Shown: in pieces, positions 1 to 37,552 of the stretch
Position numbering within the stretch: position 1 is the stretch's first letter
How the letters are laid out: each line of letters opens with the position of its first letter
Assembly (NCBI GenBank): GCA_020850535.1
Contig: JADZEM010000131.1
Span: 1-37,552, forward strand
Source of the DNA: Chloroflexota bacterium
GTDB lineage: Bacteria > Chloroflexota > UBA6077 > JACCZL01
DNA length: 37,552 nt
Direction: 5' to 3'
Notes under the pieces: generated by a model
What the model saw: the letters and a program-made list of their open reading frames with translations, nothing else
What the model was told of the DNA's origin: nothing
The model's database searches: none
Translations under genes and position numbers: made by a program

Positions 1-38
1 AAGACCGGCGCGTCGCGCAGCGACTGCAGGATCGTTGG

Positions 39-56
39 CGGGGCTTTCAAGCCCCG
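39..56. repeat. GC-rich inverted repeat at left edge
   Basis: Eight-base arms CGGGGCTT and AAGCCCCG are separated by two bases. The surrounding 1-111 bases hold no gene that I can support. Read on the minus strand, the segment has a short open stretch (RRGLKAPPTILQSLRDA), but it has no start context. It looks like part of a dispersed intergenic repeat or a terminator of a gene to the left. Only the inverted repeat is directly seen. Confidence 0.45.
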
Positions 57-111
57 ACGCGGCGGCACGACGACATCAACATGCGATCCCCCTGCCCCTC
101 GCTGCCTATGC

Positions 112-141
112 TTGACGCTGGCGCCTGCCCACTGTTACATT
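112..141 (+). promoter_or_regulatory. Sigma70-like promoter of the SAM-riboswitch operon
   Basis: TTGACG at 112-117 and TACATT at 136-141 are separated by 18 bases. The predicted transcription start, near 148, lies about 50 bases before the riboswitch. This is the best -35/-10 pair in the leader region. A second -10-like GATAAT at 155-160 has only a poor -35. Confidence 0.55.
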
Positions 142-196
142 TTCGCGCGATACCGATAATCACAACAGACCTGCATCATCCACAACTGAATACTGG

Positions 197-356
197 CCCT
201 TATCAAGAGAGGTGGAGGGAGACGGCCCTGTGAAGCCCGGCAACCACCCTCTCGTGAAGGCGCCGCTGACGCAGCAGTTGTCAGTGCGCCGGGAGCGCCC
301 ACAGCGCGTCGAGAGGGAAGGTGCCAATTCCGCCAGAGCAATCTGGAAGATAAGGG
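197..356 (+). promoter_or_regulatory. SAM-I (S-box) riboswitch aptamer
   Basis: The segment carries the S-box core in order. P1 is 197-204 (CCCTTATC) paired with 349-356 (GATAAGGG). It is followed by the AAGAGAGGTGGAGGGA kink-turn region (205-220), the GTGAAGCCCGGCAACC block (230-245), AAGGTGCCAATTCC (318-331) and a closing GAAGATAAGG. These are the hallmark conserved blocks of the SAM-I class, which binds S-adenosylmethionine and usually shuts off methionine or sulfur genes. It lies about 145 bases upstream of the threonine-synthase-like gene, so SAM probably represses the whole four-gene operon. Confidence 0.95.
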
Positions 357-404
357 GAGATTGGTAGCAGATCGCGACGATCCCCTTATCCCAGTCTGGG
401 GATC
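349..404 (+). promoter_or_regulatory. Putative riboswitch expression platform
   Basis: GATAAGGGG (349-357), the 3' strand of P1, is also complementary to CCCCTTATC (382-390). That second segment overlaps the left arm of a downstream hairpin, GATCCCC (379-385) with GGGGATC (398-404). The arrangement gives two exclusive states. With SAM, P1 forms and the downstream hairpin is free to form. Without SAM, 349-357 pairs with 382-390 and prevents the hairpin. No U-tract follows, so the mode (weak terminator, Rho or other) is unclear. Confidence 0.6.
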
Positions 405-500
405 GGCTCGGAAAAGCTGATTGGCCGTCGAACCCGTCCACCTGTTGGACGACGAGTGCGACGGCCCTTCTGTTTTCAGGGCTGAGGAAGGTGGTCTGCG

Positions 501-1751
501 TTGGGTGGAACTGTCAAGGGACTTCAGTGTCGTGAGTGCGGTGAGCTGTACCCCGCGCAGGCAATCCACGTCTGCGAGTTGTGCTTCGGCCCGCTCGAGG
601 TCGCGTACGACTACGACGAGATCGGCAATCGCATCTCGAAGCAGAGCATTGCTGACGGCCCGGCCTCCCTGTGGCGCTACAAGCCGCTGCTGCCCATCGA
701 GAGCGACACCTACGTGGACTCCCAGGCCGGGTACACGCCGCTCGTCCGCGCTCACAACCTCGGCAGGGCGCTCGGGCTGAACAACGTCTACGTCAAGAAC
801 GACACCGTCAACCCGACCTTCTCCTTCAAGGATCGCCCGGTCTCGATGGCCTCCAGCAAGGCGCTGGAGCTGGGCTTCAACACGCTCGCCTGCGCCTCGA
901 CGGGCAACCTGGCCGGCTCAGTGGCCGCCCACGCCGCCAAGGCTGGCATGCGGGGCGTCGTGTTTATCCCCGCCGACCTGGAGCCGAGCAAGATCTCCGG
1001 CGCGCTGGCCTACTCCCCGACCCTGGTGGCCATCGACGGCAACTATGACGACGTCAACCGCGTCTGCTCGGAGATCGCCGACAAGTACCACTGGGCGTTC
1101 GTCAACATCAACATGCGGCCCTACTACTCCGAGGGCAGCAAGACCCTCGCCTACGAGGTCGCAGAGCAGCTTGGCTGGCGGCTGCCCGACCGGGCCATCG
1201 TGCCGATCGCCAGCGGCTCGCTGTTCACCAAGGTCTGGAAGGGCTTCGGCGAGCTGACGAGGCTCGGGCTGGTCGAGGGGACAGCCCCGAAGATGGTCGG
1301 GGCGCAGGCTGACGGCTGCTCGCCGGTCGTGACGGCCTGGGATGGTGCGACGTTCGAGATCGAGCCGGTCAAGCCGAAGACCATCGCGAAGTCGCTGGCG
1401 ATCGGCAACCCGGCCGACGGCTACTACAGCCTGAAGATCATCAAGGAGTCCGGCGGCGAGGCGACCTCCGTCACCGACGAGCAGATCGTCGAGGGCATGA
1501 AGCTGCTGGCCCGCACCGAAGGCATTTTCGCGGAGACGGCTGGCGGGGTGACCGTGGCCGTCCTCAAGAAGCTGGCCGACCAGGGCAAGCTCGATCCGGA
1601 CGAGCTGATCGTGGTCTATGTGACCGGCAACGGCCTCAAGACGATGGAGGCATTGTCCGGACAGCTTGATACGCCCGTCTACACGCGGGCGAACATCGCC
1701 GCGGTCGAGGAGGCCCTCTCCCTGGCCGAGCCGGTCCCAACCCTCGCGTGA
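501..1751 (+). CDS. thrC: Threonine synthase-like PLP enzyme
   Basis: This 416-residue fold-type II PLP enzyme would convert O-phosphohomoserine to threonine. An N-terminal zinc-ribbon-like segment has CxxC pairs at C10/C13 and C25/C28, as in many bacterial and archaeal ThrC proteins. The PLP lysine is K110 in the SFKDRP motif, and STGNLAG further on forms the phosphate-binding loop. The TTG start at 501 is chosen because GAGGAAGGTGG lies just upstream (484-494) and translation covers the zinc ribbon exactly. It is the first gene after a SAM-I riboswitch and is followed on the same strand by NIL, sulfur-carrier and E1-like genes. That is odd for plain threonine synthesis. Family membership is secure. 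Whether the product is threonine or, by replacement with a sulfur nucleophile, homocysteine is open. Confidence 0.9.
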   Translation: MGGTVKGLQCRECGELYPAQAIHVCELCFGPLEVAYDYDEIGNRISKQSIADGPASLWRYKPLLPIESDTYVDSQAGYTPLVRAHNLGRALGLNNVYVKNDTVNPTFSFKDRPVSMASSKALELGFNTLACASTGNLAGSVAAHAAKAGMRGVVFIPADLEPSKISGALAYSPTLVAIDGNYDDVNRVCSEIADKYHWAFVNINMRPYYSEGSKTLAYEVAEQLGWRLPDRAIVPIASGSLFTKVWKGFGELTRLGLVEGTAPKMVGAQADGCSPVVTAWDGATFEIEPVKPKTIAKSLAIGNPADGYYSLKIIKESGGEATSVTDEQIVEGMKLLARTEGIFAETAGGVTVAVLKKLADQGKLDPDELIVVYVTGNGLKTMEALSGQLDTPVYTRANIAAVEEALSLAEPVPTLA

Positions 1752-1843
1752 CCCTTGTGATGAGGATCGACGTGGGCGCGACGCCCTCTTGAGACGCACA
1801 GTCGGCGGGCACGACGAGGTGGCCCGCTGGCGACCATCCGCGC

Positions 1844-1863
1844 GGCCGGAGTACGCTCCGGCC
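1844..1863 (+). promoter_or_regulatory. Intercistronic hairpin upstream of NIL gene
   Basis: GGCCGGAG (1844-1851) and CTCCGGCC (1856-1863) form a perfect 8-bp stem with a TACG loop. It sits in the 144-base gap between the ThrC-like gene and the NIL-domain gene, about 18 bases before the ribosome binding site AAGGAGG (1882-1888). There is no U-tract, so a role in mRNA processing or partial attenuation is more likely than full termination. Confidence 0.5.
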
Positions 1864-1895
1864 AGCGCGCTCGACGACGAGAAGGAGGCCCCGCC

Positions 1896-2138
1896 ATGGC
1901 ACGTCAGCGGATGAAGCTCACGTTTCCACCAGACCTGATGAACTCCCCGCTGGTGTACACGATGGGCAAGCAGTTCCAGGTGGTCACCAACATCCGCCGC
2001 GCCAACGTCAGCGGCGACCGAGGCTGGATCATCCTGGAGATCAGCGGCAGCGACGACGAGATTGGGCGCGCACTGGACTGGGCCAAGGGCCAGGGCGTGC
2101 ACATTGAAGAGAGCGACGGCGAGCCTGCAAGCTCGTAG
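1896..2138 (+). CDS. NIL-domain protein
   Basis: An 80-residue protein, essentially one NIL domain. It matches the ligand-binding module found at the C-terminus of the methionine-importer ATPase MetN and in ferredoxin fusions linked to homocysteine synthesis in methanogens. Visible family features are the RMKLTFP opening strand, the central QVVTNIRRANV strand-turn, the GWIILEISG strand and the helix ending in GVHIEE. The ATG start has a strong AAGGAGG site. The gene lies between the ThrC-like enzyme and the sulfur carrier under one SAM riboswitch, so a role in sulfur or homocysteine transfer or methionine sensing is inferred. The molecular function of stand-alone NIL proteins is not settled. 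Confidence 0.85.
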   Translation: MARQRMKLTFPPDLMNSPLVYTMGKQFQVVTNIRRANVSGDRGWIILEISGSDDEIGRALDWAKGQGVHIEESDGEPASS

Positions 2139-2193
2139 GGCCGCCCGCCCACAAGCGGCGCCCGTGCCGTCAGCACTGAGGAGCGAGTCTGCG

Positions 2194-2472
2194 ATGAGCG
2201 TGCGTGTCCGAATCCCCGCCCCCCTGCGGTCCGTCACGGCCGGCGAGTCCGAGATCTCCGTCGGCGCAAGCAACGTCGATGGGGCGCTGGTCGAGCTGGA
2301 GTCGAAGTTCCCGGCGATCCGCCAGCGCCTGCGCGACGACGCTGGCGCACTGCGCCGGTTCGTCAACCTGTACGTCAACGGCGAGGACGTGCGGTTCCTC
2401 CAGGGGCTGAACACGGCCCTGAAGGCCGGCGACGAAGTGTCGATCATCCCGGCGGTGGCCGGCGGCTGCTAG
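2194..2472 (+). CDS. ThiS/MoaD-like sulfur carrier protein with Gly-Gly-Cys tail
   Basis: A 92-residue beta-grasp protein of the MoaD/ThiS family. Typical features are RVRIPAPLRS at the start, the LVELESKFPAIRQRL helix, FVNLYVNGEDV, and LKAGDEVSIIPAVAGG near the end. Such proteins are adenylated at a terminal Gly-Gly and then carry sulfur as a thiocarboxylate. Here the Gly-Gly is followed by one extra residue, Cys, before the stop at 2470-2472. A one-residue cap must therefore be removed before activation, as described for Wolinella HcyS, whose extra alanine is cut by a JAMM protease. GAGGAG at 2179-2184 precedes the ATG. The E1-like partner follows after a 14-base gap. It could instead be MoaD for molybdopterin, but the riboswitch and neighbours favour methionine sulfur transfer. 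Confidence 0.85.
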   Translation: MSVRVRIPAPLRSVTAGESEISVGASNVDGALVELESKFPAIRQRLRDDAGALRRFVNLYVNGEDVRFLQGLNTALKAGDEVSIIPAVAGGC

Positions 2473-2486
2473 GGCCAGGAGTGCGA

Positions 2487-3608
2487 GTGGCTGTGAATCC
2501 CCCGCTCACCACCACCGAATCGTCGGACGCTGCGTCCGCTGTTCCCCCGTCGCCCGATTCGGCCGGAGCTCCGTCAGGGGCGGCGGGGGGCCTCGAACGG
2601 TACGCCCGGCAGTCCGTCTTCGCCGGGGTCGGCGAGGACGGGCAGCAGCGGCTGCGCCAGAGCCGCGTCGCGCTGATCGGCTGCGGCGCGCTCGGCACGG
2701 TGCTCGCCAACGTGCTGGCCCGGGCCGGCGTCGGCTTCCTCCGCATCGTCGACCGCGATTACGTCGAGCTGACCAACCTCCAGCGGCAGGTTCTCTTCGA
2801 CGAGCGAGACGCCCTGGACGCCTCCCCGAAGGCAACGGCCGCCATCGAGCAATTGCAGCGCGCCAACTCGGAGGTCGTCTACGAGGCCGTCGTCGCGGAT
2901 TTCGGCGCGGACAACGCCGAGGAGATCGTACGGGACGTCGATCTGGTGCTCGACGGCACCGACAACCTCGAAACGCGCTACGTCATCAACGACATCTGCG
3001 TGAAGCTGGGCAAGCCGTGGGTCTACGCCGCGGCGGTCGCCAGCTACGGCGCGCTGATGCCGATCATCCCTGGCGAGACGCCCTGCCTGCGCTGCGTCTT
3101 CCCCGATCAGCCGGACGTCGGCTCGGTGGACACCTGTGACACGACTGGCGTCCTCGGCGCGATGACCGGCATCGTGGCGAACATGGCCTCCATCGAGGCG
3201 ATCAAGCTGCTGATCGGCGCACACGACCGCCTGAACCGGGGCCTGACCTGGGTGGACTGCTGGTACAACCTGTTCGAGCGGACGCCGGTCACCGCGCCCG
3301 TGGCGGACTGCCCAACCTGCCAGCAACGGCAGTTCACCTTTCTGGAGACGCCGGCCTGGAAGCGCGCCGCCACCATGTGTGGCCGGGACGCCGTCCAGGT
3401 GCGACCGCCGACGCCCGTGGCGCTCGACCTGAAGGGGCTGGCCGCCCGGCTGTCACCGCTCGGCGAGGTGAAGTACAGCCCGCACGCACTGCGCCTCGTG
3501 ATGCCGCCGCACGAGCTGACGGTCTTCCGCGACGGCCGGGCCATCGTCAAGGGCACGTCCGAGATCGCGGTGGCCCGGAGCCTCTACGCGCGGCTCGTCG
3601 GGACGTAG
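2487..3608 (+). CDS. E1-like ThiF/MoeB/HesA-family adenylyltransferase
   Basis: This 373-residue protein is predicted to adenylate the C-terminal glycine of the sulfur carrier encoded just upstream. It shows the LERYARQ opening, the nucleotide-binding GCGALG loop, the DRDYVELTNLQRQ signature with its arginine, a DGTDNLETR segment, zinc-binding CLRC and CPTC pairs, and a likely catalytic Cys in SVDTCDTTG. A C-terminal extension of about 90 residues after the second zinc pair resembles the extra module seen in some MoeB proteins. GTG at 2487 is chosen because AGGAG (2477-2481) is correctly spaced. GTG at 2481 would lie directly on that site. The first 40 residues are low-complexity and poorly conserved. 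By context this is the activating enzyme of a methionine-related thiocarboxylate system rather than of thiamine synthesis. Confidence 0.88.
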   Translation: MAVNPPLTTTESSDAASAVPPSPDSAGAPSGAAGGLERYARQSVFAGVGEDGQQRLRQSRVALIGCGALGTVLANVLARAGVGFLRIVDRDYVELTNLQRQVLFDERDALDASPKATAAIEQLQRANSEVVYEAVVADFGADNAEEIVRDVDLVLDGTDNLETRYVINDICVKLGKPWVYAAAVASYGALMPIIPGETPCLRCVFPDQPDVGSVDTCDTTGVLGAMTGIVANMASIEAIKLLIGAHDRLNRGLTWVDCWYNLFERTPVTAPVADCPTCQQRQFTFLETPAWKRAATMCGRDAVQVRPPTPVALDLKGLAARLSPLGEVKYSPHALRLVMPPHELTVFRDGRAIVKGTSEIAVARSLYARLVGT

Positions 3609-3610
3609 CC

Positions 3611-3645
3611 TGGGTCGTGGGTCGTGGGTCGTGGGTCGTGGGTCG
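3611..3645. repeat. Five tandem copies of a 7-bp repeat
   Basis: TGGGTCG occurs five times without interruption, between the convergent ends of the E1-like gene and the CorC-like gene. A partly complementary segment follows at 3663-3679 (CCCACGATCTACGATCC). The region could therefore fold into an imperfect hairpin acting as a bidirectional terminator. Copy number may vary between strains. Confidence 0.8.
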
Positions 3646-3672
3646 TGAAAACGTAACCCCACCGCCCACGAT

Positions 3673-5058
3673 CTACGATCCTTGACCCTCTTCCGCGCGC
3701 TCGGCGGTCGAGGCCGGCTGCAGCGGGATCAGCCGCAGACGGGTGATCCGCACCCCTTCGACCTCCTCGACGGCCAGCCGATAGTGCTCCAGCTCGACAA
3801 CGTCGCCGGTCTGGGCCAGCCGCCCGAGCTTCTCCACCACCAGGCCACCGACCGTGTCCACCTCGCCATCCTCGTCTACCTCGATGTCGAAGTGCTCGTC
3901 AAGCTCGTCCAGGCGGAGGGTGGGGGCGACGATGGACGTGCCGTCCGGCTGCGGCTCGACGCTCGGCGTCTGGGCGTGGAACTCGTCCGGCACATCCCCG
4001 ACGATCTCTTCTACCACGTCGTCGATGGTCACCAGCCCGGCCGTCCCGCCGTACTCGTCGATCACCACGGCCAGCGTCGTGTGCGCCCGGCGGAATTCGG
4101 ACAGCAGCCGGCCGGCCGGCATCGTCTCGGGCACGAACAGCGGCTGGCGCATCGTCCCGCGCAGGTCGAAGTCCGCGTGGTCGCGGCGGGCCGCACGCAG
4201 CAAGTCCTTGATGTGGATGACGCCGATGACGTTGTCGAGCGACTCCTCGTAGACGGGGAAGCGTGAGTGGGGGCTGCCTTCGGCCAGCTCCAGCAGATCG
4301 TCCAGGGTGCTCTCGACGGACACGCCGACCATGTCGCGCCGCTGGATCATCACCTGATACACCGAGAGATCCGCGAAGTCGAACACGTTGCTCAGGAGGT
4401 CGCGCTCGGTGTCCTCCAACGCGCCCGCCCGATGGCTCGTCTGAACCATCAGCTCCAGCTCTTCGGCCGTGACCGCGCCCTCGTGCTCGTTGGCCGGCTC
4501 GATCCGCATGACGGCCAGCGCGAGGTTGGTGAGCCCCGTGAACGCCGCGATGAACGGGCGGAAGACGCGGTAGAACGCCTCCGTCGGGCCGACGGTCACG
4601 ATGGCCGTGCGCTCGGCGTGCTGCAACGAGACCATCTTCGGCACCTGCTCGCCCAGCACGATGTGGAGCATCGTGATCAGGGTAAACGAGATGGCGAACG
4701 AGATCGTGTGGACGGCGGACCCGAGATACTGCTCGGGCAGGCCGTGAAAGAGCGGCTCGATCAGCGCGGCGACCGTCGACTCGCCGATCCAGCCGAGCCC
4801 CAGCGAGGCCATCGTGATGCCGAGCTGAGCCGCCGAGATGAACCGGTTGGGATCGTCCTTGGCCCGCAGCAGCATCCGTCCAAAGCGGTGCCGCTCATCA
4901 ACCATCTGCTCGATTCGGCTGCGACGCAGGCTGACCAGCGCGAACTCGGCAGCCACGAAGAAGGCGTTCAGGAAGACGAGTATCCCGACGCCCGCCAGGC
5001 GTATAGCAACGTCTGCGACGCTCGTAGCACCCTCCGCGCGGGCCGGTCGTCCTCCCAC
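3673..5058 (-). CDS. CNNM/CorC (HlyC-type) membrane protein with CBS pair
   Basis: A 461-residue integral membrane protein of the DUF21-CBS-CorC_HlyC architecture, often annotated as hemolysin or as a magnesium/cobalt efflux protein. Residues of about 15-200 form the DUF21/CNNM membrane domain, which starts VGILVFLNAFFVAAEFALV and has further hydrophobic segments. About 225-345 hold two CBS domains (VMIQRRDMVGV and the FPVYEESLDNVIGVIHIKDLL region). After the DEYGGTAGLVTIDD motif comes the C-terminal CorC/HlyC domain. The GTG start at 5058 is the only reasonable upstream start before the first membrane segment. It is convergent with the E1-like gene. Ion transport is inferred from the family, and no substrate can be read from the sequence. 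Confidence 0.9.
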   Translation of the reverse strand: MGGRPARAEGATSVADVAIRLAGVGILVFLNAFFVAAEFALVSLRRSRIEQMVDERHRFGRMLLRAKDDPNRFISAAQLGITMASLGLGWIGESTVAALIEPLFHGLPEQYLGSAVHTISFAISFTLITMLHIVLGEQVPKMVSLQHAERTAIVTVGPTEAFYRVFRPFIAAFTGLTNLALAVMRIEPANEHEGAVTAEELELMVQTSHRAGALEDTERDLLSNVFDFADLSVYQVMIQRRDMVGVSVESTLDDLLELAEGSPHSRFPVYEESLDNVIGVIHIKDLLRAARRDHADFDLRGTMRQPLFVPETMPAGRLLSEFRRAHTTLAVVIDEYGGTAGLVTIDDVVEEIVGDVPDEFHAQTPSVEPQPDGTSIVAPTLRLDELDEHFDIEVDEDGEVDTVGGLVVEKLGRLAQTGDVVELEHYRLAVEEVEGVRITRLRLIPLQPASTAERAEEGQGS

Positions 5059-5464
5059 GGACGACGCGGCGGCATCGACCCGTGAAGCCTCGACTCGGAA
5101 CAGCGTACCACAGTTGTTGACCGCCCGAACGAACCACTCGCGTAACGATGACGCCGCGAAGCGACCGTCGGCGTCGTGCCGATTCCCTGCAAGAATCGGG
5201 CAAGTCGCGGGGCCGAGTGACGGCCAGATCGGCGCTCCGTGACGGTACTCTCACGGTCCGCGCCACCCACGTGCGAGAGCGACGGCGCTGTTTCCGCCGT
5301 GCCGCCACCCACAGGCTATTCGGCGCCCGAGACTGGATCGGCTAACCGTCTTAGGCGCGCCCGCGCAGAAACGTTTGACTTCGCTGGTGGAAGGTCGGGT
5401 GGGCGCTGGTGTAGAGTGCCGCTCCAGTGGCCGTACATGTTGCTGTCTGCTAGGAGCGCTCGAC
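5059..5464. other. Divergent intergenic region upstream of malic enzyme
   Basis: About 400 bases separate the CorC-like gene from the malic enzyme. I see no credible gene here. A TTGACT at 5375-5380 and a TAGAGT at 5412-5417 are too far apart (31 bases) to be one promoter. The ribosome binding site AGGAG for the malic enzyme is at 5452-5456. Confidence 0.4.
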
Positions 5465-7777
<2,313 letters not shown>

Positions 7778-7844
7778 CGACCAGGGGACGGCCTTCTCAG
7801 GACGGAGCCTACGTCCAGGCATCTCGGTCACGGCGCATTTCGAG

Positions 7845-7873
7845 TTGAAGCGGTCAGGGCGCGCTGCTACCAT
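7845..7873 (+). promoter_or_regulatory. Sigma70-like promoter of the amidase, nearly leaderless
   Basis: TTGAAG (7845-7850) and TACCAT (7868-7873) have an ideal 17-base spacer. The expected transcription start (about 7880) lies within a couple of bases of the amidase ATG at 7882. That matches the absence of a ribosome binding site and suggests a leaderless mRNA. Confidence 0.6.
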
Positions 7874-7881
7874 GCGCGCTC

Positions 7882-9324
7882 ATGACTGCGTCAACAGATG
7901 ACATTCGATCACCCACGGCCCCAAGAGACGACCTCTGCTTCATGCCGGCCGTCGAGCTGGCGGCGAGGATCCGCGAGCGCGCGGTGTCACCTGTCGAGGC
8001 AGTTGATGCCGTCCTGGCCCGCATTGATGCGTTGAACCCGACGCTCAACGCGTTCGTCTTCGTCCACGCCGACGAGGCCCGGCAGTTGGCGCGGGCGGCC
8101 GAAGCCGCCGTCATGCGCGGCGACGATCTCGGGCCGCTGCACGGCGTGCCGGTCTCCGTCAAAGACAACCTCGCCATCGCCGGGAAGCCGTCCACCTACG
8201 GCTCAAAGCTCCTGCAGGACAACGTCGCCGCTGAGACCTCCCCGATTGGCGAGCGGATCATCGCGTCGGGCGCCATCATCGTCGGGCGGACCAACACCCC
8301 CGAGTTCGCCTGGCGCGGATCGACCGACAACCCGCTCTGGGGGGAGACCCGCAACCCCTGGGACACTGGCAAGACAGCCGGCGGCTCCAGCGGCGGCGCT
8401 GGCGCGGCAGTCGCGTCGGGATTGGCCCCGCTGGCGCTCGGAACGGACGGCGCAGGCTCGATCCGCATCCCGGCCAGCTTCTGCGGGATCGTCGGGCACA
8501 AGCCGTCATTCGGGCGGGTGCCATTCTTCCCGTCCTCGGGGGCCGGCGAGCTGTCGGCGCACGCCGGGCCGATGACCCGCACCGTTCGCGACGCGGCACT
8601 GTTCCTCGACGTGATGTCTGGCCCCGACGACCGAGACCGCTTCTCGCTGCCCAGGACGCACGAGCGGTACATCCAGTCCGTCGAGGGCGGCGTGACTGGC
8701 TGGAAGGTCGCGTGGAGCCCCGATCTCGGGCACATCCCGCTCGATCCCGAGGTGCGGGCCATCGCGGAGGCGGGCTGGCGGGCGTTCGCGGAGGCCGGAG
8801 CGGCGCTGCTGGAGCCAGACCTCGGCCTGCCAGATCCCGAGCCGATGCTGGCCGTGCTCTACCCGTTCGCGCAGGCGGCCGGGCACGCCTCCCGCCCGCC
8901 AGAGCAGCACGCCGTGATGGACCCCGGCCTCGTCGCCATCGCCAAGGACGGCGCGAAGCTGACGGCAGTCACCATCGGCCAGACGATGGCCGCCCGCACG
9001 GCCTACTGGGACAAGATGTACCGGGCGTTCCTCAACTTCGACGTGCTGGTGACGCCGACCATCGCGGTGCCGCCCTTCGAGTGTGGCATCGTCGGCCCGA
9101 CCCAGGTCAACGGGCAGGATGTCGTGCATCTCGCCTGGACGCTGGCCTACCCGTTCAACTTCACGGGCCAGCCAGCCGTCACCGTCCCCTGCGGCTTCAC
9201 CCAGAATGGGCTGCCGGTCGGACTCCAGATCATCGGCAAGCGGTACGCCGACGGCGCGGTGCTGCGGGCCGCTGCCGCCTTCGAAGCGGTCCGCCCCTGG
9301 GCCGACCGCCGCCCATCCCTGTGA
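7882..9324 (+). CDS. Amidase-signature family amidohydrolase
   Basis: A 480-residue amidase-signature enzyme that hydrolyses a carboxamide (substrate unknown). The catalytic Ser-cisSer-Lys triad is present: Lys94 in VSVKDN, the cis-Ser in GGSSGG near residue 169, and the nucleophile in GAGSIRIPAS near residue 192. The C-terminal LPVGLQIIGKRYAD block is typical of GatA-like members. No gatB or gatC gene is adjacent and the next gene is a molybdenum hydroxylase, so a catabolic amidase is more likely than the tRNA amidotransferase. The stop overlaps the next start as GTGA (9321-9324), which implies translational coupling. The ATG lacks a clear Shine-Dalgarno site and follows a promoter by about eight bases. 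Confidence 0.92.
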   Translation: MTASTDDIRSPTAPRDDLCFMPAVELAARIRERAVSPVEAVDAVLARIDALNPTLNAFVFVHADEARQLARAAEAAVMRGDDLGPLHGVPVSVKDNLAIAGKPSTYGSKLLQDNVAAETSPIGERIIASGAIIVGRTNTPEFAWRGSTDNPLWGETRNPWDTGKTAGGSSGGAGAAVASGLAPLALGTDGAGSIRIPASFCGIVGHKPSFGRVPFFPSSGAGELSAHAGPMTRTVRDAALFLDVMSGPDDRDRFSLPRTHERYIQSVEGGVTGWKVAWSPDLGHIPLDPEVRAIAEAGWRAFAEAGAALLEPDLGLPDPEPMLAVLYPFAQAAGHASRPPEQHAVMDPGLVAIAKDGAKLTAVTIGQTMAARTAYWDKMYRAFLNFDVLVTPTIAVPPFECGIVGPTQVNGQDVVHLAWTLAYPFNFTGQPAVTVPCGFTQNGLPVGLQIIGKRYADGAVLRAAAAFEAVRPWADRRPSL

Positions 9325-11654
9325 GCGCCAGTCAGCAAGCCCACGCCACGGACCACCTTCCGGCCGGCCGGGAGGTCGGCCGGCCGCGCCCAGGGATCGG
9401 GCAGCGCCGGTTTACGCTGGGCCAGGGGCGGTACATCGACGACCTGCCGGCCGGCGACTGCCTCCACGCGGCGTTCGTCCGAAGCCCGTACCCACATGCG
9501 CGGATCGTGTCGGTGGATCGGGCGGCGGCCGAACGCGCGGCCGGCGTCCATGCGGTCGTCGTCGGCGCGGAGCTTGGGCAGCAGGCGGCGATCCCCGTCA
9601 ACCGCTTCACGCCCGACCTGAAGCTGCCGGACTACCGTGCCCTGAGCGGCAATGTGGCGCGCTACGTCGGCGAGCCGATCGCCGCCGTGGTGGCTGCCAC
9701 ACGGGCGCAGGCCGAGGATGCCGCCGCCCTCCTCGAGATCGAGTACGAGCCGCTGGCAGCCGTCACGACTGCCGGCGCGGCGCAGGCGGCTGACGCACCG
9801 GTCCTCCACCCCGACCTCGGCGACAACGTCTGCTACCGGCTGGCGGTCGCCGGCGGCGACGTCGAGGCGGCGTTCGCCGCGGCAACACACACGGTCGGCG
9901 TGCGGGTGGTGCACCACCGCATCAGCGCCACCCCGCTTGAGCCACGCGGCATCCTGGCCCGCTGGGATCCCGGCCTCGGAGAGCTGACGGTCTGGAACTC
10001 CTGCCAGACGCCGCATCAGCTCCGCGACGATCTTGCGATGGCGTTCGGGTTGCCGCAGCACCGGGTCCGCGTGATCGTGCCAGACCTGGGCGGCGGCTTC
10101 GGGGCGAAGGGCTCGACCTACCGCGAGGATGTGGCCGTCGCCGGGCTGGCGCGGCTGCTGGGCAAGCCCGTCAAGTGGATCTCGACGCGACGCGAAGACT
10201 TCCTCTCGACCCAGCACGCCCGCGACCAGATCGACGAGGCTGAGGCGGCCGTTGACGCGGACGGCCGCATCCTGGCGATCCGCACCAACACGACGACCAA
10301 CCTCGGCGCGTTCCTGCTGGGCCGGAGCAGCCGGCAGGCCCTGCGGGTGACCCAGTTCGCGACCGGCGCGTATCGCATTCCGGCACATGCCGCCCTTGCC
10401 ACCACGGTCTTCACCAATACGGTCCCGACCGGAGCCTACCGGGGGGCCGGCCGTCCGGAAGCGGCCTACATCGTGGAGCGGCTGATCGACGCCGTCGCCC
10501 GCGAGACGGACATCGACCCGGTCGAGATCCGCCGCCGCAACTTCCTGCGGTCGACTGACTTCCCGCACCGCACCCCGAACGGCGCAGCCTACGACAGCGG
10601 CGACTACCCGCAGATGCTGGAGAAGCTGGTGCAGGTGGCCGACTACGCGCGGCTGCGCCGGGAGCAGGCGCAGCGGCGGGCGGCCGGCGAGCTGGTCGGG
10701 ATCGGCCTCGCCACGTTCATCGAGAACACGTCGGCTGGCTGGGAGAGCGGCGCGGTGCGCGTCGAGGCGGATGGCACGATTACCGTGATCAGCGGCGCGA
10801 TCCCGATGGGCCAGGGCGTCGATACCGTCCTGGCGCAGATCGTGGCGGATACGCTCGGGGTGTCGGTCGAGCGGCTGCAGCTTCGGTTCGGCGATACCTC
10901 GCTGACGCAGGCTGCGATGGGCTCATTCGGCAGCCGCAGCACGGCGGTCGGCGGCAGCGCGGTGCGACAGGCGGCCCTCCGCGTCCGCGAGCGAGCGACC
11001 GTCCTGGCGGCGCGGCTCCTGGAGTCCGCCCCTGACGATGTCGAGTTTGCCGACGACGTGGCGTTCGTACGAGGCGCGCCCGAGCGGCGGGTCGGCTGGC
11101 CGCGGCTCTCGAAGGCCGCCTACCCGGCCATCGGGCGGCCGGTCCCAGAAGAGCCCGGCCTGGAGGCGCACGCCTTCTTCGGGACGGACGGCGAGGCGAT
11201 TGCCGCCGGAGCCTACCTGGCAGTCGTGTCGGTGGACCGCGACACCGGCCAGATCCGCCTGGAACAGTTGATCGCCGTAGACGACTCGGGCGTCGTGATC
11301 AACCCGCTGCTGGCCGAGGGCCAGATCCACGGCGCGATGGCCCAGGGGATCGGCGAGGCACTCCAGGAGCGGGTCGTCTACGATGCGGACGGGCAGCTGC
11401 TGACGGCCACGCTGTTGGACTACGCCCTGCCGACGGCCGGACAGGTGGTCCGCCCCGTCACCGATCACATCGTGACGCCCAGTCCGCTCAACCCGCTCGG
11501 CGCGAAGGGGATGGGCGAGGCCGGCATCATCGGGACGCCGCCGGCCATCGTCAACGCCGCCATCGACGCCCTGGCGCCGCTCGGCGTCCGGCATCTCGAT
11601 CCGCCGCTGCATCACGAGAAGATCTGGCGCATCCTGCGCGACGCCGGCGTCTGA
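9321..11654 (+). CDS. Xanthine dehydrogenase-family molybdopterin-binding subunit (first copy)
   Basis: A 777-residue large subunit of the xanthine oxidase/CO dehydrogenase family, which hydroxylates aldehydes or N-heterocycles at a molybdenum-molybdopterin centre. The a/b-hammerhead domain covers about residues 30-140. The molybdopterin-binding motifs are GGGFGAKGSTYRED (about 257), GAYRGAGRPEAA (about 371) and GSFGSRST. The likely catalytic glutamate is in GMGEAG (about 731). The AYRGAGRP loop differs from the AYRCSFR loop of true form-I CO dehydrogenase. The start is the GTG overlapping the amidase stop, and the open frame further upstream lies inside the amidase. No FAD or [2Fe-2S] subunit gene is adjacent, so those partners must lie elsewhere. 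Confidence 0.92.
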   Translation: MSASQQAHATDHLPAGREVGRPRPGIGQRRFTLGQGRYIDDLPAGDCLHAAFVRSPYPHARIVSVDRAAAERAAGVHAVVVGAELGQQAAIPVNRFTPDLKLPDYRALSGNVARYVGEPIAAVVAATRAQAEDAAALLEIEYEPLAAVTTAGAAQAADAPVLHPDLGDNVCYRLAVAGGDVEAAFAAATHTVGVRVVHHRISATPLEPRGILARWDPGLGELTVWNSCQTPHQLRDDLAMAFGLPQHRVRVIVPDLGGGFGAKGSTYREDVAVAGLARLLGKPVKWISTRREDFLSTQHARDQIDEAEAAVDADGRILAIRTNTTTNLGAFLLGRSSRQALRVTQFATGAYRIPAHAALATTVFTNTVPTGAYRGAGRPEAAYIVERLIDAVARETDIDPVEIRRRNFLRSTDFPHRTPNGAAYDSGDYPQMLEKLVQVADYARLRREQAQRRAAGELVGIGLATFIENTSAGWESGAVRVEADGTITVISGAIPMGQGVDTVLAQIVADTLGVSVERLQLRFGDTSLTQAAMGSFGSRSTAVGGSAVRQAALRVRERATVLAARLLESAPDDVEFADDVAFVRGAPERRVGWPRLSKAAYPAIGRPVPEEPGLEAHAFFGTDGEAIAAGAYLAVVSVDRDTGQIRLEQLIAVDDSGVVINPLLAEGQIHGAMAQGIGEALQERVVYDADGQLLTATLLDYALPTAGQVVRPVTDHIVTPSPLNPLGAKGMGEAGIIGTPPAIVNAAIDALAPLGVRHLDPPLHHEKIWRILRDAGV

Positions 11655-11752
11655 CCGACGTGCACGCACAGCAGGTCACCTACGGCAGCTCAGGCACAAC
11701 GCTCGCGCCCACGTGGCTCCCGCGCCCCTACCATCTGTGCAGGAGAGTCCTC

Positions 11753-11928
11753 ATGTCGGACCAGCACGAGATGCACCCCGTCGGCTCGCAGATCATCTAA
11801 AAGGGTGACGTGGTTCGCCTCGTGGGCGCCACCGTCGAGCCGGGCGGCGCCCTCCCGATATCGAGCTGAAGCAGCACGGCTTGACGGACGTGCCGGCCGT
11901 CAACGCCAACATCTCCGCAGAGCAGTAG
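11753..11928 (+). pseudogene. Decayed small ORF (one stop, one frameshift)
   Basis: An AGGAG site is well placed before ATG 11753. Translation gives MSDQHEMHPVGSQII, then a TAA stop (11798-11800). The same frame continues as KGDVVRLVGATVEPGGALP. A one-base shift near 11857 restores DIELKQHGLTDVPAVNANIS and a stop at 11926. Joined, this would be a protein of about 58 residues of unknown family. The continuity of protein-like sequence across both lesions is the evidence for decay. Sequencing error could explain one lesion but less easily both. Confidence 0.45.
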
Positions 11929-11942
11929 GCGCACCCGGGGCA

Positions 11943-12048
11943 GGAGCAGCCCCAGGCGCCGCCAGCATCTCTTGCCGCCGGGCAGCATGGGCGCGGATGT
12001 CGCGCTCCTGGTGGAGCAGCCCCGGGCGCTGCCAGCATCTCCTGCCGC
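11943..12048. repeat. Pair of 36-bp imperfect direct repeats
   Basis: Segments 11943-11978 and 12013-12048 agree at 33 of 36 positions by eye, both starting GGAGCAGCCCC and ending CTTGCCGC or CCTGCCGC. The period is 70 bases. They lie just past the 3' end of the photoactive-yellow-protein gene. They may be a remnant duplication or part of a 3' structure. Confidence 0.7.
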
Positions 12049-12077
12049 AGCCTCTGCCCGCAGGCCACCGCCGCGGC

Positions 12078-12467
12078 TTACCGCCGCTTGACGAAGACCC
12101 AGGTCGTTGACGAGCCGGGATCGCGCCGCAGCATGACGCGCACCAGGGTCGGCCGCATCCGGTAGGTGAAGGTGTAGTTGAACTCGATGTCCAGCTCGTC
12201 GTCCTCGATCCCCTCCTGAAACTTGCCGTAGAACAGCCGGTTGTTGGTGCACGGCGCCAGTTGCGTGAAGAACCTCTTGCCCTCGGCAACAGACGGATCG
12301 ATCCCCGAAAGGTGCGACTCGTAGCGGTTGTAGAGCAGGATCACGCCATCGTCGTCGAGCTTGATCGCGCCATGGCCGAGCGCGTCGGCCCCCTCGCGCG
12401 TCAGCGACCCAAGCTGGCTGAGCGTCTGCGGCGAGACAAACGTCGAGCCTCCGAAATCTACGCCCAC
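12078..12467 (-). CDS. pyp: Photoactive yellow protein (PYP) homologue
   Basis: A 129-residue PAS protein that aligns to the Halorhodospira halophila blue-light receptor PYP (from memory, 125 residues) without gaps, offset by +4. Chromophore-pocket residues map as follows: Tyr42 to Y46 and Glu46 to E50 (both kept), Thr50 to S54, Arg52 to I56, Cys69 to C73 (kept, in APCTN), Met100 to M104 (kept). FYGKF and the terminal WVFVKR are identical. PYP binds p-coumarate on the cysteine and signals by a photocycle, and the retained Tyr/Glu/Cys suggest this one can too. The GTG start is supported by GGAGGG seven bases upstream. The start overlaps the stop of the coiled-coil gene by ten bases. No tyrosine ammonia-lyase or coumarate ligase gene is in the window. 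Confidence 0.93.
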   Translation of the reverse strand: MGVDFGGSTFVSPQTLSQLGSLTREGADALGHGAIKLDDDGVILLYNRYESHLSGIDPSVAEGKRFFTQLAPCTNNRLFYGKFQEGIEDDELDIEFNYTFTYRMRPTLVRVMLRRDPGSSTTWVFVKRR

Positions 12468-12691
12468 GCGGATCCCTCCGAACCTGCCACGAGCGTGTCA
12501 TCGCGCTCGGCATAGAGTGACTCAAGCTGCTGCTGCATGCTTGCGATGAGCGCCAGCACGTCATCGACGGTTGCGACGCCCGTCGCATTCGTCAGGCGCT
12601 CGCGGTCAGCGTACAGGTCCGCCAACTGGGCGCTCATGCTCTCTACAAGATCGTCGCGGTGCTGAGCGTCGTCGGACACAGGCGCGCCCAT
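12458..12691 (-). CDS. Small coiled-coil protein coupled to PYP
   Basis: A 77-residue, acidic, largely helical protein of no family I recognise. It contains a duplicated helical motif, SMSAQLADLYADR at about residues 19-31 and SMQQQLESLYAER at about 50-62, with the shared pattern SMxxQLxxLYAxR. Leucine spacing suggests coiled-coil dimers. The ATG at 12691 has AAGGAGG upstream, and a longer frame to 12739 lacks such a site. Its stop lies inside the start of the PYP gene, so the two are almost certainly co-translated. It may be a partner or output adaptor for PYP. That is inference from the overlap only. Confidence 0.75.
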   Translation of the reverse strand: MGAPVSDDAQHRDDLVESMSAQLADLYADRERLTNATGVATVDDVLALIASMQQQLESLYAERDDTLVAGSEGSAWA

Positions 12692-12722
12692 GCGTGCCTC
12701 CTTGCTGGTTCTCGACTGCCGC

Positions 12723-12755
12723 GCCGGAACGGACCGCACGCAGTCACGTTCCGGC
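12723..12755. promoter_or_regulatory. 9-bp inverted repeat upstream of the coiled-coil/PYP operon
   Basis: GCCGGAACG (12723-12731) and CGTTCCGGC (12747-12755) are perfect inverted arms around 15 bases. The repeat lies about 32 bases before the operon start codon at 12691, a typical operator position. On the minus strand the same bases also read GGAAC, 16 bases, CGTT, which resembles an ECF-sigma promoter. The two readings are alternatives. Confidence 0.5.
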
Positions 12756-12849
12756 TTCGGCTGTGTCTAACGTCGCAGGCGTTGACGAGGGGACGCCGTG
12801 CGGCCTGACGCAGGCCGTACAGGCCTGCCACAACGTTAACAGCTCACGA

Positions 12850-12904
12850 GCACTGTAGCAGTGCGTGGTTCCCGTCGATACTCCAAACAGTGCACTGACC
12901 ACGC
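12850..12904. promoter_or_regulatory. Cluster of palindromes between PYP operon and GGDEF-EAL gene
   Basis: GCACTG-TAG-CAGTGC (12850-12864) and CAGTGCACTG (12888-12897) share the half-site CACTG/CAGTG. A further inverted pair, GCGTGGT (12863-12869) and ACCACGC (12898-12904), brackets the interval. Two copies of one palindromic half-site in a divergent promoter region suggest an operator. It lies 20-75 bases before the GTG of the c-di-GMP enzyme. Alternatively it is one large RNA hairpin in that leader. Confidence 0.45.
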
Positions 12905-12925
12905 GCCACGGGATCGGATGGAATC

Positions 12926-15160
12926 GTGACCCTTGAGGTGAGCCCTGCCGCCGCGCCGCTCGCTCCACATCGGCTGCCACCACCGGTAGCCGGGCAGGCG
13001 AACGTGGTGTCGTCCGCGCGCCACGAGTCCCAGAGCGAGCAGGCGCTGCTGGAACATGCTCTGATCCTGGCGTGTACGGCCGTCGGCATGGGGACAGCGT
13101 TCGTGGCGCGCGACAATGCTGACGGCGCCTGTCGGCGGGTGGCCGCCGTCCATCGGCAACCCGGCGGGCCGACACTTATCGTGGGGCAGGCGCTCGTGTG
13201 TCGCCCCGCTGCCGCTGGCAGTCCAGGCAGCGGCAGTCGCGGCGCCGGCGATCCGGGCAGCGGTCGTGGAGCCGCCACCGATGCCTGGCTGCTCGCCCTT
13301 CCTGGCGTGGCCGCCGGCCTGACCGTTCCGATCCTGCTGGCGGACGGAACAGCGCATGGCGTCCTCGGCGCGGTCGATTCGCGCCCCCGGGCGATCGCCC
13401 GCGAGGACCGCGCGACGCTGGCGGAAGCGGCCCTCGTTGTCGCGGCGCTGCTGGATCAGGAGTCCATCAAACGCCGGCACGACCTCGTGCTGCGCTCGGC
13501 CGGCGAGGGCATCGTCGGGCTGGATCGGCAGGGCGTCATCACGTTCGTCAGCACCATGGCGGCGCGGACGCTCGGCTACCAGCCTGCAGACCTGATCGGC
13601 CGGGACCACCACGCGCTGTTCCATCACTCGGGATCACACGGCGAACCGCTGTCGGAGGCCGACTGCCCGATTCTGGCAGCGATCCGGTCCGGCAATGGTC
13701 ACCGCGAGGCCGACGCGGTCTTCTGGCGGAGGACCGGCCGTGCCGTCCCCGTCGAGTACGTCTGCACGCCGATGCCGGACGCGGTCAACGCAGACGCCGC
13801 CCTGCTGCTCTTCAAGGACGTGACCGAGTCACGCGCCTTCGAAGAGGAGATGCTACGGCAGGCGTACCACGACCCGCTGACCGCGCTCCCGAACCGAAAC
13901 CTGTTCATGGAGCGGCTCGAACATCACCTGCAAGAGAATCAGCGGGCGTCAGACGGCATGGCCGTGCTGTTCCTCGACCTGGACCGCTTCAAGAACATCA
14001 ACGACAGCCTCGGGCACGGCGCGGGCGACGAATTGCTGATCGGAGTGGCGCAACGGGTGGCCGCCTGCATCCGCCAGGATGACGTCGTCGCGCGGTTCGG
14101 CGGCGACGAATTCGCCGTGATGCTGACCGGCGTGCGCCACTCTGCCGACGCGGTGCTCGTAGCCGAGAAGCTCCTGGCGGACATCCAGGAGCCGTTCGTC
14201 CTTGACGGCCACGAAGCCTACGTCGGGACCAGCATCGGCATCGCCGTGGCCGGCCCGCACTCGGAGGCGGGGGCGCTGATTCGGGATGCCGACGTGGCAT
14301 TGCACCGCGCGAAGCTCGGCGGCAAGGGCCGCTGCGTCGTCTTTGAGGAGACGATGCCGGCGTTCTCGGTCGAGCGGCTGAGCCTGGAGGCCGATCTTCG
14401 GCGGGCGCTCGAACGGCGCGAGCTGCGGCTGTACTACCAGCCGGTGCTCGACCTCGGCACCGAGAAGATCGTCGGCGCGGAAGCCCTGGTGCGCTGGGAG
14501 CATCCGAAGCATGGACTGGTGTCCCCGTCCGACTTCATCCCGATGGCCGAGGAGACCGGGCTGATCCTCCCCATCGGCAAATGGGTGCTGGAGGAGGCCT
14601 GCCGGCAGGCGACGATCTGGCGACGAAAGTACGCCGATCACGCTGACTTCACGATGGCCGTCAACCTCTCGGCGCGGCAGTTCCAGCAGCCAGACCTGGT
14701 GGAACAGGTGCGCGCGGCCCTGGAGCGTGCCGACTTCGCGCCGGAGCTGCTGCGGCTGGAGATCACCGAGAGCATCCTGATGGAGGACGTCGACGCCACG
14801 CAGGCTCAGTTGCTCGCGCTGCGCGGCCTGGGCGTGAAGCTCGCCATCGACGACTTCGGCACGGGCTACTCGTCGCTCAGCTACATCCAGCGGTTCCCGG
14901 TGGACACGCTCAAGATCGACCGCTCGTTCGTGATGGGCCTCAGCGAGGACGCCCGCAACCCCAGCATCGTGCAGGCGGCGGCGTCGCTCGCGCACGCCCT
15001 GGGCATGGACGTGACCGCCGAAGGCATCGAGACGGTCGATCAGCTCCGCTCGCTTCAGGGGCTGAGCTGCGACCACGGCCAGGGCTACCTGTTCGCCCGG
15101 CCGCTGAGCAGCGAAGCCATCGACAGCCTGCTGACGAACGGCATCCCGCGCGACCGCTAG
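12926..15160 (+). CDS. GAF/PAS-GGDEF-EAL c-di-GMP turnover protein
   Basis: A 744-residue signalling enzyme with both diguanylate cyclase and phosphodiesterase domains. Residues of about 35-175 form a GAF-like region and about 185-310 a PAS domain (GLDRQGVITFVS). The GGDEF domain has RFGGDEF at about 390-396 and an inhibitory I-site RQDD five residues before GGDEF. The EAL domain has an intact EALVRW near 519 plus NLSARQF, LEITES, IDDFGTGYSS, LKIDRS and AEGIET. Both active sites look competent. No signal peptide or membrane segment is obvious, so it is probably cytosolic. A repetitive Gly/Ser/Ala linker lies around residues 95-115. It is divergent from the coiled-coil/PYP pair, which makes a light-controlled c-di-GMP link plausible but unproven. 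The Shine-Dalgarno site is weak, so the start is uncertain. Confidence 0.93.
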   Translation: MTLEVSPAAAPLAPHRLPPPVAGQANVVSSARHESQSEQALLEHALILACTAVGMGTAFVARDNADGACRRVAAVHRQPGGPTLIVGQALVCRPAAAGSPGSGSRGAGDPGSGRGAATDAWLLALPGVAAGLTVPILLADGTAHGVLGAVDSRPRAIAREDRATLAEAALVVAALLDQESIKRRHDLVLRSAGEGIVGLDRQGVITFVSTMAARTLGYQPADLIGRDHHALFHHSGSHGEPLSEADCPILAAIRSGNGHREADAVFWRRTGRAVPVEYVCTPMPDAVNADAALLLFKDVTESRAFEEEMLRQAYHDPLTALPNRNLFMERLEHHLQENQRASDGMAVLFLDLDRFKNINDSLGHGAGDELLIGVAQRVAACIRQDDVVARFGGDEFAVMLTGVRHSADAVLVAEKLLADIQEPFVLDGHEAYVGTSIGIAVAGPHSEAGALIRDADVALHRAKLGGKGRCVVFEETMPAFSVERLSLEADLRRALERRELRLYYQPVLDLGTEKIVGAEALVRWEHPKHGLVSPSDFIPMAEETGLILPIGKWVLEEACRQATIWRRKYADHADFTMAVNLSARQFQQPDLVEQVRAALERADFAPELLRLEITESILMEDVDATQAQLLALRGLGVKLAIDDFGTGYSSLSYIQRFPVDTLKIDRSFVMGLSEDARNPSIVQAAASLAHALGMDVTAEGIETVDQLRSLQGLSCDHGQGYLFARPLSSEAIDSLLTNGIPRDR

Positions 15161-15220
15161 CCCCCGCGCGAGCCCGCCGCGCGCCACAACCGGCGCATGG
15201 CGAGCCAGCGCCGCTCCGTA

Positions 15221-16144
15221 TCAGGTCTGTTTTCGGAGGCGCGGGTCCAGCAGGTCGCGGAGGCCGTCGCCAAACAGGTTGACGCCGAGCACCGTGAGGG
15301 TGATCGCCACACCGGGGAACGTCGCGATCCAGGGCGCCGTCGTCAGGACGTTGCGTCCCTCGGCCAGCATGCGGCCCCAGGTCGGCGTCGGGGGCGGCAC
15401 CCCGACGCCCAGGAAGCTGAGCGCAGATTCCATCAGGATGACGCGGGCCAGCTCCAGGGTGAAGATCACCAGGACCGGGGCCATCAGGTTCGGGAGGATG
15501 TGCCGCCACATGATGCGTACATTGCTGACGCCGATGGCCCGGGCCGCCTGGATGAACTCGCGCTCGCGGATCGAGAGCGTCACGCCACGGACCACCCGAG
15601 CGTAGATCATCCAGGTCGTCAAGGCCATCACCAGGATCAGGTTCTGTAAGCTCGGGCCGAGAATCGCGGCGATGGCCAGCGCCAACAGGATCAGCGGAAA
15701 CGCCAGGTTCAGATCGACGATCCGCATCACCAGGATGTCAACCTTGCCGCCGTAGAACCCGGCCGCCAGCCCGGCCGAGACGCCGACGACCGCCCCGAGC
15801 AGCGCCGCCGTCGTGCCAATCGCCAGCGAGATCTGCGCGCCGTACACGATGCGGGACCAGACATCCCGCCCGAACTGGTCCGTCCCGAGCGGCGCCTGGA
15901 TCGAGCCACGCGCCTGCCAGGCCGGAGGCCGGTTGGCCAGGGCGAGATTCTGGGTGATCGGATCGCGGGTGACCACGACCGGGGCCAGCACCGCCAGCAG
16001 GATCACCAGCCCCACGACTGTTGCCCCGAAGGTCATCAGCGGGCTACGGCGGAGAAGGCGCAGGGGCAGGCTGGCCTGGCGGGCGGCCCCGTCGCTGGCC
16101 CGCGCAGCCAGCGCTGAGCCGGCCGCAGTGGTAGAGGTACTCAT
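15221..16144 (-). CDS. ABC transporter permease, DppC/OppC type
   Basis: A 307-residue inner-membrane permease of the peptide/nickel (BPD_transp_1) family. It has the N-terminal OppC_N segment before the first membrane helix, the GTDQFGRDVWSRIVYG signature, several hydrophobic helices, and the EAA loop region REFIQAARAIGVSNVRIMWRHILPN that contacts the ATPase. It follows the DppB-like gene by 60 bases and is the last gene of the operon. It is convergent with the GGDEF-EAL gene 60 bases away. No ATP-binding subunit follows. Confidence 0.92.
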   Translation of the reverse strand: MSTSTTAAGSALAARASDGAARQASLPLRLLRRSPLMTFGATVVGLVILLAVLAPVVVTRDPITQNLALANRPPAWQARGSIQAPLGTDQFGRDVWSRIVYGAQISLAIGTTAALLGAVVGVSAGLAAGFYGGKVDILVMRIVDLNLAFPLILLALAIAAILGPSLQNLILVMALTTWMIYARVVRGVTLSIREREFIQAARAIGVSNVRIMWRHILPNLMAPVLVIFTLELARVILMESALSFLGVGVPPPTPTWGRMLAEGRNVLTTAPWIATFPGVAITLTVLGVNLFGDGLRDLLDPRLRKQT

Positions 16145-16204
16145 GGCCGAGGCGGTCTCCCGGAGCGCGGCGATGGCGGCACGAGGGGCACGGTCGAAGG
16201 CACG

Positions 16205-17125
16205 TCAGCCTCGCACGCGGATGCGCGGATCGAGCAGGCCGTACAGCAGGTCAACCAGCAGATTGATGGTGACGACTGCCGTCGAGAGGATCAGCACCGC
16301 CGCCTGCACGACCGGATAATCGCGGTTCGTGATCGCCTGAATGGTGAACAGGCCGACGCCCGGCCAGGTGAAGACGGTCTCGACGACGACGGCCCCGCCC
16401 AGGATGTAGCCGAACTGGAGGCCAATGACCGTGACCAGCGGGATCAGGGCGTTCCGCAAGGCGTGACGGGTCAGCACGGCCCAGCCGGGCAGGCCCTTCG
16501 CTCGCGCCGTGCGAACGTAGTCCTCCGAGAGGATCTCCAGCATCGAGGAGCGAGTGATCCGGGTCAGCAGGGCCATCAGGCCCGTGGCCAGCACGCCCGC
16601 GGGCATCACGACGTGCAGCCACGTCCCCCGCCCGGAAGTCGGCAGCCAGCCGAGCGTCACGGCGAAGAACAAGATCGCCATGATCGCCAGCCAGAAGTTC
16701 GGGACGGCCTGCCCGAGCAGCGCGACGGCCATCGCCAGGAGATCCACGATCTTGCCCCGCTGCGTCGCGCTCAGCACGCCGAGCGGAATCGCCAGCAGGA
16801 TCGCCAGCACCATCGCCGTCAGCGTCAGCTGGAAGGTTGCCGGGAGCCGTTCGGCGATCAGCGGCAGGGCCGGCGTGCCGTGCCGCAAGGAGGTGCCGAG
16901 ATCGCCCTGGACGGCGCGCAGCAGGAAGCTGCCGTACTGGACGATCAGCGGCCGGTCGAAGCCCCACTCGCGCCGGAACTGGGCGACGCGCTCAGCGGTG
17001 GCGTCCGGCGGCAGCATCAGCACCGCCGGATCGCCACTCAGAAACGTCAGGAAGAAGGTGATGATCGAGACGCCCCAGATCACCAGCAGGGCCAGCAGCA
17101 GCCGCTGGACGACGTAGCCGGTCAC
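16205..17125 (-). CDS. ABC transporter permease, DppB/OppB type
   Basis: A 306-residue permease with the DppB-type start (YVVQRLLLALLVIWGVSIITF), the GDLGTSLRHG segment, membrane helices throughout, and the EAA motif EDYVRTARAKGLPGWAVLTRHALRN. It ends LLYGLLDPRIRVRG, as is typical. It would form the heterodimeric channel with the adjacent DppC-like protein. The GTG start at 17125 has a GAGGGCGACC upstream. A gap of 175 bases separates it from the binding-protein gene. Confidence 0.92.
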   Translation of the reverse strand: MTGYVVQRLLLALLVIWGVSIITFFLTFLSGDPAVLMLPPDATAERVAQFRREWGFDRPLIVQYGSFLLRAVQGDLGTSLRHGTPALPLIAERLPATFQLTLTAMVLAILLAIPLGVLSATQRGKIVDLLAMAVALLGQAVPNFWLAIMAILFFAVTLGWLPTSGRGTWLHVVMPAGVLATGLMALLTRITRSSMLEILSEDYVRTARAKGLPGWAVLTRHALRNALIPLVTVIGLQFGYILGGAVVVETVFTWPGVGLFTIQAITNRDYPVVQAAVLILSTAVVTINLLVDLLYGLLDPRIRVRG

Positions 17126-17170
17126 AGGTCGCCCTCACCGGCCGATGGGCGGCCCACACGGCCCGCCCCC

Positions 17171-17185
17171 CGCCGCTGCGCGGCG
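17171..17185 (-). promoter_or_regulatory. GC hairpin between binding-protein and permease genes
   Basis: CGCCGC-TGC-GCGGCG forms a tight 6-bp stem in the 175-base gap after the binding-protein stop. Hairpins at this place in importer operons often protect or attenuate the transcript so that more binding protein than permease is made. No U-tract is seen. Confidence 0.4.
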
Positions 17186-17300
17186 CGAACATCGGCTTCG
17201 CCGACATCATCTCGGCTGCGCCGCCTCTCCGTGTCGCCGACGTCACTGTGCGCGGGAGAGGGGGAGGTCGGTACTATGCGCGCGTGACGGGGGGCCACGG

Positions 17301-18917
17301 CTACGCCGAGGTCAACGGGTACAGCCACTGGGTCTCGTCGGCGCGCGGGTCATACGAGACCTTCTTGTTCATCGCGAAGACGGCGTCGTTCTGGAACAGG
17401 AAGATGAACCCGGCGTCGTCCTTCAGCAGCTGCTGAACCCTCGCGTAGAGCGGCACACGCGCGCTCGGATCGAAGGTCGCCTCCGCCTGGTTGCACAGGG
17501 CGTAGACTTCCTCGTTGCGGTAGAACAGGCCGAGGTTCTGCTGCATCATCCACTTGATGGCCCAGGCCGGCTCGAAGTAGGCGTTGCCGAGGCTGTAGAT
17601 GTGCAGCGGCGAGAGCTGGTTCGCGACGCGGCGCGGGCCGAACGCGCCGAACTCGAAGACGTTCAGCTTGACGTCGATGCCGACCTGCCGCAGGTACTCG
17701 ACGATGGCCTCGGCCGGCTTGGAGTGGTCCGCGATGCTGCCGGTGAACGAGTCGAACTCGACCGAGAAGCCGTTCGGGTAGCCGGCCGCGGCCAGCAGCT
17801 CCTTCGCCTTCGGCGGGTCGTACGGGTACGGCGTCACGCTGGCGTCGTAGCCGAACGCAGCCGTGGGGACGGCCGTCGCGAGGCGCGTCGCATGGCCCAG
17901 GTAGAGCGCCGAGATGATGGCGTCCACGTCCACGGCGTAGTTGAGCGCCTGCCGCACGCGGACATCGTTGAACGGCGTCACGCGCGGATCGATCCCGATG
18001 AAGAAGACGCGCGGCGTGGCGATCGTCTTGACGGTCAGGTTCGGGTTCGCCTCAAGCTCGGCGATCCGCTCGTAGGGCACGTTAGCGACAAAATCGACCT
18101 CGCCGGTCTGGAGCGCGGCGATGCGGGCGGCATCCTCGAGAATCGGCCGCACGGTGATCTGCGAGATGCTGGCCGGGCCGCGCCAGTAGTTCGGGTTGGC
18201 CTGGAGCACGAGACGCTCGTTCTTGACCCACTCCGTCAGCATGAACGGACCGGTGCCGTTCGGCTTCGTGGCGAGCATGGCAGCGTCGGTTGCCATCGTG
18301 TGCGTGGGCGAGAGCATGCCGCCGTACAACTCGCTCAAGCGATTCGGGATCATGATGTCGGGCTGCTTGGTCCGCACCACGATGGTGCTGGCGTCTACGA
18401 CGTCCACGCCGGCGATGGTCGCCAGCTCCGAGCTGATAGTCGACTTGGTGGCCGGATCGATGGCCCGCTCGATGGTGAACTTGGCCGACTCGGCGTTGAA
18501 GGGGTCGCCGTTGTGGAACGTCACGCCCGAGCGCAGTTTGAACTGCCAGGACGCACCGTCGCCCAGGAAGCCCCACTCGGTGGCGAGCGCCGGCAGGATG
18601 TTCGCACTGGCGTCACGGGCCGTCAGCCCGTCAAACACGTTCGCGATGAAGATCTGGGTATTCCGGCCGACCGTCAGATGCGGGTCGAACGTGTTCGGCT
18701 CGGCCGAGAGCGCGATGGTCACGCTCTTGCCCTGGTTCGCCACGGCGGACGCTGCCCCGGCCGTCCGGTCCGTCAGCAGGCCGGCCGCCTCAGCCGACCG
18801 ACCGCCCAGGCCCGGCAGCGCTGCCAGCGCCAGCCCTCCAGCCGCCGCACCAGCCACCCGGCGAATCGCCTGACGCCGAGATACGCGACTGGTCCCTCTG
18901 CGATTCTCAACACGCAT
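17301..18917 (-). CDS. ABC transporter substrate-binding protein, family 5, Tat-type signal
   Basis: A 538-residue extracytoplasmic solute-binding protein of the peptide/opine/nickel class (SBP_bac_5). The N-terminus carries a twin-arginine motif (SRRQAIRR, about residues 13-20) followed by an Ala/Gly/Leu-rich hydrophobic stretch, and there is no lipobox cysteine. Family landmarks are EPNTFDPHLT, LATEWGFLGDGASWQFKLR, VTFHNGDPFNAESAKFTIER and VRQALNYAVDVDAI. The ATG start has GTGGAGG eight bases upstream. It is the first gene of the importer operon. The ligand cannot be read from sequence and could be a peptide or another organic compound. Confidence 0.93.
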   Translation of the reverse strand: MRVENRRGTSRVSRRQAIRRVAGAAAGGLALAALPGLGGRSAEAAGLLTDRTAGAASAVANQGKSVTIALSAEPNTFDPHLTVGRNTQIFIANVFDGLTARDASANILPALATEWGFLGDGASWQFKLRSGVTFHNGDPFNAESAKFTIERAIDPATKSTISSELATIAGVDVVDASTIVVRTKQPDIMIPNRLSELYGGMLSPTHTMATDAAMLATKPNGTGPFMLTEWVKNERLVLQANPNYWRGPASISQITVRPILEDAARIAALQTGEVDFVANVPYERIAELEANPNLTVKTIATPRVFFIGIDPRVTPFNDVRVRQALNYAVDVDAIISALYLGHATRLATAVPTAAFGYDASVTPYPYDPPKAKELLAAAGYPNGFSVEFDSFTGSIADHSKPAEAIVEYLRQVGIDVKLNVFEFGAFGPRRVANQLSPLHIYSLGNAYFEPAWAIKWMMQQNLGLFYRNEEVYALCNQAEATFDPSARVPLYARVQQLLKDDAGFIFLFQNDAVFAMNKKVSYDPRADETQWLYPLTSA

Positions 18918-19256
18918 CGCCCTGCCTCCACCCTCGCTCAACCACCAGCTGTTCCGCACCTGCGGGTCACTCACGACGATCGCGGCCCGCATCGAGCTGG
19001 TGCGGGCCGCCGAAACTGCGCTGTGACGCCTGACCAGACCCAGAAGCCGACACGTCCGGGGGCCAGGCAGTGGGGTGCCGTCGCCGCTACGATTGCTCGC
19101 CGCCAATGAGCAATCTGCCCTGTGGAGATGCCGAGGACCGACGGGAGTCACGCTGCTCAGCCGCACCGCCGGCCCGCCGCCAGATGGCGAATACCGGGAC
19201 GCACGCGAGCATGCCCTCAGACCCGCCCCTCCTGGACGATCTGAAGTGCGACAACA

Positions 19257-19274
19257 GTACGCACAAGTGCGTAC
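19257..19274. promoter_or_regulatory. Palindromic operator candidate
   Basis: GTACGCAC-AA-GTGCGTAC is a perfect 8+2+8 inverted repeat. It lies in the roughly 600-base region between the divergently transcribed binding-protein gene (start 18917) and molybdenum-hydroxylase gene (start 19514). The rest of 18918-19513 holds a promoter (19398-19426) and a repeated ACAGTGT (19292-19298 and 19314-19320), but no gene I can support. Confidence 0.6.
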
Positions 19275-19397
19275 GTGAACTGCCGGCAGCCGACAGTGTA
19301 GCGAGCGTTCAGCACAGTGTCAATCCCGGTGGGCGCCGGTTCTGCCAAAACGTCCCAACCGACGTCTGTGCGCGCTGCCGATGCTCGCCCGCCGCCG

Positions 19398-19426
19398 TTG
19401 AGACTGTCATGGCCCGCCGCTACAAT
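19398..19426 (+). promoter_or_regulatory. Sigma70-like promoter of second molybdenum hydroxylase
   Basis: TTGAGA (19398-19403), an exact 17-base spacer and TACAAT (19421-19426) form a near-consensus promoter. The predicted start is near 19433, giving a leader of about 80 bases to ATG 19514. Confidence 0.7.
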
Positions 19427-19513
19427 GCCGCCGGCTGCTGGTGCTCGTCATCGGAGCGCCACCCGCACCCGCGTCCAGGTGTCTGTCCCACCGTCTGTTC
19501 GTGGAGGGCTCCC

Positions 19514-21910
19514 ATGTCCGACCGGCGCCCACAGCGCCACGGCGCACCCGGCTATGTCGGCGCGGCGATCAGCCCGCGCGAGTCACGGAAGCTCGTGCTG
19601 GGGCGCGGCTCGTACATCGGCGACCTCACGCAGCCGGGGATGCTCCACATCGCCTTCGTCCGCAGCCCGTACGGGCATGCCCATATCCGCTCCATCGACA
19701 GTGCGGCCGCGAGACAGGCGCCCGGCATCCACGCGGTGCTGACCGGGGCGGACCTTGCGCGGGTCACCGCGCCGCTGCGGATGGCCCCGCCCATCGAAGG
19801 GCTGCTGCCGATGGAGATGACCACCCTGCCCGTCGACAAGGTCCGCTTCGTGGGTGACCCGGTCGCGTGCGTCGTCGGCGAGGACCGCTATCGCGTCGAG
19901 GACGCCTGCGCGCTGGTCGAGGTGGACTACGATCCGCTGCCGGCCGTCATCGATCCCGAGACGGCCCAACTGGCCGGCCAGCCGCTGGTTGATGAAACGA
20001 TCCCTGAGAATCGCCCATACTACGGCGTCTTCGCCCACGGCGACGTGGACGCGGCCCTCGCAGAAGCCGACCGCACCGTCACGGCGCGCTTCCACCAGGG
20101 TCGCCAGACCCACGCCCCCATCGAGACGCGCGGCTGTCTCGCCAGCTGGCTGCCCGGCGACGAGACGCTGACGTTCTGGCACTCGACGCAGATCCCCCAC
20201 CCGATGCGCTCGGCGCTGGCCGCCCGCCTGGGGATCCCCGAGAGCGACGTGCGGGTCATCACGCCGGATGTGGGCGGCGGCTTCGGGCAGAAGATCCCGC
20301 TCTACCGCGAGGAGCTGGCGACGGCGGCGGCCTCACGGATGCTCGGCCGGCCCGTGCGCTGGATCGAGACGCGCCGCGAGAACCTGATGGCGGCGCTCCA
20401 CGCCCGCGAGGACATCGTGGAGGTGCGCGCGGCCGTCACCCGTGATGGGACGATCCTCGGCCTGGACGTCGAGATCCTGGCCGACTTTGGCGCCTACGCC
20501 TACTTCCCGGCCAACTACATGGCCCGCGTCGTCGGCATGATGATCCCCGGCGCCTATCGGCTGCGCGACTACCGCTATGCGATCACGGCGGTCCTGACCA
20601 ACAAGTGCCCGTCTGGCCCATACCGCGCCCCGATGCTGATCTGCAGCTGGGTCACCGAAGGCACGATTGACGCCATCGCGCGGGCGCTCGGGCTGGACCC
20701 GGTCGAGGTGCGGCGGCGCAACATGCTGACGGACGCCGATCTGCCGTACCGCACTGCCACCGAGCTGACGTACCGGTCGGTTCACCCCCGCGCCACGCTG
20801 GAGCAGGCCCTTGCGTCCGTCCAGTACGACAGCCTGCGGGCAGCCCAGGAGTCCGCGCGCGCCGAGGGACGGATCATGGGGGTTGGCGTGGCGACGTACG
20901 TCGAGCCGAACACCTACGGTTCAGAGTTCTACAAGACGGCGGGCATCGCCGGGTCCGGCCACGACGCGGCCATCGTGCGGATGGAGCCGAGCGGGGCCGT
21001 CTCAGCGCAGATCGGGATTGTCAGTCAGGGGCAGGGCCACCAGACGACGGTGGCGCAGGCGCTCGCCGACGAGCTTGGCGTGAAACTGGAGCAAGTACGC
21101 GTCCACGCCGGCGACACCGCTGCCGCGCCGTACGGCATGGGCACGCGTGGCAGCCGTGGCGGGGTCGTGAGCGCCGGCGCGGCGCTGGGGGCGGCCCGCA
21201 TCATCAAGGAGAAGCTGGTGCGGATCGCCGGGCACCTGCTGGAGACGCCCCTCGAGGATCTGGAGGTGGCGGACGGCCGCATCGCCGTGAAGGGCGCGCC
21301 CGAGACCGGCTGGGCCATCGCGCAGCTAGCCCAGAAGGCGTATCTCGCACCGACCGAACTGCCGCCCGGCATGGAGCCGGGCCTCGAAGCGACCCACGCC
21401 TACGATCCGCCGCCGCTGACGTTCTCCAGCGGCACCCACGTCTGCGTGGTCGAGATCGACCGGGACACCGGCCGCCTGAAGATCGAGCGGTACCTGATCG
21501 TCGAGGATTGCGGCACGATGCTCAACCCGCGCATTGTGGAGGGACAGTTCCACGGCGCGACGGCGCAGGGGCTGGGCGGCGCGCTCTTCGAGGAGATCGT
21601 GTACAACGCGGACGGCCAGAACCTGAGCGGCTCGTTCCTGGACTACGCGATGCCCACGGCTGCAAAGTTGCCAACATTCACGGTGGAGCACCTGGGCATC
21701 CCCGATCCGAACACGCCGCTCGGGATGAAGGGGATGGCCGAGGGCGGCGTGATGGGCGCGTCGGCAGCGATCTCGAACGCCGTGGCGGATGCGCTGGCCC
21801 CGCTCGGCATCGACGCCAGCCGCCAACCGTTCAGCGCCCGCCGGGTAGCGGACGCCCTCTCGCGAATGAGTGGTGAGGACAGATCCTCGATCAGTTGCGA
21901 GCCTCGGTGA
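19514..21910 (+). CDS. Xanthine dehydrogenase-family molybdopterin-binding subunit (second copy)
   Basis: A 798-residue molybdenum-hydroxylase large subunit with the hammerhead domain at about residues 25-140, GGGFGQKIPLYREE (about 253), SGPYRAPM (about 366), RGSRGGVVSAG and the glutamate-bearing GMAEGG (about 741). It is clearly related to the copy at 9321-11654 but diverged: the canonical YRGAGRPE loop is YRAPMLI here, which probably means a different substrate. The ATG at 19514 has GGAGGG just upstream. The longer open frame from 19070 is not protein-like. No small subunits are adjacent. The 3' end overlaps the convergent small gene by 20 bases. Confidence 0.92.
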   Translation: MSDRRPQRHGAPGYVGAAISPRESRKLVLGRGSYIGDLTQPGMLHIAFVRSPYGHAHIRSIDSAAARQAPGIHAVLTGADLARVTAPLRMAPPIEGLLPMEMTTLPVDKVRFVGDPVACVVGEDRYRVEDACALVEVDYDPLPAVIDPETAQLAGQPLVDETIPENRPYYGVFAHGDVDAALAEADRTVTARFHQGRQTHAPIETRGCLASWLPGDETLTFWHSTQIPHPMRSALAARLGIPESDVRVITPDVGGGFGQKIPLYREELATAAASRMLGRPVRWIETRRENLMAALHAREDIVEVRAAVTRDGTILGLDVEILADFGAYAYFPANYMARVVGMMIPGAYRLRDYRYAITAVLTNKCPSGPYRAPMLICSWVTEGTIDAIARALGLDPVEVRRRNMLTDADLPYRTATELTYRSVHPRATLEQALASVQYDSLRAAQESARAEGRIMGVGVATYVEPNTYGSEFYKTAGIAGSGHDAAIVRMEPSGAVSAQIGIVSQGQGHQTTVAQALADELGVKLEQVRVHAGDTAAAPYGMGTRGSRGGVVSAGAALGAARIIKEKLVRIAGHLLETPLEDLEVADGRIAVKGAPETGWAIAQLAQKAYLAPTELPPGMEPGLEATHAYDPPPLTFSSGTHVCVVEIDRDTGRLKIERYLIVEDCGTMLNPRIVEGQFHGATAQGLGGALFEEIVYNADGQNLSGSFLDYAMPTAAKLPTFTVEHLGIPDPNTPLGMKGMAEGGVMGASAAISNAVADALAPLGIDASRQPFSARRVADALSRMSGEDRSSISCEPR

Positions 21911-22100
21911 TCTGGTGATCGACACCCAGATCCAGCGCCATTTGAACGCCTTCCATCCAGTCAGCAACAAGCAACCGGTCGGCAGGACTCAGCGCATTCC
22001 GCACAGCGGGCAAATGTTTGGCGACAAAGCCGATCGCTTCGCTGTTGCGATTCTCCTGGATGAGCACGGAGAGCTGGCGCTTGAACTCGTCAATGTCCAT
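21891..22100 (-). CDS. Small hypothetical protein
   Basis: A 69-residue, mostly helical protein (starts MDIDEFKRQLSVLIQ, contains ADRLLVADWMEGVQMAL) of no family I recognise. The ATG at 22100 has AAGGG upstream. It overlaps the preceding gene's stop by 11 bases and the 3' end of the molybdenum-hydroxylase gene by 20 bases on the other strand. Tight coupling to the upstream 136-residue protein suggests a two-component unit, possibly of toxin-antitoxin type. That is a guess from layout only. Confidence 0.55.
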   Translation of the reverse strand: MDIDEFKRQLSVLIQENRNSEAIGFVAKHLPAVRNALSPADRLLVADWMEGVQMALDLGVDHQITEARN

Positions 22101-22500
22101 GGAGTGCCCTTCGCCACGCCGCCTCAAGTCCCGGCTGATCGGGTTCGCGCGTACTGTTACGGGCGCCAAACGCACTTCGAGCCTGACTCATCACGCGGGC
22201 ACGCTGTCGAAGCGTCAGCGGCGGCTGGCTACTTGATCGTAACACGCCCTCGACACGCTGAAGGAGGTGGTCAGCGACCGTTCCGGGCGCATGCCTCCAG
22301 AGTGCTGCCGAGAGGTCAGCAGGGTCGATCTGGGCGGCACGCCCAAACGCGTGATAGGCCTCAACGTAGTAGCTGTAGCTGGCCAGCATGGGGTGGAGTC
22401 CGAGCACAAGGATGCGGTCAACGATTGACGTCCGCCTGCCCCGGTCGGCCAGCCGGTACCGCGCGTTCTGGGACAGCGCAGAGATGTCAAGGTTCAGCAT
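22090..22500 (-). CDS. Hypothetical protein, first gene of a small overlapping pair
   Basis: A 136-residue basic protein without a recognised domain. A central segment (HPMLASYSYYVEAYHAFGRA) is aromatic-rich, and the C-terminal third is arginine-rich. The ATG at 22500 has GGGAGG ten bases upstream. A TTG at 22533 would add residues but has no such site. Its stop lies within the following 69-residue gene. The codon pattern is like the surrounding genome. Function is unknown. Confidence 0.5.
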   Translation of the reverse strand: MLNLDISALSQNARYRLADRGRRTSIVDRILVLGLHPMLASYSYYVEAYHAFGRAAQIDPADLSAALWRHAPGTVADHLLQRVEGVLRSSSQPPLTLRQRARVMSQARSAFGARNSTREPDQPGLEAAWRRALHGH

Positions 22501-22538
22501 TCGCCAGTCGCCTCCCAGCGCACCCTTGCACAAATGTC

Positions 22539-23639
22539 CTATCGGACGCGGCCTCGCGCCGCGATGGGCCAGACCGCCACGACCGTGCCCCCGCGCGTCA
22601 CGTAGTAGACATCGTGGAGGTTAATCGTCGTGTCGCAGTGGCTCGGGATCAGCTCGACCTTGTCGCCGGGGCGCACCGGACAGCCGTTCTCGAAGGTCAG
22701 CTTGCCGTGCTCATCGCCCATGAACCCGTAGGTCGCATCGAGGCCGCGCACGGCCGGCGCACCTGAGTCGCTGCTGAGCGTCTTGTAGCCAGCGTCCACG
22801 ACCGCCGCATTCGTCCGCTGGGTCGAGACGACGGAGACCAGCACGGACAGACCGTTCTCGAAGCCGACGCCCTGCACTGCGCCGTAGTCACTGTCCATCA
22901 CGACGTACGATCCGGGCTGGACTTCGGTGATCAGCGGCCACTCGGCGGCGTAGCGGAATGTGCCGGTGCCGGCCGTGCTGACGATGTCTACGCGGTGGCC
23001 CTGCTCGGTCAGCAGCTCGGCGGTCTGGGACAGGAGCTGCATCGCGCTGGCGTTCGCCTCGCGGCGCGCCTCAGGCTCGCGGACGTGCTGGAGGTGCCCC
23101 TCGTACCCCTGGAGGCCCACAAGCTGGAGGCCGCCGAGGCCATTCAGACGCTCGGCCAATGCCACGGCCGGCGCGCCAGGCTCGACGCCGGTGCGATTCT
23201 GCCCCACGTTGACGTCGATCAGGCACCGGAGGCGAACGCCGGCTGCTGTCGCCGCCTCCGAGAGCCGGGCAGCCGCCCCGGCATCGTCCACGACGGTCAG
23301 CACCTCGACCTGCTTCGCTACCCCGAGCAGCCGTCGGATCTTGGCGTCGCCAACGACCTCGGTCGTGACCAGAATCGGGCCGACGCCGCCGGCCGCCATG
23401 ACCTCGGCCTCGCCAAGCTTGGCGCAGCAGATCCCGATGGCCCCGCGCGCCAGTTGCATCAGCGCGATGTTCGGCGTCTTGTGGGTCTTGGTGTGCGGCC
23501 GGGCGCGCACGCGGGAACCGGCCAGCGCCTGATCCAGGCGATCCAGGTTCCGCTCGACGGCGTCAAGGTCGAGGATCAGCGAGGGTGTATCTAGCTCGTG
23601 GACGGACAGACCGACAGCGCTCGGATCGGGGGGCCACAT
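22539..23639 (-). CDS. DSD1/D-threonine aldolase-like PLP enzyme (alanine racemase N-terminal fold)
   Basis: A 366-residue fold-type III PLP enzyme. Family members cleave D-threonine or other D-3-hydroxy amino acids, or dehydrate D-serine. The Schiff-base lysine is K51 in RPHTKTHK. The barrel carries DVNVGQNRTGV and GLQGYEGH segments. A C-terminal metal site is marked by PSHCDTTINLHDVYYV, with the His and the Asp two residues later as in D-threonine aldolase. The ATG at 23639 is preferred because AAGGAG precedes it and homology begins soon after. The 69 extra upstream codons in frame are not protein-like. Family is confident, substrate is not. Confidence 0.88.
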   Translation of the reverse strand: MWPPDPSAVGLSVHELDTPSLILDLDAVERNLDRLDQALAGSRVRARPHTKTHKTPNIALMQLARGAIGICCAKLGEAEVMAAGGVGPILVTTEVVGDAKIRRLLGVAKQVEVLTVVDDAGAAARLSEAATAAGVRLRCLIDVNVGQNRTGVEPGAPAVALAERLNGLGGLQLVGLQGYEGHLQHVREPEARREANASAMQLLSQTAELLTEQGHRVDIVSTAGTGTFRYAAEWPLITEVQPGSYVVMDSDYGAVQGVGFENGLSVLVSVVSTQRTNAAVVDAGYKTLSSDSGAPAVRGLDATYGFMGDEHGKLTFENGCPVRPGDKVELIPSHCDTTINLHDVYYVTRGGTVVAVWPIAARGRVR

Positions 23640-23997
23640 GCGGTCACTCCTTCGCCGCCACCGCGGAGACTCCGCACAGCCGCCTGCCGAAGCGGCGGCT
23701 GGGGGATCACGGTGACGGCGAGAGGATAGAGCGAGCAGGTGGCTGATGCACGAGTCCATGTTCTGTCCGGTTGCGTGGCGGCACTGTATCGCCCTCTTAC
23801 AAGCCCTGTGACGCGCAACACCGCCACGCCCCACGCTCGACACTTATGCTGAAAACAGTGAGAGCAGCAGCGTCGACTCCCACAAACTGACGAGAGCGGC
23901 GCAAGCTGCTGCTGCCGACGACACCCCGCCGCACTGGCCGGCAGGGAGTTCGCGTTGTCGCGAGATACTACATGCTTGGAGCGCACGGACGAGCCAC
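23640..23997. other. Intergenic region between divergent genes
   Basis: About 360 bases between the DSD1-like gene and the coiled-coil gene. I see no gene, no convincing promoter pair and no notable repeat here. Confidence 0.4.
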
Positions 23998-25914
23998 ATG
24001 ATCGTACATGAACGCCAACTCCTGGACGATACGCCACGGCCCGGACATCCAGGCGCGCAGCCCAGTCTGGCCATTCTTGAGGCGGCGCTCGAGATCGGGC
24101 GCGAGGGCCGCCACTGGCTGGGCGGCCGGCTGATTGACGACCGTGCCGCACAGGCCAACCTCGAGGGTGAGGTGCAGCGGCTGGAGCAGGCCCTCCAGGG
24201 TCGGGAAGCCGCCATCGCAGCGCTCAGCGAGCAGGCCGCGGCAGCGGCGAACCTCAACAGCCAGTTGTCCCGCCAGATCTCGGTGCTCTGGGACGAGCGC
24301 GAGCGACTGCTGGGCTTCCTGGACGAGGCTGCCAGGGAGCGTGAGCAGCGCGCGGCCAGCCTCGGTGAGCCGAGCGGTGGCGCGCCTGACGTCGCATCGG
24401 CCCTGGCTGCGCTGACGCGGGAGCGGGACGCTCTGGCGGCCGAGTTGGTCCGCCTCCGGTCCGGCGCGCCGCCCGCTGCCGGCGAGCCGGCCGTCGAGAG
24501 CGCGGACCTCGTCGAACTGGGGCAGGCCCTGGAGCTGATCGGCGGGGCGCTGGGCGAGATCCGCCAACTGGCCCTGGACGCACGGACCGGCGCACCTGCC
24601 GCCGTCACAGCCACCCCGGCCGCGTCCGCCGCGACCGGCCTCACGGCGCTGACCGGTCTGCAGGGCGAGGTCGGCAAGCTGGGCGAGCGTATCGAGTGGC
24701 TCGCGGCGAGCCTCGGCGATCTGCTCGACGCGCAGGCGTCCCCGCCATCCCAGGGGATCACCTACCTGAGCCAGCATCGGCGGCAGGCCGAGCACGTACA
24801 CCCGGCGCGTGACGCCGCCATGGTCGATCGGGACCGGGCGGCACGGCTCCTTCCCGCGCTGTCACACGGCGCGCGCACCCGGCCATTGCTGACACTCCAG
24901 GCCGTCGAGCGGGCGCTGGCTCGGGCGCTGCCGTCCATCGGGCTGCCACGCGAGATCGTCGCCCCGCTCCTCTCCACCTGGCTGGCAGGAGCCGCGCCGA
25001 TGGTGTCAGGCCGCGACGCCCTCACCACGCTCTCGCTGTGCGGGCGGGTCCTGGCCGGCGACCGGGTGGCCATCGTGCCGGTCTCGGCGTCGTTCAACTA
25101 CCCCGAGCAACTCTTCCTCGCCGACGATGCGAGCGAGGCTGATGCCGAGGCCAGGTCGACCCTGCTTGACCTGCTGCTGGATGCAGTCAGCGCGGACGGG
25201 CGGGAACGGCTCTCACTGGTGATCTTCGAGGGGGCGAACCGGGCGTCAGCCGAGCGGGTGCTCCTGCCGTTGCTCCGGACCGTCTCAGGCCGCGCCGCTG
25301 ATGGCTCCGCGCTTCTGCTTGATCGGGTGCTCCCAGACGGCTCGATGGACGACGAGCGCGTCGCCGCGCTGGCGCAGCGACCCTGGCCTGGCAATGTGCT
25401 GGTCGCCGCGACGCTCACGGACGAGGACGGTGCTCGACCGCTGCCCTCCGATCTGTGGGCGCGGTCAACTTACCTCTGCCTGGATCATCTCCCCACCACC
25501 CAGGTCGCGTGGCTGGCGGACGCCGATCCGGCCAGCCAGCAGGCGCTCGCACAACGGGTTTCGTTCGTGCCGTCCGAGCTGTGGGAGGGCTGGACAGCCG
25601 AGACGCGCGACGAGGCCGAGCTGACAGCCTGCACGTCTGGCGACGTCGAGGTGCTGGACAGCCGGCGCGACGTCGTGGCGATGTGGCGGATGATCGAGGC
25701 CGGGCTGGCCGTCCTCGGGCGGCGCCACCCTGCCGAGCGCACGGCGTCGGTGCTCCTGCACCATGCCGTCGTCCCCTGGGCGGTGAGCGCCGGGCTGGAT
25801 CGTGAAGCTGCGAGGCTCGTGGAGAGCCAGGCCGGCCCGGGAGACGGCCAGTCACTGCCACGTCCCTGCTGCCCGTGCCTGGAGCGCGCCATCCGAGGCG
25901 CCGCCGACCGCTAG
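23998..25914 (+). CDS. Coiled-coil protein with degenerate McrB-like AAA domain
   Basis: A 638-residue protein, not confidently assigned. Residues of about 50-125 and 130-160 are heptad-rich coiled coil (LEGEVQRLEQALQGREAAIA, LWDERERLLGFLDEAARERE). The second half follows the order of an McrB-type AAA ATPase. A Walker-A position (APMVSGRDALTTLSLCGRVL, about 331) lacks the GxxGxGK[ST] core. VAIVPVSASFNYPEQLF follows. The Walker-B position reads LSLVIFEGANRA (about 406) instead of an acidic pair. NVLVAATLTDEDGARPLPSD (about 466) resembles the sensor-1 region. It would therefore be an inactive AAA scaffold. The C-terminus has a Cys cluster (CCPCLE). The start is uncertain because only a weak ribosome site precedes ATG 23998. 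Confidence 0.6.
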   Translation: MIVHERQLLDDTPRPGHPGAQPSLAILEAALEIGREGRHWLGGRLIDDRAAQANLEGEVQRLEQALQGREAAIAALSEQAAAAANLNSQLSRQISVLWDERERLLGFLDEAAREREQRAASLGEPSGGAPDVASALAALTRERDALAAELVRLRSGAPPAAGEPAVESADLVELGQALELIGGALGEIRQLALDARTGAPAAVTATPAASAATGLTALTGLQGEVGKLGERIEWLAASLGDLLDAQASPPSQGITYLSQHRRQAEHVHPARDAAMVDRDRAARLLPALSHGARTRPLLTLQAVERALARALPSIGLPREIVAPLLSTWLAGAAPMVSGRDALTTLSLCGRVLAGDRVAIVPVSASFNYPEQLFLADDASEADAEARSTLLDLLLDAVSADGRERLSLVIFEGANRASAERVLLPLLRTVSGRAADGSALLLDRVLPDGSMDDERVAALAQRPWPGNVLVAATLTDEDGARPLPSDLWARSTYLCLDHLPTTQVAWLADADPASQQALAQRVSFVPSELWEGWTAETRDEAELTACTSGDVEVLDSRRDVVAMWRMIEAGLAVLGRRHPAERTASVLLHHAVVPWAVSAGLDREAARLVESQAGPGDGQSLPRPCCPCLERAIRGAADR

Positions 25915-25944
25915 CGGGCCACGCCCACCGATACGGCGACGCTC

Positions 25945-25985
25945 GACGCCCCCGGTCACAACGGGCTGTTGTGACCGGGGGCGTC
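25945..25985. terminator. Strong bidirectional hairpin terminator
   Basis: GACGCCCCCGGTCACAAC (25945-25962) and its exact complement (25968-25985) form an 18-bp perfect stem with a 5-base loop. It lies between the convergent ends of the coiled-coil gene (25914) and the UPF0182 gene (26029). No T-run follows on either side, which is common in high-GC genomes. Confidence 0.8.
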
Positions 25986-26028
25986 TGGTTCCACGCGAGG
26001 GATGTGGCGGTTTCTCGCCGACCGGCGA

Positions 26029-28911
26029 TCAGCGGGTGAGGTCGGCGAGGCGGCGCAGGTCCGCCTCCAGGGCACGCTGCTCCTCGCCGTACCGACCCCA
26101 GTCGCCAGCCCGCAGTGCCTCTTGCGCCCGGGTGTAGTGCAGGTTGGCGGACTGGATCAGGGCGGTCATCTCGCCGGTGGGCGGCGCCGACGGCCCGGCT
26201 GCCGACTGCCCGGCGGACTGGGCAGGGGGCTGCGCCACCGGCCCCGCGCCCATGGACGGCGCCAGCCCCTGCGCCCCGATGAACAGCTTCCCGAGCGCCT
26301 CTTCGAGCGTGGGTTCCATCACCACGCGGTTGCCTGTCGAGACGATCACCCGCTTCAACTCGGGGATCGGGCCGTTGTCGGCCTGGAGGTAGATCGGCTC
26401 GACGTACAGGTTCGACGCGCCGAGCGGGATCACCAGCAGGTTGCCCCGGATCACCCGCGAGCCGGCCTGGCTCCAGAGTGTGAACTGCGAGGAGATGGTC
26501 GGATCCTGGTCGATGCGGCCTTCGACCTGGGCCGGCCCGAACACAAGCCGTTCCTTCGGGTACTTGTAGACGACGAGCTTGCCGTAGTTGGCCCCGTCGG
26601 AACGCGCCGCCAGCCACGCGATCATGTTCGTCTTGTTGACGGGCGTGAACGGCTGCATCAGCAGGAACTCTTCGTGGGCCTCGCCGGGCAGCCGCATCAC
26701 CACGTAGTACGGCTCGACCGGGGCCGGGTTCACGTCCCAGCCGACCTTCTCCCGCGCGATGTCCCAGGAGTCCTCGCGGTTGTAGAAGACCGTCGGATCC
26801 TGCATGTGAAAGGTCAGGTAGCGGTCTGCCTGGAGCCGGAACAGGTCCACTGGGTAGCGGACGTGCTGTTGCAGGCTCGCCGGCATCTCGGACATCGGGC
26901 GGAAGAGGGTCGGGAAGACTCGCTGATAGGTCTGGATCAGCGGATCGCTCGGGTCAGCCACGTAGAAGGCGATCGAGCCGTCATAGGCGTTGATGACGAC
27001 CTTCACGCTGTTGCGGACGTAGTTGAGCCAGTTGCCGATGGTGCGCGGACCGAGTGGCTGCCAGTAGACCGGCTGGGAGTACGGATAGGCGGAGGTGTGC
27101 GTGTACGTGTCCAGCATCCAGTAGAGCTGGCCGTCCGCCACCACGATGTAGGGGTCGGTGTCCTGGAGCAGGAACGGGGCGATGCGCTCGACCCGCTCGC
27201 GGACGGACCGCCGCCACAGCAGCTCGGAGTCCTCGCGCACGGCGCCTGAGAGCATCAGGTTGCCGTCACGGAAGCGCAGGGCAAACGCGGCCCGGGCCAG
27301 CCAGTTGCCCATCTTGATGCCGGCCCCGCCCGCGTGCCGTGTCTCCGCGTTCTCGTCGCCGCGCGGAAAGTCGAACTCTGGTTCGGTGGTGCGAATCAGG
27401 ACGTAGTCCGAGGGCCGCGAGCCGAAGTAGACCTCGGGCCGGGTGATCTGGAACGCGCCGCGCGGCGGGACATCCTGTAGCAGCAGTTGCGGCCGGCCCT
27501 CCTCCGCGACGGCCGCCACCAGGGCCATCGTCACGCCGTAGCCGTGAGTGAACTTGAGCCGCTGATTGACCCAGGTCTGGGCCTGGGACGGCAGCCGGGT
27601 CCGGTCCAGCTCGCGGGCGGCTACCATCACCTGTCGGTAGCCGCTGTCCACGGCGTAACGGTCAACGTCGACATCCGCGAAGGTGTAGTAGCTGCGGATG
27701 CTCTGGATCTGGTTCAGCGTCTCCCGCAGCGGCCGGTGGTCCCACAGCCGGATATTGCGGATCGTCTCAGGGTTATTCCGAACGTCGTCGGCGGTGACCG
27801 CCTCTTCGTAGGGGTAGAAGCTCTCCTGGATGCGATCGAGTCCGAAGGCCCGCCGCGTCATGGCGATGCCGTTCTCGACGTAGGGCCGCTCCTTCTCGAG
27901 CTGATTCGGCTTGACCTCGAAATTCTCCACCATGTTCGGGAACACCAGGCCGCCGAGGACCGCCACCAGCGCCCAGGCGGCCAGTCCCGTCAGGGCCGGC
28001 CGCAGCGAGCGGGCGAACGCGCTGACGACGATCAGCACGGCGGCGCTGGCTGCCACGGCGGCCATGATGTAGAGCGCCGGCATCTCGGCGCGGACGTCGG
28101 CGTAGCTCGCGCCGTAGGTCACGCCGCGGGTGGAGTAGACCAGCTCGTAGACGTCCAGCAGGTGGTTCGCGCCGACGAGGAGCATCAGGACGGCGGCGAG
28201 CAGCGCGATGTGCAGCTTCACCGAGCGCGGCAGGTTGAACATCACCCGTTCGAGGTTCACGCCCAGCTCGTAGGCGCTGACGACGGCGTAGACGGCGAAC
28301 GTGGTGGTGGCCACCAGCACGAACGTGCCGAGCAGCCAGGAGTGGGCTGACCGCAGGAACGGCAGCGTAAAGACGAAAAACGACACGTCCCGCCCGAACA
28401 CGGGGTCGGCCACGCCGAACGGCACCTGATTGAGAAAGCGGAGCAGGATCGGCCACTGCCCGGAGGCCACGGAGCCCATCACGACGGACAACAGCAGGCC
28501 CAGCACGACGATGCCGATCTGGACGATCCGCCCATAGACCGACATTTCGCCGCTGAACCGCGAGCCGACCCTGGCGATGTAGGCCCACAGCACGTCCTCG
28601 TCGGGGGGCGAGAGGTGCTCGAACCCCCGAGCCAGCCGCCGCGCCAGGAACGCGCTGGGCAGGTAGAGCAGCAGGAAGAACCCGGCGGCGGCCACGAACA
28701 GGCCGACTTGATTGGTCAGGACGGTCTGGTAGACCGGCGCGTAGCCAACGCTGCCGAACCAGAGCCAGTCGGTGTACAGGTCGACGCCGACGGTGGCGAG
28801 CACCAGCAGCACGACGACAAAGCCGACGACGGCGATGCGCCCATTGCCTATGGGAGAGTTGCCGCGCCCCTGGCGACGTGGCCAGCGTTCGGTCGGTACA
28901 ACTGGGTCCAC
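26029..28911 (-). CDS. UPF0182 family membrane protein
   Basis: A 960-residue protein of the UPF0182 (COG1615) family, which is widespread in actinobacteria, cyanobacteria and Chloroflexota and has unknown function. Residues of about 20-330 contain roughly seven membrane helices, the first being IAVVGFVVVLLVLATVGVD followed by DWLWFGSVGY. The long C-terminal part is probably extracytoplasmic, with family blocks VENGIAMTRRAFGLD, IRLWDHRPL and SIRSYYTFADVDVDRY. A Pro/Ala/Gln-rich stretch and a helical tail end the protein. GTG 28911 is chosen as start: GGAGG lies six bases upstream and an extended -10 promoter just beyond it. The ATG at 28938 overlaps that promoter and has no ribosome site. Confidence 0.92.
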   Translation of the reverse strand: MDPVVPTERWPRRQGRGNSPIGNGRIAVVGFVVVLLVLATVGVDLYTDWLWFGSVGYAPVYQTVLTNQVGLFVAAAGFFLLLYLPSAFLARRLARGFEHLSPPDEDVLWAYIARVGSRFSGEMSVYGRIVQIGIVVLGLLLSVVMGSVASGQWPILLRFLNQVPFGVADPVFGRDVSFFVFTLPFLRSAHSWLLGTFVLVATTTFAVYAVVSAYELGVNLERVMFNLPRSVKLHIALLAAVLMLLVGANHLLDVYELVYSTRGVTYGASYADVRAEMPALYIMAAVAASAAVLIVVSAFARSLRPALTGLAAWALVAVLGGLVFPNMVENFEVKPNQLEKERPYVENGIAMTRRAFGLDRIQESFYPYEEAVTADDVRNNPETIRNIRLWDHRPLRETLNQIQSIRSYYTFADVDVDRYAVDSGYRQVMVAARELDRTRLPSQAQTWVNQRLKFTHGYGVTMALVAAVAEEGRPQLLLQDVPPRGAFQITRPEVYFGSRPSDYVLIRTTEPEFDFPRGDENAETRHAGGAGIKMGNWLARAAFALRFRDGNLMLSGAVREDSELLWRRSVRERVERIAPFLLQDTDPYIVVADGQLYWMLDTYTHTSAYPYSQPVYWQPLGPRTIGNWLNYVRNSVKVVINAYDGSIAFYVADPSDPLIQTYQRVFPTLFRPMSEMPASLQQHVRYPVDLFRLQADRYLTFHMQDPTVFYNREDSWDIAREKVGWDVNPAPVEPYYVVMRLPGEAHEEFLLMQPFTPVNKTNMIAWLAARSDGANYGKLVVYKYPKERLVFGPAQVEGRIDQDPTISSQFTLWSQAGSRVIRGNLLVIPLGASNLYVEPIYLQADNGPIPELKRVIVSTGNRVVMEPTLEEALGKLFIGAQGLAPSMGAGPVAQPPAQSAGQSAAGPSAPPTGEMTALIQSANLHYTRAQEALRAGDWGRYGEEQRALEADLRRLADLTR

Positions 28912-28936
28912 GTAGCGCCTCCGCCCGGATGTGGCC

Positions 28937-28945
28937 ATTCTACCA
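28937..28945 (-). promoter_or_regulatory. Extended -10 promoter of UPF0182 gene
   Basis: On the minus strand TGGTAGAAT carries the TGn extension and a TAGAAT hexamer. The predicted start is near 28930, followed by GGAGG (28918-28922) and GTG 28911. The short leader supports the chosen start codon. Confidence 0.5.
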
Positions 28946-29039
28946 GGGGAGCGGACTGCCCCAGGAAGGATTCTGCCCGGATGCGTCGGCGGTCGCCCCC
29001 TGGCCACACTGGACATTCGGCGGCGGGCAGGTGAGTGGC

Positions 29040-29048
29040 TGGTATACT
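29040..29048 (+). promoter_or_regulatory. Extended -10 promoter of GNAT gene
   Basis: TGGTATACT carries TGn plus TATACT. No good -35 is present, as expected for extended -10 promoters. The predicted start is near 29055, about 90 bases before GTG 29145. It is arranged back to back with the UPF0182 promoter. Confidence 0.5.
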
Positions 29049-29144
29049 CGGAGCAGGGTGGCAGGTGGCAGGACGCCGACGCACGGCTGGTTGAGACACG
29101 CGCGCCGCCGCCTGCTCGAACGATGGCGCCAGGAGGAACGCGAG

Positions 29145-29864
29145 GTGCTCGACGACCGCATCAAGGTCGGGCAGGTGGAGCGCATCGACACGTTCCACGC
29201 CGTCGAGCTTGGCTGCAACGCATCGCTGCTGCGCGAGCCGGGTGTCCACATTCTGCCGTCTGAGCGCCGGACGCGCCCGAGCTGGGGCGGCTACACGGTG
29301 CCGATCCTGGCGCTCTCGACGGCCACCGGCGGCGTCATATCGGCGCGGCCAGACCTGTTGGAGCGGGTCCGCTCTGGCCTCGGCCCGGCGCTCTCAGACC
29401 GCCCGATTGGCCCCTCCGAGTTCACGCGGCTGCACCATGTCGCCCGGCTCGCCGTGCCGTACGCTTACAGCCTGAGCGGCCACGTCCTCTACACCGACGC
29501 CGACCAGTTCCAGCCCCGCCAGAGCCGGGCGGTCCGCCTGGAGCGCAACGATCCACGTGGGACCGATCTGCGCCGGCGCTTCGACGGCGAGATCTTCGTG
29601 GTCTGGTCGATTCGCGGAGACATCGCAAGCTGGTCCGCGATCAAGCTGAAGTCGAAGGATGTCTGGGAGATCGCCGTCGTGACGGAGCCGGCCTACCGGG
29701 GCCAGGGGCTTGCGAAAGAGGTCGTGTCGGCGGCGACAGCCTACATCCTGGAGCAGGGGCGGCTGGCGCTCTACGTCCACGACCGCACAAACCTGGCCTC
29801 GGCGCGGGTGTGCCGCTCGCTGGGGTACGTCGAGTACGGCGAAGAGTTCTTCAGCGAGTATTGA
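29145..29864 (+). CDS. GNAT family N-acetyltransferase
   Basis: A 239-residue protein whose last 90 residues form a GCN5-related acetyltransferase fold. It has DVWEIAVVTEPAYRGQGLAK with the acetyl-CoA loop RGQGLA, then LYVHDRTNLASARVCRSLGYVEYG. The first 130 residues are an unassigned N-terminal extension, probably for substrate recognition. The GTG start at 29145 has AGGAGG eight bases upstream. The longer frame upstream reads through the promoter and is not protein-like. The substrate is unknown. It is divergent from the UPF0182 gene and convergent with the cyclase, 18 bases apart. Confidence 0.85.
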   Translation: MLDDRIKVGQVERIDTFHAVELGCNASLLREPGVHILPSERRTRPSWGGYTVPILALSTATGGVISARPDLLERVRSGLGPALSDRPIGPSEFTRLHHVARLAVPYAYSLSGHVLYTDADQFQPRQSRAVRLERNDPRGTDLRRRFDGEIFVVWSIRGDIASWSAIKLKSKDVWEIAVVTEPAYRGQGLAKEVVSAATAYILEQGRLALYVHDRTNLASARVCRSLGYVEYGEEFFSEY

Positions 29865-29882
29865 GGGCGGCGCGCCCGCCGC

Positions 29883-31610
29883 TCAGTGGACTGGCGGGCG
29901 CGGCAGGCCGCTCGACGCTGGCCCGACGGAGCTTGAGGCCAGCGCCGTATCGTGGGTCAGGATCGGGATCAGGTCGAGGGCGCTCGGGACCACGAAGATG
30001 CCCATCGGCGTGGTGCGGCCTCGGACCGTCATCTCGTCGCGCACGAAGCCCGACAAATCGATGCCAGCCCGCAGCGACAGATCCTCGCTGACGATCAACT
30101 GCGCCTTGTACTCCTTGCTGGCGGACTCCAGCCGACTGGCCGTATTCACGGCGTCGCCCAGGGCCGTCAACGTGCGTGCCCGGCCGTACCCCATCTCCCC
30201 GACGATCACGTGCCCGACGTGGATGCCGATGCCGATCCGCAGCGGCTCGGCCAGATCCTGGGCCAGCACCCGGTTCAGCTCGTCCAGCGCCTGGGCCATC
30301 GCCACCGTCGCGTCGAGCGCCTGCCGGCAGCCGCGCACGGCGTCCTGCCCGACCCCGAACAGCGCCATCACGCCGTCGCCGATGAACTTGTCGAGGTGGC
30401 CGCCGCTCGCCTCGACCGCTTCGCCCATCGCCTTGAAATACTCGTTCATCACGAAGACCACGTCGTACGGCAGGCGATGCTCCGAGAACTTGGTGAAGCC
30501 GCGAATGTCGGCAAAGAGGATGCCGATCTCCTGCTCGCTGGCCGAGGCCGAGCTTGGCCGCAACACGCTCTCGGCAGACTGGATGGTGGGCGGCAGCAAT
30601 GGGATGATGTTCAGGTCGTGGACGGGCCGGAGCTGGCAGGCGAGGCGGACATTCGGCGGCGCGCCGACCCGCCTCAGGACACGCTCCTCGTCGGGGGTCG
30701 GCGGCGGCACCTGCGCCGAGGCCGGCCCGATACGCGAGCGGCAGGTTGAGCAACGGCCCTTGCCCCCGCACAAGGAGGCGTGCGGGATGCCGGCCGAGCG
30801 GCTGGCGTCGAGCACGGTCATGCCAGGCACGGCGTTGACGCGCCGCCCGCCTGGGTAAGTCAGCCGCACGACGCCGCGTCGCCGCAGCAGCCACTGGCGC
30901 ACGTAGCGCGCAGCGAAGGCCAGCACGACCGAGGCGACGAAGATCCCGTTGGCGATGCCGGCCCAGCCGAGCACCATATCGTTCTGGGCGGGCGTCATCC
31001 CCTCGAACGTCCGGTCGATCCAGCCGGGCGTCTGCGAGAACAGCGCCGTCTCGCGTCCGATGCCGGCGAACCCGGCCAGCGCCAGGGCCGGCAGCAGCAA
31101 CGCGCCCGCGCGCAACAGCGTTCGGTAGCGCGGATACCAGGGCTTGAACTGCAGCCACCAGCGGACGCCCATGCAGCCGTGCGTCCAGGCGATCACCAGC
31201 AGCAGCGCCTGGACTGCCGCGCTGCTCGGGTGCTCGACCCACATGCCGAACACGACGTAGGCGTAGGTATCGTGGAAATCCTGGGTGACCTCGTTGAGGA
31301 TGCGCGTGCCGAAGATGTGTGGGATCAGCATGAACGGCATCGCAAGCCCAAGCCCGAGGCGCACCAGCTCCCAGCGGGGCAGCCGCAGGTGCCGTGCGCG
31401 GTAGAGCGCCTGGAGCACCAGCACGATGTGGGTGAGGAACGCGCCGTACAGGACGACGGTGCCGACGGGGTTGCGCCAGATCGCCAGCATCACCAGGCGG
31501 CCCAGCTCGGCGGCATCCAGCGAGAAGATGCCAAGTGAATGGTTGAGCAGGTGCGTGCCCACGAAGACGAACAAGACCAACCCGGACCAGAGCCGCAGTT
31601 TCCGCGTCAC
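29883..31610 (-). CDS. Membrane-anchored class III adenylate cyclase with [2Fe-2S] domain
   Basis: A 575-residue signalling enzyme with three parts. Residues 1-245 contain about six membrane helices with histidines placed as in b-type cytochromes (GTHLLNHSLGIF, DFHDTYAYVVFG, AWTHGCMG). This suggests a heme-binding anchor like that of succinate dehydrogenase cytochrome b. Residues of about 265-345 form a plant-type ferredoxin domain with CGGKGRCSTC and a later Cys in RLACQLRP. Residues of about 360-530 form the cyclase domain with both metal aspartates (LFADIRGFTKF and FIGDGVMALFG) and GDAVNTASRLES with the transition-state Asn and Arg. Cyclic nucleotide output controlled by redox state is the natural reading. 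GTG 31610 is chosen because GGGAGG lies seven bases upstream and the membrane domain begins there. Confidence 0.9.
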   Translation of the reverse strand: MTRKLRLWSGLVLFVFVGTHLLNHSLGIFSLDAAELGRLVMLAIWRNPVGTVVLYGAFLTHIVLVLQALYRARHLRLPRWELVRLGLGLAMPFMLIPHIFGTRILNEVTQDFHDTYAYVVFGMWVEHPSSAAVQALLLVIAWTHGCMGVRWWLQFKPWYPRYRTLLRAGALLLPALALAGFAGIGRETALFSQTPGWIDRTFEGMTPAQNDMVLGWAGIANGIFVASVVLAFAARYVRQWLLRRRGVVRLTYPGGRRVNAVPGMTVLDASRSAGIPHASLCGGKGRCSTCRSRIGPASAQVPPPTPDEERVLRRVGAPPNVRLACQLRPVHDLNIIPLLPPTIQSAESVLRPSSASASEQEIGILFADIRGFTKFSEHRLPYDVVFVMNEYFKAMGEAVEASGGHLDKFIGDGVMALFGVGQDAVRGCRQALDATVAMAQALDELNRVLAQDLAEPLRIGIGIHVGHVIVGEMGYGRARTLTALGDAVNTASRLESASKEYKAQLIVSEDLSLRAGIDLSGFVRDEMTVRGRTTPMGIFVVPSALDLIPILTHDTALASSSVGPASSGLPRPPVH

Positions 31611-31847
31611 CGAACAACCTCCCGCCAGCGCCGCCGCGCACCAGGATCGGGTGCGCGCACACCTGCACGCCGCCGGGCGAGCCACCCACCACGAAGGCCG
31701 CCCTCGGAGCGCTATGGTACTCGGAATACGAGCCTGACGGGAGCGGCGGCTGTATCGCCGCTGTCAGATCGCGAACAGCAGCCGGAGGGTGCGGAATCTG
31801 TGCATGACTGAGCGCCCCCAGGATGCAACGCCAGCCAGCACGGCCCG
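31611..31847. other. Intergenic region with inverted repeat
   Basis: About 240 bases upstream of the cyclase with no gene I can support. AGCGGCG (31742-31748) and CGCCGCT (31756-31762) form a 7-bp inverted repeat around seven bases. A CTCG-GAATA-CGAG repeat lies just before it. Confidence 0.4.
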
Positions 31848-31898
31848 CTACCGCGCGACGTAGGGGATCGTCTGGGGGCCTTGCGGCAGCACGGCGAT
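31848..31898 (-). pseudogene. Remnant of a larA 3' end
   Basis: On the minus strand this segment encodes RIAVLPQGPQTIPYVA, then Arg and a TAG stop. The intact larA at 32555-33844 ends with the same 16 residues followed by Gly and a stop. A 44-base block (31855-31898) is identical to 32562-32605. Upstream of the block the two sequences diverge at once, so this is a fragment, not a second gene. Confidence 0.7.
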
Positions 31899-31908
31899 GC
31901 GGAGATCG

Positions 31909-32175
31909 TCATGCACTGCGAGAACTCCTGGCTGTGACGGCATCTTCTGGCACGTCGCGGAGCACCAACAAGCACTCACTTGGTAGCGGGAGCAGCGCAT
32001 ACGTTCGTCCGTCGCGGCCGGCGAACTCTACCTCGCACTCACCGTTGCCGTAGATCAGGACGACCGTGCCGACGTCGCCCCGGTGCAGCACCACGGGCAT
32101 TCCATGCTCAAAATGTGTTGCCTGCACATCGTTGAGGAGGGCTACGGAAGCGTGCAGAGGAACGCGATCGTCCAT
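31909..32175 (-). CDS. DUF4926 domain protein
   Basis: An 88-residue protein with the DUF4926 pattern: HGMPVVLHRGDVGTVVLIYG, then CEVEFAGRDGRTYALLPL. The family is a small beta-rich fold frequently encoded beside DUF6883 and other toxin-like proteins. It starts at ATG 32175, three bases after the stop of the DUF6883 gene. The last residues after LLVLRDVPED look atypical and run towards the larA fragment, so the original C-terminus may have been altered by the insertion. An antitoxin or immunity role is only inferred from gene neighbourhood. Confidence 0.75.
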   Translation of the reverse strand: MDDRVPLHASVALLNDVQATHFEHGMPVVLHRGDVGTVVLIYGNGECEVEFAGRDGRTYALLPLPSECLLVLRDVPEDAVTARSSRSA

Positions 32176-32178
32176 GCT

Positions 32179-32511
32179 CTAGACTATATAGCAGGTAGTC
32201 AGTCGCGGGATATCCTCGCCGTGCAAAATGATCCAGGCCGTCAATACAGTAGCGCTGCCCTGCTCCGTGCTCAGCACGAACCGAATCGCATACACCACAC
32301 CGTGACCATTGTCCCCGCGCATCACAGCTTCCGTCGATTCGGTCGCAGCGGCAAGTATCGCCTGCCGTAACAACGCTCGGTTCTCGAGTGTGATCCCGAG
32401 CGCCGACTCGAAAACTCGTGCCTTGTGTCGGCCATCGCGGTGCAGTGGATTGAGGACATATTCCTCAAGCTTCACACCCAGGTCCGCCCGGTCTCCATTC
32501 GGCAGCCTCAT
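32179..32511 (-). CDS. DUF6883 domain protein
   Basis: A 110-residue protein matching the DUF6883 pattern: the MRLPNGDRADLGVKLEEYVL opening, NPLHRDGRHKARVFESALGI, and the closing AWIILHGEDIPRLTTCYIV, which fits a small alpha/beta fold often found at the end of polymorphic toxins or as a stand-alone partner of DUF4926. It starts at ATG 32511 with a weak ribosome site, 43 bases after the larA stop on the same strand. It may form a two-gene toxin-antitoxin-like unit with the following gene. The activity of the family is unknown to me. Confidence 0.75.
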   Translation of the reverse strand: MRLPNGDRADLGVKLEEYVLNPLHRDGRHKARVFESALGITLENRALLRQAILAAATESTEAVMRGDNGHGVVYAIRFVLSTEQGSATVLTAWIILHGEDIPRLTTCYIV

Positions 32512-32554
32512 GGCAAGCTGAGAACCGCGCGAAGCTCAGCGAAGCGTATGCGGG

Positions 32555-33844
32555 TCAGCCGGCGACGTAGGGGATCGTCTGGGGGCCTTGCGGCAGCACG
32601 GCGATCCGGGCGTCTGATCCGGCCTCGCGGACGAGCCGCTCGGCCGTCTCGGCCACGTCGAGGCAGCGCTGCATGTGCGCCTGCGCCACCTGGGCATCGG
32701 TCAGGCCTCCCGTGTGCAGATGCACGCGCGCACGCTTCTGGATCTGGGCCTGGACCTGTACCTGCCACTGATCGTGCATGTGGAAGCCGTCCGACGTGAT
32801 CAGGTCCAGCAGCTCCTGCGGCGATGTCCCGAGCTTCAGGATGTCCTTGTAGTTGCCGAACTCTGGCAGGCCGTCCGAGCACTCAGCAGCGGCCACAATC
32901 GCGCCGCCATCCGCCACGATCTGGTTGGCGGCGGACATCCCCTTGATCGCCTGATAGAGGTTCAGGTCGAGCGGGTAGCCACTGTTGGTGGTGACCACCA
33001 CCTCGTACGGCTTCGCGACGGGCTGCATCGCCGTGTCCTTCACGAAGGCGCACCCCTGCTTGTGGGCCGTGAACAGCTCGCCGGCGAACACGGACGTGAT
33101 CTCGTGATCCTTGTTGAGCGTCACGTCGAGGGTGAAATCCGGCTTGACGACGGACGAGATCTCGCGGATGTCGTCGTGCATCGGGTTGCCGTAGGTGATG
33201 CCCCAGATCGCGTTCGGGTGGGAGATCATCGGCGCGCCGTGCAGGTGCAGCACCGTCTCGATGGCCGCCAGCCCCGGCGCGATCATCTTCGGGCCGCCCG
33301 AGAACCCGGCGAACAGGTGCGGCTCGATGAACCCGGTCAGGATCTTGAAGTCGTGGCCGAGGAAGTCCGACTCGACGTAGATCGGGCCGCCGGAGCTGGT
33401 CTTCCCCAGGTAGCGGTGTCGCGCGAGGTCGAAGGCGTCGTGGTTGACCACCCGATAGTTGCGGACGATATCCGCGCCGAGCATCCGCTCCAGCTCTTCG
33501 GTGGTGTTCCCCCGGTGCGTCCCCGTGGCGATGAAGATCGTGACGTTCTTCGGATCGACGTGGTCGATCTCCGAGAGGATGACGGGCAGGATGCGGCGGG
33601 TCGGCGTGGCGCGCGTGATGTCGCAGACGCTGATGGCGACCGTTGCGCCGGCCGGCACGCGCTCGCGGAGCGGGGCCGAGGCGTGCGGCTCGCGCATCGC
33701 CTTGCGGAGCGCGGCAGGCTCGTCGGCCAGGCCCGGCAGGTAGCGCGGCTCGATGACCGTGGTGCGGTCGGCCGGCAGCTCGACCTCCAGGCCGTTCTTC
33801 CCGTAGGCCAGCATCACGCGCGTCGTCTTACTCACAGGCCCCAT
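32555..33844 (-). CDS. larA: Nickel-pincer-dependent racemase/epimerase, LarA family
   Basis: A 429-residue LarA-like enzyme that interconverts 2-hydroxy acids using a nickel-pincer nucleotide. From memory of Lactobacillus plantarum LarA, the key residues match with an offset of two: His108 to H110 (ATGTHRG), His174 to H176 (EPHLFAGF), Lys184 to K186 (SGGPKM, cofactor attachment) and His200 to H202 (HLHG). The DITRATPTR block fits the substrate-binding arginine region. The cofactor makers LarB, LarC and LarE are not in the window. It is divergent from an enolase-superfamily gene, which suggests sugar- or hydroxy-acid catabolism with a substrate other than lactate. ATG 33844 follows GGGAGG closely. 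GTG 33835 is an alternative. Confidence 0.9.
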   Translation of the reverse strand: MGPVSKTTRVMLAYGKNGLEVELPADRTTVIEPRYLPGLADEPAALRKAMREPHASAPLRERVPAGATVAISVCDITRATPTRRILPVILSEIDHVDPKNVTIFIATGTHRGNTTEELERMLGADIVRNYRVVNHDAFDLARHRYLGKTSSGGPIYVESDFLGHDFKILTGFIEPHLFAGFSGGPKMIAPGLAAIETVLHLHGAPMISHPNAIWGITYGNPMHDDIREISSVVKPDFTLDVTLNKDHEITSVFAGELFTAHKQGCAFVKDTAMQPVAKPYEVVVTTNSGYPLDLNLYQAIKGMSAANQIVADGGAIVAAAECSDGLPEFGNYKDILKLGTSPQELLDLITSDGFHMHDQWQVQVQAQIQKRARVHLHTGGLTDAQVAQAHMQRCLDVAETAERLVREAGSDARIAVLPQGPQTIPYVAG

Positions 33845-33869
33845 CCGCCTCCCTCTCGTCACTCTCTGC

Positions 33870-33915
33870 ATTGTAGCGCCCGGCTCGGGCCGGCTACCGT
33901 GTGCGAGCGGGTAGC
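33870..33915. promoter_or_regulatory. Divergent larA/enolase promoter region
   Basis: On the minus strand TACAAT (33870-33875) is a good -10 for larA, about 26 bases before its ATG, but its -35 is poor. GCTACC (33893-33898) and GGTAGC (33910-33915) form a 6-bp inverted repeat around 11 bases between the two divergent genes, an operator candidate. Confidence 0.4.
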
Positions 33916-33996
33916 ATCACCGTGCGGCGCTGCACCGTTCGTACCAGGGCTGGCGACGCTGCCAGCATGCAGCGTCGCGACGCATTGGGAGGCGGC

Positions 33997-35172
33997 ATGA
34001 AGATCGCGGCACTGGAGACGCTGCACGCCGATGGCGGCGGGCGCGCGTTTGACTTCCTGAAAGTCACCACGGACGACGGCATCGTCGGCTGGAGCGAGTA
34101 CAACGAGAGCTTCGGTGGGCTGGGTGTGACCCAGGTCATCCAGCGGCTCGCGCCGTCGCTGATCGGCAAGGATCCACGGGCCATCGAGGCGCTCGTGGCC
34201 TACATGCAGGCGGTCCGCCGTGTCGGGGCTGGCGGCGTGATTCAACAGGCCATCGGGGCCATCGAGAACGCCCTGGTGGACATCAAGGCGAAGGCGCTTG
34301 GCATCCCCGTCTACGAGCTGCTGGGCGGCCCGATCCGCCAGACGATCCGCCTGTACTGGTCGCACTGCGGCACCTACCGCGTCGGGCCACGGGCGGCGGC
34401 CCTCGGCGTCAAGGAGATCCGCGGCCTTGACGACATTGTGGAGCAGGGCAAGGAGGTCGTGGCGAAGGGGTACACGGCCCTCAAGACGAACCTGATCCTG
34501 TTCGACGGCAACAACCCGCGCGGGCACGTGCCGGGCTTCGCGCGCGGCGAGAGCTTCCCCGAGCTGAACGCCGACCGCAACTTCCTGCGGAGCATCAAGG
34601 AGCAGCTTGCGGCGTTCCGCGAGGGCACCGGCCCGGACATCGACATCCTGGTTGACCTGAACTTCAACTACAAGACCGAGGGCTACCTGAAGATGGCCCG
34701 CGCGATGGAGGAGTTCGATCTTTTCTGGATGGAGATGGACATGCGCTACCCCGAAGGGATGCGCTACGTTCGTGAGAGCACGACGATCCCCATCGCCTCG
34801 TGCGAGACGCTGTACACCCGCCGCGAGTTCCGCTCCTACTTCGAGCACGGCTCGATGGACGTGGCGATCGTCGACGTGCCGTACAACGGCATCCTGGAGT
34901 CGATGAAGATCGCGTCGATGGCGGATGCCTACGAGGTCAACGTGGCCCCGCACAACTTCTACAGCCCGCTCGCGACGACGATCTCAGCGCACTTCGCGGC
35001 GGCGGTGCCAAATCTCCGGATCATGGAGATCGATCCGGACGTGGTGCCCTGGTACTACGACCTGACGACGGCGACGCCGAACATCCAGAACGGCCACCTC
35101 ACCGTGCCGAGCGGCCCGGGCTGGGGCCTGGACGTGAACGAGGAAACGGTCAGGGCGCACCCGGCGAAGTAG
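33997..35172 (+). CDS. Mandelate racemase/muconate lactonizing enzyme (enolase superfamily)
   Basis: A 391-residue enolase-superfamily protein, probably a sugar-acid or hydroxy-acid dehydratase or racemase. The N-terminal capping domain (about 1-125) includes VGWSEYNESFGG and ENALVDIKAKALGIPVYELLGG. The barrel shows ALKTN at the KxK strand position, a metal Asp in ILVDLNF, Glu in WMEMD and in ASCETLY, and VDVPYNG. A histidine in VAPHNFYSPL is the likely general acid/base. Having Asn rather than Lys as the second residue of KxK points away from true mandelate racemase. ATG 33997 follows GGGAGG. The longer upstream frame is not conserved in style. It is divergent from larA. Confidence 0.9.
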   Translation: MKIAALETLHADGGGRAFDFLKVTTDDGIVGWSEYNESFGGLGVTQVIQRLAPSLIGKDPRAIEALVAYMQAVRRVGAGGVIQQAIGAIENALVDIKAKALGIPVYELLGGPIRQTIRLYWSHCGTYRVGPRAAALGVKEIRGLDDIVEQGKEVVAKGYTALKTNLILFDGNNPRGHVPGFARGESFPELNADRNFLRSIKEQLAAFREGTGPDIDILVDLNFNYKTEGYLKMARAMEEFDLFWMEMDMRYPEGMRYVRESTTIPIASCETLYTRREFRSYFEHGSMDVAIVDVPYNGILESMKIASMADAYEVNVAPHNFYSPLATTISAHFAAAVPNLRIMEIDPDVVPWYYDLTTATPNIQNGHLTVPSGPGWGLDVNEETVRAHPAK

Positions 35173-35228
35173 CCGGCCGGCGACGTAGCACGCTCCTGCC
35201 TTGACAGGTAACAGCGTGGCGCGGCTCC

Positions 35229-35259
35229 ACAGCACTTCCAGCATGACAGCACTTCCAGC
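35229..35259. repeat. Two 14-bp direct repeats
   Basis: ACAGCACTTCCAGC occurs at 35229-35242 and 35246-35259, three bases apart. It lies just upstream of the nucleotidyltransferase remnant. Confidence 0.75.
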
Positions 35260-35261
35260 GT

Positions 35262-35540
35262 GTGGGGCCGCGCCTCAGGCACACCAGACCTATCGGAGCG
35301 CAGGGCGCCCCTCACGCCGAGAGCGATGTGGACTTGCCCGTCGTACTACACCAGGATCTTGACCCACGCGCCACCGCCATCACGATACGGCAGTCACTGC
35401 GACGCGTTGGCATCCCCAACGTCAACGTGGTGACGACACCAGAGGAGATTGCGGCCTGAGAGCATCAGATCGGGTCCGTGCTGGAGCCGGCGCTACGCGA
35501 AGGCCGTGTCCTGTACGAGCGGCAGCCTGCCGCGCGACCG
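35262..35540 (+). pseudogene. Remnant of an MNT-type nucleotidyltransferase
   Basis: The frame carries GAQGAPHAESDVDLPVVL, a decayed form of the GSxxxG...SDxDL signature of minimal nucleotidyltransferases (the antitoxin half of HEPN-MNT pairs). Next comes VGIPNVNVVTTPEEIAA, then an in-frame TGA (35457-35459). The same frame continues as HQIGSVLEPALREGRVLYER, the usual C-terminal block of the family. The N-terminal strand and helix before the signature are missing or unrecognisable. Truncation plus an internal stop make it non-functional. No HEPN gene is nearby. Confidence 0.75.
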
Positions 35541-35612
35541 CTCACTGACCTGCCGACGACGCAAGACACTGGCTCGTGCCTTGTACTACTTGACGGCACC
35601 ACCCCGAAAACT

Positions 35613-36584
35613 TTAGTCAGATGATGATTCAGCCACCAGGCGATGGTACCAAACTGCTCCACCATCACTAATTACGAGCATCGCCGAAGGATTATATGGA
35701 TCTCTTGAGAACTGAGAAACTCTCTGAACGTGATTGTTTGCAATCGGGTTAGTTCTGATCTTTTCAGTCGAAATATCCAGAGAATACATCTTTGAATTCT
35801 CCAGTGCAATCCATATAGATTTTCCATCACTTGATGAATCCATAGCGACGATATCAGAATCAAACTTTTCTACCTCCGAAAAGGCCTTTCCTCGGTCCAT
35901 TGACTCGTATAGTGTGGATGATGCTCCTGCCACAAATACTCGATTCACATTGTTGGAAGGTGCGATTAGTGACCATCCAACCCAATCATTATTAGCCTCC
36001 CAAGCGATCCCGCCATCTGTGGATACACCACCACCAGAATAGCCACCCGATGACTGTCTAATAAATGTGGCAAACCACAAGCCGGGGACAACAGGCGAAC
36101 TAGACATGGCCACCGTAGCAGGGGTAGAAGGGTTCTGCCCCTGCACAACTCCCCATCTCCAGCTTTGCCCCCCATCTCGGCTCACCAGATGCGGCGAATT
36201 ATAGAACTGCACCGATATCCCCGCCTGTGAGTCAGTCGAAACGAACCGAGCCCCGCTCCAATTTGGGGTGCCGCCAGGCGCTCGAACACCTTGCCAGGTG
36301 ACCCCACAGTCTACGCTCCGCAGAATGCCCACTCTCGCATCGAGAGCAAGCAACTCACTCTCGGTGGCTATCCCCATTGCCGCACTCACTATTCGCTGAG
36401 GTTCACTCGGCGTGGACACGATCGTCTTATCGGCAGCTCCACGGACTAGATTCCACCCTTGCGCGCTCCAGCACGCCGCAGAGGCCGGCGAAGCCCCAAC
36501 CTCGGACCGTTCGACCCAAGTCGCCAGCCCCAGCACCATCACGACTACGAGGGCACGAACAGATCGAGTCACTTTCGAACCCAC
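35613..36584 (-). CDS. Secreted BNR-repeat beta-propeller protein
   Basis: A 323-residue protein with a signal peptide (VRALVVVMVLGLATWV) and at least four BNR/Asp-box-like repeats: SVDCGVTW, SRDGGQSW, STDGGIAW and SMDRGKAF. Such repeats build sialidase- or sortilin-like propellers that bind or process glycans and cell-surface polymers. A catalytic sialidase pattern is not evident. It follows the glycosidase gene by three bases (GTG 36584; GTG 36572 is possible), so the two are one operon. Base composition is clearly AT-richer than the rest of the window, with rare-for-this-genome codons. This points to acquisition from elsewhere. Confidence 0.75.
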   Translation of the reverse strand: MGSKVTRSVRALVVVMVLGLATWVERSEVGASPASAACWSAQGWNLVRGAADKTIVSTPSEPQRIVSAAMGIATESELLALDARVGILRSVDCGVTWQGVRAPGGTPNWSGARFVSTDSQAGISVQFYNSPHLVSRDGGQSWRWGVVQGQNPSTPATVAMSSSPVVPGLWFATFIRQSSGGYSGGGVSTDGGIAWEANNDWVGWSLIAPSNNVNRVFVAGASSTLYESMDRGKAFSEVEKFDSDIVAMDSSSDGKSIWIALENSKMYSLDISTEKIRTNPIANNHVQRVSQFSRDPYNPSAMLVISDGGAVWYHRLVAESSSD

Positions 36585-36587
36585 TTC

Positions 36588-37427
36588 CTAGGAGCCAATC
36601 AAAGAGTCATAAGCATTGTAAAACGCGTCTCCGCTATCTTTGGTTGTGGTGAGACGAAATGCCCAGTTCTGCCCATCATAGCTATCAATCCAAAATCCAG
36701 GTTCGGCAGGATTCGACGGGCTATAGGGGGCCTGAATACCCCAGTAGAGACTTGGGTATCGAGGATCTCGGTCTGCGTAGTGCGAGTAAAAGAACATGAT
36801 CTCTGGTTGCTGGGAAAGAATCGCCGAATACAATTCCGTCAAGGCCTGAGGTCTACTCGCGAACGCATCACGGCGAATCCCCCACTCGCCAACAATAACT
36901 GGAGAATTGTCTCCATATTTGCCTTGGATTTCTCTTATCTTTTTGAACATAGAACCAATATCATTTTCTTGACCATTCCTGTCGTTATGAATATGAATAT
37001 TAATCATATTCCATGGCCACTTAAACGGTTGAGATCTATCTGGAGCAAGAACATCATATTCTTGATTAAACCATTCATATATACTCTCGATATAAGTCAT
37101 TGATAGTCCGTCATAATTAGGGCCTAGTTGAATTCCTCCCCAGACAAGATTCACGGACTGCCCCATAGTCTCTCTACACCTGTTCACAAGTGCTGCAAAG
37201 TTTGTTGCAGGATTTCTATGCTGACCAGATGCATCGAAGGCGTTCGGCTCATTCCAAATAATGTACGCCTCAATATTGTTGAAACGCGCGGCAACACGAG
37301 CCGCCTTCTGAGAGAAGCCTGTAATAAATGGATTGGTGCGATTTCGCAGCGCATCGTTCAGACTCTGCCCACCTGCTACATAAAAGAAGTCTTCCAATGC
37401 GGCAAAGACCTTCATGCCATGAGATCT
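36588..37427 (-). CDS. Clan GH-A glycoside hydrolase, 5' end lost to an insertion
   Basis: The remaining part (at least 275 residues) shows a TIM-barrel glycosidase. YIIWNEPNAF contains the acid/base Glu of the NEP motif and VIVGEWGIRRD contains the nucleophile Glu. HIHNDRNG and FFYSHYADRD lie between and after them. This fits cellulase-like families such as GH5, and the exact family is uncertain. Internal Met (37415) is not the true start: the frame stays open and protein-like upstream as RCRSHG. It then meets the left end of an IS630-type element near 37427-37445. The N-terminal barrel strands and any signal peptide are missing, so the gene is probably inactive unless it resumes beyond the element. 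Like its neighbour it is AT-richer. Confidence 0.75.
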   Translation of the reverse strand, partial: RSHGMKVFAALEDFFYVAGGQSLNDALRNRTNPFITGFSQKAARVAARFNNIEAYIIWNEPNAFDASGQHRNPATNFAALVNRCRETMGQSVNLVWGGIQLGPNYDGLSMTYIESIYEWFNQEYDVLAPDRSQPFKWPWNMINIHIHNDRNGQENDIGSMFKKIREIQGKYGDNSPVIVGEWGIRRDAFASRPQALTELYSAILSQQPEIMFFYSHYADRDPRYPSLYWGIQAPYSPSNPAEPGFWIDSYDGQNWAFRLTTTKDSGDAFYNAYDSLIGS

Positions 37428-37471
37428 ACAGCGCCTTGCCTGAAAGGTGATCGTTTCGTCAAACTGGGGGC

Positions 37472-37552
37472 ATGAAGGCCTATTCGCGGGATTTGCGGCT
37501 CCGGGCGCTCGATGCGCTGGATCTGGGGACGCCCCGACCGGAGGTGATCCGG
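37472..37552 (+). mobile_element. IS630-type transposase, N-terminal fragment at window edge
   Basis: ATG 37472 opens 27 codons to the window end, starting MKAYSRDLRLRALDAL and continuing LGTPRPEVIR. This is the characteristic start of the helix-turn-helix domain of IS630 transposases. Base composition returns to high GC at this point. The element's left end lies somewhere in 37427-37471, upstream of the ATG. TA at 37427-37428 is a candidate target site, because the family inserts at TA. Confidence 0.85.

Follow-up and report, generated by a model that had tools for sequence, protein, structure and literature searches.

The closest described systems to the locus reported here are CIMEs (cis-mobilizable elements) and IMEs (integrative mobilizable elements). 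In these elements, as set out in the cited parts of two sources, direct repeats restore the end of a housekeeping gene into which integration has taken place (mostly the 3′ end, more rarely the 5′ end), tandem arrays form after decay, and CIMEs are found without an integrase (PMC5704250; PMC3146451). The ssrA islands of Dehalococcoides, for example, are described in the latter as arrays of gene-end repeats, 15 of them without integration modules. Our loci share the gene-end repeats but differ in that the insert is only ~0.6-1.1 kb and carries a toxin-like pair, the repeats are gene-specific and have no core, and no integrase-bearing parent was found. A second precedent is provided by E. coli, where recircularised linear DNA carrying the end of lacZ integrated by a single crossover and generated duplications of that end of 109-950 bp (PMC3240628, in the part cited). 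There, as here, a foreign cassette is flanked by a duplicated gene end of variable length, although that case concerns laboratory plasmid DNA, whereas our repeats are 40-141 nt and a natural donor for larA was not found. Finally, the minimal mobile elements of Neisseria are small cassettes that are swapped between conserved genes through homologous recombination; unlike the present inserts, they have as their defining feature an exchange flanked by two conserved genes, and the definition, in the part of the source cited, does not include gene-end duplication (PMC3082526). The parts of the arrangement described below are known, namely toxin-like pairs, gene-end integration and insertion-duplication. 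What seems not to have been described in the literature searched, where coverage of subscription papers is thin, is their combination, in which minimal toxin-like cassettes recur, in two phyla, beside different conserved genes with a duplicated end; we found nothing on point there for toxin-antitoxin insertion with gene-end duplication.

The window (that is, the whole 37,552-nt stretch of a Chloroflexota contig analysed here) contains, as host gene, a member of the larA (lactate racemase) family (32555..33871, minus strand; Pfam Lar_N, E 8e-58, and LarA_C, E 2e-28). Downstream of it are two small, adjacent and co-oriented genes, encoding DUF6883 (32179..32511, minus strand; 110 aa; PF21814, E 9e-22) and DUF4926 (31909..32175, minus strand; 88 aa; PF16277, E 8e-17), and the Pfam matches bear out the family labels of the initial annotation. 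These two genes are the only contents of a 659-nt insert (31903..32561, minus strand), which holds no integration or transfer genes and has a GC content of 60.1%, compared with 67.6% for the window; an equally low value was seen in 4.9% of 738 tiles of the same size. The insert is bounded by a direct repeat of 48 nt (31855-31902 and 32562-32609), in which 47/48 positions are identical (98%) and the first 44 nt are exact (31855-31898 and 32562-32605). At the setting of the repeat search used, this was the sole direct repeat of at least 26 nt across the 37.5-kb window, and a chance origin is ruled out by the local alignment score of the flanks (91, whereas 50 dinucleotide shuffles gave no more than 35). 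The 44-bp duplication of the larA 3′ end around the two genes, as initially annotated, is thus confirmed.

The inner copy of the repeat (32562..32609, minus strand) supplies the last codons of the intact larA gene, which ends in RIAVLPQGPQTIPYVAG and a stop codon (R-I-A-V-L-P-Q-G-P-Q-T-I-P-Y-V-A-G-stop). The outer copy (31855..31902, minus strand) is a second larA end that starts 7 nt past the DUF4926 stop codon and reads RIAVLPQGPQTIPYVAR and a stop codon (R-I-A-V-L-P-Q-G-P-Q-T-I-P-Y-V-A-R-stop). The duplicated piece corresponds to the last 16 codons of larA; the outer copy keeps the frame and has its own stop, TAG at 31848-31850, at the same codon position as the inner one. The initial annotation had placed the cassette exactly between direct copies of the last codons of larA, with a matching C-terminal peptide in the outer copy. 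The repeat, the frame and the stop position agree with this, but the repeat ends 4-6 nt short of both stop codons, which lie outside it, and the last residue differs (G in the inner copy, R in the outer). Its statement that no integrase is present also held: neither an integrase nor a transposase was found when 25 window ORFs (the longest ones, some of which may be antisense choices) were scanned against Pfam. The gene downstream of the cassette (29883-31685) joins a Fer2 (2Fe-2S ferredoxin) domain to a class III nucleotide cyclase domain.

Structural modelling offers a predicted function for the inserted pair. The AlphaFold2 model of DUF6883 (mean pLDDT 96.3) has CdiA-CT toxins as its best PDB folds (Z 11.5 over 101 residues and 9.2 over 95), and its next-nearest folds are the RelE (Z 5.8), BrnT and HigB toxins (Z 4.5-6). 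We take this fold to be BECR, and DUF6883 is predicted to be a ribonuclease-toxin-like protein of the CdiA-CT/RelE fold. The model of DUF4926 (pLDDT 82.6) is mostly beta with weak SH3-like matches (best Foldseek E 2.7e-3), from which we infer an SH3-like, antitoxin- or immunity-like partner that may neutralise the toxin. In an Anoxybacillus plasmid, DUF6883 (E 1e-20) forms the C-terminal part of a Phage_Mu_F protein (L261:2939-4375; MuF-type minor capsid), i.e. an apparent MuF polymorphic-toxin architecture, and this gene is followed by a 56-aa gene without a Pfam name. In its predicted fold and its MuF fusion, DUF6883 therefore resembles the toxins of type II toxin-antitoxin and CDI/MuF toxin-immunity pairs; unlike those pairs, DUF6883-DUF4926 has no published function that we could find in the literature searched.

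In the genome from which the window comes (227 contigs; 4.58% contamination), DUF6883 was matched twice and DUF4926 three times. One of the DUF4926 matches, on contig C84, is a truncated gene flanked on both sides by the duplicated 3′ terminus of a gene for a polysaccharide deacetylase (40 nt at 97.5%, or 39/40 nt, and 52 nt at 88%; the copies are 997 nt apart). Within these repeats it is accompanied by two small ORFs that have no Pfam match (L038:5430-5759 and 5769-6005), which may represent the insertion of another cassette on top of the first. The third DUF4926 locus, on contig C68, has no flanking repeat. A scan of 350,091 bases (including the window, L037 and L038) and 400,000 more, out of 7.65 Mb, gave nothing that we took as comparable besides the two known cases, most of the other listed pairs not being inspected singly; L064 was set aside since it sits within one ORF, and L072 was judged from the match list to be of low complexity. 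The ends of contigs C18, C19 and C15 (L066, L067 and L063) carry repeats of ~100-165 nt that recur about every 200-230 nt, a likely cause of the assembly breaks.

Similar arrangements recur in the phylum of the window, where DUF4926 was found in 36/301 genomes. Flanking direct repeats (at least 50 bits within 1.2 kb) were present at 8/44 DUF4926 loci but at only 53/3581 control points from the same stretches (1.5%); the 53 control matches come down to 10 distinct pairs in four loci, and those shown were REP-like or intergenic. A conservative comparison of 8/44 with these 10 pairs in ~139 non-overlapping windows (a number worked out by hand) gave P 0.043. At five of the 44 loci the repeat is a piece of host coding sequence, a label assigned by eye, compared with 0/139 in the controls (P 0.0007, or P 0.003 for 4/43 when the window is excluded). 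Besides larA and the deacetylase gene, these are the 3′ end of uvrC (78 nt, 91%), the promoter and 5′ end of alaS (141 alignment columns, 84%), of which the extra copy is frameshifted, and a gene-internal piece at L089 (64 nt, 92%). The remaining three repeats are not host-gene duplications, being REP-like (L153 and L173/L097) or intergenic (L170/L090), and 36 of the 44 loci, including the third locus of the genome described above, have no flanking repeat. Among other gene families, GNAT control loci had flanking repeats in 0/30 cases and PemK toxin loci in 4/30, three of which look REP-like and one of which (L210) is a coding-looking 41-nt piece. A tblastx search for older duplications was of no use, as 199/472 control points also matched, owing to GC-rich composition.

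The DUF6883-DUF4926 pair itself is also present at L098, L103 and L250. Cassettes at unrelated places are homologous over the two ORFs and little else (84% over 601 nt for L101/L103; 69% for both L092/L098 and L096/L097), and it is therefore the two genes that form the recurring unit. Insert sizes at six loci range from 631 to 1090 nt. No attachment core or common cassette terminus was shared over these six loci, where k-mer sharing was no better than in shuffles, and no recombinase was seen beside the five parallel cases (29 of 41 listed ORFs and one more were scanned). Furthermore, in none of 52 cassette loci did larA, uvrC, alaS, the deacetylase gene or gnd lie beside an unduplicated cassette, as would be expected of a donor. 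One further locus has a different cassette beside the DUF6883-DUF4926 pair: at L096:1751-2798, an HNH endonuclease gene and an 83-aa ORF lie between 130-nt direct repeats (94%), which were left out of the 8/44 count; the ORF downstream presumably encodes a molybdopterin enzyme. The region upstream of alaS varies among five relatives of G100, the genome with the alaS duplication, within its genus. At L118 (~1317-1450 of the oriented locus), and likewise at L117, a short Ala-rich frame (MQQNLTSFAAQAAAATCALFEPATA in L118, read by eye) precedes a terminator-like hairpin, and the two resemble an attenuator of the leader-peptide type for the alanyl-tRNA synthetase gene; their place is taken by the cassette in G100.

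Five relatives of the window's DUF6883 were found in genome_contigs, the closest (58% identity) in a Verrucomicrobiia MAG. Here the pair lies downstream of gnd (6PGD, E 1e-133), where inserts alternate with copies of the final 101-115 nt of that gene to form an array; there are four copies and, 4.4 kb further on, a partial fifth, and other inserts encode a restriction-enzyme C-terminal remnant (Type_ISP_C) and a beta-helix protein. Between the real gene end (R0) and R2, 6/8 changes are silent, where a share of 0.23 is expected (P 0.003), and between R1 and R2 the figure is 10/19 (P 0.007), with base-composition and transition bias outside the test. The proportions for R0 and R1 (8/19, P 0.053), for R2 and R3 (3/6, P 0.15), of which R3 carries a stop codon, and for the two uvrC copies (3/7, P 0.20) are not significant. 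As the differences are mostly silent in some pairs, we read some of these gnd copies as foreign gene ends, which probably accumulated their differences while functional in other genomes before being brought in with the inserts. The other four relatives in genome_contigs have no flanking repeat, nor do the three plasmid loci examined of seven. Among 50,697 phage records there were no relatives, and none of the 11 stretches of viral_contigs that matched a pattern encodes one.

With regard to larA itself, matches were obtained in 28 of 61 related genomes, many being distant family members. Most of the closer relatives' larA ends share the conserved terminal peptide LPQGPQTIPYV (15 ends from other genomes displayed). 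The initial annotation had proposed a comparison with relatives lacking the cassette, and a search for other cassettes at larA ends. All 15 displayed ends lack the cassette; the DNA downstream of them is non-homologous and they are not true empty sites. An empty larA site with homologous flanks was not found in this set (61 genomes, 28 with a larA match, 15 ends displayed). In its last codons, the outer copy (GTC GCG CGG TAG) is similar to G003 (GTC ACG CGG TAG) and the inner copy to G001 (GTC GCC TGA), which does not settle which of the two is ancestral.

We tentatively favour, with slightly less than even confidence, a reading in which a mobile toxin-partner cassette integrated together with a host gene end by a single crossover. 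DNA originating in another genome would have carried a larA-type gene-end piece together with the cassette; this fragment would have circularised, and one homologous (RecA-type) crossover inside the larA end would have left larA complete at its 3′ end, followed by the cassette and then by an additional gene end. Such an insertion would cost little, because larA keeps its intact end, and the pair, if active as toxin and antitoxin, would resist loss. This reading builds on the observed duplication at larA and similar ones at further conserved genes, on the gnd array with its silent-change bias, and on the toxin fold prediction. The gnd R2/R3 pair and, with one additional nucleotide, uvrC have repeats that terminate at the stop codon, and the two larA copies stop at the same codon, as would be expected if homology between alleles is lost where coding constraint ends. 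Repeats of 40-141 nt with no motif and no common ends speak against one transposase or one integrase and, since no recombinase was found either, no specific enzyme would be needed. On the other hand, homology of 44-48 nt is near the lower limit for homologous crossover, and this counts against a single crossover, as do the lack of an empty site and of a donor, the 36 of 44 DUF4926 loci without a flanking repeat, the lack of a significant silent excess at uvrC, gnd R0-R1 and gnd R2-R3, and the alaS frameshift. The original suggestion of an insertion that regenerates the 3′ terminus of its gene thus has parallels at the deacetylase gene, uvrC, alaS and gnd and is unproven at larA, and its likeness to integrating elements extends to the gene-end repeats but, with neither an integrase nor a shared core motif, not to an established site-specific element.

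The main alternative, unlikely in our judgement, is that the locus is a CIME, in which an IME or ICE with an integrase specific for the larA end decayed to a toxin-antitoxin module and two attachment repeats, the pair having survived because an addictive pair resists deletion. The integration habits of IMEs and the Dehalococcoides arrays outlined at the outset fit this account, and the restriction-enzyme remnant in the gnd array is of the kind seen in a decayed island. However, several integrases would be required for six different genes, with no core motif common to the loci, and in a small survey no integrase was found in any insert or in the neighbouring ORFs scanned. It is because the inserts are tight and the integrases missing that we prefer a single crossover to a decayed element, without proof.

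Local target duplication is improbable. A staggered or doubly nicked break in larA would have been filled in and end-joined to the cassette, duplicating 44-48 nt, in keeping with the exact 44 nt at larA, the 39/40 nt at the deacetylase gene, the variable repeat length and the gene-internal case at L089, which looks like copied filler DNA. Against this, some gnd copies differ as functional alleles would, and a random break would not arrange for the uvrC and gnd R2/R3 repeats to end at a stop codon or for both larA copies to stop at the same one. A still poorer candidate is that larA was once present in two tandem copies on either side of the cassette and that the second of these was deleted down to its last 48 nt. 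The in-frame outer copy with its own stop is compatible with such a history, but near-complete deletions leaving remnants just as short would have had to occur repeatedly, at several unrelated genes, and two tandem larA genes, the arrangement that the initial annotation had set beforehand against its own reading, were not seen with or without the cassette among the relatives' larA matches examined. An assembly or binning artefact, which the fragmentation and contamination of the source genome might invite, is very improbable indeed, given the two intact genes kept in the insert and two parallel cases (G110, at uvrC, and G175) in genomes given as one contig.

Two other classes of element were considered and rejected. 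Insertion of a transposon or IS does not fit repeats that are not fixed in length and cassette ends that, over the six loci, share no k-mer beyond shuffles. Integron gene cassettes are mobile one- or two-gene cassettes in arrays separated by repeats, and are in this sense similar to the gene-end arrays. Unlike theirs, however, the repeats here are locus-specific ends of protein-coding genes (larA, deacetylase, uvrC and gnd) rather than attC, as judged without an attC covariance search, and no integron integrase was seen.

More generally, it is possible, if somewhat doubtful, that these loci represent recombinase-free, minimal toxin-antitoxin units that have captured the ends of conserved genes as portable landing sites and can be stacked into arrays, as at gnd. 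Such a unit would travel with a gene end, land by homologous crossover at that gene and regenerate the gene in its new host. The route by which small toxin-antitoxin pairs pass from one chromosome to another without recombinases is, to our knowledge, an open question, and our results suggest that gene pairs of the addiction type spread by carrying part of a conserved gene with them. The duplicated gene ends are a readable scar of integration, bearing on the source, on the arrival of foreign DNA and on the predicted empty site and, as the scar predicts an empty site, the question can be tested by genome comparison. Furthermore, insertion at gene ends would explain how such pairs accumulate beside conserved genes without harm.
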